Of a DNA stretch of 64,000 nucleotides, positions 1 through 64,000 are shown in pieces. This stretch comes from Frateuria flava. Lineage in GTDB: Bacteria > Pseudomonadota > Gammaproteobacteria > Xanthomonadales > Rhodanobacteraceae. The DNA is taken from NCBI RefSeq assembly GCF_017837635.1, contig NZ_JAGJRS010000021.1:1-64000 (forward strand). The letters are read 5' to 3'. The notes below the pieces were generated by a model. It saw only the letters and a list, made by a program, of their open reading frames with translations, made no database searches and was not told where the DNA came from. The translations under genes and the position numbers were made by a program. Position 1 is the first letter of the stretch. Each line of letters opens with the position of its first letter.

Positions 1-117
1 ACCCGCCATCGTTGATGCAATGGCGGCTTAGCTCCTATCCGGTGTCCAAAAAGACTTGACCACTTCAATGTACGGGCCTGCCAGGAGAGAAGGCGCAGCG
101 CGATCCCGCCTATCGAT

Positions 118-162
118 CCTTCGCCCGTTTACGGGGGAAGGTGCCGACAGGCGGATGGGGGT
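118..162. repeat. GGGGAAGG/GCGGATGGGG-type intergenic repeat
   Basis: A short imperfect palindrome (CCTTCGCCC, then GGGGGAAGG) is followed by GTGCCGACAGGCGGATGGGG. Related copies lie at 46002-46152 and 51697-51733. It sits just beyond the 3' end of gspD. I see no gene in bases 1-177; the repeat is the only recognisable content. Confidence 0.55.
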
Positions 163-177
163 TGCCCTGCGGGGAAA

Positions 178-2796
178 CTACTTCCCGCCCGCCATGCACT
201 GCGCGACCCATTTGCGCGCCGTGTCCACGCCCTCGGTATCACCCAGGTGGGTACGCACGCTGGCGATGATCTGCCAGTTGCGCGCGCAAAGCTCGCCGTG
301 CTGTGGGCCATCGCGCCAGGACTGCAGCGCCAGCCGCTGCGCCGCCTCGTAGTCGGTCTGCTTGAGCGCCGCCTCGGCCTGCTGGTTGAGCTGCTCGGGC
401 GAGGCCGGCGGCGTGGGCAGGGGCACGTCGGCCGGCGAGGCGGCCGGCGGCGGCGGCTCCTTCGCCCGCTCCGCCTGCAGCGGCGCCAGCGACTCGAACT
501 TGGTCTGGTACTCGTCGGTGATGCGCTTGGCGTCGTCGCTGGAGCCAATCACCCGCGGCGTGATCAGCACGATCAGCTCGGAGCGGTTGCGATGGCGGTC
601 GGTGCTGCCGAACAGGCGGCCGATCAGCGGAATGCGGTTCAGGCCAGGGATGCCGGTGTCGGTGTTGCCCTCGTCCTGGCGGATCAGGCCGCCCAGGAGC
701 ACGGTCTGGCCGCTCTGCACGCCGACCTGGGTGGCGATTTCGCGCTGCTGGATGGTGTAGTTGCCGTTGGTGTCCTTGGTACCCGGCACGCTCACCTGCT
801 GCTTGATGTTGAGGTAGACCAGGCCACCTGGATTGATGCGCGGCTGCACGTCCAGGATCACGCCGGTGCTGATGTACTGCACTTGTCCGACGGTGGTCGG
901 ATTGTTGTCGGTGTTGGTTCCCAGGCCGGTGGTGAAGAAGGTCTGGTTGACCGGGATCTCGTCGCCCGCCTGGATGTGCGCCACCTGGTTGTTCATCACC
1001 ACCAGCGAGGGCGCCGAGAGCGTCTTGACGTTGCCATTGGTCTCCTGCGCGTGCAGGGCGACCTGCAGATTGTTGTTGAGGAACGAGTAGAAGAACGAAT
1101 CACCGGTCGGGTTGTAGGTCATGCCACCCTTGCCGAACGCCCACTGCTGCTGGTTGCCCGGCTGGCCCGGGGTGACCCCGCCGCTGCTGTTGGGGGTGCC
1201 GCCAACGAGGCCTTCCAGGTACCACTGCACGCCAAACTGGAATGCGCCGGTGAGCTGCACTTCCAGAATGCGCGTCTCGATCTGCACCTGCAGCGGCACG
1301 GTGTCCAGGCGCTGGATCGCGCCCTCGATCTCCGCCCACTGGGACGGTCGCGCGCGCACCAGCAGCTGGTTGTTGGAATCGACCGAGGAAATCTTGATCG
1401 AGCCATCCGAGGAGCTGTACTGCTGGTCGTTCGCCGAGCTGCTGGCATTGGCCAGGCCACCGCTGTTGCCGAAGCCGCCGCTGCCGCCGAAGCCGTTGCC
1501 CTGGCCGCCCATGCTGCTGTCGTTGCCGTTGAGGCCCGACAGGCCACTGCTGCCGCCGGTGTCGTTGCCGCCCTTGAAGCTGCCCGAACCACCGGCGATG
1601 CCACCACTGTTGCCGAAGCTGCCGGCGGTGCTGCCCATCGCGGTGCCGTTGGCGTTGTCGGCGTTGCCCAGCGTGCCGGAGTTGAGACCCGGACCGACTT
1701 CACCGCCGCTGCTGCCGCCGGCCGAGGCGTTGGTGTAGATCTGCGCCAGGTACTTGGCCAGGTCCGAGGCCTTGATGTTGCGCACGTCGTAGACATAGAG
1801 CTGTGGCTCGTTGCCACCGCCGCGGTCGATGCGGGCGATCCAGTCGCCCACTTCCTGCAGGTAGTCCGGCTGCGTGCTGATCACCACCAGCGCATTGGTG
1901 CGCTCGATCGGGATGAAGCGCAGCATGCCCGCCAGCGGGCTGTCGCCCTGCTTGCCGAAGATCGCATCGAGCTTGGGCATCAGCTCGGACACGTTGGCCC
2001 GTTGCAGGCTGAACACGCCCACCGACATGCCCTTGAGCCAGTCGACGTCGAAGGTGCGGATGGTGCGCGCGTAGTTGTCCAGTTCCTGCGGCGAGCCGGC
2101 GAGCACCAGCACGTTGCGTGCCGGATCGGCCAGCAGGATCGAATCCGGTCGCGCGAACGGCTTGATCAGCTTCTGCATCTGCGCCGCGGAGATGTAGTGC
2201 AGCGGGAACAGCCGCGCCTGCATGCCGCCCTGCGGCGCCACCGCGCCGAGGCTCGGCGACACGCTGCCGGCGATCGCGTTCTTGGCCGGCATCACCACAT
2301 AGCTGTTGCCCTGGCGCACCAGCGCGTTGCCGGTCCAGGACAACAGCGTCTCCAGCACCGGAAGTGCCTGGCTGGCGTCGATCGGCTCGGAGGTGGAGAA
2401 GGAAATGTTGCCCTGCACGCCGGGCACGATGGTGTAGTTCTTCTTCAGGAAGTCGCCGAGGATGGCCTTGACCACGGCCTGCACCGGCTGGTTCTCGAAG
2501 TTGAAGGTCACCGCGCCTTCGCCATGCGCGGCCGGCCGTGGCTTGGCCAGCGCCTGCGGGTGGATGAACTGTCCGGTGCCGGTGTCGATCTGCGGTTGCG
2601 CGCTGGTCGCTCCGGCCGGGCCGACGTTGTTGTTGAGTGGCAGCGGCGCGGGCGCGGGCTTCTCGGTACCGGCGACGGCCTCGCGCTGCAGCGCGTAGTC
2701 GTCGCGCGGCTGCGGCATGCTGGAGCAGCCGACAAGCCAGACCGTCAGCGCAATGGCGCCGATCCGGGACATCCGGTGCAGGGCGTTGGGGAACAT
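178..2796 (-). CDS. gspD: Type II secretion system secretin GspD (XpsD-like lipoprotein)
   Basis: This 872-residue protein would form the outer-membrane gate of the type II secretion system. A signal peptide ends in a lipobox (LVGC, Cys24), so the protein should be a lipoprotein, as reported for XpsD of Xanthomonas. N-domains follow (repeated secretin-type ring modules, roughly residues 90-480). They are interrupted by a Gly/Ser/Asn-rich low-complexity insert at about 350-470. The secretin core runs to about 760 and contains VQSGQTVLLGGLI and IPGLNRIPLIGRLFG. The C-terminal 80 residues (QQAEAALKQTDYEAAQRLA) look like a TPR-like helical tail. The gene is last in the operon; its ATG lies 3 bases after the gspN stop. 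An internal ATG at codon 9 is an alternative start. Confidence 0.96.
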   Translation of the reverse strand: MFPNALHRMSRIGAIALTVWLVGCSSMPQPRDDYALQREAVAGTEKPAPAPLPLNNNVGPAGATSAQPQIDTGTGQFIHPQALAKPRPAAHGEGAVTFNFENQPVQAVVKAILGDFLKKNYTIVPGVQGNISFSTSEPIDASQALPVLETLLSWTGNALVRQGNSYVVMPAKNAIAGSVSPSLGAVAPQGGMQARLFPLHYISAAQMQKLIKPFARPDSILLADPARNVLVLAGSPQELDNYARTIRTFDVDWLKGMSVGVFSLQRANVSELMPKLDAIFGKQGDSPLAGMLRFIPIERTNALVVISTQPDYLQEVGDWIARIDRGGGNEPQLYVYDVRNIKASDLAKYLAQIYTNASAGGSSGGEVGPGLNSGTLGNADNANGTAMGSTAGSFGNSGGIAGGSGSFKGGNDTGGSSGLSGLNGNDSSMGGQGNGFGGSGGFGNSGGLANASSSANDQQYSSSDGSIKISSVDSNNQLLVRARPSQWAEIEGAIQRLDTVPLQVQIETRILEVQLTGAFQFGVQWYLEGLVGGTPNSSGGVTPGQPGNQQQWAFGKGGMTYNPTGDSFFYSFLNNNLQVALHAQETNGNVKTLSAPSLVVMNNQVAHIQAGDEIPVNQTFFTTGLGTNTDNNPTTVGQVQYISTGVILDVQPRINPGGLVYLNIKQQVSVPGTKDTNGNYTIQQREIATQVGVQSGQTVLLGGLIRQDEGNTDTGIPGLNRIPLIGRLFGSTDRHRNRSELIVLITPRVIGSSDDAKRITDEYQTKFESLAPLQAERAKEPPPPAASPADVPLPTPPASPEQLNQQAEAALKQTDYEAAQRLALQSWRDGPQHGELCARNWQIIASVRTHLGDTEGVDTARKWVAQCMAGGK

Positions 2797-2799
2797 GGT

Positions 2800-3624
2800 T
2801 CAGCGATCTCCTTCGTGAGCCTTCGCGGCTGCCTGTTCGGCGCGGCGTTTCTGGATGGCTGCCTTGAGCTGGCGCAGGCGATCGGCCTGGCGCTCCTCGT
2901 TGGTCATTTGCATGCGGGCCGGCGCACCGCCGCGAAGGCCCTGGCCGGCCGTGCCACCGCTGGGCGGGGCATTGTCGTCATCGTCGCCGTTGTCCTGCGG
3001 CGCACCGGTGTCGGGCTGGCCTTGCGGGTTGCCGTCCTGGTCGTCCTCGGGCGCCTGCAGGTGATGCGAGCGGTCGATGACTTCGTCCGGCAGCTCAGGG
3101 ACGGACGAGGCTTCGGCCGGGTTGGCGCGTACCTGGTCGATCGGCACGCCGGCCGGCAGTTGCAGCTCGACGCGGCCACTGGAGGAATCGAACACCGCCG
3201 AGCGGGGTTTGACCTCGACCAGGGTCCAGCTGCCGTCGGGCAGGCTGGCGCCCTCTTTTATGCGCAACTCCTGGTTTTTCTCCGCCGCGCGCTTGTTGCG
3301 CAGCAGCGCCATGCGCAAGGTCGGCGTGAGGATGATGCCGGTCAGCTGCATGTCGCCGAGTTGGCTGCTGCCGCTGGCAGCGTGCGCCACCGGCTTGCGG
3401 TCGGGGTTGAACAGCGGCTGCTGCCACACCGGCGCGTAGTGATCCAGCGGCACCGGTGGCGGCAGCGTGGCGGCATGCTGGGCCGGCAGCGGCGCCGCCG
3501 CGTGCGGCGGCGCCCAGCGCACGCCACGGCCGACGCCGGCCAGCAGCGCCAGGAACAGCACGCCCAGCACCACCGTGGCGGCGACCAGCGGCACGGTCAG
3601 GCGACGTTGCGCGGCGGCATTCAT
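2800..3624 (-). CDS. gspN: Type II secretion system protein N (XpsN, GspC-like)
   Basis: A 274-residue bitopic inner-membrane protein with one N-terminal membrane segment (about residues 10-30). A periplasmic GspC-type homology region follows, around WQQPLFNPDRKPV and LGDMQLTGIIL. The tail is acidic and Gln/Pro-rich (residues about 190-240) and then strongly charged. In Xanthomonas the protein at this position (XpsN) links the inner-membrane platform to the secretin XpsD; I infer the same role here from gene order. The start overlaps the gspM stop by 4 bases (ATGA), and gspD starts 3 bases downstream. No separate gspC is present in the operon, which fits XpsN filling that role. Confidence 0.9.
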   Translation of the reverse strand: MNAAAQRRLTVPLVAATVVLGVLFLALLAGVGRGVRWAPPHAAAPLPAQHAATLPPPVPLDHYAPVWQQPLFNPDRKPVAHAASGSSQLGDMQLTGIILTPTLRMALLRNKRAAEKNQELRIKEGASLPDGSWTLVEVKPRSAVFDSSSGRVELQLPAGVPIDQVRANPAEASSVPELPDEVIDRSHHLQAPEDDQDGNPQGQPDTGAPQDNGDDDDNAPPSGGTAGQGLRGGAPARMQMTNEERQADRLRQLKAAIQKRRAEQAAAKAHEGDR

Positions 3625-4283
3625 GGCTCCTCTCCGCTGTCAGCGCCGACCGTGTCATCGGCAGGTACCGGCGCGGCAACCGCCTGCCCGTGCGACGGGC
3701 GCACGTAGCCGGACAGGGTGAACTGGATCTCCAGCACCGGCTGGTTGCCCTGCTGCGCGGCGACCGGATTGCGGTAGATGCTCAGGTCGTCGACGAACAG
3801 GTAGGGCGTGCCCTGCTCCAGCGCATTGAGCACCGCCACCAGCGGTTCCATGTCGCAGCGCAGACTGATGCTCACTGCCGCCTTGCGATAAGGGCTGGCG
3901 TCGTCGTCCGGCGGGTTGGGCAAGGGCATCTTCTGGGTGACTTCGCAGGCGCCGCCGGCCGTGTGCGCGCCCACGGCGTCGACCACCCGCTGCATCAGCC
4001 CGGCGGAGGCGGCGTTGGGGTCGCTCTCGGGCAGGAACGCGGCACTGGCGGCCTGGCCGGCACCCAGTTCGGCGATGCGCTTTTCCAGCGCCGGCTTCTC
4101 GGCAATGGCCGCCGCGTAACGGCTCTGGGTGTCGCGCAGGTCGCCCATCTGCGCATCGACCGCGCGCAGCGGTGCGACGAACCACCAGTGGATCAACAGG
4201 AAATACACCAGCACCAGTGCCAGCACCAGCAGCAGCACGGCGGCGATGCGGCTGTCGCGCGGCTTCAGTTCCAGCTGCCTCAT
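3621..4283 (-). CDS. gspM: Type II secretion system protein GspM
   Basis: A 220-residue inner-membrane assembly-platform protein. A short basic cytoplasmic start (MRQLELKPRDSR) is followed by one strong membrane segment at about residues 12-33. A coiled-coil-prone stretch (DAQMGDLRDTQSRYAAAIAE) and a small ferredoxin-like periplasmic domain come next. GspM partners GspL in known systems. The gene overlaps both neighbours by ATGA junctions, so it is translationally coupled. Assignment rests on size, topology and position between gspL and gspN. Confidence 0.92.
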   Translation of the reverse strand: MRQLELKPRDSRIAAVLLLVLALVLVYFLLIHWWFVAPLRAVDAQMGDLRDTQSRYAAAIAEKPALEKRIAELGAGQAASAAFLPESDPNAASAGLMQRVVDAVGAHTAGGACEVTQKMPLPNPPDDDASPYRKAAVSISLRCDMEPLVAVLNALEQGTPYLFVDDLSIYRNPVAAQQGNQPVLEIQFTLSGYVRPSHGQAVAAPVPADDTVGADSGEEP

Positions 4284-5446
4284 GGCTGCGCCTCCGAGGC
4301 GGCGCTGGCCGGCGTCGCGGGCGCGGCGCTGCCGGCCTGGCGCAACTGCGCCACCATGTAGAAGCGCTCCTTGCCGCTGGCCGGATCAGGCTGGATGCTG
4401 CCCTGGAAGTTCGGGTCTCGCACGATCTTCGAATCCTTCAGCGCATCGATCAGCGCCGCGGCCTGGGGCGCCTGGCCCTGGAAACCCACCTGCCCGCTCG
4501 GGTCGACGCTGAGCCGCTCCAACCAGGCGCTCTGTGGCATCCGGCGGGTGAGGTCGAGCAGCAGGTCGAGCATGGTCACGCGGTTCTGCTTGCGCCGGAC
4601 CAGGAAGCTGGCCGCGCCGGCGTTGTCCTGCAGTTCCTGGCGCAGCGCGGCGACCTGTTGCGCCTCGGCCTGCATGTCCTGCACCTGCACCTGCATGGCG
4701 GCGAGGGCCTGTTCGCGGTTGTTGAGCCATTGCGCCAGTGCCAGCACCAGCAGCAGCACCGCCGCGGCGGCGAGCGCGAGGTTCAGGCGCTGGCGCGGGT
4801 TGGTGCGATACGGCACGCGTGCCGGCGGCAGCAGGTTCACCCCAAGCCGGCCGGTGCCCTCGGCCACGTCCACCGCATCGACGCGGATGCCGGCGCCTTC
4901 GAGCTCGGTCAGCAGCGGGTCGAGCGTGTCGCGCGGCACCGCCACCAGTTCGGCGAAAAAGCGACCGGCCGGGGCCGGCGTGTCCAGTTCGAGCACGGCG
5001 TAGTGGACCTGCTCGACGCGGAAAGGCGTCTGCCGGTCCATCTCGAACGCGCCGACCTGCTGCAGGTTGTCGGCCGCCGCGCGGGGAAGCAGCAGGCGCC
5101 GGCGCAGGACCGCGCTGGCCGGCAGCAGCAGCGCCAGACGCAGGTCTTCACGGTCGGTTTCGCGCACGGCCGCCGACAGGGCAGCCTGCTCGATCGCCGC
5201 CTCGGTGCCGCGCGGCCATTGCGCGCGCACTTCCGATTCGCCGGTGCGGCGCAGCTCCCAGCGCCCGTCGGTGCGCTGCAGCAGGTACCACTGCGCGCCG
5301 CCGCCGAACAGCCGGCCCCACGAAGCCGGCAGCAGCGCGCCGAGTTCGGCGAACCACCAGGCGAAGAAGCGCGGCAGCGGCGAGGCGCGCCAGGCACGGC
5401 GCGCGCGGTCCAGCTGCGGTCGCAGCGATTGCGTTGCGTTGGTCAT
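4280..5446 (-). CDS. gspL: Type II secretion system protein GspL
   Basis: A 388-residue bitopic protein that connects the cytoplasmic ATPase GspE with the inner-membrane platform. Residues 1-215 form the cytoplasmic part (actin-like/PilM-like fold in this family). A membrane segment lies at about 219-240 (LNLALAAAAVLLLVLALAQ). A PilN-like periplasmic region with a coiled coil and a conserved end (SAWLERLSVDPSGQVGFQGQ) follows. The C-terminal tail is Ala/Pro-rich. It is coupled to gspK and gspM by 4-base overlaps. Confidence 0.93.
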   Translation of the reverse strand: MTNATQSLRPQLDRARRAWRASPLPRFFAWWFAELGALLPASWGRLFGGGAQWYLLQRTDGRWELRRTGESEVRAQWPRGTEAAIEQAALSAAVRETDREDLRLALLLPASAVLRRRLLLPRAAADNLQQVGAFEMDRQTPFRVEQVHYAVLELDTPAPAGRFFAELVAVPRDTLDPLLTELEGAGIRVDAVDVAEGTGRLGVNLLPPARVPYRTNPRQRLNLALAAAAVLLLVLALAQWLNNREQALAAMQVQVQDMQAEAQQVAALRQELQDNAGAASFLVRRKQNRVTMLDLLLDLTRRMPQSAWLERLSVDPSGQVGFQGQAPQAAALIDALKDSKIVRDPNFQGSIQPDPASGKERFYMVAQLRQAGSAAPATPASAASEAQP

Positions 5447-6291
5447 TCGCGGTCACCCTCCCGCCAGTGCAACACCGCGTAAGGCTGCGCCCCCGGACGA
5501 ACGCCCTGCAGGCGTACGGTGGCATGCAGCACGGCGCGCGTGCCGTCGGCCATCGTGGCCTCCGAGCGAATACTATGCGTCACTCCATTGCCCGCGAACA
5601 GGGCGGCCACGCCCGGCCGCGTGTTCTTTCGGGCAGCCAGCACCTGCGCGACCCGCTCGGGCGTCATGCCCGGGATCGCGCCCAGCGCCAGCGGCTGGGC
5701 GGTGTTCGGATCGGGGCTCTCGCGGCCGGACCAGATGGTGATCGCACCGGCGATGGTGCGATAGAGCGCGGGTGTCATGCCGGCCACCTGCTGCAGTTCC
5801 TCGATGCTCAGGAACGGCGAGTGGCGCGGCTGGTAGCCGTTGGCCGCATACACCTGCGCGCCCACTTTCTGGCCGGCGCTGAACTCGCGCCAGTCGACGA
5901 CCGCGCCAGCCATCTTCTGCGCCTGGTCCGGACGCAGGCCGGCGGCGCGGAACAGACCCTGCAGCACGATCGGCGAGGCACTGTTCAAATCCACCTTGCC
6001 GCCCTCGTCGACTGCGCTGACCTGTACGGTGGCACCGTCGAAACGGAACGTGTACGGCCGGCCATCGGCCTGCCAGCGCTCGGCCAGGCGCGGGTCCTGC
6101 AGGCTATAGACGGCGCGGGAGAGGCCGGCCTCGGCCGCGTAGTGCGCTTGGGCCTGGGCGAACTGGAAGCGCGCCTGCAAGCCCTCGGTACGCGCGGTCA
6201 TCGCGTAGCCGCCCAGCATGATCGCCAGCAGCGTGCAGGCCCACAGCACCAGCAACAGCGCGACGCCGCGCTGGCCACGACGCGCGCTCAT
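5443..6291 (-). CDS. gspK: Type II secretion system minor pseudopilin GspK
   Basis: A 282-residue minor pseudopilin, the large tip subunit of the pseudopilus. I start it at the ATG overlapping the gspJ stop (ATGA), which gives a normal 9-residue leader MSARRGQRG and a mature protein beginning VALLLVLWACTLLAI. As usual for GspK, the mature protein lacks Glu5. The body has the long GspK alpha-domain (SPFLSIEELQQVAGM, then IPGMTPERVAQVLAAR). Unlike the four pseudopilin genes transcribed just before it, its leader carries no repeat insertion. Confidence 0.94.
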   Translation of the reverse strand: MSARRGQRGVALLLVLWACTLLAIMLGGYAMTARTEGLQARFQFAQAQAHYAAEAGLSRAVYSLQDPRLAERWQADGRPYTFRFDGATVQVSAVDEGGKVDLNSASPIVLQGLFRAAGLRPDQAQKMAGAVVDWREFSAGQKVGAQVYAANGYQPRHSPFLSIEELQQVAGMTPALYRTIAGAITIWSGRESPDPNTAQPLALGAIPGMTPERVAQVLAARKNTRPGVAALFAGNGVTHSIRSEATMADGTRAVLHATVRLQGVRPGAQPYAVLHWREGDRE

Positions 6292-7124
6292 GGCTGCCTC
6301 CAGGCGAGGTGGGGGCCGGCAACCTCCAGCATCGCGAACTGGCGCTGGTTGGCCGAGGCGTCCACGCGCAGCGGTACGGTCAGTTGCGGCCAGTAACCGA
6401 CCCCGGGCAGCTTCAGATCGATGCGCACCAGCTGCGGCAGGCGGTCGCCCTGGCGCCAGTCGTTGCGCCACGCACCGGGGCGGCCCCGCTCATCCACCCC
6501 GCGGTAGTGGAAGGCGGCATCGCGCACGTCCTCCAGAAGCACCTGCGGCGGGCCGGGCTTGAGCGGTTCGCCGGTGGGCGGCAGCAACGCAAAACGGACC
6601 TGCAGGCGTTGGCCGCCCTTGCCGTTGTCGACCAGTTCGAGCGTCTGCACCTGCGGCCCGAGCTTGCCCAGGTAGCCGGGCAACGGGGCGACGAAGCTCA
6701 TCGTGTCGGGCTCGCCGCGGAAGAAGATCGCCTCGTCGTTGTCGGGGTTCTTGCCCAGCTGCTGGGTCATCGCCTGCGCCAGTTCACTGCGCAGGAACTG
6801 CTGCGCCGAGCGCACTGCGTCCAGCCGCTCCACCGCCGCAGTCCCCGATTGCACGCTGTGGGAGGCGGTGCGGATACCGGAGTAGACGCCGACCAGCAGC
6901 AGCGCAAGCAGCGCCAGTGCGGCGAGTGTTTCGAGCAGGGTGAAGCCGCTGGCGCGCGTTGCTTGCCCGGCATGCGGGATTCGGGATTCGGGATTCGGGA
7001 AGGCGGCCCGTGGTGGGCGCCGGGCATTCGGGACTCGGGATTCGGGATCCACCGGGGTGACCGGCCGCATGCGCATGCGCGCCCTATCAAGTCCCGAATC
7101 CCGCGTGCCGGATACCGTCCTCAC
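6288..7124 (-). CDS. gspJ: Type II secretion system minor pseudopilin GspJ, with repeat-encoded extended leader
   Basis: A 278-residue minor pseudopilin. The prepilin cleavage motif SG-FTLLETLAALALLALL places mature Phe1 at codon 61, with Glu5 present. The leader is therefore about 60 residues, against the usual 6-10. Most of it (NPESRIP, DPESRVP) is translated from an ATTCGGG-type repeat element. The GTG start overlaps the gspI stop (GTGA). An in-frame GTG at codon 25 is an alternative start and would still leave a 36-residue leader. The mature part has the expected GspJ length and ends in an ATGA overlap with gspK. Confidence 0.93.
   Translation of the reverse strand: MRTVSGTRDSGLDRARMRMRPVTPVDPESRVPNARRPPRAAFPNPESRIPHAGQATRASGFTLLETLAALALLALLLVGVYSGIRTASHSVQSGTAAVERLDAVRSAQQFLRSELAQAMTQQLGKNPDNDEAIFFRGEPDTMSFVAPLPGYLGKLGPQVQTLELVDNGKGGQRLQVRFALLPPTGEPLKPGPPQVLLEDVRDAAFHYRGVDERGRPGAWRNDWRQGDRLPQLVRIDLKLPGVGYWPQLTVPLRVDASANQRQFAMLEVAGPHLAWRQP
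6976..7116. repeat. ATTCGGG-type inverted-repeat element inside the gspJ leader
   Basis: Tandem GGGATTC heptamers (three at 6976-7000, more at 7021-7049) face a reverse-complement arm of CCCGAATCCCG at 7088-7117. The intervening segment contains GCATGCGCATGCGCGCC. The whole element lies within the coding frame of gspJ, upstream of the prepilin cleavage site. It resembles the elements in gspI, gspH and gspG but is longer. Confidence 0.8.
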
Positions 7125-7654
7125 GACCCCGCCCCCTGCGGCTGCGGGCCGCCGACACGCAAGGTGCTGAAGCGCGCGCTGTAATCATGCCCGGCGCTCT
7201 TCCACATGACGTTCAGCTCGAGCCGGTAGAGCTTGAGCGGCGAGGCCGGCGCGCGCGGCTGTGGGCCGTTCGCCTGCGCAGTGGTCGGCGGCTGGAACGG
7301 TTGCACGTCGAGCTGCCAGCGATAGCGCTCATCGAAACGACCGCTGCTGCGGCCGACCCGGATCGGCTCCAGCACGAACGCACTGTCGAGCAGGCTGCGC
7401 GCCCACATCGCCGCCTCGCTGCGTTCGGCCGAGCGCGCGGTGAGGTTGAGCGAGCTGCCGGCCACGCGCATGAGCGAGGCGAAGGTGATCGCCAGCAGCA
7501 GTACGGCGGCGATCACTTCGAGGAGGGTGAAGCCCCTGGCGCGCTTCGCGCGGCGGGGGATGGGGAATGGGGAATGGGGAATGGAAAAGGCATGCGGCTG
7601 GCGCTTGCGCGCCCTGGCGATTCCCCATTCCCCATTTACGATTCCCGTGGTCAC
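7121..7654 (-). CDS. gspI: Type II secretion system minor pseudopilin GspI, with repeat-encoded extended leader
   Basis: A 177-residue minor pseudopilin. The GTG start is chosen because it overlaps the gspH stop (GTGA). No ATG, GTG or TTG occurs in frame between the repeat element and the cleavage motif ARG-FTLLEVIAAVLLLAI. The leader is thus 41 residues (HAFSIPHSPFPIP is repeat-derived) in place of the normal 6-10. Mature Glu5 is present. The C-terminal part has the usual GspI strands (YRWQLDVQPF, LYRLELNVMW). It ends in a GTGA overlap with gspJ. Confidence 0.92.
   Translation of the reverse strand: MTTGIVNGEWGIARARKRQPHAFSIPHSPFPIPRRAKRARGFTLLEVIAAVLLLAITFASLMRVAGSSLNLTARSAERSEAAMWARSLLDSAFVLEPIRVGRSSGRFDERYRWQLDVQPFQPPTTAQANGPQPRAPASPLKLYRLELNVMWKSAGHDYSARFSTLRVGGPQPQGAGS
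7557..7648. repeat. GGGGAAT-type inverted-repeat element inside the gspI leader
   Basis: Three GGGGAATG units (7562-7584) face CATTCCCC units (7621-7636), with GGCGCTTGCGCGCC at 7600-7613 between them. The unit differs from the ATTCGGG unit of the neighbouring elements, but the architecture and the central GC-rich palindrome match those in gspH and gspG. The element is entirely within the gspI coding frame. Confidence 0.8.
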
Positions 7655-8193
7655 GACGTCACCACGCTCACCGCGCCGGTCAGCCAGGCCACGTTGACCT
7701 GCCAGCGGCGCTCGCCGCGCTGCAGGGTGATGTGGCCGCCGGTGGAGCTGCCGTCGGGAAAGAAGCGGATGCGGCCAGTGTGGTTGTCGGGCTGGTCCTC
7801 GCGTGCGCTGGTGATGGACAGGCGCATGCCCCTGGGCAAGGCCACTTCCCTGCCACCGGCCGCCTGGTAGCTGGCTGCTTTCGTGTCCAGCTCGAAGGTC
7901 TGTTCCTTGCCCTTGACGATCGCCTGCGCGCGCGTGGCACGCAGCGCGGCAGCCAGTTCCACGCTGGCCGCACGCGTGCGTGCGCTGGCCAGCCCCTGCG
8001 TCACCGACACGGCAGCCGCCGCCGCGGCGATGCCGATCAGCAGGATCACCGCCAACATTTCGAGCAGGGTGAAGCCTCTGGCGCGCGCGCGCCGGCGACC
8101 GGGGATTAAAGATTCGGGATTCGCAAACGCGGGCGGCCGGCGCTTGCGCGCCTTCCCGAATCCCGAATCCCGAATGCCGAATCCCGACATCAT
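7651..8193 (-). CDS. gspH: Type II secretion system minor pseudopilin GspH, with repeat-encoded extended leader
   Basis: A 180-residue minor pseudopilin. The start is the first ATG of ATGATG, overlapping the gspG stop. The cleavage motif ARARG-FTLLEMLAVILLIG places mature Phe1 at codon 41, with Glu5 present. Codons 4-30 (GFGIRDSGFGK, then FANPESLIP) are translated straight from the repeat element, and no usable start codon lies between the element and the cleavage site. The mature domain has the usual GspH features, including the strand-rich end RWQVNVAWLTGAVSVV. Confidence 0.93.
   Translation of the reverse strand: MMSGFGIRDSGFGKARKRRPPAFANPESLIPGRRRARARGFTLLEMLAVILLIGIAAAAAAVSVTQGLASARTRAASVELAAALRATRAQAIVKGKEQTFELDTKAASYQAAGGREVALPRGMRLSITSAREDQPDNHTGRIRFFPDGSSTGGHITLQRGERRWQVNVAWLTGAVSVVTS
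8100..8187. repeat. ATTCGGG-type inverted-repeat element inside the gspH leader
   Basis: GATTCGGGATTCG (8111-8123) faces repeated CCCGAATCCCGAAT units (8155-8186). The palindromic core GGCGCTTGCGCGCC lies between them at 8139-8152. The element is translated as part of GspH, giving GIRDSGFG on one arm and NPESLIP on the other. Confidence 0.82.
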
Positions 8194-8708
8194 TGCCAGC
8201 TACCGATGTCCTTGCTGTAGCCGTCGCCGCCGGGCTTGCCATCCTGGCCGAAGAACACCAGGTCGTAGCTCCCATGCTCGCCGGGCGCCTTGTAGCCGAA
8301 CGCATGGCCGAACGGATCGACCAGATCCGACGGCTTGGCGTACGGGCCCTGCCAGTTCGGTGCGTTCGGCGGCTTCTTGACCAGCGCGTCGAGGCCGGCC
8401 GGCGGCGAGCCGTTGTCGAGCGAGTAGTTTTCGATCTTCTGGCCGAGCGTCATCAGCTGCGCCTTGCCCGCGCCGTACTTGCCCTTGTCGACGCTGCTGC
8501 CGACCTGGCGTACCACGATCGCGCCGATGATGCCGATCAGCACGATCACGGCGAGCATTTCGAGCAGGGTGAAGCCGCGGGCGTGCGCGGCGCGGCGCTT
8601 GGGATTCGAGATTCGGGATTTCGGATTCGCAAGAGCGGGTGGTTGGCGCTTGCACGCCTTAACGAATCCCGGATCCCGATTCCCGAATCCCCGTGCCTGG
8701 TCAAGCAT
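8190..8708 (-). CDS. gspG: Type II secretion system major pseudopilin GspG, with repeat-encoded extended leader
   Basis: The 172-residue major pseudopilin. I choose the ATG at 8708 because GGAGA stands about 6 bases upstream and the gspF stop is 12 bases away. The cleavage motif HARG-FTLLEMLAVIVLIGI gives a 45-residue leader, and no start codon lies closer. Mature Glu5 is present, and the C-terminal calcium-loop region (GPYAKPSDLVDPFG, then DIGSWQ) is typical of GspG. The mature domain is otherwise of normal length, so only the leader is altered. Confidence 0.95.
   Translation of the reverse strand: MLDQARGFGNRDPGFVKACKRQPPALANPKSRISNPKRRAAHARGFTLLEMLAVIVLIGIIGAIVVRQVGSSVDKGKYGAGKAQLMTLGQKIENYSLDNGSPPAGLDALVKKPPNAPNWQGPYAKPSDLVDPFGHAFGYKAPGEHGSYDLVFFGQDGKPGGDGYSKDIGSWQ
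8601..8697. repeat. ATTCGGG-type inverted-repeat element inside the gspG leader
   Basis: GGGATTCGAGATTCGGG (8601-8617) faces GAATCCCGGATCCCGATTCCC further right (8664-8690). A core GGCGCTTGCACGCC at 8645-8658 differs at one base from the core in gspH and gspI. It is translated as the GspG leader (FGNRDPGF, then ALANPKSRISNPK). Confidence 0.8.
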
Positions 8709-8720
8709 AAGTGTCTCCAA

Positions 8721-9938
8721 TTACTGAATGTTCGAGGTCAAACTCAAAAGCGGCAGCAGAATCGCCGCCATGATGATCGCCACCAGCACCGTCATCACGA
8801 TCGTCAGTGCCGGCACCAGTGCGGCCAGCAGGCGGTCGATCGCGCGCTTGGATTCGAGATCGAAGGTGTCGGCGACCTTCAGCAGCATGCTGTCGAGCTG
8901 GCCGGCTTCCTCGCCGACCTGCACCATTTGCAGCGACAGTCGCGGAAAGCGCTGCGAACGCGCCAGCGCAGCGCTCAGGCCGCCGCCGCCCTTGACCTGT
9001 TCGGACGCCTGCGCGAGCGCGTCGTCGAGCGCGGTATTGCCGGTGACCTGGCGCGCGATGCCGATCGCGGTCAGCAGCGGCACGCCGTTCTTGAGCAAGG
9101 TGCCCAGCGTGCGGGCGATGCGCGCGGTCTCCACTTTCAGCAGCAGCGGGCCGATCACGCGCAGGGTCAGCAGCCTCGCATGCCAGGCCATGCGCAGCGC
9201 CGGATCGCGCAGGCGTGCGCGCCACACGGTGACGCCGACGATCAGCACGATCAGCAGCAGCCACCACCAGGTCTGCAGCACCTGGCCGATGAACAGCACC
9301 ACCCGCGTGATCAGCGGGATCGGCACCTGCATGTCCTGGAAGATCGGCACGAACTGCGGCACGACGTAGGCCAGCAACAGCACCAGCGAGCCGAGCACGC
9401 CGATCATCAGGAACGCCGGATAGATCAGCGCGTTGATGATGCTGCCGCGCAGTTGCTGGGCGCGTTCGAGGTACTCGGCCAGGCGGCGCAGGGTGTCCTC
9501 CAGCGAACCGCCGGCCTCGCCCGCGCGTACCAGCGAGATGTACAGCCTGGGGAACACCCCGTGCTCCTCTTCCAGCGCCTGCGACAGCGTGGTGCCGCCG
9601 CGCACGCGGTCGCGCACGCGCTCGACCAGCCGCTTGGCGCGCTCGGCCTCGGGCAGTTCCATCAGGATGCCCAGCGCCCGGTCCAGCGGCTGGCCCGCAC
9701 CGAGCAGCGTGGCCAGCTGATGGGTGAACTGCGCCAGCTGGTCGCCGGTGAACGGGCCGCGTTTGAGCAGTGCGGCGAACGCCGAGCCTTCGCCCATGGC
9801 GTCGGCGGGCCGGGCTTCCAGCGGCGTATGGCCCTGGTCCTGCAGGCGCCCGATCGCCTCCTCCAGGCTGGGAGCCTCGATCTGGCCGTCCAGCATTTCG
9901 CCGGCGGCACTGATGGCGCGGTAGCGGAACTGCGCCAT
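8721..9938 (-). CDS. gspF: Type II secretion system inner-membrane platform protein GspF
   Basis: A 405-residue polytopic platform protein. The start is set at MAQFRYRAISAAGEM, the conserved GspF opening; an upstream in-frame extension crosses a repeat element and is not credible. There are two GspF/PilC domains, each with GEAGGSLEDTL- or GEEAGQLDSML-type motifs, and three membrane segments (about 170-190, 220-240 and 375-400). It is separated from gspE by about 212 bases of repeat-containing DNA, the only sizeable gap in the operon. Confidence 0.95.
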   Translation of the reverse strand: MAQFRYRAISAAGEMLDGQIEAPSLEEAIGRLQDQGHTPLEARPADAMGEGSAFAALLKRGPFTGDQLAQFTHQLATLLGAGQPLDRALGILMELPEAERAKRLVERVRDRVRGGTTLSQALEEEHGVFPRLYISLVRAGEAGGSLEDTLRRLAEYLERAQQLRGSIINALIYPAFLMIGVLGSLVLLLAYVVPQFVPIFQDMQVPIPLITRVVLFIGQVLQTWWWLLLIVLIVGVTVWRARLRDPALRMAWHARLLTLRVIGPLLLKVETARIARTLGTLLKNGVPLLTAIGIARQVTGNTALDDALAQASEQVKGGGGLSAALARSQRFPRLSLQMVQVGEEAGQLDSMLLKVADTFDLESKRAIDRLLAALVPALTIVMTVLVAIIMAAILLPLLSLTSNIQ

Positions 9939-9962
9939 CTCAGAGCCCTTGCCGATACGGCT

Positions 9963-10125
9963 CCCTCTCCCCGGCGGGGAGAGGGCTGGGGTGAGGGGCC
10001 ACGGCTTGCGGGAAAGGATGAGTGAAACCCGGTGCGCCCTCAAATGCAAAAGCTGCAGGCGTACTGATCAGGATCCGGGCGAGCCCCGGTCCCTCACCCC
10101 AGCCCTCTCCCCGGTGGGGAGAGGG
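9963..10125. repeat. Inverted pair of CCCTCTCCCC/GGGGAGAGGG palindromes between gspE and gspF
   Basis: Two copies of a palindrome, CCCTCTCCCCGGCGGGGAGAGGG (9963-9985 with tail to 9997) and the opposite-facing copy (10092-10125), each carry a CTGGGGTGAGG tail. They flank about 95 bases of unremarkable sequence. A third copy is at 19631-19665. This is a REP-like pair. It could form hairpins in the gsp transcript and affect expression downstream of gspE. Confidence 0.75.
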
Positions 10126-10150
10126 AGCAAGGGTGCCGGTCCGCATGGCA

Positions 10151-11881
10151 TCAGCCTTCCTGCGTGACACGCAGCACCTCCTCCAGGGTGGTGACGCCGG
10201 CGACCGCCTTGGCGATGCCGTCTTCGTACATCGTGCGCATGCCCTCGGCGCGCGCGACGCGCTCGATCTCGCTGGCGTCGGCGCGCTGCATCACCAGTCG
10301 GCGCAGCGGTTCGCTCATCACCAGGAATTCGACGATGGCGCGGCGGCCGCGGTAGCCGGTGGGGTTGGCGGCGCTGCTGCCGGGCTTCCATAGCCGGATC
10401 GGCCGTTCGTCGGTGTATTTCTCCAGCTCGAACTCGGCGATCACTTCGGGCGTGGGCTCATAGGGAACCGCGGTCTCCGGATCGAGCCGGCGCACCAGGC
10501 GCTGCGCCAGGATCGCGTTGACGGTCGAGCCGAGCAGGTAATCCTCGACCCCCATATCGAGCAGGCGGGTGACGCCGCCGGCGGCCGAATTGGTGTGCAG
10601 CGTGGACAGCACCAGGTGGCCGGTGAGTGCGGACTGGATCGCGATGCGGCAGGTTTCCAGATCGCGCATTTCGCCGATCATGATCACGTCCGGGTCCTGG
10701 CGCATGATCGAGCGCAAGGCATTGGCGAAATCCAGTCCGATCTGCGGCTTGACCTGGATCTGGTTGATGCCTTCGAGCTGGTATTCGACCGGATCTTCGA
10801 CGGTGATGATCTTCACGTCCGGCGTGTTGATCCGCGACAGCGCCGTGTACAGCGTGGTGGTCTTGCCCGAGCCGGTCGGGCCGGTCACCAGCAGGATGCC
10901 ATTGGGGCGCTCGAGCACTTCCACGAAGCGCTTCTCGAACGCGGGCGTGAAGCCCAGCGACTCAAAGTCGAACTCCACCGACTCGCGGTCCAGGATACGC
11001 ATCACCACCGACTCGCCATAGGCCGTTGGCACGGTGGACACGCGCAGATCCAGCTCCTTGCCCTGCACGCGCAACTGGATGCGCCCGTCCTGCGGCAGCC
11101 GGCGCTCGGCGATGTTGAGCTTGGCCATGATCTTGACGCGGCTGATCACCGCTGCGGTCGAGGACGATGGCGGCGCCTCCACTTCGTGCAGCACGCCATC
11201 GATGCGATAACGCACCTTCAGGCGGTTCTCGAACGGCTCGATGTGCACGTCGGAGGCGCGCTGCTCGACCGCGCGCTGCAGGATCAGGTTGACCAGGCGG
11301 ATCACCGGCGCCTCCGAGGCGAGGTCGCGCAGATGCTCGACGTCGTCCTCCTCGCTGGCCTCGCCGCCGAGGTTCTCCACGATCGTGCCCATCGCCGAAC
11401 GACCGCTGCCGTAGTAGCGCTCGATCAGATCGTCGATTTCCGAACGCAGACCGATGCGCAGCGCGACCGGCCGGCCGGCGGCCAGTTCGACCGCCTGCAG
11501 CGGGTAGGGATCGGCCGGGTCGGCCACGACCAGCGCCAGGTCGTCTTCGCCCTCGCGCACCGGCACCACGTGCTGCTGCTTGAGGAAGCGCAGGGAAAGC
11601 TCGGGCTCGGCCGGCGGCATTTCCGGCGCGTCGCGCGCAGCCAGCAGCGGCACGCCGAGCAGCTCAGACCAGCCTTCGGCCAGGTCGCGCTCGGACACCA
11701 GACCCAGCCGCGCCAGCAGCGCGGTCAGGGTGCCCTCCGGCGCCTCCTCGTGGAGGCGGCGCGCGCGATGGAGGTCGCTGTCCTTGAGGTTGCCGCGCGA
11801 CACCAGGAGTGCGCAGACCGCCGCTTCACGGTCGTCCACGGAGAGCGCCCAGGTGGCCGCGGGCGTTGGAACTGCCGACAT
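10151..11881 (-). CDS. gspE: Type II secretion system ATPase GspE
   Basis: The cytoplasmic ATPase that powers pseudopilus assembly. I start it at MSAVPTPAATWALS (576 residues), which has GGGAG about 8 bases upstream; a GTG 21 bases earlier is possible. The N1 domain (residues about 10-130) is MshEN-like. Walker A is GPTGSGKT at 334-341, Walker B is DPDVIMIGE at 396-404, and the Asp and His boxes lie between. The tetracysteine zinc motif usual in GspE is absent: no Cys occurs between RLVRRLDPE and GYRGRRAI. It is first in the operon, so the main promoter should lie in 11882-12036. Confidence 0.96.
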   Translation of the reverse strand: MSAVPTPAATWALSVDDREAAVCALLVSRGNLKDSDLHRARRLHEEAPEGTLTALLARLGLVSERDLAEGWSELLGVPLLAARDAPEMPPAEPELSLRFLKQQHVVPVREGEDDLALVVADPADPYPLQAVELAAGRPVALRIGLRSEIDDLIERYYGSGRSAMGTIVENLGGEASEEDDVEHLRDLASEAPVIRLVNLILQRAVEQRASDVHIEPFENRLKVRYRIDGVLHEVEAPPSSSTAAVISRVKIMAKLNIAERRLPQDGRIQLRVQGKELDLRVSTVPTAYGESVVMRILDRESVEFDFESLGFTPAFEKRFVEVLERPNGILLVTGPTGSGKTTTLYTALSRINTPDVKIITVEDPVEYQLEGINQIQVKPQIGLDFANALRSIMRQDPDVIMIGEMRDLETCRIAIQSALTGHLVLSTLHTNSAAGGVTRLLDMGVEDYLLGSTVNAILAQRLVRRLDPETAVPYEPTPEVIAEFELEKYTDERPIRLWKPGSSAANPTGYRGRRAIVEFLVMSEPLRRLVMQRADASEIERVARAEGMRTMYEDGIAKAVAGVTTLEEVLRVTQEG

Positions 11882-12036
11882 GCAGTGTCTCCCGCCAGTC
11901 ACGTCAACCCGTCAACACCCCCCGCGTCGACGAGAAAAAACCATTGGTAGCACATCCCCCGGCCCGGGCGCGAGCGCGCGGCGGGAGATGCCGTGGAACT
12001 TCCGACTAACATCACGCGCACAAGTTCAGCGCAACG

Positions 12037-12070
12037 TGAAACGGCCGGCGCCTGCATGTGCGCCGGCCGT
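12037..12070 (-). terminator. Hairpin terminator after the autotransporter gene
   Basis: A perfect 11-base stem, ACGGCCGGCGC (12041-12051) with GCGCCGGCCGT (12060-12070), and an 8-base loop. On the minus strand it is followed by TTTCACG. It lies 20 bases beyond the adhesin stop codon and upstream of gspE. Confidence 0.7.
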
Positions 12071-12089
12071 TCCTGGTCTTGCCGGGTGC

Positions 12090-14495
12090 TTACCAGCCCA
12101 CACCCAGGCCCACGCCGCCGGAGGTTTCGTCGCCGCTGACCGCGGCGCCGAAGGTCAGGCTGGCATGGGAGGACAACTGGCGCGAATAGCCCACCGCCAG
12201 CGCACCCCGGTCGTGGTAGCCGCCCACGCCCACGCCCAGCCGGTTCGGGGTGTCGATCCCCTGCGTGCTGAACGCCATCTGCGCCATCGCCGAACCCATC
12301 GCACCGACCTGGTCCAGGCGGGTGTTCACGCTGCGGAAGCGGTCATCGACCTCGCGACGGAAGTTGCCCAGGTCCAGCGCCACGTTGGCCAGCTTCTGGT
12401 CCGCATAAGCCTGCGCGCGGGCCAGTGTCTGGCGGTCGCCGGCGTCGGCGTAGGTCTTGGCCGTGGCGATCGCCTGGTCGACCTGTCCGGTGTTGGCGGC
12501 GTCCGTGGCTTGCGTGCCCGCCGCGACGTTGACGATCTGCCGTTGCTGGCTGGCCGTGCCCACCGAGACGGTGTTGGCGCGGTCGGCCACCGCGCCCTGG
12601 CCGAGGGCGACTGCCCCGCTGGCGCTGACGCTCGCGCTTTCGCCCACGGCCACCGCGTTGGTCGCGCTGGCCGCGATGGTGGTGTTGGCGCCGACCGCCG
12701 TACTGCCGTCGGCATTGACGTGGGCATTGCCGCCGATGGCCGTATCGTTCGGGCCGGCCGCATAGCTGTCGCCGCCGATCGCGGTACCGTGGTCGCCCTG
12801 CGCCGACGCGGCCGAGCCCAGCGCCACGGCCTTGCTGCCGGTCTGGGTGTTGGCCGCCGTGTCACCGTCCACGCTCAGGTAGGCCATGCCGGCGGTGCTC
12901 GACTGAAGGCTGCCCAGTTGCCCCTCGATAGTGGTCACGCGGCCGTCGATGTTGGTCACCTGGTCACCCAGGTCGCTGAGCGCCTGGTCGTTGGCGCCCA
13001 CGAGATCGGCGACCGCGTCGAGCTGACCCTTGTTCACCGCGTCGGTTGCGTAGACGCCATCGCCCACGTTGGTGATGCGCCGCTCGGCCCCCGCGGCACC
13101 GACCGACACCGTGTTGTCCTGGTCGGCGTACGAACCGGCGCCCAGCGCGACGCTGTTGTCGGCCGGTGCATACGCACCCGCGCCCAGCGCCACCGCGGCC
13201 GCGCCATCGGATTCGCTGCCGTCGCCGACGGCGACGCTGTCGGCATTCGACGCGATCGAACCGACGCCCAGCGCCACCGAGAAGTCGCCCGAAGCCTCGC
13301 TCTGCACACCCGACGCGAGACTCGCGTAACCGAGGGCGCTGGCGCCATAACCGTAGGCGCTGGCGAACTTGGCGGCCACGCTGAAGCTGCCCAGCGCGTT
13401 GGCGTAGCTGTCGGCGGCAAAGCTGTCCAGGCCGATGGCGATCGACTGGCTGCCGAAGGCGCCGGTGTTCGGGTCGCCCTGGGAGCCGATGGCGATGCTG
13501 TAGGTGCCCTGCGCGAAGGCATCCGCACCGACAGCGGTAGCCGTACCGGCGAGCGCCTGCGCGTTGTTGCCCACGGCGGTGGCCTTGTCGGCGGCGGCAA
13601 GCGCGCTGCTGCCCAGGGCCGACGCGGCCGTGCCCTGTGCCCAGGCGCCATTGCCGCTGGCCATGGCGAAGTTGCCCAGCGCAGTGGCCTGGTAGCCGTT
13701 GGCCATGGCGCCGGTGCCGGAGGCGTAGGCCAGCGAACCCAGTGCGATGGCGCCCTCGCCCGTGGCAGTGGTGGCTTCGCCGGACATCAGGTCCGGATCG
13801 CCGCCGCCGATCGCGATGGTGCCGCGGTCGGTGGCTTGCGCATTGGCGCCCAGCGCCACGCTCTGGTAGCCGTCGGCCCCGGCATTGGTGCCGCCGGCGA
13901 ACGAACCCTGACCGGTGGCGTAGGCGAGCGAACCGACCGCCGTGCTGTCGACGCCATCGGCGCCCGCGCCGGCGCCCAGCGCCGTGGCACCGAAGGCACT
14001 TGCCTCGGTGCTGTACTCGGTGCCGTCGTAATCGGTGTAAGTGCCACCCACTGCCGTGGCGCTTTCGTCCGTGGCCATGCTGTCGGTGCCGACGGCCACG
14101 CCATAGAGCGCAGACGCATAGGAACGGGCGCCCATCGCCAGCGACCACGACCCATCGGAATAGGCATTCTCGCCGACGGCGACCGAACCGTGCCCGGCCG
14201 CGTTCGCATAGAGACCCAGCGCGGTCGCATAGAAGCCCGCACTGGCGTTGTGGCCGCCAGCGGTGCCGCCTTCGAGCACGGACGGGTCGATCAATACTGC
14301 GTCGGTACCCGGATCGGCGGCGAAGACCGCCGTTTGCGCCGGGCTCGCCACGGCGACCATCGTCATGGCTGCGCCCAGCACCAGTGCGCGAGCGCGTCCG
14401 CCGGAACTCCGCTTGCCCTGGCTACGCGCCAACTCCGAGGCGACCACGACCATGCGGCGCGCCCGATTCCAGACCTTGCTGTGGATTTTGTTCAC
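12090..14495 (-). CDS. Trimeric autotransporter adhesin (YadA-like)
   Basis: An 801-residue type V secreted surface adhesin. The GTG start follows AGGGAGAGG and opens an extended signal peptide (MNKIHSKVWNRARR...), typical of large autotransporters. From about residue 80 to 560 there are many YadA-head repeats (AVALGxxAxA type; e.g. SVAVGENAYS, TAIGGDSYA). Two neck-type segments follow (RRITNVGDGVYATDAVNKGQL and RQIVNVAAGTQATDAANTGQV), with a second short head between them. A coiled-coil stalk and a C-terminal YadA anchor end the protein (LGVGVGGYHDRGALAVGYSR...GVGLGVGW). It has its own terminator. Confidence 0.95.
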   Translation of the reverse strand: MNKIHSKVWNRARRMVVVASELARSQGKRSSGGRARALVLGAAMTMVAVASPAQTAVFAADPGTDAVLIDPSVLEGGTAGGHNASAGFYATALGLYANAAGHGSVAVGENAYSDGSWSLAMGARSYASALYGVAVGTDSMATDESATAVGGTYTDYDGTEYSTEASAFGATALGAGAGADGVDSTAVGSLAYATGQGSFAGGTNAGADGYQSVALGANAQATDRGTIAIGGGDPDLMSGEATTATGEGAIALGSLAYASGTGAMANGYQATALGNFAMASGNGAWAQGTAASALGSSALAAADKATAVGNNAQALAGTATAVGADAFAQGTYSIAIGSQGDPNTGAFGSQSIAIGLDSFAADSYANALGSFSVAAKFASAYGYGASALGYASLASGVQSEASGDFSVALGVGSIASNADSVAVGDGSESDGAAAVALGAGAYAPADNSVALGAGSYADQDNTVSVGAAGAERRITNVGDGVYATDAVNKGQLDAVADLVGANDQALSDLGDQVTNIDGRVTTIEGQLGSLQSSTAGMAYLSVDGDTAANTQTGSKAVALGSAASAQGDHGTAIGGDSYAAGPNDTAIGGNAHVNADGSTAVGANTTIAASATNAVAVGESASVSASGAVALGQGAVADRANTVSVGTASQQRQIVNVAAGTQATDAANTGQVDQAIATAKTYADAGDRQTLARAQAYADQKLANVALDLGNFRREVDDRFRSVNTRLDQVGAMGSAMAQMAFSTQGIDTPNRLGVGVGGYHDRGALAVGYSRQLSSHASLTFGAAVSGDETSGGVGLGVGW

Positions 14496-14586
14496 AAGCC
14501 TCTCCCTGTCCGCCGGGCACCGCAGTGCCTGGCGGAGGTTCATTCGTTGAAAGGGGCACCGGACGCATGCGCCGGCCGCCCGGTCG

Positions 14587-14610
14587 CCCGCGAGCCGCGT
14601 GGCTCGCGGG
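14587..14610 (-). terminator. Perfect 10-base hairpin after the M4 protease gene
   Basis: CCCGCGAGCC (14587-14596) pairs perfectly with GGCTCGCGGG (14601-14610) across a GCGT loop. It lies 10 bases past the protease stop codon. There is no clear U-tract, so termination is inferred from position and stem strength. Confidence 0.55.
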
Positions 14611-14619
14611 CCAGTCCGC

Positions 14620-16200
14620 TCAGCGGCAGGTGACGCCGACCGCGCTGAAAGCGGCCGCGACGTCCGCGGTCGCATACCCACGGTCGGTCGCCGCCTGCTC
14701 GACGCCGCAGGCGCCGCTGTCGAAGGACTCGGTCGGCCCCCAGTACAGCGCGTTGGCGTCGTGGAACACTTCGAACGCGGTGCGCGTGTTCCAGCCGGCG
14801 GTCTTGGCCAGCGTGCAGAACGCCCGGTTGTAGACGCCGCTGGAGTAATGGACGTTGAGCCCGTCGTAATACTGCGACGCGTTGTCGATCGAGATGCCGT
14901 CGTTGCTCGGCGTGCACATGTCGCGCAGCGCTGCCATGCCAAGCAGCGGCACGGTGGCCGGCTTGACGATCTCCGCGCCGGTCATGAAGTCGTTGCTGCC
15001 GCGGTCGAAATACTTCACCGCTTCGCCCGCCATGTCCGAGAACGCCTCGTTCATGCCGCCGGACTGGCCGTCGTATTCCAGGCCCGAATGCTGCTCGGTG
15101 AAGCCGTGGCTGATTTCATGGCCGGTGATGTCGAGCACCACGAACGGATAGAAATACTGGTCGCCATCGCCGAACACCATCTCGGAGCCGTCCCAGAAGG
15201 CGTTTTCGTAGTTGGCGCCGTAATGCACCCACATGTGCAGCTGCATCGGGCTGCCGTCACCATTTTTCAGCGGCGGCGCGCCAAACCAGCTGTTGTACAT
15301 GTCATAGACCACGCCGCCGAAGTGGTGCGCGTCGTTGATCGCAGAATAGGCGCCGTTGATCGCGTCGCCCATGCTGGTCCAGCCGGCCGGATTGGTGCCC
15401 GCGCAACCGAACGACCACAAGGTCACGCGCTGGCCGCCGGCCACGTTGTAAGTGGCGACCTTGTCGTCCTGCAGGTAGCAGGTGCTGCCGATGCGCGTGG
15501 CGCTGAGCAGCTCCAGACCGGCCCCCGAACCGTCGTAGTGGTACAGGCCGGTCAGTTCGTTGCCGCCCGGGCCATTGGCGTCGACCGGCGTCGGCGTGCC
15601 GGTGCCCGGCGGGCGGCGGCCGGTGGTCAGGCCATCCCAATGACGCAGGACCTCGCCGGTGTTGGCGTCCACGATCGCCGTCGGACGCGAGATGCGACCG
15701 TTGGACGTCACCAGGTAAGAGGTACGGTACGCCAGCCGGGCGTTGCCCTTGGCCTGCGGATAGACGAACAGCTCGCTGCGCACATTGCTCGCGGCCAGGC
15801 CCTGCTGGCCCAGCTTGGCCTGCAGGGCGGCCTGGGCCTGCGTGCCGTCGAGGTGCGGGCGCACCGACTGCAACTGGCCCGACAGGCTGGCCTCGGCCTC
15901 GCCGTGGGCGCTCACCACGTTGCCGCGGGCGTCACGTTCGATGACCAGGCTGCGCCCGTACACCGGTACGCCCTGAAAAGTCTGCCATTCACGCGTCTTG
16001 ACGGTGCCGCGCACCGTTCTGGCGTGCGCACCGGCAGTGAAGGTGCTGCCCTGCCCCAGACCCAGGCGACTGGCCAGCGTGGCCGGCGCGAGTTGGCCGA
16101 GGCGACCGGCATGAATATGCACCGGCGTGGCGGCACACAGCGAAGCCGACGCGCACCCCAGCGCGGCGAGCATGGCGCCGACGAGCTTCTTCTGGAACAT
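14620..16200 (-). CDS. Secreted M4 family zinc metalloprotease (thermolysin-like)
   Basis: A 526-residue precursor. The Sec signal peptide is MFQKKLVGAMLAALGCASASLCA, followed by an FTP/PepSY-type propeptide to about residue 200. The mature M4 domain has the zinc motif HEISH at 361-365, the third ligand Glu385 in NEAFSD, and the catalytic His451 in VHYSSGVYN. An ATG at 16200 after GGGGAAAAAAC is the start. It is a neutral endopeptidase of the extracellular kind usually exported by type II secretion. The complete type II system on the same strand and a second secreted protease next to it fit that. Confidence 0.96.
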   Translation of the reverse strand: MFQKKLVGAMLAALGCASASLCAATPVHIHAGRLGQLAPATLASRLGLGQGSTFTAGAHARTVRGTVKTREWQTFQGVPVYGRSLVIERDARGNVVSAHGEAEASLSGQLQSVRPHLDGTQAQAALQAKLGQQGLAASNVRSELFVYPQAKGNARLAYRTSYLVTSNGRISRPTAIVDANTGEVLRHWDGLTTGRRPPGTGTPTPVDANGPGGNELTGLYHYDGSGAGLELLSATRIGSTCYLQDDKVATYNVAGGQRVTLWSFGCAGTNPAGWTSMGDAINGAYSAINDAHHFGGVVYDMYNSWFGAPPLKNGDGSPMQLHMWVHYGANYENAFWDGSEMVFGDGDQYFYPFVVLDITGHEISHGFTEQHSGLEYDGQSGGMNEAFSDMAGEAVKYFDRGSNDFMTGAEIVKPATVPLLGMAALRDMCTPSNDGISIDNASQYYDGLNVHYSSGVYNRAFCTLAKTAGWNTRTAFEVFHDANALYWGPTESFDSGACGVEQAATDRGYATADVAAAFSAVGVTCR

Positions 16201-16298
16201 GTTTTTTCCCCTTGCGGACGGTAGCCCCGGCGTGGCGCAGCGGGACTCGATTAACGTCGTCATATCGCGAAAATGACGACCGCGTCACAGTAGGAAGG

Positions 16299-16316
16299 GT
16301 TGACGGGAGCGTCAAC
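16299..16316. promoter_or_regulatory. Inverted repeat upstream of the M4 protease gene
   Basis: GTTGACG (16299-16305) and CGTCAAC (16310-16316) form a perfect 7-base inverted repeat with a 4-base spacer. It stands about 100 bases before the protease start, in a promoter-like position. It could be an operator for the protease gene; no regulator is assigned. Confidence 0.4.
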
Positions 16317-16456
16317 CACGAAATTTTCCAAGAGTCGCCGCTGTCGGCCTGTGCTATCACTCAAGGGTTTGGCCGGATTTTGCCTCCGGGGAGGCAGACG
16401 TGCGCATCGCCTTTCAGTGGCGTACCGCGCAGCGTGCCTTGCAGACCACGAATGCC

Positions 16457-16484
16457 ATGGCCGGCGACATGCGCCGCCGGCCAT
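16457..16484 (-). terminator. Hairpin after the S8 protease gene
   Basis: ATGGCCGGCG (16457-16466) pairs with CGCCGGCCAT (16475-16484). It lies 10 bases past the serine protease stop codon. The same layout (about 10-20 bases after the stop, GC-rich perfect stem) is seen after the adhesin and the M4 protease. Confidence 0.55.
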
Positions 16485-16493
16485 TGTCCCCGA

Positions 16494-18449
16494 TCAGCGG
16501 GAGGCGAGGTACTTCCCAACCAGGCTCACGCCGCGGTAGCCGGTGCGGCCCACCACGGTGACGAACCAGCTGCCGGCTGCCGGGTGATCGAGCACCACCG
16601 ATTCGCTGGTGCCGGCGTGGGCCGAGCGGCAGTGGTAATCCTCCGCCGTGGCGGGAGTGCCCCGGTTCACGTAGAGGGTGACGTCGCCGCTGCCGCCGCT
16701 GGTACGCAGGCTCAGCTTGCCGGCGCCTTCGGGCACGTCGATGCGATACACCGTGCGGCTACCCTTGGCCCCCGACAGGTCCGAAAGCGCCACGCCGTTG
16801 CCCAGCAGCGTCGCCTGGCTGGTCGTCCCACCGGAGTTGATGGCCATGTTCACTGCCGCGTAGGCGTCCAGGATGCCTGCGCCGATGCGATGGTCGGGCG
16901 CGACCTTGGGCGTGGCGGCGGTGCGCTGGAGGATGTCCAGCACCGCAGCGGGGGTCAGCGGCTTGAGGCCGCGGGCCAGTCGCGCGGCCTGCATCAGCGC
17001 CACGGTGCCGCTGACGTGCGGCGTCGCCTGCGAGGTACCAGCGTAGCCGGCGTAGTTGGAGTCGTCCGCGACCGGCTTGGTGGCGCCGCTGTTGATCGCC
17101 TGCCAGACGAAGCCGTCGGACACCTGCTCGCCGCTGCTGCGGTCGCCCGCGTAGATGCCGCCGCCCGGCGCGGCCAGGTCGACCGTGCGCCCGTAATTGG
17201 AGTAGTAGGCACGCCGGCTGGTGATGCCCGTGGCAGCCACCGTGACGGTGCCCGGGCAGCTGGCGGGCGAGAAGTATTTGGCGTTGTCGTTGTCGTTGCC
17301 TGCCGCGACCACCACCACCGCGCCACGCTTGTTGGCCAGGGCGATCGCCTGTCCCATCGGATCGTCCGCGGTGCACTGGCCGTAACCGCCCAGGCTGAGG
17401 TTGATCACCTGCGCCGGATGGGTGTTGTCCGGCACGCCATCGACGTGGCCGCCGGCGGCCCAGATGATCGCGTCGCTGATGTCGCTGTCGTAGCCGCCGC
17501 AGTGGCCGAGCACGCGGATCGGCAGCACCCGCGCACGGTAGGCGATGCCGGCCAGGCCGATGCCGTTGTTGGTGCGCTCGGCGCCGACCGTGCTGGCCAC
17601 GTGGGTACCGTGCCAGGAGCTGGGCTGCGGTGGGTTGAACTCATCCGTGCACATCGACTGCCACGGCCTGCCCGTCGTCCAGTCGCCCGGATCCCAACCG
17701 CCGGGGATGCGGCCGTCGTTCTTGCGGCCGGAAAGAAACGCGTCGGTGATGAAGTCATAGCCGGCGCCGGCGAGCTTGGTGTTGACGTCCACGTGGGTGG
17801 TGATGCCGGTATCGAGCACGGCGATCACGATGCCCTTGCCGTCGGCCAGGTCCCACGCGGCGTTGACGTGCGCGCCGCCGTAGTTGCGGTCGCCGAATGC
17901 GGTGGCCCGACCACTGGGTGCCTTGAGGTCCCACTGGTACTGGCGGAATTCGGTGTCGCTGGGCTTGAACGCGCTGGGGCGCAGCGAGGCCGGCGCGGCG
18001 ATGTCGCGCACGGCGTGGCGCAGCACGTCCGGCGCCACGTGCAACACGGCCGGGTCGCTGGCAATCTGCGCCATCAGCGCGGCCGCCTCATTGCGATCGA
18101 GCTTGCGCGAGGTACGCAGTACGTCGGCGCCAATCGCCAGTCGCCGTCCGTAGCTCGCCTGCACCGGCGCCTGCATCATGCCCTGCGCACTGAGCGTGGC
18201 GCGCACCAGGCCGGCGCGCGAGAGCGCCGCGCCCATGCTCTGGCGCATCAGCGAAGGATTGGCCCGCTCGGCGCTGCCTGGCCGCCAGGTAACGATGAAG
18301 CGGTCGTAATGGCCGTCGCTTTTGAGCGAACTGAGGTTGTAGTGGGTGGCGCCCAATCCCCCGGCAGGAGCGGCGGCGTGCGCCGCCATGGAGAAGGCAA
18401 AGGCCATGGAAGCGCCGAGCAGCGCCCCGATCCGCATACGATTTGACAT
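16494..18449 (-). CDS. Secreted S8 family serine protease (subtilase) with C-terminal PPC domain
   Basis: A 651-residue precursor starting at MSNRMRIGALLGASMAFAFS, a clear Sec signal peptide. The inhibitor-like propeptide spans about residues 35-150. The subtilase domain has the triad Asp213 (VLDTGI), His280 (SSWHGTHVAS) and Ser473 (YAGTSQATPHVSG), plus the oxyanion-hole Asn in AAGND. A C-terminal pre-peptidase/PPC beta domain (SRTVYRIDVPEGAGKLSLRT) follows from about 560; such domains are common in proteases secreted by type II systems. The enzyme is probably co-exported with the M4 protease. Confidence 0.96.
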   Translation of the reverse strand: MSNRMRIGALLGASMAFAFSMAAHAAAPAGGLGATHYNLSSLKSDGHYDRFIVTWRPGSAERANPSLMRQSMGAALSRAGLVRATLSAQGMMQAPVQASYGRRLAIGADVLRTSRKLDRNEAAALMAQIASDPAVLHVAPDVLRHAVRDIAAPASLRPSAFKPSDTEFRQYQWDLKAPSGRATAFGDRNYGGAHVNAAWDLADGKGIVIAVLDTGITTHVDVNTKLAGAGYDFITDAFLSGRKNDGRIPGGWDPGDWTTGRPWQSMCTDEFNPPQPSSWHGTHVASTVGAERTNNGIGLAGIAYRARVLPIRVLGHCGGYDSDISDAIIWAAGGHVDGVPDNTHPAQVINLSLGGYGQCTADDPMGQAIALANKRGAVVVVAAGNDNDNAKYFSPASCPGTVTVAATGITSRRAYYSNYGRTVDLAAPGGGIYAGDRSSGEQVSDGFVWQAINSGATKPVADDSNYAGYAGTSQATPHVSGTVALMQAARLARGLKPLTPAAVLDILQRTAATPKVAPDHRIGAGILDAYAAVNMAINSGGTTSQATLLGNGVALSDLSGAKGSRTVYRIDVPEGAGKLSLRTSGGSGDVTLYVNRGTPATAEDYHCRSAHAGTSESVVLDHPAAGSWFVTVVGRTGYRGVSLVGKYLASR

Positions 18450-18722
18450 GAAGTGATTCCCCGGTCTTGAGCACCCGCCGCCTTGCACGGCGGGCAGTAC
18501 TGCACGAAGTCCTGAAACTCCGCTTCCGTCGACGACGGTCGCCCTGGACGCATCCTGCCGGCTGTCGCGTGACTGCATCACCCACGCCCCACTGCTTCCC
18601 TGCCGTCGTCGATTGGCAAGCTAGGGGGTCGTTTGTCGCCTCGATGTGACAGCGGGCTGGACGGCTGCGCGCCTTGCCAATCCGGCCTGCTCTGCAACAA
18701 TGCGCGCTTTTGCGGACAAGCC

Positions 18723-19508
18723 ATGCAGCTGGTCGACATCGGCGCCAATCTCACGCACGAATCCTTCCGCCACGACTTCGCCGAGGTACTCGCGCGGGCC
18801 GCTGCAGAGGGGGTCACGCGAATGGTCGTGACCGGCGCTTCGCGCGAAGGCAGCGAGCAGGCGTTGGCATTGGCGCACGAACACCCTGGTGTGCTGTGGG
18901 CGACCGCGGGCGTGCATCCACACCACGCGATCGACTACGACGAGGCCACCGACGCGCGCCTGCGCGAGCTGGCCGGCCTGCCCGCGGTGCGCGCGGTCGG
19001 CGAGACGGGGCTGGACTACCACCGCAACTACTCCCCGCGCGACGTGCAGCTGCGCGTGTTCGAGCAGCAACTGGCGATCGCGGCGGAACGGGGCAAGCCG
19101 CTGTTCCTGCACCAGCGCGACGCGCACACCGATTTTCTGGCCTTGCTCAAGCGCTACCGCGACCGCGTACCGGCGGCGGTGGTGCACTGCTTCACCGACA
19201 CCCGCGAGGCGCTGCACGACTACCTCGCGCTGGACTGCCACATCGGCATCACCGGCTGGATCTGCGACGAACGCCGCGGCACGCACCTGCGCCAATTCGT
19301 GCGCGAGATTCCCGCCGAACGCCTGATGCTGGAAACCGACGCGCCTTACCTGCTGCCCCGCACGGTGCGCCCGCAACCGAGCCATCGGCGCAACGAGCCG
19401 ATGTACCTCAGGCACATCTGCGAGGAAGTGGCGCGCGATCGCGGCGAGCCGGTCGAGCTGACGGCAGCGAACAGCACCGCCGCGGCGATGGCGTTCTTCG
19501 GACTGTAG
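18723..19508 (+). CDS. tatD: TatD family metal-dependent hydrolase
   Basis: A 261-residue TIM-barrel amidohydrolase of the TatD nuclease family. The start MQLVDIGANLTHESF matches the E. coli TatD opening, which also lacks the HxH seen in other TatD paralogues. Metal and active-site motifs are visible: GVHPHHAIDY, GETGLDYHRN, LFLHQRDAH, VVHCFTD and METDAPYLLPR-like (LMLETDAPYLLPR). It diverges from the S8 protease gene across 273 bases that should hold both promoters. I see no good Shine-Dalgarno sequence. The stop TAG lies in GTAG next to a palindromic-looking stretch. Confidence 0.94.
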   Translation: MQLVDIGANLTHESFRHDFAEVLARAAAEGVTRMVVTGASREGSEQALALAHEHPGVLWATAGVHPHHAIDYDEATDARLRELAGLPAVRAVGETGLDYHRNYSPRDVQLRVFEQQLAIAAERGKPLFLHQRDAHTDFLALLKRYRDRVPAAVVHCFTDTREALHDYLALDCHIGITGWICDERRGTHLRQFVREIPAERLMLETDAPYLLPRTVRPQPSHRRNEPMYLRHICEEVARDRGEPVELTAANSTAAAMAFFGL

Positions 19509-19630
19509 CGGGCGTCTTGCCCTACGGCGGTACAGGGCTGCGCTTTATCCGGGCTCTCCCGCGTTCAGGGCAGAGGCGTTGAAGCGGCGGCGTGGGAGGA
19601 CTTGCGGCGCGAGCGCCGCACTTGGCTTGC

Positions 19631-19665
19631 TCTCCCCTCCGGGGAGAGGGCTGGAGTGAGGGGCC
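19631..19665. repeat. CCCTCTCCCC/GGGGAGAGGG-type palindrome
   Basis: TCTCCCCTCCGGGGAGAGGG plus a CTGGAGTGAGGGG tail, a third copy of the family found between gspE and gspF. It sits between the convergent tatD and methyltransferase genes, where it may help terminate both. The rest of the 284-base gap shows no gene. Confidence 0.7.
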
Positions 19666-19792
19666 GGGGCTCGCCGTGATGCTTCCCGCATGAGTGGCTT
19701 TGGTTGTGGTTCTTGCGTGGGTGTTCCACGACCTGGCTCGCGTGCCGAAGGCTTCCGATCGCCTGTCGGCACCCGGACTGGTTCAAAGAGAA

Positions 19793-20542
19793 TCAGGCGA
19801 TGCGGCCGACGCGGGTGAAGAAAGGCCAACGCACGGTCCGCACCAGGCCCACGTCGCCCCAGGCGTGCGCCAGGTCGGCTGCAGCCGCCGCCACCGGATC
19901 GACACCCGTGCGCCTGACGTAACGCTGTGTCGCGGACCAGGAGCGCAGATAAGCAAGGAACTGCGCAAGGTTCCAGCGCGCCTGCATGGCAAAGCTTGGC
20001 GCCGCGACCGGCTCGAAGGGAAACGGCAACCCACGATAACCCTCATCCACCAGCGCGCGTTCGGGCGGCCAGTCGCCGCCGAGCGTGTCGGCGTACAGCC
20101 TCCACTCGACCGCATCCACCGCCCGGTCCACGCTGCAGTTGCCATAGCCGGAAACCGCCAGCAGCGCCCCCGGCCTGGCGACCCGGCGCACTTCCGCATG
20201 GAACGCTTCCAGGTCGAACCAGTGCAATGCCTGCGACACGCTGACCAGACTTACGCTGCCCGTCGCCAGGCTGCTGTGCTCGGCCGGTTCCACGCGGTAG
20301 TCGATGGCCGGGTGCGCGCTGGCCTGGGCGATCTGTGTCGCGCTCGGGTCGGTTGCCACCACATGCTCGAAGTGCACCGCCAGCCCCAGGCTGGCCTGGC
20401 CATTGCCACAACCGGCATCCCAGGCCAGCGCATGGTCCGGCGCCTGGCCGGCGAGCCAGTCGAACCAGTCGGCGGGCGGCAGCGGTCGTGCATCCCGGTA
20501 GAGCGTGGCGTGCGCGGAGAAGTGGTCTTTGAAGGTCGGCAT
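19793..20542 (-). CDS. Class I SAM-dependent methyltransferase (UbiE/Methyltransf_11 type)
   Basis: A 249-residue soluble methyltransferase beginning MPTFKDHFSAHATLYRDARP. Motif I is AWDAGCGNGQASLGLA (about residues 39-54), the acidic end of beta-2 is VVATDPS, and VSQALHWFD is the post-motif seen in the Tam/trans-aconitate-like subgroup. The substrate cannot be named. It is last in a run of four same-strand genes, but a possible promoter box (GACAAT) sits exactly 6 bases before its ATG, so it may also be transcribed separately. Confidence 0.88.
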   Translation of the reverse strand: MPTFKDHFSAHATLYRDARPLPPADWFDWLAGQAPDHALAWDAGCGNGQASLGLAVHFEHVVATDPSATQIAQASAHPAIDYRVEPAEHSSLATGSVSLVSVSQALHWFDLEAFHAEVRRVARPGALLAVSGYGNCSVDRAVDAVEWRLYADTLGGDWPPERALVDEGYRGLPFPFEPVAAPSFAMQARWNLAQFLAYLRSWSATQRYVRRTGVDPVAAAAADLAHAWGDVGLVRTVRWPFFTRVGRIA

Positions 20543-20548
20543 GAGCGC

Positions 20549-20554
20549 ATTGTC
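20549..20554 (-). promoter_or_regulatory. Candidate -10 box for a leaderless methyltransferase transcript
   Basis: GACAAT on the minus strand, 6 bases (GCGCTC) before the ATG of the methyltransferase gene, with no Shine-Dalgarno sequence. The same geometry appears at trmL, ubiJ, arfB and the ketosynthase gene. Confidence 0.4.
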
Positions 20555-20570
20555 CCGCGGAGCGGCCCTC

Positions 20571-21104
20571 CTACAGGAGCCGGCGGGTCTGGCCCGGGGG
20601 CAGGCCATCCAGCGCCCAGTCGCCGATGCGCACACGGATCAGCCGCAGGGTGGGAAAGCCCACCGCGGCCGTCATCCGCCGCACCTGCCGATTGCGCCCC
20701 TCGCGCAGCGTGACGGTGAGCCAGCTGGTGGGGATCGCCTTGCGGAAGCGCACCGGCGGGTCACGCGGCCATAGCCAGTCCGGCTCGACCGCGTGCTCGG
20801 CGCCCGTCGGGAGCGTGGGACCGTCGTTGAGCGCGACGCCACGCCGCAATGCAATGAGCGCCTCGTCGGTCATGGCGCCATCGACCTGCACCAGATAGGT
20901 CTTCGGTTGCTTGTGGCGCGGATCGGTGAGGCGGTGCGCGAGGCGGCCGTCGTCGGTCAGCAACAGCAGGCCTTCGCTGTCGTGATCCAGCCGTCCGGCC
21001 GGATAGACGTCCTTCTCGCGCACGTAGCCGGCCAGCGTCGGCCGGCTGCCATCGCCGGAGAACTGGCACAACACGCCATAGGGCTTGTTGAGCGCGATCA
21101 GCAC
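20571..21104 (-). CDS. rluE: 23S rRNA pseudouridine synthase RluE-like
   Basis: A 177-residue RsuA/RluE-subfamily pseudouridine synthase without an S4 domain, as in RluE, which modifies 23S rRNA U2457 in E. coli. The catalytic Asp40 sits in [29 protein letters not shown] near the N-terminus and [21 protein letters not shown] are subfamily signatures. The GTG start lies one base after the upstream stop (TGACGTG), indicating coupling with the exported methyltransferase-like gene. Confidence 0.92.
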
Positions 21105-21105
21105 G

Positions 21106-21984
21106 TCACGGCGAGGAGGCCGCGTGGGCCGGCGCCTCCGGCTTCACGAAACGCAGGGTCATGCGGTCGGACTCGCCGATCGCCAGGTACTTGTCCTTGT
21201 CCTTGTCACCCAGCGCCAGCGTGGGCGGCAGCGTCCACACACCTTCGGGATGATCGTGGTCATCCTTCGGGTTGGCGTTGATCTCGCTGCGGCCGTCCAG
21301 CACGAACCCGGCGTCGGTCGCCAGCTTGATGACGTAATCGACCGGCAGGTAGCCGCTGCGCTTGACCTCGTCCAGCGTGGCGCCGGCGTCGGCGCGATGG
21401 TCGACCACGCCAAGCACGCCACCGGGCTTGAGCACCGTGTAGAAGGCCTTGAACATCGCCGGCGCGGTGCCGTCCATCGCCCAGTTGTGGACGTTGCGGA
21501 AAGTCAGCACGCGGTCGGCCGAGCCGGCCGGGCCGAGCACCGGCGCCTTCGGATCGAAGGCCACGATGGCGGCCTTGCCGAACTGCGCCGGGTGCGCGAG
21601 GAAGAGCTTGCGCAGGGCACTGTCGTCGTCGCGCGCTTCACTGTCGGCCGAGGGCTGCTTTTCGGCGGCGATGTAATGGCCGTTGTCGCGCAGCAGGGGT
21701 GCCAGGATCTGTGCGTACCAACCGCCGCCGGGGGTGATCTCGATCACCGTCTGGTCCGGGCGCAGCTCGAAGAAGGTCAGCGTTTCCTTCGGGTGACGGT
21801 AGGTGTCGCGCGCGCGCTGGTCGGTCGGGCGCCAGTCGCCCCCGATGACCTGGGCAAGCTGGGTGGCGGTGTAGTCGCTGGCCGAGGTCGGCGGCACCAG
21901 CGCATCGGTGGGCTGGTCCTGTGCGATGGCCGGCAGGGCCAGCAGGGCGGTGGTGCAGAAAGCGGTAAGCAACAAGGTCTTCAT
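21106..21984 (-). CDS. Exported methyltransferase-like protein (COG4798 type)
   Basis: A 292-residue protein with a clear Sec signal peptide ([22 protein letters not shown]). A methyltransferase-like fold follows: motif [20 protein letters not shown] and a later [14 protein letters not shown] strand. Members of this family are annotated as predicted methyltransferases, yet export would separate the enzyme from cytoplasmic SAM. The periplasmic function is therefore unclear. It starts 33 bases after the NYN gene and is coupled to rluE. Confidence 0.85.
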
Positions 21985-22017
21985 GGTGTCTCCTTACGAC
22001 CACGCGGGACGAATGTT

Positions 22018-22680
22018 TCAGAAAGGACGCGGGCAAACCGACTGCAGGCCGTCGATATGCTCGTGCAGGTCCGGGGCTATACCCTGCCACATCGGATCGA
22101 GGATGAAGTCGATCCCCTCGTAGCGAGCCAGTTTTGCCGCCGGGATGAAATCCGCATCGCCGGCGACCAGGATGATCTGGTCGACCAGCTTCTTGTAGGT
22201 CAGCGCCGCGATGTCGATGCCGATCTTCATGTCCACCTGGGTCTGGCGCATGTCCGGCTCGAAATGCTCGTCGCCCAGATCCTCCCACGCCAGGGTGCCC
22301 TCGCGCAGCTGCTGGTAGGCGTTGTGGCGGAGCTTCCATTCGCCGCGCTCGGCCAGCCGGCCAAGCCGCAGCGCCATCTTGCGCTGGCGCCGCAGCTGGT
22401 CGTGCAGCTCGCGACGGAAGGCGGCCGCGCCGGTGCGCGAGAAGTCCACCGCCTCGCCGCTGAGCGGACGCACCAGCACCTTGTCCAGCGGCGGGCAGTC
22501 GTAGAAGAAGATCCGGTACAGCTGCTCGCGCGGACGGTCCAGCGCCTTGAGGTGCTCCAGCGCCATGCCGAACACGGTCTTGGCCACGGTACGCGCGTCG
22601 TTGGCGTCACGCTCGCCCCACACCTTGCGGTAACGGGCAAGGAAGAAAGCGCCGTCGACGAGGATGGCGGTGCGTTGCAT
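22018..22680 (-). CDS. NYN domain protein (LabA/DUF88-like putative ribonuclease)
   Basis: A 220-residue PIN-like NYN protein. The start MQRTAILVDGAFF (AAGGA 6 bases upstream) gives the first catalytic Asp9. VDMKIGIDIAALTYKKLVD and LVAGDADFIPAAK supply the other conserved acidic residues. Proteins of this family are thought to cut RNA, but substrates are unknown for most. It is the first gene of a four-gene same-strand group running to 19793. Confidence 0.9.
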   Translation of the reverse strand: MQRTAILVDGAFFLARYRKVWGERDANDARTVAKTVFGMALEHLKALDRPREQLYRIFFYDCPPLDKVLVRPLSGEAVDFSRTGAAAFRRELHDQLRRQRKMALRLGRLAERGEWKLRHNAYQQLREGTLAWEDLGDEHFEPDMRQTQVDMKIGIDIAALTYKKLVDQIILVAGDADFIPAAKLARYEGIDFILDPMWQGIAPDLHEHIDGLQSVCPRPF

Positions 22681-22740
22681 GGGGGTCCTTTGGGGAGTGC
22701 CGGGAAGGCGCGCGCATTCTAGCCGAGCGCCGGCGCCGCC

Positions 22741-22809
22741 GCAGGAGCCCGCTTGTGAGCGATGCTTTTGTTCCTGGCGCAAAGGCATCGCCCACAAGTG
22801 GGCTCCTAC
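22741..22809. repeat. GTAGGAGC-type palindromic pair (REP/BIME)
   Basis: GCAGGAGCCCGCTTGTGAGCGATGC faces GCATCGCCCACAAGTGGGCTCCTAC, two inverted REP-like units about 15 bases apart. It lies between frmA and the NYN gene. Other members are at 34444, 36898, 44606 and 60196. Confidence 0.75.
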
Positions 22810-22825
22810 GAAGAGCGGGGCTGGC

Positions 22826-24975
<2,150 letters not shown>

Positions 24976-25026
24976 GAGGTCGGCCTCCGAGGCGTTGGCG
25001 ACTTGAAGTCCACTCAAGGCTGGCTT

Positions 25027-25039
25027 GCGAATATATCGC
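25027..25039. promoter_or_regulatory. Palindrome in the LysR/small-ORF divergent region
   Basis: GCGA-ATATA-TCGC, a 4-base inverted repeat with an AT-only centre, is unusual in this GC-rich DNA. It lies 52 bases before the LysR start and 69 bases before the small ORF. A LysR-type binding site is inferred from position only. Confidence 0.45.
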
Positions 25040-25107
25040 TTTTGGGCGCCCCGCATGCGGCGTACCTTGAGCGCTCCCCAAGGCAACACCCCACACCGGA
25101 GGTTCTC

Positions 25108-25278
25108 GTGAAACCGTTCTGGAAACAGTTGCTTTACCTGCATGGCCACGCCCTGCCCACCGGGCTGAGCTGGCGTGAGGACGCGCCGGAGCGCGGTGGC
25201 CGTACCGTGGCGACCGGCAAGCCGGCGCCACCGATGCTGCGCTGGCGCGAGGTGCTACGCGCGGCGCTGGTCAGCTAG
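25108..25278 (+). CDS. Small protein of unknown function, 56 residues
   Basis: The GTG start has a strong Shine-Dalgarno sequence (CCGGAGGTTCTC before GTG). The product opens MKPFWKQLLYLHGHALPTGL, continues SWREDAPERGG, and ends MLRWREVLRAALVS: soluble, basic, with aromatic residues at the N-terminus. I do not recognise a family. The strong ribosome site, the divergent LysR gene and the palindrome between them make this a likely real, regulated gene. It is followed by a palindromic repeat and then an aldo/keto reductase on the same strand. Confidence 0.7.
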   Translation: MKPFWKQLLYLHGHALPTGLSWREDAPERGGRTVATGKPAPPMLRWREVLRAALVS

Positions 25279-25289
25279 GACGCCGGCGC

Positions 25290-25347
25290 AGGGTGGGCTT
25301 CAGTCCACCCTCGCGATGCGGCGGATGGGCTGAAGCCCGCCCGCCCT
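25290..25347. repeat. GGGTGGGCTTCAGCC-type palindromic pair
   Basis: AGGGTGGGCTTCAGTCCACCCT faces GGGCTGAAGCCCGCCCGCCCT. Related pairs are at 37694-37755 and 53377-53442. It lies 11 bases after the small ORF stop and may act as its terminator. Confidence 0.7.
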
Positions 25348-25473
25348 GCGCAATGGGTCCGCCCGGACAACACCCGCACGCCGGGACTGCCGTCGTGCAG
25401 AGGCGTGCTCCTGCCGTTGATTCCTTGGAAAAGGCGCTCCATCTGTTGAGGATTCCCAGCCCGGAGGATCCCC

Positions 25474-26427
25474 ATGCATCTGCGCCCCCTCGGCCGCTCG
25501 CCGCTTGCCATCGCCCCGCTTGTCTTTGGCGGCAACGTGTTTGGATGGAGTGCGGACGAGAAACGCTCCTTCGAGCTGCTGGACGCCTTCGTCGACGCCG
25601 GCTTCAACCTGGTCGATACGGCGGACGTCTATCCGGCCTGGGTGCCGGGCAACCGCGGCGGCGAATCGGAGACCATCATCGGCCGCTGGCTGAAGGCCAC
25701 CGGCAAGCGCGACAAAGTGCTGATCGCGACCAAGGTGGCCAAGTGGGCCGAACAGCCGGGCCTGTCACCGGTCAATATCCAGCAGGCGGTGGAAGGTTCG
25801 CTCAGGCGATTGCAGATCGATTGCATCGACCTGTACCAGGCGCACGAGGACGACGCCTCGGTTCCGCTGGCCGACACGCTCGGCGCGTTTGGACGGCTGA
25901 TCGAGCAGGGCAAGGTACGCGCGATCGGGGCCTCCAACTACACCGCCGACCGCTTCGCCGAGACGCTGAAGATGTCGGCCGACCATGGCCTGCCGCGCTA
26001 CGAATCACTGCAGCCGGAATACAACCTGCTGCGCCGCACCGGCTACGAGCGCGAGCTGGAACCGCTGATCCGGCGCGAGCAGGTCGGCGTGATCAGCTAT
26101 TACGCGCTGGCCAGCGGCTTCCTGACCGGCAAGTACCGCAGCGAGGCGGATCTGGCCAAGAGCCGCGCGCGCGGCGCCGGCGTGCGCAAATACCTGGACG
26201 CACGCGGACTGGACATCCTCCACGCGCTCGACCGCGTCGCCGCCAACCACCAGGCCACCCCCGCGCAGATCGCGCTGGCCTGGCTGATCGCCCGCCCGGG
26301 CCTCACCGCGCCGATCGCCAGCGCGACCAGCCTGGAACAACTGCATGAGCTGCTGGATGCGGTGAAACTTGCGCTGGCGCCGGATGAAATCGCCCTGCTC
26401 GACCAGGCCAGCGCCAAGCCGTCCTGA
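25474..26427 (+). CDS. Aldo/keto reductase
   Basis: A 317-residue NADPH-dependent oxidoreductase with a TIM barrel. The active-site region reads NLVDTADVYPAW (Asp and Tyr), Lys in LIATKVAKW, and His in YQAHEDD. The C-terminal cofactor-binding segment is PIASATSLEQLHELL. The family reduces aldehydes and ketones; the substrate is not predictable. GGAGGATCCCC precedes the ATG. It may be regulated with the small ORF upstream, but 195 bases and a repeat separate them. Confidence 0.94.
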   Translation: MHLRPLGRSPLAIAPLVFGGNVFGWSADEKRSFELLDAFVDAGFNLVDTADVYPAWVPGNRGGESETIIGRWLKATGKRDKVLIATKVAKWAEQPGLSPVNIQQAVEGSLRRLQIDCIDLYQAHEDDASVPLADTLGAFGRLIEQGKVRAIGASNYTADRFAETLKMSADHGLPRYESLQPEYNLLRRTGYERELEPLIRREQVGVISYYALASGFLTGKYRSEADLAKSRARGAGVRKYLDARGLDILHALDRVAANHQATPAQIALAWLIARPGLTAPIASATSLEQLHELLDAVKLALAPDEIALLDQASAKPS

Positions 26428-26515
26428 TGCAGGCCTCCGACGGTTGCTCACGGATCACCGTGCGCAGCCCTGCCTGGAGGCACGCCTCGCGAAAGGCGCA
26501 CCGGCCGGGCCTGCG

Positions 26516-27535
26516 CTACGGTGCCGTCTCGCCGGTGTCGTCCGGCGACTCGACCACGTAGCCTTCCGCCGCCAGCGCCGCGAGGTAGCCATCGTGGCGC
26601 AAGGCCTGGTCGATCGGCAGCAGCGCGAAGCTGCTCGCGTGGGCCGCCAGCGCCTTGCGCGCCGCCGCGAGCCAGGCCTGGCGCATCTTGCCCTCGACAT
26701 CCTGCAGGCCCAGCTTGCGGGCGAAGCCTGCGCCGCTCAGCGCATCGGCGCACGGCGCCCGCGCCGCATCGCCGGGAAGCCGGCGCAGGGTCGCCAGGTC
26801 ACCGCTGGCCCAGGCGTTGGCGCGCTGGCCCATCTGTGTCAGGTCCACCTCCACCTGGGCAAGCATGGCGTCGAAGCAGGTCAGGTCGTCCAGGCGTTCG
26901 CGCTTGAAGTCCTTCACCAGCGCCCTGGGGTCTTCGATGGTGGCCACGTAGGCGGTCGACGTGCGCGGGATGCCGGCCTGCCTGGCCGCATCCAGCAGGC
27001 CGGGCACCACGCCCTTGCGATCCAGGCCGGCCCGGTCCATCGCCGCCTGGTACAAACGGAATCCGGCAAACAGCGGCCGCCATTTCTCCACCTTGCCATC
27101 GCGACCGATGTAGCGCGCCTTGAGCGCCAGCCAGCGCGCATAGCTGGCCGCGGGCACGACCTCGGCCAGCCGTGCGTGGTCGGGGTTGTTGCGGATGCCG
27201 ATCAGCCGCGGCAGCAGCGCCAGCTTGCCGAAGAAGCCCAGGTTCGACTTCAGGTGGATGCCCGGTTCACGCAGCAGTTCCTGCGCGCCGCGCAGCCGGT
27301 CGAGCACCTCGCGCGACTGCCATTGCATGTCGCGCGGCAGCGGCTCGAGCGTGCCCAGCACCCACATCACGTGGCCCTGGGGCGAGCTCACTTTCCACAG
27401 ACCCGGACCGGGCTGCTCGCCGCGCACCAGTACCGGCGCCAGGGTGGTGACCGAGGCGGCCGGCACGGGTGTGGCCTGCCGGCCGGCGGCGGCCGTGGCT
27501 AGCAACATCAGCAGCGACAGAAGGATCGTGCGCAT
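26516..27535 (-). CDS. TraB/GumN family protein, exported
   Basis: A 339-residue protein with a signal peptide (MRTILLSLLMLLATAAAG). A TraB/GumN-like domain follows: LWKVSSPQGHVMWVLGTLEPLP, then DALSGAGFARKLG near the end. Family members lie near exopolysaccharide genes or in erythromycin-esterase-like folds, and their biochemical role is not settled. It converges on no gene: downstream is the aldo/keto reductase end on the opposite strand. Upstream lies the icd terminator, so it probably has its own promoter. Confidence 0.85.
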   Translation of the reverse strand: MRTILLSLLMLLATAAAGRQATPVPAASVTTLAPVLVRGEQPGPGLWKVSSPQGHVMWVLGTLEPLPRDMQWQSREVLDRLRGAQELLREPGIHLKSNLGFFGKLALLPRLIGIRNNPDHARLAEVVPAASYARWLALKARYIGRDGKVEKWRPLFAGFRLYQAAMDRAGLDRKGVVPGLLDAARQAGIPRTSTAYVATIEDPRALVKDFKRERLDDLTCFDAMLAQVEVDLTQMGQRANAWASGDLATLRRLPGDAARAPCADALSGAGFARKLGLQDVEGKMRQAWLAAARKALAAHASSFALLPIDQALRHDGYLAALAAEGYVVESPDDTGETAP

Positions 27536-27558
27536 GGGGTCCGTCCCTGTCTACGTAT

Positions 27559-27584
27559 AAAAAAAGGCGCGCCGTAGCGCGCCT
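27559..27584 (-). terminator. Rho-independent terminator of icd
   Basis: On the minus strand AAGGCGCGC, a TAC loop and GCGCGCCTT are followed by TTTTTT. It lies just past the icd stop codon. This is the clearest intrinsic terminator in the window. Confidence 0.9.
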
Positions 27585-27590
27585 TCCGGT

Positions 27591-29924
<2,334 letters not shown>

Positions 29925-30052
29925 CTATCGCACACGCATACGCGGGCGCACGGGGGACTGGCGCACGCACGTCAACGCGCGGACGGAAACGGCCGACGCC
30001 ATGAAGTGCCCCGAGGCGTCAGCGGAGCACGCAAGCCAGGGAAAAGAAGCGC

Positions 30053-30457
30053 TCAGCCGCCGCTGATCGGATAGGTCTGCACGCCGCCGCTGGCGGCCGG
30101 TGCCGGCTGGGTGGTCGGGCGGCTGGTCGAGGCCGGACGTGCGCTGCCGCACTGGTAGGCGCCCCAGGCCTGCTCGCCATCGACCGGCTCGGCCAGCGGC
30201 TTGACCGTGTCGGCGCCCATCTTGGCCGCCTCGTTGCGCGCCATCACTTCCAACTCGTCGCGCACCTTGATGTCGTTGCGGTCGACCGGGCCGACCCGCT
30301 CCATCACCGACACGGTGACCTTGCCCAGGTCGCGGCATTGCGAGACGTCGCCGTTCCAGGCCGTGCGCACCTGCTTGCCCGCATCGTTGAGGGTGATGCC
30401 CCAGGTGCAGGCGCCGAGGAGCAGGACGGGGACGAGCAGCAGCAGGGTCTTGCGCAT
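30053..30457 (-). CDS. DUF4156-like small lipoprotein
   Basis: A 134-residue lipoprotein. The start MRKTLLLLVPVLLLGACTWG has GGAG 8 bases upstream and a lipobox LGAC with Cys17. The core (CRDLGKVTVSVMERVG, then MARNEAAKMGADTVKPL) resembles the DUF4156/YjeI-type fold seen in small enterobacterial lipoproteins. The Ser/Thr/Pro/Ala-rich tail (residues 105-125) is probably unstructured. Function unknown. Confidence 0.82.
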   Translation of the reverse strand: MRKTLLLLVPVLLLGACTWGITLNDAGKQVRTAWNGDVSQCRDLGKVTVSVMERVGPVDRNDIKVRDELEVMARNEAAKMGADTVKPLAEPVDGEQAWGAYQCGSARPASTSRPTTQPAPAASGGVQTYPISGG

Positions 30458-30563
30458 GGGTGGGGCTCCGAAAGGGCGATCGGGAAGAGGCTCATCGTAC
30501 CGTGGCGGCACGGGAGTGGGCTGAAGGGCAGGCGAAAACCCACGGTCCTCGCCTGCCCTGCGG

Positions 30564-30588
30564 CTCTCCCCCGGCTGCGCCGGGAGAG
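30564..30588 (-). terminator. Hairpin after the M16 peptidase gene
   Basis: CTCTCCCCCGG and CCGGGAGAG flank a short CTGCG loop, about 10 bases past the M16 peptidase stop codon. Without a U-tract, its role as a terminator is inferred from position. Confidence 0.5.
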
Positions 30589-30598
30589 AGCGGGCCTG

Positions 30599-33460
30599 TC
30601 ACTTCACCGGCTTGCCGTCGGCGTCGAGCACCTGCACCTTGCCCAGGTTCAACGCACGCACCGGCGCCTCGATCTTCTTGAGGTCACCGACGATCACCCA
30701 GGTCAGGTGGTCCGGATGGATCACCTCGTCGGCGGCCGCCTGCACCTGCGGATCCTTCAGCGCCTGGATGCGCGCCTTCTCGGTCTGGATCCAGTTGTCG
30801 GGGCGGTCGTACTGGGCGATGTCCGCCAGCGCACCCATCACCGAGGAGGTGGTCTGGTATTCGCCGGGCAGGCTGCGCACGTCGCCTTCCTTGATCTTGG
30901 CGATTTCCTGCGCGGTCAGCGGATGCTTGCCGACCACGCCGCGGGCCTCGGCCAGGATCTGTTCGGCCGAGGGTGCGGTCTTGTCGGTCTGCACCGGCGC
31001 GTACATCAGGAACGGGCGCTGCCCCAGCGCATCGGGCATGAAGCTGTAGGCGCCGTAGGCCCAGTGCTTGTCCTCGCGCAGGTTCATGTTCAGGCGCGAA
31101 GTGAAGGTGCCGCCGAAGGCGCCGTTCATGGTTTCGATCGCCAGGTTGTTGTCGACCTTGGTCGAGGGCGCCAGGCTGCCGGCCAGGATCAGGCTCTGCT
31201 GCGCGCCGGGGCGGTCGATCAGGTAGACGCGCGACGACTCGGGCGCCGCCACGTGGCCCACGTTCTTGGCCGGCACCTTGCCCGCGCCCGGCTTCCAGTC
31301 GCCGAACACCTTGTCCAGCTGCGGAATGATCGTCTCCAGCGTGGTATCGCCGGCGACCAGGATCTGCACGTTGTCCGGGCGGATGAAATCGCCCATGAAG
31401 CGGCGCATGTCGTTGACGTCGAGCGCGGTGATCGATTCGGCGGTGCCCGATCCGGTGAACGGGATCGCATAGGCATGGCCCGGGCCATACAGCAGCGGCG
31501 GCAGCGTGCGCAGCGCGATGCCGATCGGCTGGCTCTTCTCCTGCGCGATGCGCGCCAGCCACTGGCCACGCAGGCGGTTGACGTCATCGGTACGGAAGGC
31601 CGGGTTGCGCACGATGTCGGCGAACAGCGTGAGCGACGGTCCGAGCTTGTCGTTCAGCGCGTTGAGCGAGGCGTTGCAGAAATCCAGGCTGCAGCCGCTG
31701 CCGATGACCGCGCCCAGGCGCTGTTCGCGCTTGGCGATCTCGACCGAGTCCAGCGCCTTCGTGCCCTCGTCCAGCATCGCCATGGTGAAGCTGGAGGTGC
31801 CAAGCTTGCGGCCCTGGTCGGCGGCGTAGCCGGCGTCGAACAGCAGCTGCACCTGCACCGCCGGCACCTCGTGGCGCTCGGCCAGGGTGACTTCGATGCC
31901 GTTGGCGAGCTTGCCATGCTGCAGGGTCGGGAAGGTCAGGCCCGGGAACTGGGTCACCTCCGGCACGCCCTTGCTGCGGTCGACCGGGCTGGGCGTGGTG
32001 TGGAAGTCGCCCTTGGCAGCAAGTCTGGGTTCGGGCTTGCCGGGCAGCGCGGGACGGCCGCCGTAGGTGGCGAAGTCCGTTTCCTCGACCTTGCCCGGCG
32101 TGACGGTGACGGTGTAGTCGCCCTTGGCGATCCACTGGTTGGCGGCAGCCTTGACGCTGGCCGGGGTGGCCGCCATCAGCGTGGCGAAGTCCTTCTGGTA
32201 CGCGCTGGGGTCCTGCTGATAGAGCTGTCCCTCGGCGAGGATCATCGCCTGCGTGTTGACCCGCTCCAGGCCACGCACGAACGACGCGCGGATGCCGGTC
32301 TTGACGCGCTCGAGCTCGTCGGCGGTGGGGCCGTCCTTGAGGAACTTCGCCCACTCGTCGGCCACCGCGGCCTCGACCTTGGCCGGGTCGGCGCCCTTCT
32401 TCACGTCCACCTGCAATTCGAACAGGCTGGCCAGCACGTGCTGCTCGATGTCGACCGAGACGTCGTCGGCGAGCTTGTCCTTGTAGACCAGACGCTGGTA
32501 CAGGCGAGAGGTCTTGCCGCCGCCCAGCACTGCCGCCGCAAGCTGCAGCTGGTTGAGTTCCTGGTCGTTGCGCGAGGGCACGTTCCATTCGCGGTAGATG
32601 CGTGTCTGCGCGACGTTGTCGGTCATCGCGCCGCGGGTGGACTTGTCGCGCGGGGTGATCCACACCTGCGGGCGCGGCACGGCCGGGCCGGAACCGATGT
32701 CGCCGAAATACTTGAGCATCTTCTGCTTCGCCTGCGCCGGCGTGATGTCGCCGGCCAGCACCACCACCGTGTTGGCGGCGCCGTAGTAATCCTTGAACCA
32801 CTGCTTGACGTCGGCGAGCGAGGCGGCGTTCAAGTCGGCCATCGAGCCGATCGTGTCGTGGTGGTAGGGATGATTGGCCGGGAAGGCCTCGGCCTGGATC
32901 AGCTCGCTGACGCGGCCGTAGGGCTGGTTCTCGCCCTGGCGCTTCTCGTTCTGCACCACACCGCGCTGCTCGTCCAGCTCTTTCTGGCCGATCGCGCCGA
33001 GCAGGTGGCCCATGCGGTCGGACTCCATCCACAGCGCCATGTCCAGCGCGGTGGTGGGAACGGTTTCGAAGTAATTGGTGCGGTCCAGCCAGGTGGTGCC
33101 GTTCATGTCGGTGGCGCCGGCCAGCTCGAACGGCTTGAAGTATTCGTCCTTGTGGTTCTCCGAGCCCTGGAACATCAGGTGCTCGAACAGATGCGCGAAG
33201 CCCGTCTTGCCCTTCGGCTCATAGGAGGAGCCCACGTGGTACCACACGCTCACGGCCACCACCGGCGCCTTGTGATCCTCGTGCACCACGACCGTCAGGC
33301 CGTTGGGCAGGGTGAAGCGCTCGTACTTCAGCTCGGGGATCTTCGACGCCTGCGCCGCCGGCGCGTCGGCGGCCTGCGCCACCGGCAGCAGGGCCGGTCC
33401 GGCGAGCAGGCTGGCGGCGATCAGCGCCAGCGCGGTCTTGGGTGGGAAACGCTTTGCCAC
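30599..33460 (-). CDS. M16 family zinc metallopeptidase (pitrilysin/insulinase-like), exported
   Basis: A 953-residue two-half M16 peptidase. The GTG at 33460 is chosen because AGGAGG stands 7 bases upstream and a signal peptide follows directly (MAKRFPPKTALALIAASLLAG). The first half has the inverted zinc motif HLFEH at 90-94 and a downstream ligand Glu172 (VVQNEKR). The second half (from about residue 500) has lost the motif, as expected for the non-catalytic half. It probably degrades peptides in the periplasm. Confidence 0.95.
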   Translation of the reverse strand: MAKRFPPKTALALIAASLLAGPALLPVAQAADAPAAQASKIPELKYERFTLPNGLTVVVHEDHKAPVVAVSVWYHVGSSYEPKGKTGFAHLFEHLMFQGSENHKDEYFKPFELAGATDMNGTTWLDRTNYFETVPTTALDMALWMESDRMGHLLGAIGQKELDEQRGVVQNEKRQGENQPYGRVSELIQAEAFPANHPYHHDTIGSMADLNAASLADVKQWFKDYYGAANTVVVLAGDITPAQAKQKMLKYFGDIGSGPAVPRPQVWITPRDKSTRGAMTDNVAQTRIYREWNVPSRNDQELNQLQLAAAVLGGGKTSRLYQRLVYKDKLADDVSVDIEQHVLASLFELQVDVKKGADPAKVEAAVADEWAKFLKDGPTADELERVKTGIRASFVRGLERVNTQAMILAEGQLYQQDPSAYQKDFATLMAATPASVKAAANQWIAKGDYTVTVTPGKVEETDFATYGGRPALPGKPEPRLAAKGDFHTTPSPVDRSKGVPEVTQFPGLTFPTLQHGKLANGIEVTLAERHEVPAVQVQLLFDAGYAADQGRKLGTSSFTMAMLDEGTKALDSVEIAKREQRLGAVIGSGCSLDFCNASLNALNDKLGPSLTLFADIVRNPAFRTDDVNRLRGQWLARIAQEKSQPIGIALRTLPPLLYGPGHAYAIPFTGSGTAESITALDVNDMRRFMGDFIRPDNVQILVAGDTTLETIIPQLDKVFGDWKPGAGKVPAKNVGHVAAPESSRVYLIDRPGAQQSLILAGSLAPSTKVDNNLAIETMNGAFGGTFTSRLNMNLREDKHWAYGAYSFMPDALGQRPFLMYAPVQTDKTAPSAEQILAEARGVVGKHPLTAQEIAKIKEGDVRSLPGEYQTTSSVMGALADIAQYDRPDNWIQTEKARIQALKDPQVQAAADEVIHPDHLTWVIVGDLKKIEAPVRALNLGKVQVLDADGKPVK

Positions 33461-33712
33461 GGTGCAACCTCCTGTCTCACGAAAGAGGTCCGAGGCTATC
33501 GGTCCGGGACAAGCAAGCACAAGCGCCAGAGGTCGCGGCGCTGTCCGGACGGTGTCCGCCCGCGGACCGCACACTGTCCGCGGACAACCCACGCGCATGG
33601 CGCAAGGTCTGACAAACGTCAGTAGATCAACGGGTTTGCTGCCACTGCATGGCTGGCACGGGGCTTGCCACACTGGCTACAGGAACCCCCCCTGCCCCAA
33701 GGAACCGAAGCC

Positions 33713-33919
33713 ATGAAACTTGAAACCTATTTGCTGCGCAGCCTGTTCGCCGCCTGCCTGCTGGTATGCGGATGCATCATGGCCTCGATGGTGTTCACGC
33801 CCGGCCCGGTGCAGCTGGCCGGCAGCGGCGATGGCGCCCAGCTCGGCGTGATGCTGGCCGTGCCCGGCGCATGCATGCTGCCGCCCGATGGCGTGGTCTG
33901 CCCGCGGCAGGAAAGCTGA
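33713..33919 (+). CDS. Small single-span or exported protein, 68 residues
   Basis: The ATG follows AAGGA with 8-base spacing. The product starts MKLETYLLRSLFAACLLVCG and continues CIMASMVFTPG, which gives one hydrophobic segment at residues 8-28. A short extracytoplasmic tail with two Cys (GACMLPPDGVVC) follows. No family is recognised. It diverges from the M16 gene across 252 bases and precedes trmL by 60 bases. Confidence 0.6.
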   Translation: MKLETYLLRSLFAACLLVCGCIMASMVFTPGPVQLAGSGDGAQLGVMLAVPGACMLPPDGVVCPRQES

Positions 33920-33967
33920 CCCGCGTGCGCCTGACCCCTGCCCGAGCCATCGACGGCCCGCGCAGCG

Positions 33968-33973
33968 GATAAT
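33968..33973 (+). promoter_or_regulatory. Candidate -10 box of trmL
   Basis: GATAAT, then 6 bases (GGCCGG), then the trmL ATG. No ribosome binding site is visible, so a leaderless transcript starting at the ATG is suggested. Confidence 0.45.
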
Positions 33974-33979
33974 GGCCGG

Positions 33980-34447
33980 ATGCTGCATGTCATCCTCTTC
34001 CGCCCGGAAATCCCGCCGAACACCGGCAACGCCATCCGCCTGTGCGCCAACACCGGCGCCTCACTGCACCTGATCCGCCCGCTCGGCTTCGAACTGGACG
34101 ACGCCCGTCTGCGCCGTGCGGGCCTGGACTACCACGAGTACGCCCGCGTCAGGGTGCATGACGATCTGGCCGCGTGCCTGGCAGCGCTGGGCCAGCCGCG
34201 CGTATTCGCCTTCTCCACCCGCGGCCGCGTTGCCCATGTCGATGCCCGCTACACCGAGGGCGACGCCCTGCTGTTCGGCTGCGAGACCGCCGGCCTGCCG
34301 GGCGATGTGCTGGACGCCATCCCGCCGGACCAGCGCCTGCGCCTGCCGATGCGGCCCGAGAGCCGCAGCCTCAACCTGTCCAACAGCGTGGCGGTGGCCG
34401 TCTACGAAGCCTGGCGCCAGCTGGGGTTTGCCGGCGCCGTGTCGTAG
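33980..34447 (+). CDS. trmL: tRNA (cytidine(34)-2'-O)-methyltransferase TrmL
   Basis: A 155-residue SPOUT methyltransferase that 2'-O-methylates the wobble base of tRNA-Leu. The N-terminal motif is [20 protein letters not shown]. The knot region contains [11 protein letters not shown] and [18 protein letters not shown], the SAM-binding trefoil signatures. Length is normal. The stop TAG is part of the GTAG head of a palindromic repeat at 34444. Confidence 0.96.
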
Positions 34448-34519
34448 GCGCCCGCTTGCGGGCGATGCTCGTGATCCGGTGGCAGCAAGGCAGGGCCTCG
34501 CCCGCAAGCGGGTTCCTTC
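34444..34519. repeat. GTAGGCGC-type palindromic pair (REP/BIME)
   Basis: GTAGGCGCCCGCTTGCGGGC faces GCCCGCAAGCGGGTTCCTT. The element starts at the trmL stop codon (GTAG supplies TAG) and fills most of the gap to ubiJ. Confidence 0.72.
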
Positions 34520-34554
34520 AAAGGCACGAAGGCCGATGTGGCGCTGGTGGCCGC

Positions 34555-34560
34555 TACAAT
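34555..34560 (+). promoter_or_regulatory. Candidate -10 box of ubiJ
   Basis: TACAAT, 6 bases (CGCCGG), then the ubiJ ATG with no Shine-Dalgarno sequence; the same geometry as trmL. It would also drive ubiB. Confidence 0.45.
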
Positions 34561-34566
34561 CGCCGG

Positions 34567-35214
34567 ATGAACGCCCCCACCCCGAACGCATGGCTCCCGC
34601 AGCCGCTGCGCAAGCTCGCCGGTCGCGCGCTGGAAACCGCGCTCAACCACACGCTCTCGCTCGATCCGGACACGCGGCAGAAACTGGCTGCGCTCGCCGG
34701 TCGCAGCATTCAGTTGCACCTGCGCGGGCCGGAGCTGGCGCTCTGCGTGACGGTGGAGGGCGAGCGCCTGCACGTCGGCCCGCCGCAGGACACCAGCCAG
34801 TTGCGCGTGGCGGCCAGCCCCGGCAGCCTGCTGGCGATGGCATTGCGCCGCGGCGACGAGGGCGTCTCGCCAGGCAAGGTCGAGATCGCCGGTGACGCCG
34901 ACCTGGCGCGCCGGCTGGAGAAACTGGCCAGCACCTTCCAGCCGGATTTCGAGGAAGCCTTCGCGCGCAGCTTCGGCGACGTGCTCGGCGTGCCGCTGGC
35001 GCAGGCGATCACCAAAGGCCTGCGCCATGCGCGCGAAAGTGCACAGCATCTCGGCCAGGACAGCGCCGACTGGCTGCGCGACGAGGCCCGGCTGACTCCG
35101 GCGATGGGCGAAGTGGACGATTTTCTCGACGGCGTGGACGCGCTGCGCGAGCGCAGCGAACGCCTCGAAGCCCGCCTGGTGCGCCTGCGCCAGCGCATGG
35201 GGCCGCGCGCATGA
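34567..35214 (+). CDS. ubiJ: Ubiquinone biosynthesis accessory factor UbiJ (SCP2 domain)
   Basis: A 215-residue lipid-binding accessory protein that, with UbiK, supports assembly of the ubiquinone hydroxylation complex. The N-terminal SCP2 domain spans about residues 15-110 ([20 protein letters not shown], then [13 protein letters not shown]). A helical coiled-coil tail follows ([22 protein letters not shown]). The stop overlaps the ubiB start (ATGA), and the UbiJ-UbiB pairing supports the name. ubiE, often adjacent, is not here. Confidence 0.93.
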
Positions 35215-36857
35215 CGCCGCTGAAGGTGGTGCCTGGCGTGCTGCGAGTGGCCTCGGTACTGCTCGCCTGGCGGCTGGACGAGCTGGTCGACGCGGCGCAC
35301 CTGTATCGGCCGCTGAAGCTGCTGAGGCCGCTGCTCGCCCGCTCGCGCCCGGGCGCCCGCGAACTTCCGCGCGGCGCGCGGCTGGCGATGGCGCTGACGG
35401 AGCTGGGGCCGATCTTCGTCAAGGCCGGGCAGGTGCTGTCGACCCGGCGAGACCTGATCCCGGCCGACATCGCCGACGAGCTGGCGCAGCTGCAGGACCA
35501 GGTGCCGCCGTTTCCCGGCAGCGAAGCCCGCGTCATCGTGGAAAACGAGCTCAAGGCACGCATCGGACGGCTATACGCCCAATTCGACGAAACGCCGCTG
35601 GCCTCCGCGTCGATCGCCCAGGTCCACGCCGCCACCCTGCACGACGGCAGCGCCGTGGTGGTGAAGGTGCTGCGTCCGGGCATCGAACAGAAGATCGCGC
35701 GCGACATCGCGCTGATGCGTTCGCTGGGCGAGCTGGCGCAACGCTGGCATCCCAACGCGGACAAGATCCGTCCACTCGACGTCGTCGCCGAAGTGGAAAA
35801 GATGCTCGAGAACGAGCTGGACCTGCAGCGCGAAGGCGCCAGCGCCAGCCTGCTCAAGCGCAACTTCGAAAGCGGCGTGGATCTCTACGTGCCGGCGGTG
35901 CACTGGGACTTCACTTCCGAGCGGGTGCTCACGCTCGAGCGCGTGCACGGCGTGAGCGCGGACGACATCGCCGCCATCGACGCGGCCGGCATCGACCGCA
36001 AGGCACTGGCCGCCAAGGGCGTGCGGGTGTTCTACGAGCAGGTCTTCCGCGACAACTTCTTCCACGCCGATGCGCACCCGGGCAACATCTGGGTGGATCT
36101 CGAGCGGCGCGCGGAACCGCGCTTCGTCGCGCTCGACTTCGGCATCATGGGTTCATTGCCCGAGGCCGACCAGTACTGGCTGGCACAGAACTTCATCGCC
36201 CTGTTCGAGCGCGACTACGCGCGCATCGCGCAACTGCACGTGGCGGCCGGCTGGATGCCCGCGACGGTGCGCCTGGACGAGCTGGAGGCGGCCATCCGCA
36301 CGGTGTGCGAGCCCTACTTCACCCGTCCGTTGTCGCAGATCTCGCTGGCCGAGGTGGTGGTCAAGCTGTTCCAGACCGCGCGGCGCTTCGAGCTGACCCT
36401 GCAGCCGCAGCTGATCCTGCTGCAGAAGACGCTGCTCAACATCGAGGGCGTCGGGCGCATGCTCGATCCGGATATCGATATCTGGGCAGTGGCCCACCCG
36501 GTGCTCAAGCGCATCCTGCGCGAGCGCTACAGCGCCCGGCGCACCCTGCGTGCGGTGCGCCAACGGCTGCCCGAGTGGCTGCACGCCGCACCGCAGCTGC
36601 CCGAGCTGGTGCGCGATGCACTGCGCCAGACGGCCAGTGGTGAGCAGCGGCAGCTGGCCGACCCGGCGCAGTTGGCGCTGCATGCGGAGCTTGCGCTGCG
36701 CCGGCGGCGCGCGCTGCTCGGCGGACTGTTCGGTACGGCCTTGCTCGGCTGCGCCACGCTGTTGTGGATTGCGGGCGGACCGGCCGGCTCGGACTGGGTG
36801 GCACTGGGCTGCCTGGCCGTCGCCCTGCTCGCCTTCCTGACCAGCGCCCGCCGCTGA
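35211..36857 (+). CDS. ubiB: Ubiquinone biosynthesis regulatory protein kinase UbiB
   Basis: A 548-residue atypical kinase/ATPase of the ADCK/UbiB family, needed for ubiquinone synthesis at the inner membrane. The KxGQ signature is KAGQ at 71-74. [15 protein letters not shown] is the family A-rich loop, [15 protein letters not shown] the catalytic loop and [12 protein letters not shown] the DFG site. Two membrane helices lie near the C-terminus (about 500-545: [20 protein letters not shown] and the following segment). Translation is coupled to ubiJ. Confidence 0.97.
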
Positions 36858-36897
36858 TCCGGCGCTGCAGAACCTCCAATCGCCGCGCAGTGCCCCT

Positions 36898-36968
36898 GTA
36901 GGAGCGCACCCTGTGCGCGACCACGCGCCTGCCAGTCCGGTGAGGCCGCGCACGGGGTGCGCTCCCAC
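36898..36968. repeat. GTAGGAGCGCACC-type palindromic pair (REP/BIME)
   Basis: GTAGGAGCGCACCCTGTGCG faces CGCGCACGGGGTGCGCTCCCA about 30 bases on. It lies between ubiB and truC. The GTAG head plus imperfect GC-rich stem is the form of REP sequences moved by RAYT transposases; no RAYT gene is in the window. Confidence 0.78.
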
Positions 36969-37001
36969 AAGGGTTCATCAAGTTGTTGAGCTCCTGAAGA
37001 A

Positions 37002-37703
37002 ATGATGCTCGATATCCTCCATCAGGACGACGCCCTGCTCGCGGTCAACAAGCCCGCGGGCCTGCCCGTGCATCGCTCGAAGCTGATCGGGCCGGCCGAG
37101 GCCTTCCTGATCGACCTGCTGCGCGAACAGATCGGTGGCGAGCTGTTCCTGGCCCACCGCCTCGACCGCGCCACCAGTGGCGTGCTGCTGGTCGCCCGCT
37201 CGACTGCGGTGGCCGCCGCACTGGGCGAGCAGTTCATGGCCCGCCAGGTGCACAAGCAGTACCTGGCCGTGGTGCGCGGCTGGCCTGAACCGGCCGAGGA
37301 CCTGGTCGACTATCCGCTGCCCGGCTCGCGCGAAACCGGCCCGCGCCGCGAGGCACGCACGCACTACCGGCGCCTGGCCACGGTCGAGGTGCCGATCGCG
37401 CTGGGCCGCTATCCGCAGCAACGCTACGCACTGGTGCTGGCCGAGCCGGAGACCGGCCGCTTCCGCCAGATCCGCAAGCACATGGCGCACATTCATCATC
37501 CGGTGATCGGCGATTGCCAGCACGGACGCGGCGACCACAACCGCCTGTACAAGCAGCACTTCGGATGCCACCGCATGCTGCTGCACGCCTGGCATCTGCA
37601 GTTCGCGCATCCGGTCAGCGGCGCGCCCGTAAGGTTGGAGGCGCCGCTGGATGAGGCGTTCCAGGCTGTGCTGGGGCGTTTTGGCTGGGGGTTGGTGGGC
37701 TGA
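37002..37703 (+). CDS. truC: tRNA pseudouridine(65) synthase TruC
   Basis: A 233-residue RluA-family pseudouridine synthase. The start region ILHQDDALLAVNKPAGLPVHRS and the catalytic Asp55 in AHRLDRATSGVLL are TruC-like, and no S4 domain is present. RFRQIRKHMAHIHHPVIGD and HRMLLHAWHLQFAHP follow as in the family. The last codons and the stop (GLVG, TGA) lie inside a GGTGGGCTGAAGCCCACC palindrome, so the C-terminus appears to be set by the repeat. Confidence 0.94.
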   Translation: MMLDILHQDDALLAVNKPAGLPVHRSKLIGPAEAFLIDLLREQIGGELFLAHRLDRATSGVLLVARSTAVAAALGEQFMARQVHKQYLAVVRGWPEPAEDLVDYPLPGSRETGPRREARTHYRRLATVEVPIALGRYPQQRYALVLAEPETGRFRQIRKHMAHIHHPVIGDCQHGRGDHNRLYKQHFGCHRMLLHAWHLQFAHPVSGAPVRLEAPLDEAFQAVLGRFGWGLVG

Positions 37704-37755
37704 AGCCCACCCTACTGGCGCACGGCATGGCCGTAGGGTGGGCTTCAGCCTACCA
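37694..37755. repeat. GTAGGGTGGGCTTCAGCC-type palindromic pair
   Basis: GGTGGGCTGAAGCCCACCCTAC faces GTAGGGTGGGCTTCAGCCTACC across 18 bases. It overlaps the truC stop codon and stands just before arfB. Confidence 0.8.
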
Positions 37756-37767
37756 ACCGCGATCCCC

Positions 37768-37773
37768 TAAACT
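37768..37773 (+). promoter_or_regulatory. Candidate -10 box of arfB
   Basis: TAAACT, 6 bases (GCGCCG), then the arfB ATG; no Shine-Dalgarno sequence is visible. Confidence 0.4.
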
Positions 37774-37779
37774 GCGCCG

Positions 37780-38202
37780 ATGCTGCAGATCAGCCGCACC
37801 CTCACGCTCCCCGACACCGAACTGACCGAACGCTTCCTGCGCGCGGACGGCCCCGGCGGGCAACACGTCAACCGCACCGAGAGTGCGGTGGAGCTGCGTT
37901 TCGACGTCGCCTCCTCGCCGTCGTTGCCCGAGCCGGTGCGTGCGCGCCTGCTCTCGCGGCGCGACCGGCGCATGACCGACGAAGGCGTGCTGGTGATCCA
38001 GGCACGCCGCTTCCGCGAGCAGGCGCGCAACCGCGACGACGCGCGCGAGCGCCTCGCCGATATCGTGCGCGGCGCATTGGCCGCGCCGAAGAAGCGCCTG
38101 GCCACGCGCCCCACGCGCGCCTCGAAGGAGCGCCGCCTGGCTGGCAAGCAGCAACGCGGCAAGCTCAAGCAGGGCCGCTCGCGTGACTGGAGCGGCGAAT
38201 GA
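37780..38202 (+). CDS. arfB: Alternative ribosome-rescue factor ArfB (YaeJ)
   Basis: A 140-residue peptidyl-tRNA hydrolase that frees stalled ribosomes. The catalytic GGQ is at 26-28 (DGPGGQHVNRTESAVELRF). The C-terminal basic tail (KERRLAGKQQRGKLKQGRSR) would enter the empty mRNA channel. Length matches the family. The stop overlaps the next start by ATGA. Confidence 0.96.
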   Translation: MLQISRTLTLPDTELTERFLRADGPGGQHVNRTESAVELRFDVASSPSLPEPVRARLLSRRDRRMTDEGVLVIQARRFREQARNRDDARERLADIVRGALAAPKKRLATRPTRASKERRLAGKQQRGKLKQGRSRDWSGE

Positions 38203-38792
38203 GCGGTGCCATCCTGCCGCCGCTGCCGCCACAGGCGCCGCGGATCGACAGCCGCTTCTGGCCCTGGCTGATGCGCGGCCTGCTGCGCCTGTCCGGCTGG
38301 CGCCTGCTCGGCGAACTGCCGGACGTTCCGAAGCTGATCATCATCGGCGCACCCCACTCCTCCTACTGGGACGGCGTATGGGGCCTGATGATGAAGATCG
38401 CGCTGGGCGCGGACATCAAGGTGATGATCAAGCGCGAGGTGCTGGACAGCCCGCTGGGCCTGGTCCTGCGGCCACTGGGCATGATCGGCATCAACCGCAA
38501 GGCCGCGCTGAACGTGGTCGGCCAGATGGTGCGCCGCTTCGGCGACCATCCGCGCATGTGGCTGGGCATCACCCCCGAGGGCACGCGCAAGCACGTCACG
38601 CAATGGAAGAGCGGCTTCCTGCGCATCGCGCGCGAGGCCCAGGTGCCGATCCTGCCGGTGTTCCTGGACTACCCGACCAGAACCTTCACGCTGGGCACGC
38701 CGCAGTACGCAACGGACGATCCGGACGCCGACATGGCGCGCATCCGCGCGCTGTTCCGCGGCTATCGCGGCAAGCATCGGGATTCCGAGTAG
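38199..38792 (+). CDS. Lysophospholipid acyltransferase family protein (PlsC-like)
   Basis: A 197-residue acyltransferase. The HX4D motif is HSSYWD (His53, Asp58) and the second motif is ITPEGTRK. LPVFLDYPTRTFTLG is the later conserved block. The class acylates lysophospholipids or related acceptors at the membrane; the acceptor is not predictable. It is translationally coupled to arfB. Confidence 0.92.
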   Translation: MSGAILPPLPPQAPRIDSRFWPWLMRGLLRLSGWRLLGELPDVPKLIIIGAPHSSYWDGVWGLMMKIALGADIKVMIKREVLDSPLGLVLRPLGMIGINRKAALNVVGQMVRRFGDHPRMWLGITPEGTRKHVTQWKSGFLRIAREAQVPILPVFLDYPTRTFTLGTPQYATDDPDADMARIRALFRGYRGKHRDSE

Positions 38793-38925
38793 GGATGTGC
38801 CACGCGTGGGGCAAACCCTACGCGACCCGTTCGCCCAGCCCTACGGCAAGCGTGCAGGCCCGCAGCCGTCCGGCCCGTTGCCGCGTGATAACGTCCCCGG
38901 GGTCACTGGACTGCGTCAAACGGAC

Positions 38926-39600
38926 ATGACCCCAAGCCCTACGCGCCCCCGAATCGGCCCCCGGCCGCCCGCCACCGCGTACCTGTGCGGAATGGCCCTT
39001 CTTCTCGCAGGATGCTCGCCAATGGGACAGTCACCTGCGTCGTCGCGCGCACCCTCGCCATCGGGCGTGATCCCCGCGCACATCCCGCTGGACGCCCATC
39101 ACATCGTCCACATCGATACCAGCAAGCCGATCCCGTTCGACGAGCACAGCTTTGGCTCGTACTGTTTCGATACCTACGGTTGCAAGGTTCTTTATAACGG
39201 GCGCTACGACAGCCATGACCCCGAAGACGTCAAGCAGGCTTCGTCGGCGTCACTGGGCGCCAAGTACCCGGACGACATGTATGCCAGCTGGATCGGGATT
39301 CGGAACTTCCCTCGTCCGGCACATGTGACATGGCGATCCAAGGACGGCCAACCGCACGAGGCCGAAGTAGATATTGCCAAGATCTTTGCAGATCAAACGG
39401 TTCGCCATCGCGTACCACAAGCTGATCTGCCAGCAATACTCAAAGCCCCTGTCTACCCGGGCATTATCCTTGAGGTCAACGATCGGACGATCAACGTCTA
39501 TATGCGTGCGTTCGTTACGACCAACAAACTCCAGATTGCCGGAAACCCGTATAGCAGTTTCCGTGACGACCTGATTCTTGTTCACAGCAAGACGTACTGA
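38926..39600 (+). CDS. Lipoprotein, candidate immunity protein of the adjacent lipase
   Basis: A 224-residue lipoprotein. The signal peptide ends in LLLAGC with the lipid-bearing Cys at residue 29; MTPSPTRP is the chosen start. The body holds VTWRSKDGQPHEAEVDIAKI and ILEVNDRTINVYMRAF, then YSSFRDDLILVHSKTY. These features recall lipoproteins found beside DUF2235 lipases in xanthomonads. Its 3' half is visibly less GC-rich than the surroundings. The stop is 20 bases before the lipase. A periplasmic inhibitor of a lipase delivered by neighbouring cells is the best reading, but it is inference. Confidence 0.75.
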   Translation: MTPSPTRPRIGPRPPATAYLCGMALLLAGCSPMGQSPASSRAPSPSGVIPAHIPLDAHHIVHIDTSKPIPFDEHSFGSYCFDTYGCKVLYNGRYDSHDPEDVKQASSASLGAKYPDDMYASWIGIRNFPRPAHVTWRSKDGQPHEAEVDIAKIFADQTVRHRVPQADLPAILKAPVYPGIILEVNDRTINVYMRAFVTTNKLQIAGNPYSSFRDDLILVHSKTY

Positions 39601-39620
39601 CTGGCTTCAAGGACGAACTC

Positions 39621-41069
39621 ATGACCGACGACGAGTTACGGCGCTGGCCGGATGGTGTCGAAACACGTCCAGCCGGTGAAGAAGCCCTGGAAGGCTACCG
39701 TGAGCAACGCAAGGCGCTGGCACAGCTTGCCGTCCCGGTGCTCGTCGGCCCGCAAATGCCGCACGCTCGACTTTATATCGCCGGGTTTGATGGCACAGGC
39801 AACGACAAGTACGCGGATCCGGAACACGCTACTAATGTTGCTAATGTGGTTGACCAAATCCGGCGAGGTGGCCACAAGCGCGCAGTGCAGGCAGGTTATG
39901 TCACAGGAGTTGGTACCCAGACGGAGGATTTCTCCAAGGCGGTGGACGGCGCGCTCGGTTACAGCTACGGCCCGCGCATGAACGATATGTACCTCCAGTT
40001 CATCGAACAGGCTGCGCGCTGGAAAAGGGAGGACCCCAACGCCGAGATTAGCGTGGCATCGATCGGTTTCAGCCGCGGTGGCGTCACTACCGCCATATTC
40101 GCCCGCATGGTCCAGGAACGCGGTATCCAGGATCCGGCGGGCATGATCATCGAACGCGACGAGAAAGGCCGCATCCTGAGCCTCACGCCCACCCGCCCGC
40201 CGCTGGTCCCGCCGGGACAGACCGCGCAGGTGGTGGGCTTGTTTGATCCGGTCGCCACTGGCGTGATGAACGAGGCGGACGTGCGTCTGCCGCCGTCTGT
40301 AATTTCCGGCTTCCAGATCACGGCTCTGGACGAACGGCGCGACGAATTTGCCTCCAAGCAGATCATCGATCCGGGCATCTCGCCCGATGGCCGGTTCTTC
40401 AACGCACAGGTGCACGGCGCGCACTGCGACGTCGGCGGGTCCTATCTGCTCAACGGATTGTCCGTGCGCAGCGGCAACCTGATGACCGCGTACCTCAACG
40501 CGCTCAGCGGTGTGCCCTTCCTTGAGGAAAAGACAGTGCCGAGCGCGCCGGCGATGAATGTCATCCATCGCAGCGAGCAGCACCAATGGTTCTACACAAC
40601 GGCCTTGGACTCCTCGCTGGGGCACCGTATGACGGTCGACCGGCTGGTGGGACCCATTTCTCCCTATCGGGCGATAAACGAGCTGCAGAGCCTGTTCTCC
40701 AACACCCGCGACGCCGAGCCCATGAACAAGGCGCTGGACGCGCGCTTTCGCCACCAGCTCGTTCCGGTCCCGCCTGAGCGAGAAGACTCGGCACTCCCGG
40801 CCTTCTTTGAAACCCGGCCACACGTCGCGCCCGCACCACCGATCAGGGTGGACTGGAACCAGATGTTCCTGCAGATGAGCGATGCGGCCCTCGATCGCAA
40901 CGCCCGCGGCATCCTCGACGCCGGTCGGCAGTTCGCCCAGACCGGGGACGGCCAGATCTGGCTGCAACAAGGCCAGCTGGCCCATCAGGCCGCGCGGATG
41001 GGGGAGGATCAACCGTCCATGGTGCTGACGCCGGACGTCGCAACACAAAGCCCGGGTATGCGCGTGTGA
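39621..41069 (+). CDS. DUF2235/Tle1-like lipase, candidate antibacterial effector
   Basis: A 482-residue alpha/beta-hydrolase. FDGTGND (residues 56-62) is the DUF2235 opening. The nucleophile elbow GFSRGG gives Ser151. Asp209 (GLFDPVAT) and His268 (GAHCDVGG) complete a plausible triad. PPSVISGFQITALDERRDEF and NGLSVRSGNLM are conserved blocks of the xanthomonad branch. There is no signal peptide, fitting delivery by a contact-dependent machine (type VI, or the xanthomonad type IV bacterial-killing system). I do not see the canonical XVIPCD secretion motif; the C-terminal 110 residues are Gln/Ala-rich. AAGGACG precedes the ATG. Confidence 0.82.
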   Translation: MTDDELRRWPDGVETRPAGEEALEGYREQRKALAQLAVPVLVGPQMPHARLYIAGFDGTGNDKYADPEHATNVANVVDQIRRGGHKRAVQAGYVTGVGTQTEDFSKAVDGALGYSYGPRMNDMYLQFIEQAARWKREDPNAEISVASIGFSRGGVTTAIFARMVQERGIQDPAGMIIERDEKGRILSLTPTRPPLVPPGQTAQVVGLFDPVATGVMNEADVRLPPSVISGFQITALDERRDEFASKQIIDPGISPDGRFFNAQVHGAHCDVGGSYLLNGLSVRSGNLMTAYLNALSGVPFLEEKTVPSAPAMNVIHRSEQHQWFYTTALDSSLGHRMTVDRLVGPISPYRAINELQSLFSNTRDAEPMNKALDARFRHQLVPVPPEREDSALPAFFETRPHVAPAPPIRVDWNQMFLQMSDAALDRNARGILDAGRQFAQTGDGQIWLQQGQLAHQAARMGEDQPSMVLTPDVATQSPGMRV

Positions 41070-41653
41070 CCAGTGATGTGAAAGAGCGCGTCGCGCCCGA
41101 GGACCTGCAGCAACTGGCGCTGCGTCTGAGCGCCTTCGCCAACGTCCTGGGCGAGCATGCCGAACGTCTGGTCGAGGAAACCGGGCGCGGCACGCAAGCC
41201 CTGAAGGAAACGGCGCAGGGACTGGGCCTGCAAGCCGGAGAGCTTGCACGGGAGCTGGCCGCGAGCGTTGGCCAGGAAGTCCGCACGGGGATCGAACGGA
41301 ACGTGACAGCGGGCATGCGCCAGGGTGGCGAACGACTGCAGGCGGCCTGCGATGCGGCCACGCGCGCCGCCGGCGCCATGGAACGCGAACTGGAGCGGAT
41401 GCGCCGGCTGTCGCGTTCGGTTCTCTGGAAGGGTGGCCTTGCCCTGCTGACAGGCGCCGTCCTCGCCGCGGGCGGCAGCGGCTACCTGGCCTGGCGCAAC
41501 CATCAGGCGATCGAGCGGGCCCACTTCTCCGCGGACCTGCTGGAGGCCACTCGCTCGGGTGCCTTGCGGCCCTGCGGCGACGGCTTGTGCGCGCGCATCG
41601 CGGCCCATGCGCCTCGTTACGGCACACACGGCGAGTATCGGCCCATCCATTGA
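41066..41653 (+). CDS. Coiled-coil membrane protein coupled to the lipase
   Basis: A 195-residue protein starting at a GTG that overlaps the lipase stop (GTGA). Residues 1-115 are amphipathic and coiled-coil-like (LAASVGQEVRTGIERNV, GAMERELERMRRLSR). One membrane segment follows at about 121-141 (GGLALLTGAVLAAGGSGYLAW). A short tail holds a Cys pair (LRPCGDGLCARIA). No named family is recognised. Coupling to the lipase suggests it serves that protein, for instance as an accessory or adaptor for export or protection. Confidence 0.75.
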   Translation: MTSDVKERVAPEDLQQLALRLSAFANVLGEHAERLVEETGRGTQALKETAQGLGLQAGELARELAASVGQEVRTGIERNVTAGMRQGGERLQAACDAATRAAGAMERELERMRRLSRSVLWKGGLALLTGAVLAAGGSGYLAWRNHQAIERAHFSADLLEATRSGALRPCGDGLCARIAAHAPRYGTHGEYRPIH

Positions 41654-41738
41654 ACATCTCCCCCGGTCATCGCCGATCGGGCGCGTGCTTGGCAGTGGGC
41701 GGGGCGGGCGGGAATCCGCCCTGCCGGCATGGCCTTCT

Positions 41739-41794
41739 GTGCGAGCGCACCGGCGCGCGACCGCCCAGCCTCCCGGTCGCGCACTGGGCGCGCG
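41739..41794. repeat. Degenerate GAGCGCACC-type palindromic pair
   Basis: GTGCGAGCGCACCGGCGCGCGAC faces GTCGCGCACTGGGCGCGC. It looks like a decayed member of the GTAGGAGCGC family. It lies between the effector cassette and the convergent LysR gene. Confidence 0.5.
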
Positions 41795-41806
41795 CCGCAC
41801 CAAGCG

Positions 41807-42829
41807 TCAGCGGCCGGAGTGGCCTGGCTCGTCGTGCTCGCGATGGGTCAGCAGGCCGGGCTTGATCATGTCGACGAAGGCGCGCGCCTCGGGGCTCAGG
41901 AACTTGCCCTTGCGCATCACCACACCGTAGCTGCGCTGGGGAAAGAAACGCTTCATGTTGCGCACCGCCAGGCGGGCGCGGTCGGCCTCGGTGATGCAGA
42001 TGCCGGTGACGATCGAAATGCCCAGCCCTGAAGCGACATACTCCTTGATCACTTCCCACCCGCCGACCTCGATCGCCACCCGGTAAGGTACCTGGCGCTG
42101 CTGGAACACCAGGTCGACCAGCCGGTAGGTCGACAGCCGATGCGGCGGCAGGATCAGGCCGTAGGGGGAGAGGTCCTCCAGCGCGATATCCGCCTTGTGC
42201 GCCAGCGGGTGGTTGCGCGGGGTGATCAGCATCGGGTCGTACTGGCGCAGCGGCGCCCAGGCGATGTCGTTGGGTACGTCCAGCATGGAGCCCACCGCGA
42301 AGTCGGCCTCGTCCGCGCGCAGCAGCGCCAGGCCGTCGCGGCCGGTGACGTTGGCCAGCTGCAGGTGCACCGCGGGGTAAGCCTCGCGGTAGCGTCGCAC
42401 CAGATCGGGCAGCAGGTACTGGATGGTCGAAGCGCCGGCGGCAATGGTCAACCGGCCCGCGGTAAGACCCTTGATGCGTGCCTGGAAGTCGCGGTCGAGG
42501 TTTTCCCATCCCTCGATCAGCGGACGCGCCAGCTCGTACAGCGCCTCGCCGGCATCGGTGAGGTTGATGCGTCGGCGCCGCCGTTCCAGCAACGGCACGC
42601 CGAGTTCACGCTCCAGGGCCTGCAATTGCAGGGTGACGGTCGGCTGGGAGAGGAACAGCGCCTCAGCCGCACGGGTGAGCGTGCCCAGCTTGACGATGCT
42701 CACGAAGGCGCGCAGCTGCTTGTGGCGGTTGCCCTTGTAGTAGTAACGCTCTGCAACCTCGACCGCTTCCCGGGCCCTCGCGGCCGCTTTTGCAGGCTTC
42801 GCCCGCCGCCCCTGTCTTGTTCCGTTCAC
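41807..42829 (-). CDS. LysR family regulator next to the glyoxylate-shunt genes
   Basis: A 340-residue regulator. The GTG at 42829 has GGGAGG 8 bases upstream and is preferred over a longer reading. An Ala/Lys/Arg-rich N-terminal extension of about 35 residues precedes the helix-turn-helix (LTRAAEALFLSQPTVTLQLQAL). The sensor domain is CysB-like in layout (PHRLSTYRLVDLVFQQ, GLGISIVTGICI). It diverges from aceB with a TTTCT-N5-AGAAA palindrome between. Control of aceB-aceA is inferred from this arrangement. Confidence 0.9.
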   Translation of the reverse strand: MNGTRQGRRAKPAKAAARAREAVEVAERYYYKGNRHKQLRAFVSIVKLGTLTRAAEALFLSQPTVTLQLQALERELGVPLLERRRRRINLTDAGEALYELARPLIEGWENLDRDFQARIKGLTAGRLTIAAGASTIQYLLPDLVRRYREAYPAVHLQLANVTGRDGLALLRADEADFAVGSMLDVPNDIAWAPLRQYDPMLITPRNHPLAHKADIALEDLSPYGLILPPHRLSTYRLVDLVFQQRQVPYRVAIEVGGWEVIKEYVASGLGISIVTGICITEADRARLAVRNMKRFFPQRSYGVVMRKGKFLSPEARAFVDMIKPGLLTHREHDEPGHSGR

Positions 42830-42883
42830 TGCCGTTGCCTCCCTTTCGGCTCGGTAAGGCGCGATTTTGCCTGCTACTTTGAA

Positions 42884-42898
42884 TTTCTCAATAAGAAA
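42884..42898. promoter_or_regulatory. Candidate operator between the LysR gene and aceB
   Basis: TTTCT-CAATA-AGAAA, a perfect 5-base inverted repeat in an AT-rich patch of the divergent region. It is 55 bases from the LysR start and 75 from aceB. A LysR-type site is inferred. Confidence 0.5.
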
Positions 42899-42973
42899 GA
42901 TTGAAACATTCGCTTTGTCAAAGCCTGGCATGCAGGCCTAGCGTGGATGGCACCCCTCCAAGGAGCTGCATCC

Positions 42974-44593
42974 ATGGCCGTCCCACAGGAACGACTCGAT
43001 CCCGGCCCGCTGACCGTCCACGGCAACACCGCCGCCTACGCCAGCCTGCTCACCGCCGACGCGCTGGCCTTCCTGGCCGACCTGCACCACCGTTTCGATG
43101 CCCGTCGACGGGAACTGCTGGCCGCCCGCGACGAGCGGCAGGCGCGATGGGACGCCGGGGCCCTGCCCGACTTCCGCGCCGACACCCGCGCCATCCGCGA
43201 GGGCGCCTGGCAGGTTGCACCGGTCCCCCCCGCGCTGCGCGACCGCCGCGTGGAGATCACCGGGCCTGTCGAGCGCAAGATGATCATCAACGCGCTCAAT
43301 TCCGGCGCGAAGGTGTTCATGGCCGACTTCGAGGATTCCTCGACGCCGACCCTGGCCAACCAGCTCGACGGCCAAGAGAACCTGATCGACGCCGTGGCCG
43401 GCACCATTTCGTACCGCTCGCCCGACGGTCGCGACTACAAGCTCGGCGCGAATCCGGCGGTGCTCATCGTGCGCCCGCGCGGCTGGCACCTGCCCGAGCG
43501 GCACTTCTTGGTCGACGGCGAGCCGATGGCCGGCGCGCTGGTGGATTTCGGCCTGTTCGTCTTCCACAACGCCCGCGCACTGCAGGCGCGCGACCGCGGC
43601 CCGTATTTCTACCTGCCCAAGCTGGAAGCGATGGAAGAGGCCGCACTGTGGGACGCGGTGATGGCGCATGCCGAGCACCAGCTCGATCTCCCGCGCGGCT
43701 GCATGAAGGCGACGGTGCTGATCGAGACGCTGCCGGCCGCCTTCGAAATGGACGAGATCCTGCATGCGCTGCGCGAGCGCGTGGTCGGCCTCAACTGCGG
43801 CCGCTGGGACTACATCTTCTCCTACCTCAAGACCTTGCGCGGCCACCACGACCGCCTGCTGCCCGAGCGCGGCCAGGTGCAGATGACCGTGCCGTTCCTC
43901 AAGGCCTATTCCGAACTGCTGATCAAGACCTGCCATCGCCGCGGCGCCTTCGCCATGGGCGGCATGGCCGCGCAGATCCCGATCAAGGGCGATGACGCCG
44001 CGAACGAAGCGGCGCTGGAGAAGGTTCGCGCGGACAAGCTGCGCGAGGTGCACGCCGGCCATGACGGCACCTGGGTTGCGCATCCGGCACTGGTGCCGGT
44101 GGCGCAGGCGATCTTCGACCGCTACATGCCCGAGCCCAACCAGTTGCACGTGCTGCGCGAGGACGTCCACGTCACCCGCGACCAGCTGCTGGCGCCGGCC
44201 TGCGGCACGATCACCCGCGCCGGCTTCGACAACAACGTCGAGGTCGCGTTGCGCTACACGGCCGCCTGGCTCGACGGCCTGGGCTGCGTGCCGATCCACC
44301 ACCTGATGGAAGACGCCGCCACCGCCGAGATCGCCCGCGCGCAGCTGTGGCAATGGCTGCACTACGCCGGTGACGTCATTTCCGACTGCGTGCCGCTGGA
44401 GTTCCCCGATGGCGCGCCGATCGACATGGCGCTGTTCGACCAGGCGCTGGCCGCGCACACCCATCGCCTGCGCGAAAGCACGCATCCGGGCGCCCGCCGC
44501 GCCGAGGACGCCGCGCATCTGCTCAGCGAACTGACCCACGCCGAACAGCTCGGCGCCTTCCTCACCCTGCCCGCCTACCAGCAACTGGCCTGA
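42974..44593 (+). CDS. aceB: Malate synthase A
   Basis: A 539-residue malate synthase that condenses glyoxylate with acetyl-CoA. The ATG at 42974 has AAGGAG 8 bases upstream; an in-frame ATG 27 bases earlier lacks one. Family blocks are intact: [57 protein letters not shown] and [21 protein letters not shown]. It is followed by a palindromic repeat and aceA; the two presumably form one glyoxylate-shunt transcription unit. Confidence 0.98.
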
Positions 44594-44605
44594 CCGCCCG
44601 CCTTT

Positions 44606-44668
44606 GTAGGAGCGCACCCTGTGCGCGACCGCCATGCATCCCGGTCGCGCTCAAGGTGCGCTCCTGCA
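44606..44668. repeat. GTAGGAGCGCACC-type palindromic pair between aceB and aceA
   Basis: GTAGGAGCGCACCCTGTGCG faces CGCGCTCAAGGTGCGCTCCTGC. In a shared aceB-aceA mRNA it would form a stem that could set different levels of the two proteins. Confidence 0.78.
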
Positions 44669-44695
44669 GGACACCCTCACGGAGCCTAGAGACCG

Positions 44696-45991
<1,296 letters not shown>

Positions 45992-46001
45992 GGCAAGGCC
46001 T

Positions 46002-46152
46002 CCATCGGCCTTTGGGCACCTTCCCCCGTGGGACGGGGGAAGGGCCTGCAGGTCAGTCGGCATTTCGCAGATCGGATGGGAGGAGCATCGGTCCCTATCG
46101 AGCCTTCCCTCGCTCCACAGGGGAAGGCGCCCTAAGGGCGGATGGGGCACCC
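46002..46152. repeat. Inverted pair of GCGGATGGGG / GGGGAAGG repeats
   Basis: CCATCGGCCTTTGGGCACCTTCCCCC (46002-46027 region) and its opposite-facing counterpart GGGGAAGGCGCCCTAAGGGCGGATGGGG (46118-46146 region), each with its own small stem. The pair fills the gap between the convergent aceA and antiporter genes and may terminate both. It is related to 118-162 and 51697-51733. Confidence 0.7.
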
Positions 46153-46156
46153 TGCC

Positions 46157-47950
46157 TCAGCTCGCCGGCTCCGCCGGCGGGGTCAGCGCAATCGCCAGCC
46201 ACCCCGCCTTTGGCTCCAGCAGCCGCTTGGCCGACGCCACCCGCAGGTTGCCCTTTTCATCGACGCCGAACAGCAGCACTGACTGGGCGCCGTTGCGCTC
46301 GGTGAAGTCGCTCCAGCCAAACGCCGGCGTCAGGCGCGTCGACTTGATGCGCCATCCGGTCGCCAGCAACTCGCCAAAGCGCGCATGCGTCATGTCCTCG
46401 CCGAACAGCGGCGGCGCCAGGAGGTTGCCGGCGATGGCCGCGCGATCGGTCGCCTCATGCGGCGCGAGATTGCGCAGTCGATACACCTTCTCGCGGCCGA
46501 ACTCGCGCCGGTAGTGCACGCAGGCCAGCGAGTTGCGTTCCCGATGAGTCGACATGGCAAGCAGCCGGCCCAGGCCGGTCAGATCCAGGTTGCGCTCGGC
46601 ATGCGGCGAGGCCGGGTTGCCGAAGAAGGTCGCCAGCCCTTCCATGCGCGCATGGCGGATGCCGTCCCAGGAATCGTCCGCCAGCACCACGCGGAAACCG
46701 GCGTCGGCCAGCGCCTTCCCCACCGCGCGCGCCACCTCGTCCGAACCGTAGATGAGCACGCCGCGCGGCTCGGGCTCGGCCACACCCAGCCAACGCGCCA
46801 GCGGCCGTGCCGTCGCGCTCTGCAGCACCACCGTGCCGATGATCAGGATGAACACCAGCGGCACCATCGCATCCGCGCCGGCCACCCCCAGCTCCTGCAG
46901 GCGCAGGGCGAACAGCGCCGACACCGAGGCGGCCACGATGCCGCGCGGCGCCACCCAGGCAATCAGCGCGCGCTCGCGCCAGCTGAGCGAACTACCCACG
47001 CTGGCGAAGACCACCGTGAGCGGCCGGACGAGGAATTGCGCGACCAGGAACACCGCGATGCCGGCCCACAGCATGCCGTCCGGCAGCGGCCACTTCAGCC
47101 GCGCCGCCAGCAGGATGAACAGGCTGGAAACCAGCAGCGTGGTCAGGTTTTCCTTGAAGTCCAGGATGTCATCGATGTGCACGTTGCGGATGTTGCCCAG
47201 CGCGATACCCATGATGGTCACGGCGAGCAGGCCCGATTCGTGCGCGAACGTATTGGAAAGGCTGAAAGCCAGCAGCACCGTCGCCAGCACGCCGAAGTTC
47301 TGCAGGTATTCGGGAATCAGCTGGCGCCGCAGCAGCCAGGCCAGCGCCCAAGCCGCCAGCGCGCCGATGATCGCGCCGCAGCCGATCGTGCCCAGGAACA
47401 CGCCGACCGTGTGGCCTTCCTTGTGCGAGACGATCGCCTCGTAGATCAGCACCGCAAACAGCGCGCCGAGGGGGTCGATCACGATGCCCTCCCAGCGCAG
47501 CGTGTTGGCGATGCGCGCATTCGGACGCAGCGTGCGCAGCATCGGCGCGATCACCGTCGGCCCGGTCACGCAGGTAAGCGCGCCGAACAACAGCGCCACG
47601 TCCCAGCCCAGTCCCGCGATCAGTCGCGCGGACAGCGCCAGCAGCAGCAGCGCCGCGATCGCCCCGTAGCTGACCAGCCCACGCACGGCGCGACCGATAC
47701 CGGGCAGCTCGTGGAAGCGCAGCGTCATGCTGCCTTCGAACAGGATCAGCGCGACCGCCAGCGAAACCAGCGGGAACAGCAGGTCGCCCAGCATCGCATC
47801 CGGCCGGAACACGCCGGTTGCCGGTCCCAGCACGATGCCGGCCAGCAGCAGGAACAGGATCGCCGGCAGCTTCACCCGCCAGGCAAGCCACTGGGCGAGG
47901 AAGCCGATACCCAGCATGCACGCCAGCATCAGCCCGGGTTGTAGCGTCAT
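46157..47950 (-). CDS. Cation:proton antiporter, CPA1 type, with C-terminal nucleotide-binding-like domain
   Basis: A 597-residue protein starting MTLQPGLMLACMLGIGF (AAGGACGG upstream). About 12 membrane segments cover residues 5-400, with the CPA-type elements GALTCVTGPTVIAPML and IDPLGALFAVLIYEA. A cytoplasmic TrkA-N/RCK-like region follows (GVLIYGSDEVARAVGKALAD, GLGRLLAMSTHRERN), then a C-terminal domain. The class exchanges Na+ or K+ for protons; which cation is not visible. Confidence 0.93.
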   Translation of the reverse strand: MTLQPGLMLACMLGIGFLAQWLAWRVKLPAILFLLLAGIVLGPATGVFRPDAMLGDLLFPLVSLAVALILFEGSMTLRFHELPGIGRAVRGLVSYGAIAALLLLALSARLIAGLGWDVALLFGALTCVTGPTVIAPMLRTLRPNARIANTLRWEGIVIDPLGALFAVLIYEAIVSHKEGHTVGVFLGTIGCGAIIGALAAWALAWLLRRQLIPEYLQNFGVLATVLLAFSLSNTFAHESGLLAVTIMGIALGNIRNVHIDDILDFKENLTTLLVSSLFILLAARLKWPLPDGMLWAGIAVFLVAQFLVRPLTVVFASVGSSLSWRERALIAWVAPRGIVAASVSALFALRLQELGVAGADAMVPLVFILIIGTVVLQSATARPLARWLGVAEPEPRGVLIYGSDEVARAVGKALADAGFRVVLADDSWDGIRHARMEGLATFFGNPASPHAERNLDLTGLGRLLAMSTHRERNSLACVHYRREFGREKVYRLRNLAPHEATDRAAIAGNLLAPPLFGEDMTHARFGELLATGWRIKSTRLTPAFGWSDFTERNGAQSVLLFGVDEKGNLRVASAKRLLEPKAGWLAIALTPPAEPAS

Positions 47951-48505
47951 CGGCCGTCCTTCGCTTTCCGGGGCGCCCATTCTGCCCGAGAGCTATCGCC
48001 GAATCGAAACCGCATGCCGCTGGCGTCCGCAAGGGACCCGATCAGCGTCGGGCGTCAGCTGAACGAACCCTGCGCTGCTCGATTTTCTCGGCGTCTATGT
48101 CCGTCAAAACGGGTCCATCTCGCCTTAGGGAGCCCAGGCCTGCATGGATGTGCCGCATTCGCTGTTGAACAGCGCCTTCCGCTTTCGCGGGCATACCCGA
48201 TCGAGGCCGAGTCTCCTCTGGGGTAGAGGCTTGGCTTGGTGAGCGCCTGGGACGGCACCCGTGGGGCGTCTTCTGCAAGCCAGTCGCGGGCCAGGCTCTC
48301 GAAGAGCGTCCCGCACAGGGTTCCTGCAAGCGACTGTCGGCCTTCGGAACAGGTTGCCGGGGAGGGAAGAGGCCAACCCCGGTATCGGGCGGGGGGGAGG
48401 AGGGGGACCGATACCGGGGCGGCAGGCCGGAAGCATTTAAGAACCGGCGAGTGCAGATATTAGATGCAGCGCAGGGGAAGTCAATACCCGTGAGTTCAGA
48501 AAATC
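47951..48505. other. 555-base gap without a recognisable gene
   Basis: No reading frame here has a ribosome site and plausible protein together. The stretch lies upstream of the antiporter gene, so its left end should hold that promoter. The only strong structure is the hairpin at 48377-48419. A small RNA is possible but cannot be supported from sequence alone. Confidence 0.5.
48377..48419. other. Perfect 12-base hairpin with G-rich loop
   Basis: CCCCGGTATCGG (48377-48388) pairs perfectly with CCGATACCGGGG (48408-48419). The 19-base loop is almost only G on the plus strand, with runs that could make a G-quadruplex. There is no U-tract on either side. It lies about 90 bases past the comM stop codon. 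Confidence 0.6.
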
Positions 48506-50008
48506 TCAGAAACGGCGGTATTGCAGGGCCTCGGCCAAGTGTGTGCGGTCCAGCAAGGCCGCCCCACCGTCGAGGTCGGCGATCGACCGGGCCACCCGCA
48601 GGATGCGGTGATACGCCCGGGCCGACAGCCCCAACCGCTCAAGCGCCGCCTCGAACCAACGTCGCTCGGCCTCGCCCAGCGCGCAGTCTCGCTCCAGTTC
48701 ACGCGTGTTGATTTCGGCGTTGGCCCGACCTGCGCGGGCCAGCGCGCGCTCCCGTGCCTGCACCACGCGCGCACGCACGGTGGCCGAATCCTCGTCGTAC
48801 ACGCTGCGCGGCGCGCCCAGTTCGGCCAGAGGGACGCGCGGCACCTCCACGCACAGGTCGATGCGATCCAGCAGGGGGCCGGAGATACGTCCCCGGTATC
48901 GCTGGATCTGGTCGGGCGTGCAGCGGCAACGTTCGCGGGCATCACCGGCGTAGCCGCAAGGGCACGGGTTCATCGCCGCGATCAACTGGAACTGGGCCGG
49001 AAAGGTCGACTGGCGCGCAGCCCGCGACACCAGGATCTGCCCGGACTCCAGCGGTTCGCGCAGCACTTCGAGCACGTGACGGCTGAATTCGGGCAGCTCA
49101 TCGAGAAACAGCACGCCGTTGTGCGCCAGAGAAATCTCGCCCGGTCGCGGATGCGAGCCTCCCCCGACCAGCGCCACCGCCGAGGCGGTATGGTGCGGTG
49201 CGCGGAACGGCCGCTGGCGCCAGCGCGCCGGATCAACGCGCTGGCCGGCGACCGACAGCACGGCGCAGGTTTCCAGTGCCTCGATCTCACCCAGCGGCGG
49301 CAGGATGCCGGGCAGCCGCTCGGCCAGCATGGTCTTGCCGGTGCCCGGCGGACCGATCAGCAGCAGGTGGTGGCCGCCCGCGGCGGCGATTTCCAGCGCG
49401 CGTCGGGCCTGCAACTGGCCACGCACGTCGACCAGGTCGGGCACGCTCGGATCGACCGTCTGCCCCGTGTCGGCCTGGCCCGGCAGGGCCAGTTCCTGCG
49501 CGTCGCGGAGCCAACCGCAGACATCGGCCAAGGTGTCGGCGACCAGCACGTCGGCGTCCGGCACCAACGCGGCCTCCGCGGCGTTGTCGCGCGGGACCAC
49601 CACGCGCCGGCCGCGCGCCCGCGCCCGCAGCAGCGCCGGCAATACGCCGGAAACGCCACGAAGGTCGCCCGAAAGCGCCAGTTCGCCCAGGAACTCGCAT
49701 TCATTGAGCTTTTCGCGCGGCACCTGCCCACCGGCGGCCAGGATGCCCAGCGCGATGGCCAAGTCGAAACGCCCGCCGTCCTTGGGCAACTCGGCCGGCG
49801 CCAGGTTCACGGTTACCTTACGGTTGGGATATTCGAACGCGGCGTTCTGGATCGCTACCCGGACGCGATCGCGCGCCTCACGCACCGCCGCTTCCGGCAG
49901 GCCAACGATGTGCGTGCCCGGAAGACCGCCGGAAAGGTGTACCTCGACCATCACCTGCGGCGCGCTGACACCTTCCTGGGCACGGCTCAGGGTGACCGCC
50001 AGGCTCAC
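48506..50008 (-). CDS. comM: ComM/YifB family Mg-chelatase-like AAA+ ATPase
   Basis: A 500-residue protein. The GTG start opens MSLAVTLSRAQEGVSAPQVM, the usual ComM beginning (ComM is about 507 residues). An N-terminal Lon-like fold carries LPEAAVREARDRVRVAIQNA. Walker A is GPPGTGKTMLAERL. FLDELPEFSRHVLEVLREPLE and a Cys-rich finger (NPCPCGYAGDARERCRC) follow. ComM is a helicase that extends branch migration during natural transformation. Its presence is compatible with competence but does not prove it. Confidence 0.95.
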   Translation of the reverse strand: MSLAVTLSRAQEGVSAPQVMVEVHLSGGLPGTHIVGLPEAAVREARDRVRVAIQNAAFEYPNRKVTVNLAPAELPKDGGRFDLAIALGILAAGGQVPREKLNECEFLGELALSGDLRGVSGVLPALLRARARGRRVVVPRDNAAEAALVPDADVLVADTLADVCGWLRDAQELALPGQADTGQTVDPSVPDLVDVRGQLQARRALEIAAAGGHHLLLIGPPGTGKTMLAERLPGILPPLGEIEALETCAVLSVAGQRVDPARWRQRPFRAPHHTASAVALVGGGSHPRPGEISLAHNGVLFLDELPEFSRHVLEVLREPLESGQILVSRAARQSTFPAQFQLIAAMNPCPCGYAGDARERCRCTPDQIQRYRGRISGPLLDRIDLCVEVPRVPLAELGAPRSVYDEDSATVRARVVQARERALARAGRANAEINTRELERDCALGEAERRWFEAALERLGLSARAYHRILRVARSIADLDGGAALLDRTHLAEALQYRRF

Positions 50009-50187
50009 GGAACCATCCGCCCGGGCCAGGACGCGGTCATCCCTGACCGCAACGGCTGGAGAAACACGGTTGTGGGATTCGCCCTTGCGACCGGCCACGC
50101 GCTCACGCGTGACGCGCGCGAATCGCGCTGGCCGTGAGCGATGGCGTCGCGAGAATGCATGGTGGAACGCGACCCCATCGACGTCAG

Positions 50188-50242
50188 AAAAAAATAACCG
50201 CCCCCGATCGCTCTCGGGGTGAGGGTGACGGATCGGGGGCGG
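50188..50242 (-). terminator. Rho-independent terminator of ubiK
   Basis: On the minus strand CCGCCCCCGATC (50231-50242 arm) and GATCGGGGGCGG (50198-50209 arm) form a perfect 12-base stem followed by TTATTTTTTT. It lies 18 bases beyond the ubiK stop. Confidence 0.9.
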
Positions 50243-50259
50243 CTCCCGGGAGCTGGCAG

Positions 50260-50517
50260 CTAGAGTCCGCGGGCCGTCGCATCGGCCTCCAGTTCGGCGA
50301 TGCGCTTTTCCAGTTCGTCGACCTTGGCGCGGGTGCGCGCCAACAGTTGGCTCTGGGCTTCGAACTCCTCGCGGGTGACCAGTTCGAGGCGACGCAATCC
50401 TTGCATCAGGACATCGTGGAAGTTGGTTCGCAAATCCTGCTGCGCCTGTGCCAACCCTGGCGGTACCAGCGACACAAGTCGCAGGGCAATTCGGTCGATT
50501 TCCTGCCGATCCATCAT
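50260..50517 (-). CDS. ubiK: Ubiquinone biosynthesis accessory factor UbiK
   Basis: An 85-residue BMFP (YqiC) family protein. It is nearly all helix: a membrane-active N-terminal part (IDRIALRLVSLVPPGLAQAQ) and a trimeric coiled coil (VDELEKRIAELEADA). UbiK pairs with UbiJ, encoded at 34567, in ubiquinone synthesis. The first ATG of a doublet is used (GAGG 8 bases upstream). It diverges from the P-II gene with a palindrome in between. Confidence 0.93.
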   Translation of the reverse strand: MMDRQEIDRIALRLVSLVPPGLAQAQQDLRTNFHDVLMQGLRRLELVTREEFEAQSQLLARTRAKVDELEKRIAELEADATARGL

Positions 50518-50596
50518 GGACGGCGCCTCGAACGGGTCGGAAGGAAGTCTAAGTAACGTGAACACTGGTGCACCATCGGCCGGCTCCGTCAGAGAA

Positions 50597-51030
<434 letters not shown>

Positions 51031-51050
51031 CCCGGCTTCGCACCCATCCC

Positions 51051-51070
51051 AAGGTGGGCTGAGCCCACCT
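51051..51070. terminator. Perfect palindrome between convergent P-II and membrane-protein genes
   Basis: AGGTGGGCTGAGCCCACCT is a perfect inverted repeat 20 bases past the P-II stop and 10 bases from the opposite gene's stop. It is likely a bidirectional terminator, and may also be a short relative of the GGTGGGCTTCAGCC repeats. Confidence 0.6.
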
Positions 51071-51079
51071 GCGGCTTCT

Positions 51080-51604
51080 TCAGCCTTGTGCGCGCACGAA
51101 TCGCCGGTGGTGCACCAGCAGGCCGGCGTAGTAGCTGACGTAGTAGCCAATCATCAGACCGACCACCAGCAGGGTCAGCGGGCTGTTACCTAGTTGCGGC
51201 ACGGCCGGGACCGCCATCGCGCCGGCGTGACCTGCATCCGGCGCCAGCACCAGGAAGCGCCAGGCCAGCCGTCCGACCAGCAGGGCCGTGACGGCAGCGC
51301 CGATCCAGGCGTTGGGAAGATACAGATCGCGGCCATCGGCGCCGCGTTCGAACCGGGTCAGGCGCAGGCCGACCAGGCCCAGCGCGATGCCACCGAGCAG
51401 GCCGCCGGCGAGGCCTTCGAGCACCTGCGGATCGTGCACGCCGGCGAGCGACAGCAGGCCGGTTACCGCAAGAAGGATCACCACGCGGGTAATCATCGCG
51501 CCGCGTCGCACGGGCTGGCGCCCGAACTGCCGGCGCACCCGACGCCAGACCATGAAGGCCAGCAGCGGCGACATCAGCGCGGGCATGAGGAGATTGGGCG
51601 CCAT
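51080..51604 (-). CDS. Uncharacterised membrane protein, 174 residues
   Basis: There are four or five hydrophobic segments (about residues 5-20, 38-55, 63-80, 97-120 and 138-160). Between them are charged loops (VWRRVRRQFGRQPVRRG, RFERGADGRDLYLPNAWIG). The length and the PNAWIGAAVTALLVGRL block recall DUF1453/CcdC-type proteins, but the match is weak and no function is assigned. There is no good ribosome site at the ATG. Confidence 0.65.
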   Translation of the reverse strand: MAPNLLMPALMSPLLAFMVWRRVRRQFGRQPVRRGAMITRVVILLAVTGLLSLAGVHDPQVLEGLAGGLLGGIALGLVGLRLTRFERGADGRDLYLPNAWIGAAVTALLVGRLAWRFLVLAPDAGHAGAMAVPAVPQLGNSPLTLLVVGLMIGYYVSYYAGLLVHHRRFVRAQG

Positions 51605-51696
51605 GTCCAGGTTCTCGGGATGGGATATCGAGCAAGCCTAACCCCGGCGGGCGGGCGAGGCGAGAGTGGCTGGAAGGTGGGCGCCGGCCCGGATCA

Positions 51697-51733
51697 CCCC
51701 CATCCGCCGGTCGCACCTTCCCCATGGAAGGTG
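51697..51733. repeat. GCGGATGGGG-type repeat copy
   Basis: CCCCCATCCGCCGGTCGCACCTTCCCC followed by a short opposite arm ATGGAAGGTGGA, related to 118-162 and 46002-46152. It is in the gap between gpmA and the membrane-protein gene, which otherwise shows nothing recognisable. Confidence 0.5.
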
Positions 51734-51845
51734 GAGGCATCCGCGACCGAATGCGTGGCGGCAGGCTTATCCCGACCCTTCCTCACTCGAAGCGTCCTTC
51801 CGTTGGCGGAAAAAGCGACCGACGGAGGGCCGGGGGCAAACTGCC

Positions 51846-52589
51846 CTACTTCGCCTTCCCCTGGTTCGCCACCGCGGCCATCTTCGCGGCGATCGCGTCC
51901 GCGTCGCCCAGGTAGTAGCTGCGCAGGGGCTTCATCTGGTCATCGAACTCGTACACCAGCGGCACGCCGTTGGGCACGTTCATCTCGACGATGGCCTCGT
52001 CCGAGATGTTGTCCAGGTACTTGATCAGCGCGCGCAGCGAATTGCCGTGCGCGGCCACCAGCACGCGCTGGCCGGAGGCCACCGCCGGCGCCAGCACGTC
52101 GTGCCAGTAGGGCAGCACGCGGGCGACGGTGTCCTTCAGGCACTCGGTGTCGGGGACCATCGACGGATCGAGCAGGGCGTAGCGCGGATCGCGTAGCGAC
52201 GGGTTGTCGGCCCGCTCCAGCGGCGGCGGCGGGATGTCGTAGCTGCGGCGCCAGATCTTGACCTGCTCCTCGCCGTACTTGGCGGCCGTCTCGGCCTTGT
52301 TGAGGCCGGTCAACCCGCCATAGTGGCGTTCGTTCAAGCGCCAGTCGGTGATCACCGGGATCCACATCAGGTCCATCGCATCGAGCACGCCCCACAACGT
52401 GCGCACCGCGCGCTTGAGCACCGAGGTGTGCGCCACATCGAAGGTGTAGCCTCCCTCCGCCAGCAAGCGGCCGGCTTCCTTCGCCTCGGCCATGCCCTGC
52501 GCAGTCAGGTCGACGTCGGCCCAGCCGCTGAAGCGGTTGTCGAGGTTCCACTGGGACTGGCCGTGGCGGATCAGGACGAGCTTGTGCAT
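51846..52589 (-). CDS. gpmA: 2,3-bisphosphoglycerate-dependent phosphoglycerate mutase
   Basis: A 247-residue glycolytic mutase interconverting 3- and 2-phosphoglycerate. The phospho-histidine is His9 in [38 protein letters not shown] and [18 protein letters not shown] (second His) are the other active-site blocks. Length and all key residues are normal. Confidence 0.98.
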
Positions 52590-52724
52590 GGCGGTAACCT
52601 GGCGGAAAACGCGAAATGGTGGGGCGGCCCCGCGACGGCGTCAAATCGGCCCCTGCCGAAGGTCACGCTAAACCGCGGCGGCCGGCCGCGCATCTGACGT
52701 CCATTCCCACGAAGGAGCACCACC

Positions 52725-53369
52725 ATGCGCCATCTGATCATCGCCCTCGCCCTGGCCCTGCCGCTGGCGGCGGTCGCTTCCGACAACGACGTCGACAAGG
52801 TCAACGGTGACATCCGCATCGACGCCGGCCAGAGCGCCGGCGAGCTCAGCACCGTCAATGGCGACATCACGCTCGCCGACGGCGCCAGCGCGCGCAAGGC
52901 CGATACGGTCAACGGCGGTGTCACGCTCGGCGCGCGCGCCACCATCGGTTCGGTCAACACGGTCAACGGCGGCATCGAATTGCAGGCCGGCGCGAAGGTC
53001 AGCGGCGAGATCGAGGCGGTCAATGGCCATATCGAGCTGGCCAGGGGCGCCGACGTGAGCGGGCGCGTTTCCAACGTCAACGGTCGCATCGAGCTGGATG
53101 CGGCGCACGTCGGCGGCGGGGTGGAAACCGTCGATGGCGACATCGACATCGGCGCCAACTCGCGCGTCGAGGGCGGCATCCTGGTCGACAAGCCCAACGG
53201 CGGCTGGTTCCACCACAACCGCACGCCGCACATCGTGATCGGCCCGCACGCCGTCGTGCAGGGCACGCTGGAGTTCCGCCACGAAGTGGTGCTCGAAGTC
53301 AGCGACAGCGCGCAGATCGGCGCGGTGAAGGGTGCCACGCCAGTGAAGTTCAGCGGCTCGCAGCCGTAA
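52725..53369 (+). CDS. Exported VNG-repeat protein, probable beta-solenoid
   Basis: A 214-residue protein with a signal peptide (MRHLIIALALALPLAAVAS). At least seven repeats of 18-20 residues follow, each containing a VNG-x-[IV]-x-[LI] core (VNGDIRI, VNGDITL, VNGGVTL, VNGGIEL, VNGHIEL, VNGRIEL, VDGDIDI). The periodicity suggests a right-handed beta-helix like bactofilin or DUF4097 folds, here outside the cytoplasm. The C-terminal 55 residues are not repeated (HHNRTPHIVIGPHAVVQG). AAGGAG precedes the ATG. Confidence 0.85.
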   Translation: MRHLIIALALALPLAAVASDNDVDKVNGDIRIDAGQSAGELSTVNGDITLADGASARKADTVNGGVTLGARATIGSVNTVNGGIELQAGAKVSGEIEAVNGHIELARGADVSGRVSNVNGRIELDAAHVGGGVETVDGDIDIGANSRVEGGILVDKPNGGWFHHNRTPHIVIGPHAVVQGTLEFRHEVVLEVSDSAQIGAVKGATPVKFSGSQP

Positions 53370-53376
53370 GGTTCGC

Positions 53377-55532
<2,156 letters not shown>

Positions 55533-55671
55533 AAACAACCAGTGTGCGCAGCCGGCTGTGTCGCTGCAATCGCGCCGTGCCCGAACGCCGGCCGAACCGC
55601 TTCGCCCGCCAAAGCATGAACCGTGGCCAGGCCGCCCGGAGGCGAGGCTAGGCAAGCCCGCGGGCCGCCGT

Positions 55672-55677
55672 TAGGCT
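55672..55677 (+). promoter_or_regulatory. Candidate -10 box of the ketosynthase gene
   Basis: TAGGCT, then 6 bases (GGTTCG), then ATG, with no Shine-Dalgarno sequence. It would drive the coupled ketosynthase, chain-length factor and glycosyltransferase genes. Confidence 0.4.
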
Positions 55678-55683
55678 GGTTCG

Positions 55684-56889
55684 ATGTTGCAACCCATCAA
55701 CCCCCTGGCGGTCAGCGCCTACACCGCCACTTCCGCCCTCGGCCGCGGTCGCGAAGCGCACCGTCGCGCCCTCGAGGCGGCCCGCACCGGCCTGCGCGCC
55801 AACGATTTCAGCCTGGCCCCGCTGGCCTGCTGGGTCGGGCGCGTCGACGGCGTCGAACAGGCCCCCTTGCCCGCACCGCTGGCGGTGTGGGAATGCCGCA
55901 ACAACCGGCTGGCCTGGCTGGGTCTCCATCAGGACGGCGTGCTCGACGCCGTTCACGCCGCGCGCGAGCGTTATGGCGCGACGCGCGTGGCGCTCCTGGT
56001 GGGCACGTCCACGGCCAGCATCGGCGCGACCGAAGAGGCCTATCGCCGCCTGGGTCCCGACGGCGGCTTCCCCGAGGACATGCTGCGCCCGCCGATCCAC
56101 GCACCGCACTCGCTGGCCGGCTTCCTGGCCGAGGCGCTGGGACTGGAAGGGCCGTGCCTGACCATCTCCACCGCCTGTTCCTCCAGCGCGAAGGTGTTTG
56201 CCAGCGCCGAACGGCTGATCCGGCTGGGCGTGGTCGATGCCGCGCTGGTCGGCGGCGTCGATACGCTGTGCGAGAGCGTGCTGTTCGGGTTCAATGCGCT
56301 GGGGCTGGTCTCCCCCGCGCCGTGTCGCCCGTTCGACCAGGCCCGCAGCGGCATCTCGATCGGCGAGGCGGCCGGCTTCGCGCTGCTCGAACGCGCCGGC
56401 GCCGCGCCGGATGCGCCACGGCTGCTCGGCTACGGCGAGGCAAGCGACGCCCACCACATGTCCACGCCACACCCGGAAGGGCTGGGCGCGGAACTGGCTT
56501 TGCGTGACGCGCTTGCGCGCGCGGGGCTCGAACCGGCGCAGGTCGACTACATCAACCTGCATGGCACCGCGAGCCTCAAGAACGACGAGGTGGAGGCCGC
56601 GCTGATCGCCCGCGCTTTCCCGCCAGCGACCCGGGCCAGCAGCACCAAGGGTTTCACCGGCCACACGCTCGGTGCCGCCGGGATCCTGGAAGCGGTTGTC
56701 GCTTTGCTGGCGATCGAACACGGCCTGGTGCCGGGCAACCTCGGCGCCGAACAACCCGACCCGGCCTGTGGCCCGCAGTTCGCCTGGTCGAACGAAGCGC
56801 GCCCGGTCCACGTGGCGCTCAGCAACTCGTTCGGCTTCGGCGGCAATAACGCCTGCCTTGCCTTCGCCCGTGCGGAGCGTGGTGCATGA
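55684..56889 (+). CDS. Beta-ketoacyl-ACP synthase, aryl-polyene type
   Basis: A 401-residue FabF-like condensing enzyme with an intact Cys-His-His triad: Cys165 (ISTACSSSAK), His293 (NLHGTASLKND) and His327 (TKGFTGHTLGAAG, with Lys322). The C-terminal SNSFGFGGNNACL is the usual glycine-rich end. Pairing with a short chain-length-factor gene by an ATGA overlap is typical of aryl-polyene and xanthomonadin loci, where the pair extends a polyene on ACP. Confidence 0.9.
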   Translation: MLQPINPLAVSAYTATSALGRGREAHRRALEAARTGLRANDFSLAPLACWVGRVDGVEQAPLPAPLAVWECRNNRLAWLGLHQDGVLDAVHAARERYGATRVALLVGTSTASIGATEEAYRRLGPDGGFPEDMLRPPIHAPHSLAGFLAEALGLEGPCLTISTACSSSAKVFASAERLIRLGVVDAALVGGVDTLCESVLFGFNALGLVSPAPCRPFDQARSGISIGEAAGFALLERAGAAPDAPRLLGYGEASDAHHMSTPHPEGLGAELALRDALARAGLEPAQVDYINLHGTASLKNDEVEAALIARAFPPATRASSTKGFTGHTLGAAGILEAVVALLAIEHGLVPGNLGAEQPDPACGPQFAWSNEARPVHVALSNSFGFGGNNACLAFARAERGA

Positions 56890-57683
56890 GCGCGCTGACG
56901 GTCTACGTCGAAGGCGCCGGCGTGTGGTCGCCGCAGCTGGCCGACTTCGACGCCTTGCGTGCCGCCGTGCAGGGTCAGGTGCCCACGCCCCCTTCCACGC
57001 GCCCGGCAGCCACCGTGCTGCCGGCGGGCGAGCGTCGCCGGGCACCGGAGAGCGTGCTGCTGGCGGTGGAGGTGGCCGCCCAGGCGGTTGCGATGAGCGG
57101 GCGCGAGGCGGCCACGTTGCCCTGCGTCTTCACCTCGTCGCACGGCGACCAGGCGATCATGGACTACATGTGCACGGTGCTGGCCAGTGCGCCGTCCGAA
57201 CTCTCGCCCACGCGCTTCCATAACTCCGTGCACAACGCGCCGGCCGGCTACTGGACCATGGCCACCGGCTGCCACGCGCCATCCAATGCGGTCTGCGCGC
57301 AGCGCGCCAGCGTCGGTGCCGGCCTGCTCGAGGCGGCCAGCCTCGCATTGGCCGACGCACGCCCGGTACTGCTGGTATGCAGCGACGTCGCCGGCAATGG
57401 CCCGCTGGCCGAGGTGACCGACAGCCCGGCGCCGTTCGGCTGCGCGCTGGTGCTGAGCCCACAACCCGGTCCCTCTACGCTGGGGCGACTTGTTCTGCAC
57501 CTTTGCCCCGGTAGCATCGCCGACGTACCGGCCTCATCGCCGGTGCCGGCGGAATGGATCGCCAGCAGCCCCTCGGCCGTGGCGCTGCCGCTGCTGGCAT
57601 TGCTCGCACAGGGCGGGGGTCGCTGCCGGCTGATGGCGGCCGGCTCGCTCGCCATGGATGTGGACCTGGAGGAATGCGCGTGA
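56886..57683 (+). CDS. Beta-ketoacyl synthase chain-length factor
   Basis: A 265-residue ketosynthase-like protein that lacks the catalytic Cys-centred motif. The blocks VFTSSHGDQAIMDYMCTVLA and RFHNSVHNAPAGYWTM (then GCHAPSNAVCA) are those of the short chain-length-factor family in aryl-polyene clusters. It presumably forms a heterodimer with the preceding ketosynthase and limits chain length. Overlaps both neighbours by 4 bases. Confidence 0.88.
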   Translation: MSALTVYVEGAGVWSPQLADFDALRAAVQGQVPTPPSTRPAATVLPAGERRRAPESVLLAVEVAAQAVAMSGREAATLPCVFTSSHGDQAIMDYMCTVLASAPSELSPTRFHNSVHNAPAGYWTMATGCHAPSNAVCAQRASVGAGLLEAASLALADARPVLLVCSDVAGNGPLAEVTDSPAPFGCALVLSPQPGPSTLGRLVLHLCPGSIADVPASSPVPAEWIASSPSAVALPLLALLAQGGGRCRLMAAGSLAMDVDLEECA

Positions 57684-58477
57684 AACCCAACCCGCCGCGC
57701 TGGTGCGTGCTGATCCCCTGCCTCAACGAGGAGGCGGCGATCCAGCAGGTGGTCGAATCGGCCCTGGCGCTCAATGTGCCGGTGATCGTGGTGGACGATG
57801 GCTCGGACGACCGCACCCCGCAGATCGTCGGCGCATTGCCGGTCACCCTGTTGCGCCACGCGCAGCGGCGCGGCAAGGGCGAAGCGCTGCGGCACGGCTT
57901 CCGCGAGGCGCTCAAACAGGGGTTCGATGCCGTGGTCACGATGGACGGCGACGGCCAGCACCTGGCCAGCGACGTCCCGCGCATCGTCGCGGCGGCGCAA
58001 CGGTATCCGGAGCACATCGTGATCGGTGCGCGCCTGCTCGAGCGCGAGCAGCAACCCAAGGGTCGTCGCCGCGCCAACGCGGTCGCCGACTGGGGCATCT
58101 CCTGGGGCTGCGGCCTGCCGGTCGCCGACACGCAGAGCGGCCAGCGCTGGTATCCGCGCGCGGCGCTGGAGCTGGTCGATCTGCCGGCGGAAAATTTCGT
58201 GTTCGAAGCGGCGATCCTCATCGCGGCCTGTCGCGAGAAAAGGCTCGGCGTGGTGTCGGTGCCGATCGCCTCGCGCTACCACGGCAGCTTCCGCCTGAGC
58301 CATTTCAGCCCGGTCCGCGACGTGGTACGAATCACCACCTACACGTTCGGCCGCGTCGTCCACTATGGGCGCATCGTGGACAGCTATCGCCGCTCGCACG
58401 ACACGCCTCCCATCGTCATCGACGACGATGGATTGCTCGCGATCGAGGCGGGCGAGCCGGCGCGGGCGACGCGCTGA
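57680..58477 (+). CDS. Family 2 glycosyltransferase
   Basis: A 265-residue GT-A fold enzyme. I choose the GTG at 57680, which has GGAGG 7 bases upstream and overlaps the previous stop (GTGA); an ATG 6 bases earlier sits on top of the ribosome site. Motifs are IPCLNEEAAIQQVVESA, VVDDGSDDRTP and TMDGDGQHLASDVPRIV (the metal-binding DxD area). There is no clear membrane anchor. Glycosyltransferases of this kind are regular parts of aryl-polyene loci, probably decorating the polyene lipid. Confidence 0.88.
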   Translation: MKPNPPRWCVLIPCLNEEAAIQQVVESALALNVPVIVVDDGSDDRTPQIVGALPVTLLRHAQRRGKGEALRHGFREALKQGFDAVVTMDGDGQHLASDVPRIVAAAQRYPEHIVIGARLLEREQQPKGRRRANAVADWGISWGCGLPVADTQSGQRWYPRAALELVDLPAENFVFEAAILIAACREKRLGVVSVPIASRYHGSFRLSHFSPVRDVVRITTYTFGRVVHYGRIVDSYRRSHDTPPIVIDDDGLLAIEAGEPARATR

Positions 58478-58564
58478 ACGGCTTGCCCGGGCGATCCAGC
58501 GGCCAGGCGGGATGCATGCGGGCCGCATCCGGTGCACCATCGACCGATCAGCCGGGGGAGCGGC

Positions 58565-60181
58565 ATGGCGGACGACCACACAACGCATGATGCGGTGATC
58601 CTCGGCGGAGGCCTGGCGGGGTTGTGCCTGGCCCTGCAACTGCGCGGCGAGTTCCCCGACATGGACATTGTGGTGCTCGAACGCCAGCGGCACCCGCTGC
58701 CGCTGGCCGCGCACAAGGTGGGCGAGTCGACCGTGGAGATCGCCGCGCACTACTTCGAACAGGTGCTGGGCCTGCACGCGCACCTGCAGCAGGCGCAGTT
58801 GCGCAAGTTCGGGCTGCGCATGTTCTTCAGCGAGGGCCAGGACCGTCTGGACCAGTGCACGGAGCTGGGCGTGAGCCACGTACTGCCCACGCCCAGCTAT
58901 CAGATCGACCGCGGCCTGTTCGAGAACTTCCTGGGCGAGGAAGCCCGCCGGCGCGGCATCGATTTTCGCGATGGCGCGCGCGTGCGCGGTTTCGAGCTCG
59001 GCCACGGCGGCGAACGCCACGGTGTCCGCTACAGCGACCAGGCCGGCGAGCACGCCCTCGCGTGCCGCTGGCTGCTCGATGCTTCCGGCCGTGCGGGCCT
59101 GCTGCGCCATCGCCTCGACCTGACCCGGGACAACGGCCACCACGTCAATGCCGCCTGGTTCCGGCTGGACGAGCGCCTGGTGCTGGACGACTGGTGTCGC
59201 GACAACGCCGCCTGGCACGAGCGCTGCGAACCGCCCGAGCGCTGGCGCTCGACCAACCACCTGTGCGGCGAGGGTTATTGGGTGTGGATGATCCCGCTGT
59301 CCAGCGGCGCCCACTCGATCGGCATCGTGGCCGACGAGGCCATCCATCCGCTGGAGTCATTCCAGGATTTCGCCCGCGCCCGGGCCTGGCTCGCGCGCCA
59401 TCAGCCGGCGCTCTCGCGGGCCATCGAGCGTTGCGCCGATAGCCTGATGGATTTCCGCTTCCTGCGCGGCTGTTCCTACGGTTGCGCCCAGGTGTTCAGC
59501 GCCGACCGCTGGGCGCTGACCGGCGAGGCCGGCCTGTTCCTCGATCCCTTCTACTCGCCTGGCGGCGACTTCATCGCGATCGCCAACACCTACATCTGCA
59601 TGCTGGTCGCACAGGATCGCGCCGACAAGCCACTGGCGCCTTACGCGCGGCTCTATCAACGGCTCTACTTCTCTTTCTACGAAAGCACCCTCGCCCTCTA
59701 TCGCGGCCAGTACCCGCTGTTCGGCGATCCTGCGGTGATGCCCGCCAAGGTCGCCTGGGACTACAGCTATTACTGGGGCGTGCTGTGCCAGTTGTTCTTC
59801 CAGAAACGGCTCGGCGACGCGACGCTTTTTGCCGAGCTGGCCCCGCAACTGACTGCCGCACAGCAATTGAACGAACAGATGCAGGCGTTCTTCGGGCGCT
59901 GGCACGCGTGCTCTTCCCGGGGCAACCCACCCGGGCTGCTCGACCAGTGCCGGGCGCCCTGGCTGGTGGAGATCAACCGCGGCCTGCGCGACCGGCTGGA
60001 CGATGCCGGCATCCGGTCGCGGCTGAACGCCAACCTTGCGCTGCTGCGCGAAGTGGCCGGTGCGATCGCCGCGATGGCCGCGCGCGACGGCATGGCGGTG
60101 GACGACCTGCCCGCCTGCACCGGACCGGCGCCGGCGCTGTTCGACGTGGCGCCCGTGCGAGCCGCGGCCCCGGTCGTCTGA
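58565..60181 (+). CDS. FAD-dependent oxidoreductase, flavin-dependent halogenase-like
   Basis: A 538-residue flavoprotein. The N-terminal FAD site is ILGGGLAGLCLALQL. GEST at 53-56 and a Lys81 (RKFGLRMFF) stand where flavin halogenases have the GEAT-type loop and catalytic Lys. The halogenase hallmark WxWxIP is present as WVWMIP at 239-244. GEAGLFLDPFYSPGGDF is the second FAD block. Xanthomonadins are brominated aryl polyenes, so a role in ring halogenation is plausible; a non-halogenating relative is possible. The ATG at 58565 follows GGGGGAG, 87 bases after the glycosyltransferase. Confidence 0.82.
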   Translation: MADDHTTHDAVILGGGLAGLCLALQLRGEFPDMDIVVLERQRHPLPLAAHKVGESTVEIAAHYFEQVLGLHAHLQQAQLRKFGLRMFFSEGQDRLDQCTELGVSHVLPTPSYQIDRGLFENFLGEEARRRGIDFRDGARVRGFELGHGGERHGVRYSDQAGEHALACRWLLDASGRAGLLRHRLDLTRDNGHHVNAAWFRLDERLVLDDWCRDNAAWHERCEPPERWRSTNHLCGEGYWVWMIPLSSGAHSIGIVADEAIHPLESFQDFARARAWLARHQPALSRAIERCADSLMDFRFLRGCSYGCAQVFSADRWALTGEAGLFLDPFYSPGGDFIAIANTYICMLVAQDRADKPLAPYARLYQRLYFSFYESTLALYRGQYPLFGDPAVMPAKVAWDYSYYWGVLCQLFFQKRLGDATLFAELAPQLTAAQQLNEQMQAFFGRWHACSSRGNPPGLLDQCRAPWLVEINRGLRDRLDDAGIRSRLNANLALLREVAGAIAAMAARDGMAVDDLPACTGPAPALFDVAPVRAAAPVV

Positions 60182-60195
60182 AACCCGAAAACGAT

Positions 60196-60256
60196 GCAGG
60201 AGCGCACCTGTGCGCGACCGGCATGGATGGCGGTCGCGCACAGGTGTGCTCCTGCA
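60196..60256. repeat. GCAGGAGCGCACC-type palindromic pair (REP/BIME)
   Basis: GCAGGAGCGCACCTGTGCGCGAC faces GTCGCGCACAGGTGTGCTCCTGC across a short centre, nearly perfect over 23 bases. It lies between the convergent halogenase-like and S9 peptidase genes. Confidence 0.8.
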
Positions 60257-60266
60257 GCATACGCGC

Positions 60267-60308
60267 GATCCACGGGCGGGGCCGGAACTGCGGCCGCGCC
60301 CGTGGATC
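60267..60308 (-). terminator. Perfect 12-base hairpin after the S9 peptidase gene
   Basis: GATCCACGGGCG (60267-60278) pairs with CGCCCGTGGATC (60297-60308). It lies 7 bases past the S9 peptidase stop codon and has no U-tract. Confidence 0.6.
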
Positions 60309-60314
60309 GGTGCC

Positions 60315-62639
60315 TCAGTCCTTCGGCAGCGTGATCGCGTATTCCTTCGGCGGCGTGTTACCGGCGAGGTGGGTCACGAAGTAGTCCCAGCGGCGGCGCA
60401 TGGCGTAGGAGCCTTTTTCCTTGCCGTAGCCGTGGTGCACGTTGGGGATCATCAACAGGTCGAAGTCCTTGTTCGCCTTGATCAGCGCATCGGCGACCAG
60501 CAACGTCTGGGACGGCGGCACGTTGTCGTCCAGCGTGCCGTGCACCAGCATCAGCTTGCCCTTGAGCTTGTCGGCGTGGTTCTGGTTGGCCTGGTCGTCG
60601 TAGTTGGTGGTGCCGTCCTTGTTCACCACCAGCGGGCCCTGGTACTTCTCGGCCCAGTCGTCCTCGTAGTTGCGGTTGTCGTGGTTGCCGCTCTCGGCCC
60701 AACCGACCTTGAAGAAATCGGGATAACGGAACATCGCGTCCGCGCTGGCGTTGCCGCCGCCGGAGTGGCCCCAGATGCCGACGCGGCCGAGGTCGATCCA
60801 CGCGTAGCGCTTGCCCAGTTCCTTCAGGCCGGCGACCTGGTCGGGCAACGTGTTGTCGCCCATGTTGCCGTACCAGGTGTCGTGGAAGGATTTGGAACGC
60901 CACGGCGTGCCCATGCCGTCGAGCGCCACCACGATGAAGCCCAGCTCCGCCAGCGCCTGGTTGTCACCGCGCGCGGACAGGAAGTTGCGCCCGCGCACCG
61001 AACCGGTCTGCGGACCGGGGTAGATGTAGTCGATGACCGGATACTTCTTGTGCGGATCGAAGTGGGTCGGCTTGAACAGCATGCCGTACAGATCGGTTTT
61101 GCCATCGCGGCCCTTCACCGTGATCGGGGTCGGCGCCACCCAGCCGGCCGCACGCAGGCGGCTGATGTCAGCCTTGGCGACGGTGGCGAGCGTGTGACCG
61201 TCGCCGCTGTCGCGCAGGACGGTCACCGGCGGCGTGGTCGGCGTCGAATACGTGTCGACGAAGGCATGGCCGTCGGGCGAGAGCGTGATCTCGTGGTTGG
61301 CCGCTTCCGGCGTCAGCAGCACCGGCTTGCCGCCGTCCAGGCTGACCTTGAAGAACTGCTGGTAGTACGGGTTCACACCCGGCGTGCGGCCGACACCCCG
61401 GAACCACGCGGTGCGGGTCTTCGGATCGACCTTGAGCACCTCGGTGACGTTGCCCTCGCCCGTGGTGATGGCGTGCTTGAGCTTGCCGGTCTGAAGGTCG
61501 TAGAGGTACAGGTTGCCCCAGTCGTTGCGCTCGGAGAACCAGATCGCCTCGTGGCTTTCGGGCAGGTAGAACCAGTTGACCTGGCCGTTGCCGCTCTCGT
61601 AGTAGGTCGGCACGTGCTCCTCGAACACCGTGCGCACCGCGCCGGTCTTCGGATCGGCGATGCGGAACCATTCGTCCTTGTGGTAGCGCGAGGTGGAGAC
61701 GAAGGCCAGCGACTTGCCGTCCGGCGCCCACTTGACGTCGTCCCAGCCGCCCTCGGGGCCGCAGCTGATGTCGTCGCACAGGGTCGAGCGGTGCTGGTCC
61801 GCAGGCATCTTCAGGCGCACGACCTTCTTCGACGGCACGTCGATCACGACGCGCTCGATCATCGTCACGTCCTTGTCGCCGGCGAGCGGCCCCTTCCACT
61901 TGAGCAGTTCGGAATGGCCGACCTGCGTCTTGAGCAGGTACATCTCGCCGGTCTTGCGCTCGTCCTGCTGGAACGTGGCGATCTGCCTCGAATCGGGCGA
62001 CCACACCAGGATCGCGTTGTCGGTGTGCTTCCAGCCGGCGTTGTCGGTGGCGTAGCCGAAGTTCTCCACGCCATCGGTGGTGAGCTGGGTCTCCTTGCCG
62101 CTGGCGACGTCGCGCAGCCACAGGTTCCAGTCGCGGATGAAGGCTTCGGTCTTCTTGTCGGGCGAGAGCACGCCCGGTTCCTTGCCGGCCTTCTTGACCA
62201 CACACTCGCCCTGCGCGGGCTTGAGGTCGCACAGGTAGTGCTTGCCGTTGAGCTGGACGTCCAGACGGCCGTCGGCGGCCACCACGTACTCGCGGATACC
62301 GAGCTTGTCGGCCTTCACCGGCCTGGCCAGCGCCTTGCCCAGCGCAGCGGCGAGGCGCGGCTGGTCGAAGGCGTCGGAGGTCTTGCCGGTGGCCACGTCC
62401 ATCACGCGGTAGTGGTCACCCTTGGCATCGTGGTCGACGTACCAGAAGTGGCCATCGTCCAGCCAGGTCACGCGTCCGATCGCGTGGTCGACCAGCGGTG
62501 CGGTGTTGTTGCCCAGAAAGCGCTCCGCGCGTGCATAGTCGTCCTTGGTCAGCGTGTGACCCTGCGCCATTGCGCCGGTGGCCACCAGGGCCAGTGCCAG
62601 CGCGCCTGCCAGGCGCGAGCTGCCGATCATCGATGCCAT
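60315..62639 (-). CDS. S9 family serine peptidase (dipeptidyl peptidase IV-like), exported
   Basis: A 774-residue precursor with a signal peptide (MASMIGSSRLAGALALALVATGAMA). AAGGGG is 7 bases before the ATG. The N-terminal beta-propeller (DPPIV_N type) spans about residues 100-500 with repeated WSPDSRQIATF and WAPDGKSLAFV blades. The catalytic domain carries the nucleophile in IWGHSGGGNASA, Asp in HGTLDDNVPPSQT and His in PNVHHGYGK. It would release dipeptides in the periplasm or outside the cell. Confidence 0.96.
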   Translation of the reverse strand: MASMIGSSRLAGALALALVATGAMAQGHTLTKDDYARAERFLGNNTAPLVDHAIGRVTWLDDGHFWYVDHDAKGDHYRVMDVATGKTSDAFDQPRLAAALGKALARPVKADKLGIREYVVAADGRLDVQLNGKHYLCDLKPAQGECVVKKAGKEPGVLSPDKKTEAFIRDWNLWLRDVASGKETQLTTDGVENFGYATDNAGWKHTDNAILVWSPDSRQIATFQQDERKTGEMYLLKTQVGHSELLKWKGPLAGDKDVTMIERVVIDVPSKKVVRLKMPADQHRSTLCDDISCGPEGGWDDVKWAPDGKSLAFVSTSRYHKDEWFRIADPKTGAVRTVFEEHVPTYYESGNGQVNWFYLPESHEAIWFSERNDWGNLYLYDLQTGKLKHAITTGEGNVTEVLKVDPKTRTAWFRGVGRTPGVNPYYQQFFKVSLDGGKPVLLTPEAANHEITLSPDGHAFVDTYSTPTTPPVTVLRDSGDGHTLATVAKADISRLRAAGWVAPTPITVKGRDGKTDLYGMLFKPTHFDPHKKYPVIDYIYPGPQTGSVRGRNFLSARGDNQALAELGFIVVALDGMGTPWRSKSFHDTWYGNMGDNTLPDQVAGLKELGKRYAWIDLGRVGIWGHSGGGNASADAMFRYPDFFKVGWAESGNHDNRNYEDDWAEKYQGPLVVNKDGTTNYDDQANQNHADKLKGKLMLVHGTLDDNVPPSQTLLVADALIKANKDFDLLMIPNVHHGYGKEKGSYAMRRRWDYFVTHLAGNTPPKEYAITLPKD

Positions 62640-62781
62640 CGTGTTTCCCCTTCTTCAGGACTTGCGAACCGGATCGATCCTACCCTGCCTAAAGTCATGG
62701 GACCCATGCCATTAGTGGGGGGCGTTGACGGCGCGCGGATGCCCCCGGCACGCTCGCGCTTCCCTTTCCGGAGCGTGCGCC

Positions 62782-63525
62782 ATGGCCCTGACCGTGATCG
62801 GCAACTACGTCTCGCCCTACGTGCGCAAGGTGCTGGTGTGCATGGAGCTGAAAGGGCTGGGCTACGCCATCGACCCGATCGCGCCGTTCGTGGGCAACGA
62901 GGCGTTCGAGCGCATGAGCCCCTTGCGGCGCATCCCGGTGTTGATCGAGGACGGGCGCGTGTTCAACGACTCGTCGGTGATCTGCCAGTACCTGGAGGAC
63001 ACCCGTCCGCAACCATCGCTTTACCCGGCCGACCCGGCCGATCGCGCACGCGCGCGCTGGCTGGAGGAATACGCCGATACCGCGCTGGCCGATGCGCTGA
63101 TCTGGCGGCTGTTCTACCAGAAGGCGATCCGCCGCTACGTGTTCGGCGAGGCCACCGACGAGGCGGTGGTGCAGGAAACGCTGGAGCGGCACGTCCCGCG
63201 CGCGCTGGATTATCTGGAGACGCAGTTGCCGGCCGAGGGTTTCCTGTTCGGCGCGGTATCGATCGCCGACATCGCGATCGCCTGCATGTTCAGGACGGCG
63301 GCGTTCGTGCGCTTCACGGTCGATGCGGCGCGTTGGCCGAAATGTGCGGCGTTCGTCGAACGCGTGCTGGCGCTGGAGCCGTTCCGCAAGCTGGCCCGGC
63401 TGGAGGACGCCATGCTGCGCCAGCCGCTCGCGGAGCAGCGCGCCGCGCTCGCAGCGGCGGGTGCGCCGTTGACGGCGGAGACGTTCGGCACCTTCGCGCC
63501 ACGGCACGGCCTGCCACGCATGTGA
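62782..63525 (+). CDS. Glutathione S-transferase family protein
   Basis: A 247-residue protein. The thioredoxin-like N-terminal domain reads LTVIGNYVSPYVRKVLVCME. The cis-Pro/glutathione-binding block is RRIPVLIEDGRVFNDSSVIC, with Ser in NDSSVI. The C-terminal all-helical domain has SIADIAIACM. The substrate is unknown. It diverges from the S9 peptidase gene and converges with the LysR gene. Confidence 0.93.
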   Translation: MALTVIGNYVSPYVRKVLVCMELKGLGYAIDPIAPFVGNEAFERMSPLRRIPVLIEDGRVFNDSSVICQYLEDTRPQPSLYPADPADRARARWLEEYADTALADALIWRLFYQKAIRRYVFGEATDEAVVQETLERHVPRALDYLETQLPAEGFLFGAVSIADIAIACMFRTAAFVRFTVDAARWPKCAAFVERVLALEPFRKLARLEDAMLRQPLAEQRAALAAAGAPLTAETFGTFAPRHGLPRM

Positions 63526-63543
63526 ACTGCCGGCTTCTGTCCT

Positions 63544-64000
63544 TCAGGCGGCAGCGTTCTGGGCCGCGCGCCCGAACCGCAGCGCCGCACGCTCCACCAG
63601 CCAGTCGATGAACACCCGCAGGCGCGCCGGCATCTGCCGCTGCGGTGGATAGAGCACCGTCATCGGCAGTGCCGGCGGCCGGACATCCGGCAACAACTCG
63701 CACATGCGCCCGTCGGCCAGCTCGGCGGCGACGCGGTAATGCGAGAACTGCGCGATCCCCAGGCCCGCACGGCAGCACGCGAGATAGGCATCGGCGCCGT
63801 TCACGGTGATCCGCCCGGGCAACTGGATCTGGCGCCGACGCCGCCCCACCACGAACTCCAGCGGCTCGGGCCGGCGCGTGGTCGGCGAGGCCCAGTGCAC
63901 GGCATAGTGCCCCTCCTGCAGATCGGCCAGCGTCTCCGGCTTGCCGTGCCGGCGCACGTAATCCGCGCTCGCCACGGTGATCTGTGGCAGCGTCGCGATG
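63544..64000 (-). CDS. LysR family regulator, 3' part only
   Basis: This frame stays open to the end of the window, so the N-terminal helix-turn-helix lies outside. What remains is about 152 residues of the substrate-binding domain: ASADYVRRHGKPETLADLQ, LPGRITVNGADAYLACCRAG, LGIAQFSHYRVAAELADGRM. The last block is MPARLRVFIDWLVERA. These are typical of AaeR/DsdC-like LysR proteins. It converges with the GST gene, 18 bases apart. Confidence 0.88.
   Translation of the reverse strand, partial: IATLPQITVASADYVRRHGKPETLADLQEGHYAVHWASPTTRRPEPLEFVVGRRRRQIQLPGRITVNGADAYLACCRAGLGIAQFSHYRVAAELADGRMCELLPDVRPPALPMTVLYPPQRQMPARLRVFIDWLVERAALRFGRAAQNAAA

Follow-up and report, generated by a model that had tools for sequence, protein, structure and literature searches.

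How does repeat DNA come to lie inside the coding sequences of four consecutive genes of one type II secretion operon, and what becomes of the peptide it encodes? In the window—here the whole stretch of 64,000 nucleotides of DNA from the soil bacterium Frateuria flava that was analyzed—gspG, gspH, gspI, and gspJ each hold an inverted repeat of 85–150 nt between the start codon and the prepilin cleavage site, close to the 90–140 bases given in a preliminary description of the sequence. Most likely the hairpins are mere passengers, which the operon tolerates since the peptide they encode would be cut off.

Repeat elements in the pseudopilin leaders

Leader lengths, counted with the cleavage Gly, are 45, 40, 41, and 60 residues in gspG to gspJ, which bears out the earlier figures (about 60 for gspJ), as does the 9-residue leader of gspK; the element boundary had been placed at 6976, but the gspJ arm starts earlier, near 6968. 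The features, all on the minus strand, are listed below.

8574..8708, minus strand: gspG leader, 45 residues, from ATG 8708 to the cleavage Gly
8595..8691, minus strand: gspG heptad inverted-repeat element, inside the gspG leader
8074..8193, minus strand: gspH leader, 40 residues; ATG 8193 overlaps the gspG stop (ATGA)
8102..8186, minus strand: gspH heptad inverted-repeat element; core pattern match at 8123-8154
7532..7654, minus strand: gspI leader, 41 residues; GTG 7654 overlaps the gspH stop (GTGA)
7556..7646, minus strand: gspI heptad inverted-repeat element of the GGGAATG type, inside the gspI leader
6945..7124, minus strand: gspJ leader, 60 residues; GTG 7124 overlaps the gspI stop
6968..7117, minus strand: gspJ heptad inverted-repeat element, compound and longer, inside the gspJ leader
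5443..6291, minus strand: gspK, comparison gene outside the repeat set, 9-residue leader without an element

The arms of the elements are tandem GGGANTN heptads of at least two units. With up to three mismatches, the pattern GATTCGGGATTCGGGA turns up 17 times in the window, where 0.42 matches would be expected; 16 of them fall within the gspG, gspH, and gspJ leaders and the remaining one at 39290, while the gspI element is missed because its heptads are GGGAATG. The products of all four genes match the prepilin N-methyl motif PF07963 above its cut-off. The gspG product also matches TIGR01710 above cut-off from residue 44 (N_methyl from residue 43); the equivalog models for gspH, gspI, and gspJ match below their cut-offs. 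An Rfam search of the window returned no match. Scored against dinucleotide shuffles (200 per leader where counted), RNA folding is clearly better than shuffled in gspG (z -3.8) and gspI (z -4.1), but not clearly so in gspH (z -1.4; 16 of 200 shuffles as good) or gspJ (z -1.2 with the whole leader folded; 26 of 200); in some relatives z falls to -9.4.

Reading frame and occurrence among relatives

That gspG, gspH, and gspI offer no start between element and cleavage site was part of the preliminary description, and indeed all three genes lack an in-frame ATG, GTG, or TTG both within the element and downstream of it. The gspJ element holds three in-frame starts (two ATG, one GTG), with none after it; gspJ could thus start inside its own element, and its leader counted from an ATG there is 44 residues long. 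Across distinct gsp loci, 70 of 74 leader elements (gspG 15/17, gspH 23/24, gspI 22/22, gspJ 10/11) lie in a frame that runs without a stop from a start codon ahead of them to the cleavage Gly, so that these copies are palindromes in frame without stops, as in Rickettsia-type elements, and depart from the mostly non-coding placement of GGGNATC repeats. A start codon follows the element in eight leaders and is lacking there in 66, including three of the four whose frame is not open. The cleavage residue is Gly in all 74, and the nine residues before it carry a mean net charge of +2.2 to +2.5 in carriers and +2.0 to +2.8 in G–J non-carriers. The element lies a median of 4 nt past the previous stop in gspH, 5 in gspI, 9 in gspJ, and 39 in gspG.

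These counts come from 166 loci (the best 80 of 333, which retain two Pseudomonas records, plus 86 further); merging loci with identical junctions, and no others, left 136, and two gspJ junctions were excluded. Elements occupy 17 of 135 gspG leaders, 24 of 136 in gspH, 22 of 133 in gspI, 11 of 130 in gspJ, and 1 of 132 in gspK. The GH, HI, and IJ junctions hold one in 57 of 400 cases, against 0 of 339 for KL, LM, MN, and ND; the bodies of the gsp genes, 895 kb in all, hold none. From gspE to gspD there are 45 elements, spread over 14 of 74 loci, and none in 613 kb of locus flanks, about 109 kb of which belongs to those 14 carriers. Within the family, gspG was matched in 103 genomes, of which 86 were measured; seven more, scanned for elements only, yielded none.

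GspK, a known pseudopilin, has a divergent motif and gave no PF07963 match. The idea that all prepilin leaders receive the element is rejected by gspK itself and by pilW, with no element in 18 loci (73 kb). Of eight further PF07963 sites in the F. flava genome, six have short leaders, and in family f2, taken to be Xanthomonadaceae, 0 of 30 loci have an element around gspH, counted irrespective of genomic heptad abundance. The earlier proposal that this junction is tolerated or preferred because the peptide is cut off is partly supported: the open frames and the contrast between the junctions of this operon agree with it, but a preference for prepilin junctions in general is not supported.

Empty sites, which the preliminary description suggested looking for, were found: the close relatives G001 and F. 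terrea have the same operon without elements. On the tree, the leader state changes at least 14, 17, 15, and 8 times, gain and loss being counted together. A short gspG leader is common to G001, G003, and F. terrea, and the two Frateuria gspG carriers (F. flava and STR12) are not sisters yet have a 5' segment of their own in common, which makes recombination between lineages possible. The overlapping start of gspH, gspI, and gspJ is common to carriers and non-carriers in the genus. Equally long, unrelated leaders in non-carriers had been named as evidence against the earlier proposal, and they occur in part: 35 of 39 gspH non-carriers with the overlapping start have leaders of at least 30 residues, whereas the non-carrier medians are 10 residues in gspI and 7 in gspJ. 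That the long gspH leaders lacking heptads derive from decayed cores is unsupported, all 20 matches to a profile of the core (E <=0.01) lying in heptad elements, although the F. terrea leader does adopt a core-like hairpin fold.

Heptad repeats also lie at gene borders throughout the F. flava genome. We grouped 25 zero-mismatch clusters by eye, with one-mismatch matches limited to those listed, and examined 26 non-gsp clusters in 20 stretches (three have no row in the start-codon table). An in-frame start follows 1–27 nt after the element in 18 of the 26, so that most of these copies fit a placement outside coding sequence; six lie in a frame that stays open from an upstream start codon, so that reading through a repeat is not strictly confined to gsp. 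Four of these six also have a start after the repeat, and two (L174 2558 and L178 2516) have none. Presence in gsp tracks heptad abundance: 21 of 30 heptad-rich genomes (at least 10 matches) carry a gsp element, against 2 of 56 poor ones. The rich genomes number 46, with 30 measured, two scanned (G035 and G045, no gsp leader element), and 14 outside the sample. Y1_Tnp matches, counted in six genomes of the genus only, number 3, 6, and 2 in heptad-rich and 1, 0, and 1 in heptad-free genomes, a difference that is suggestive at most.

The core between the arms

With up to three mismatches, the 32-nt core pattern has five matches in 117 genomes, each of which the coordinates place in a gsp leader (gspG 1, gspH 2, gspI 1, gspJ 1), and both orientations occur; five additional genomes gave ten matches, nine in gsp leaders by position and one, with three mismatches, elsewhere. 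Near the non-gsp elements of F. flava the core was not found, the best ungapped likeness in the 20 stretches being 0.66. The absence of the pattern elsewhere in the 117 genomes, at up to three mismatches, points to local copying. The core profile recovers 20 leader elements at E <=0.01 (11 forward, 9 reversed) and none of 2500 shuffled junctions, although most of the 20 are expected by construction because 18 leader cores built the profile. Core likeness is 0.647 within genomes and 0.548 when shuffled among them (0 of 2000 as high), and between Frateuria and Rhodanobacter it reaches 0.91. Among gspI junctions of equal length (111 nt), L222 holds the core reversed and both L211 and L202 hold it forward; among leaders it would be read in different frames.

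The ends of gspG and gspH leaders are 74% alike in 12 dual carriers and 58% alike when permuted; the likeness is weaker for G–I (30 of 1000 permutations) and absent in the other carrier pairs tested. Copying driven by DNA likeness of the prepilin motif finds weak backing: the E–F junction of L207, which is not a leader, holds the core of its genome's leaders (0.87–0.89), the other E–F cores compared reaching 0.73 or less. In the first 60 nt, G–H are most alike (0.77), pairs with K reach 0.49–0.59, and J–K equals G–J (0.589 each).

Together these patterns suggest copies that reside in the operon, where they spread over short distances and invert. We infer a process of translation, cleavage, local copying, and inversion under near-neutrality. 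The unit would consist of about four GGGANTN heptads, a core often of 35 nt, and the same heptads inverted, placed shortly past the preceding stop in the operon. It would be read into protein because gspH, gspI, and gspJ start within the previous stop (ATGA or GTGA) and gspG starts before its element, and would thus form part of a leader of mostly 36–66 residues. Prepilin peptidase is expected to remove this leader at the G|FTLLE site, which is unchanged, as is the basic character of the nine residues before it. Copies would move from leader to leader by local recombination, and the inverted-repeat nature of their arms would let them flip where they lie.

Weighing the explanations and known systems

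On balance we think it probable that a resident hairpin lineage occupies the leaders of this secretion system—translated, removed, locally copied, flipping, and near-neutral. Counting against it are the single gspK element despite pseudopilin status, the E–F core of L207, and the nine of 30 measured heptad-rich genomes whose gsp leaders are empty. An alternative in which hairpins after each coupled start set the amounts of GspG, GspH, GspI, and GspJ and are kept by selection could account for the concentration of elements in gspE–J, for the 44 of 119 G–J leaders occupied across the 30 heptad-rich genomes, for the likeness of cores between genera, and for the strong folding in some relatives. 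It also fits the matching of heptad type between the two arms (0.529 against 0.186 shuffled) and slightly within genomes (0.534 against 0.472; 7 of 5000), but recombination between inverted repeats would equally yield the arm matching. Two of the four window leaders, gspH and gspJ, fold not clearly above shuffled level, relatives keep the operon without elements, and the state changes repeatedly on the tree; we regard such regulation as unlikely.

Independent insertion of a genome-wide mobile repeat after stop codons, with the gsp leaders as the visible survivors, would explain why heptads sit at gene borders across the genome, as in Xanthomonas (PMC4692102), and why gsp occupancy follows their abundance. 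It sits poorly with a core that, at up to three mismatches, has no match outside gsp in the 117 genomes, with empty flanks, and with cores more alike within a genome, and is quite improbable. As for a downstream translation start or misassembled genes, which would leave the element untranslated, the starts inside the gspJ element and the eight leaders with a start after it speak in favor; however, gspG, gspH, and gspI of the window lack any such start, the frame is open in nearly all leaders, and the overlapping starts recur in non-carriers of the genus, so that we give this possibility very little credence. Returning to the resident hairpin lineage, its stronger form—an invertible hairpin with its own core, copying between the removable leaders of the pseudopilin genes of one bacterial family, in a niche made by a protease where DNA can be translated freely since its product is trimmed off, and perhaps tuning the pseudopilin ratio—we hold only tentatively; the elements may play a role in pseudopilin dosage.

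If the preferred reading is right, post-translational trimming opens a spot in working operons for translated repeats that do little harm. Two questions become testable: the maximum leader length that prepilin peptidase can remove, and the spread of repeats by local copying among paralogs within an operon. Annotation would call for caution too, since what is given as the N-terminus of such a gene may be a repeat. A literature search of partial coverage (titles and abstract openings) returned no report of translated repeats in pseudopilin leaders.

Peptides from Rickettsia palindromic elements remain in the mature protein. These elements are described as about 150 bp long, nearly half within ORFs as translational fusions, in unrelated metabolic genes (PMC10969869); the gsp elements are likewise palindromic and in frame but, set against that description, occupy one operon, have heptad arms, and sit in leaders that the peptidase should cut off, though two non-gsp heptad clusters of F. 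flava also lie in open frames with no later start. The G-rich GGGAATC/GGGNATC heptads that Rehm et al. (2015; PMC4692102) report from Xanthomonas, as far as that account goes, favor four units, form 70 and 75 inverted pairs in two genomes, lie near the stop codon that ends their 5' neighbor, and are 89% and 93% intergenic, with xpsF named as repeat-associated. The gsp elements have the same heptad, four-unit preference, inverted pairing, and closeness to the 5' stop; unlike the repeats in that account, they have a dedicated core and lie in leaders predicted to be translated. They also resemble the broad outline of REP/REPIN elements (RAYT transposases) as short palindromic repeats at gene borders. 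Type IV pilin leaders vary in length, and some are very long (PMC10191384); within its scope that source mentions no repeat element, whereas the gsp leaders contain repeats.

Elements in the pseudopilin leaders

The 64-kb window, from a 3.68 Mb genome whose nearest named relatives are Frateuria (family Rhodanobacteraceae), carries a type II secretion operon on the minus strand in the order gspE-F-G-H-I-J-K-L-M-N-D; E, F, G and D score above NCBIfam cut-offs, H, I, J and K match below them, and gspL, gspM and gspN are named by position in the operon. The preliminary description placed an inverted-repeat element between start codon and cleavage site in gspG, gspH, gspI and gspJ, and we found elements there, ahead of a G|FTLLE motif, with a PF07963 match at the prepilin motif in all four. 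The long leaders it reported were borne out (45, 40, 41 and 60 residues, respectively), as was the 9-residue leader of gspK. In gspG, gspH and gspI no start codon lies between element and cleavage site, as described, nor is there one within the element itself; the gspJ element has three start codons inside and none after.

The element arms are tandem GGGANTN heptads—the Xanthomonas G-rich repeats of PMC4692102—and the heptads themselves are already known. The window contains 17 heptad-pattern matches versus 0.42 expected, 16 of them in the gspG, gspH and gspJ leaders; the gspI arms are GGGAATG heptads. At 9950-10140, in the gspE-gspF junction, a different, non-heptad inverted repeat (CCCTCTCCCC... 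/ CTCACCCCAGCCC...) was spotted by eye.

Elsewhere in this genome, 67 zero-mismatch triple-heptad matches fall into 25 places by our own grouping, four of which are the gsp leaders. Among 26 non-gsp clusters examined, 18 are followed by an in-frame start codon at a distance of 1-27 nt. In six, a frame that begins at a start upstream of the repeat runs open through it, and four of these six also belong to the 18. One one-armed repeat (stretch L178, 2516-2536; G000:C5 near 312212) lies within a long open frame, where it looks like an in-frame insertion into a mature protein that appears to resemble pyruvate dehydrogenase E1. According to PMC4692102, the Xanthomonas repeats are dispersed and 89-93% intergenic, lie close to the stop codon of the gene on their 5' side, and are frequently paired in inverted orientation.

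Occupancy across loci and genomes

Junctions were surveyed in 136 distinct gsp loci, with denominators that differ by junction.

Junctions between neighbouring gsp genes that hold elements
E-F: 9/81
F-G (gspG leader): 17/135
G-H: 24/136
H-I: 22/133
I-J: 11/131
J-K: 1/132

The K-L (0/127), L-M (0/73), M-N (0/69) and N-D (0/70) junctions of these loci held no elements, nor did 895 kb of gsp gene bodies. Among the G-J elements, 70/74 lie in a frame open from an earlier start through to the cleavage Gly, and 66/74 have no start codon after the element. Median leaders in carriers versus non-carriers are 52 versus 20 residues for G, 41 versus 31 for H, 43 versus 10 for I and 53 versus 7 for J. Carriers are scattered over a FastTree tree of 129 loci, which requires at least 14 (G), 17 (H), 15 (I) and 8 (J) changes. 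Across gspE-D we counted 45 elements, which come from 14 of the 74 loci compared; the 613 kb of operon flanks, about 109 kb of it from those 14 carriers, contained none.

Occupancy tracks genome-wide heptad abundance: at least one gsp element occurs in 21 of the 30 genomes measured among the 46 with at least 10 heptad matches, and in 2 of the 56 measured with fewer. The 30 rich genomes have 44 of 119 G-J junctions occupied (10 in gspG, 12 in gspH, 13 in gspI and 9 in gspJ), and one element in gspK; two more genomes, G035 and G045, are rich in matches and have no gsp elements. Elements were absent from all 30 loci of f2, a family we take to be Xanthomonadaceae, and from 13 loci of other families of the order (three also counted in f2); these are counts of gsp loci, heptad abundance having been measured for own-family genomes only. 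Seven additional own-family loci also held none.

The core between the arms

In many gsp elements the arms flank a common core, often 35 nt long; other cores are present in many carriers. A 32-nt core pattern, at up to 3 mismatches, matched five times in 117 genomes, in both orientations and each time in a gsp leader by position (own gspH, G002 gspG and gspJ, G003 gspH, G022 gspI), and five additional genomes gave ten matches, of which nine lie by position within gsp leaders and one, at 3 mismatches, lies outside them. A profile from 18 leader cores detected the core in 20 leader elements and gave no match among shuffled junctions. Elsewhere in this genome, the core was not found in the 20 other element stretches searched.

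Core likeness reaches 0.91 between Frateuria and Rhodanobacter and 0.97 within Rhodanobacter, and cores of one genome are more alike than shuffled ones (0.647 versus 0.548; 0/2000). In Rhodanobacter sp. Soil772 the gspH copy of the core is forward and the gspI copy reversed; two relatives whose gspI junctions are of the same length carry it forward there. The shared core, its two orientations and the within-genome likeness suggest, at the level of sequence, local copying with in-place inversion. The core is read in different frames among elements, so its peptide does not seem to be what is conserved. The gspH leader of Frateuria terrea (L192, 10381-10485) lacks heptads and forms a hairpin with a core-like loop, unconfirmed by the core profile.

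Proposed tolerance in a removable leader

For elements that recur at this position in open frame, with a shared core in both orientations, the best explanation, which we consider reasonably probable, is that resident heptad hairpins are translated within removable leaders, where they spread locally and flip. The prepilin peptidase would remove the element peptide (a predicted processing step), recombination would make the copies, and the elements would be tolerated because their product is cut away. The leader end, still basic in carriers, and the cleavage Gly, present in 74/74 leader elements, favour this mechanism; it is made slightly less likely by the six other own-genome clusters open through the repeat, and by a core at most 0.91 alike between genera. 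Pilin leaders vary in length and are very long in some pilins, according to a review (PMC10191384), and in-frame palindromic elements are known from Rickettsia (PMC10969869). Among the titles and abstract openings searched, none described heptad elements that serve as removable leaders of pseudopilins, or a core confined to one operon.

Several observations fit the removable-leader explanation poorly. GspK is also a pseudopilin, and the near absence of elements from gspK, whose motif is divergent and unmatched by PF07963, does not fit; L143 is the only one of 132 loci with an element in its gspK leader. None of 18 pilW loci has elements, one E-F junction has the same core as the leaders of its genome, and non-carrier gspH leaders are often long as well (35/39 with an overlapping start). 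Only two of the four leaders in the window show clearly stronger folding than shuffled sequences, and leader ends are clearly alike for gspG and gspH only. Together these misfits leave room for a possible regulatory role.

Other repeats occur in leaders of relatives. In Rhodanobacter spathiphylli (L202), the gspG and gspH leaders (8057-8210 and 8594-8785) have in common a second, non-heptad repeat that extends up to the cleavage Gly; in two further loci, L171 and L316, another repeat-like stretch (KWIPGSAFGGPGMT, SRWIPASAGMT) lies in or before the gspG leader.
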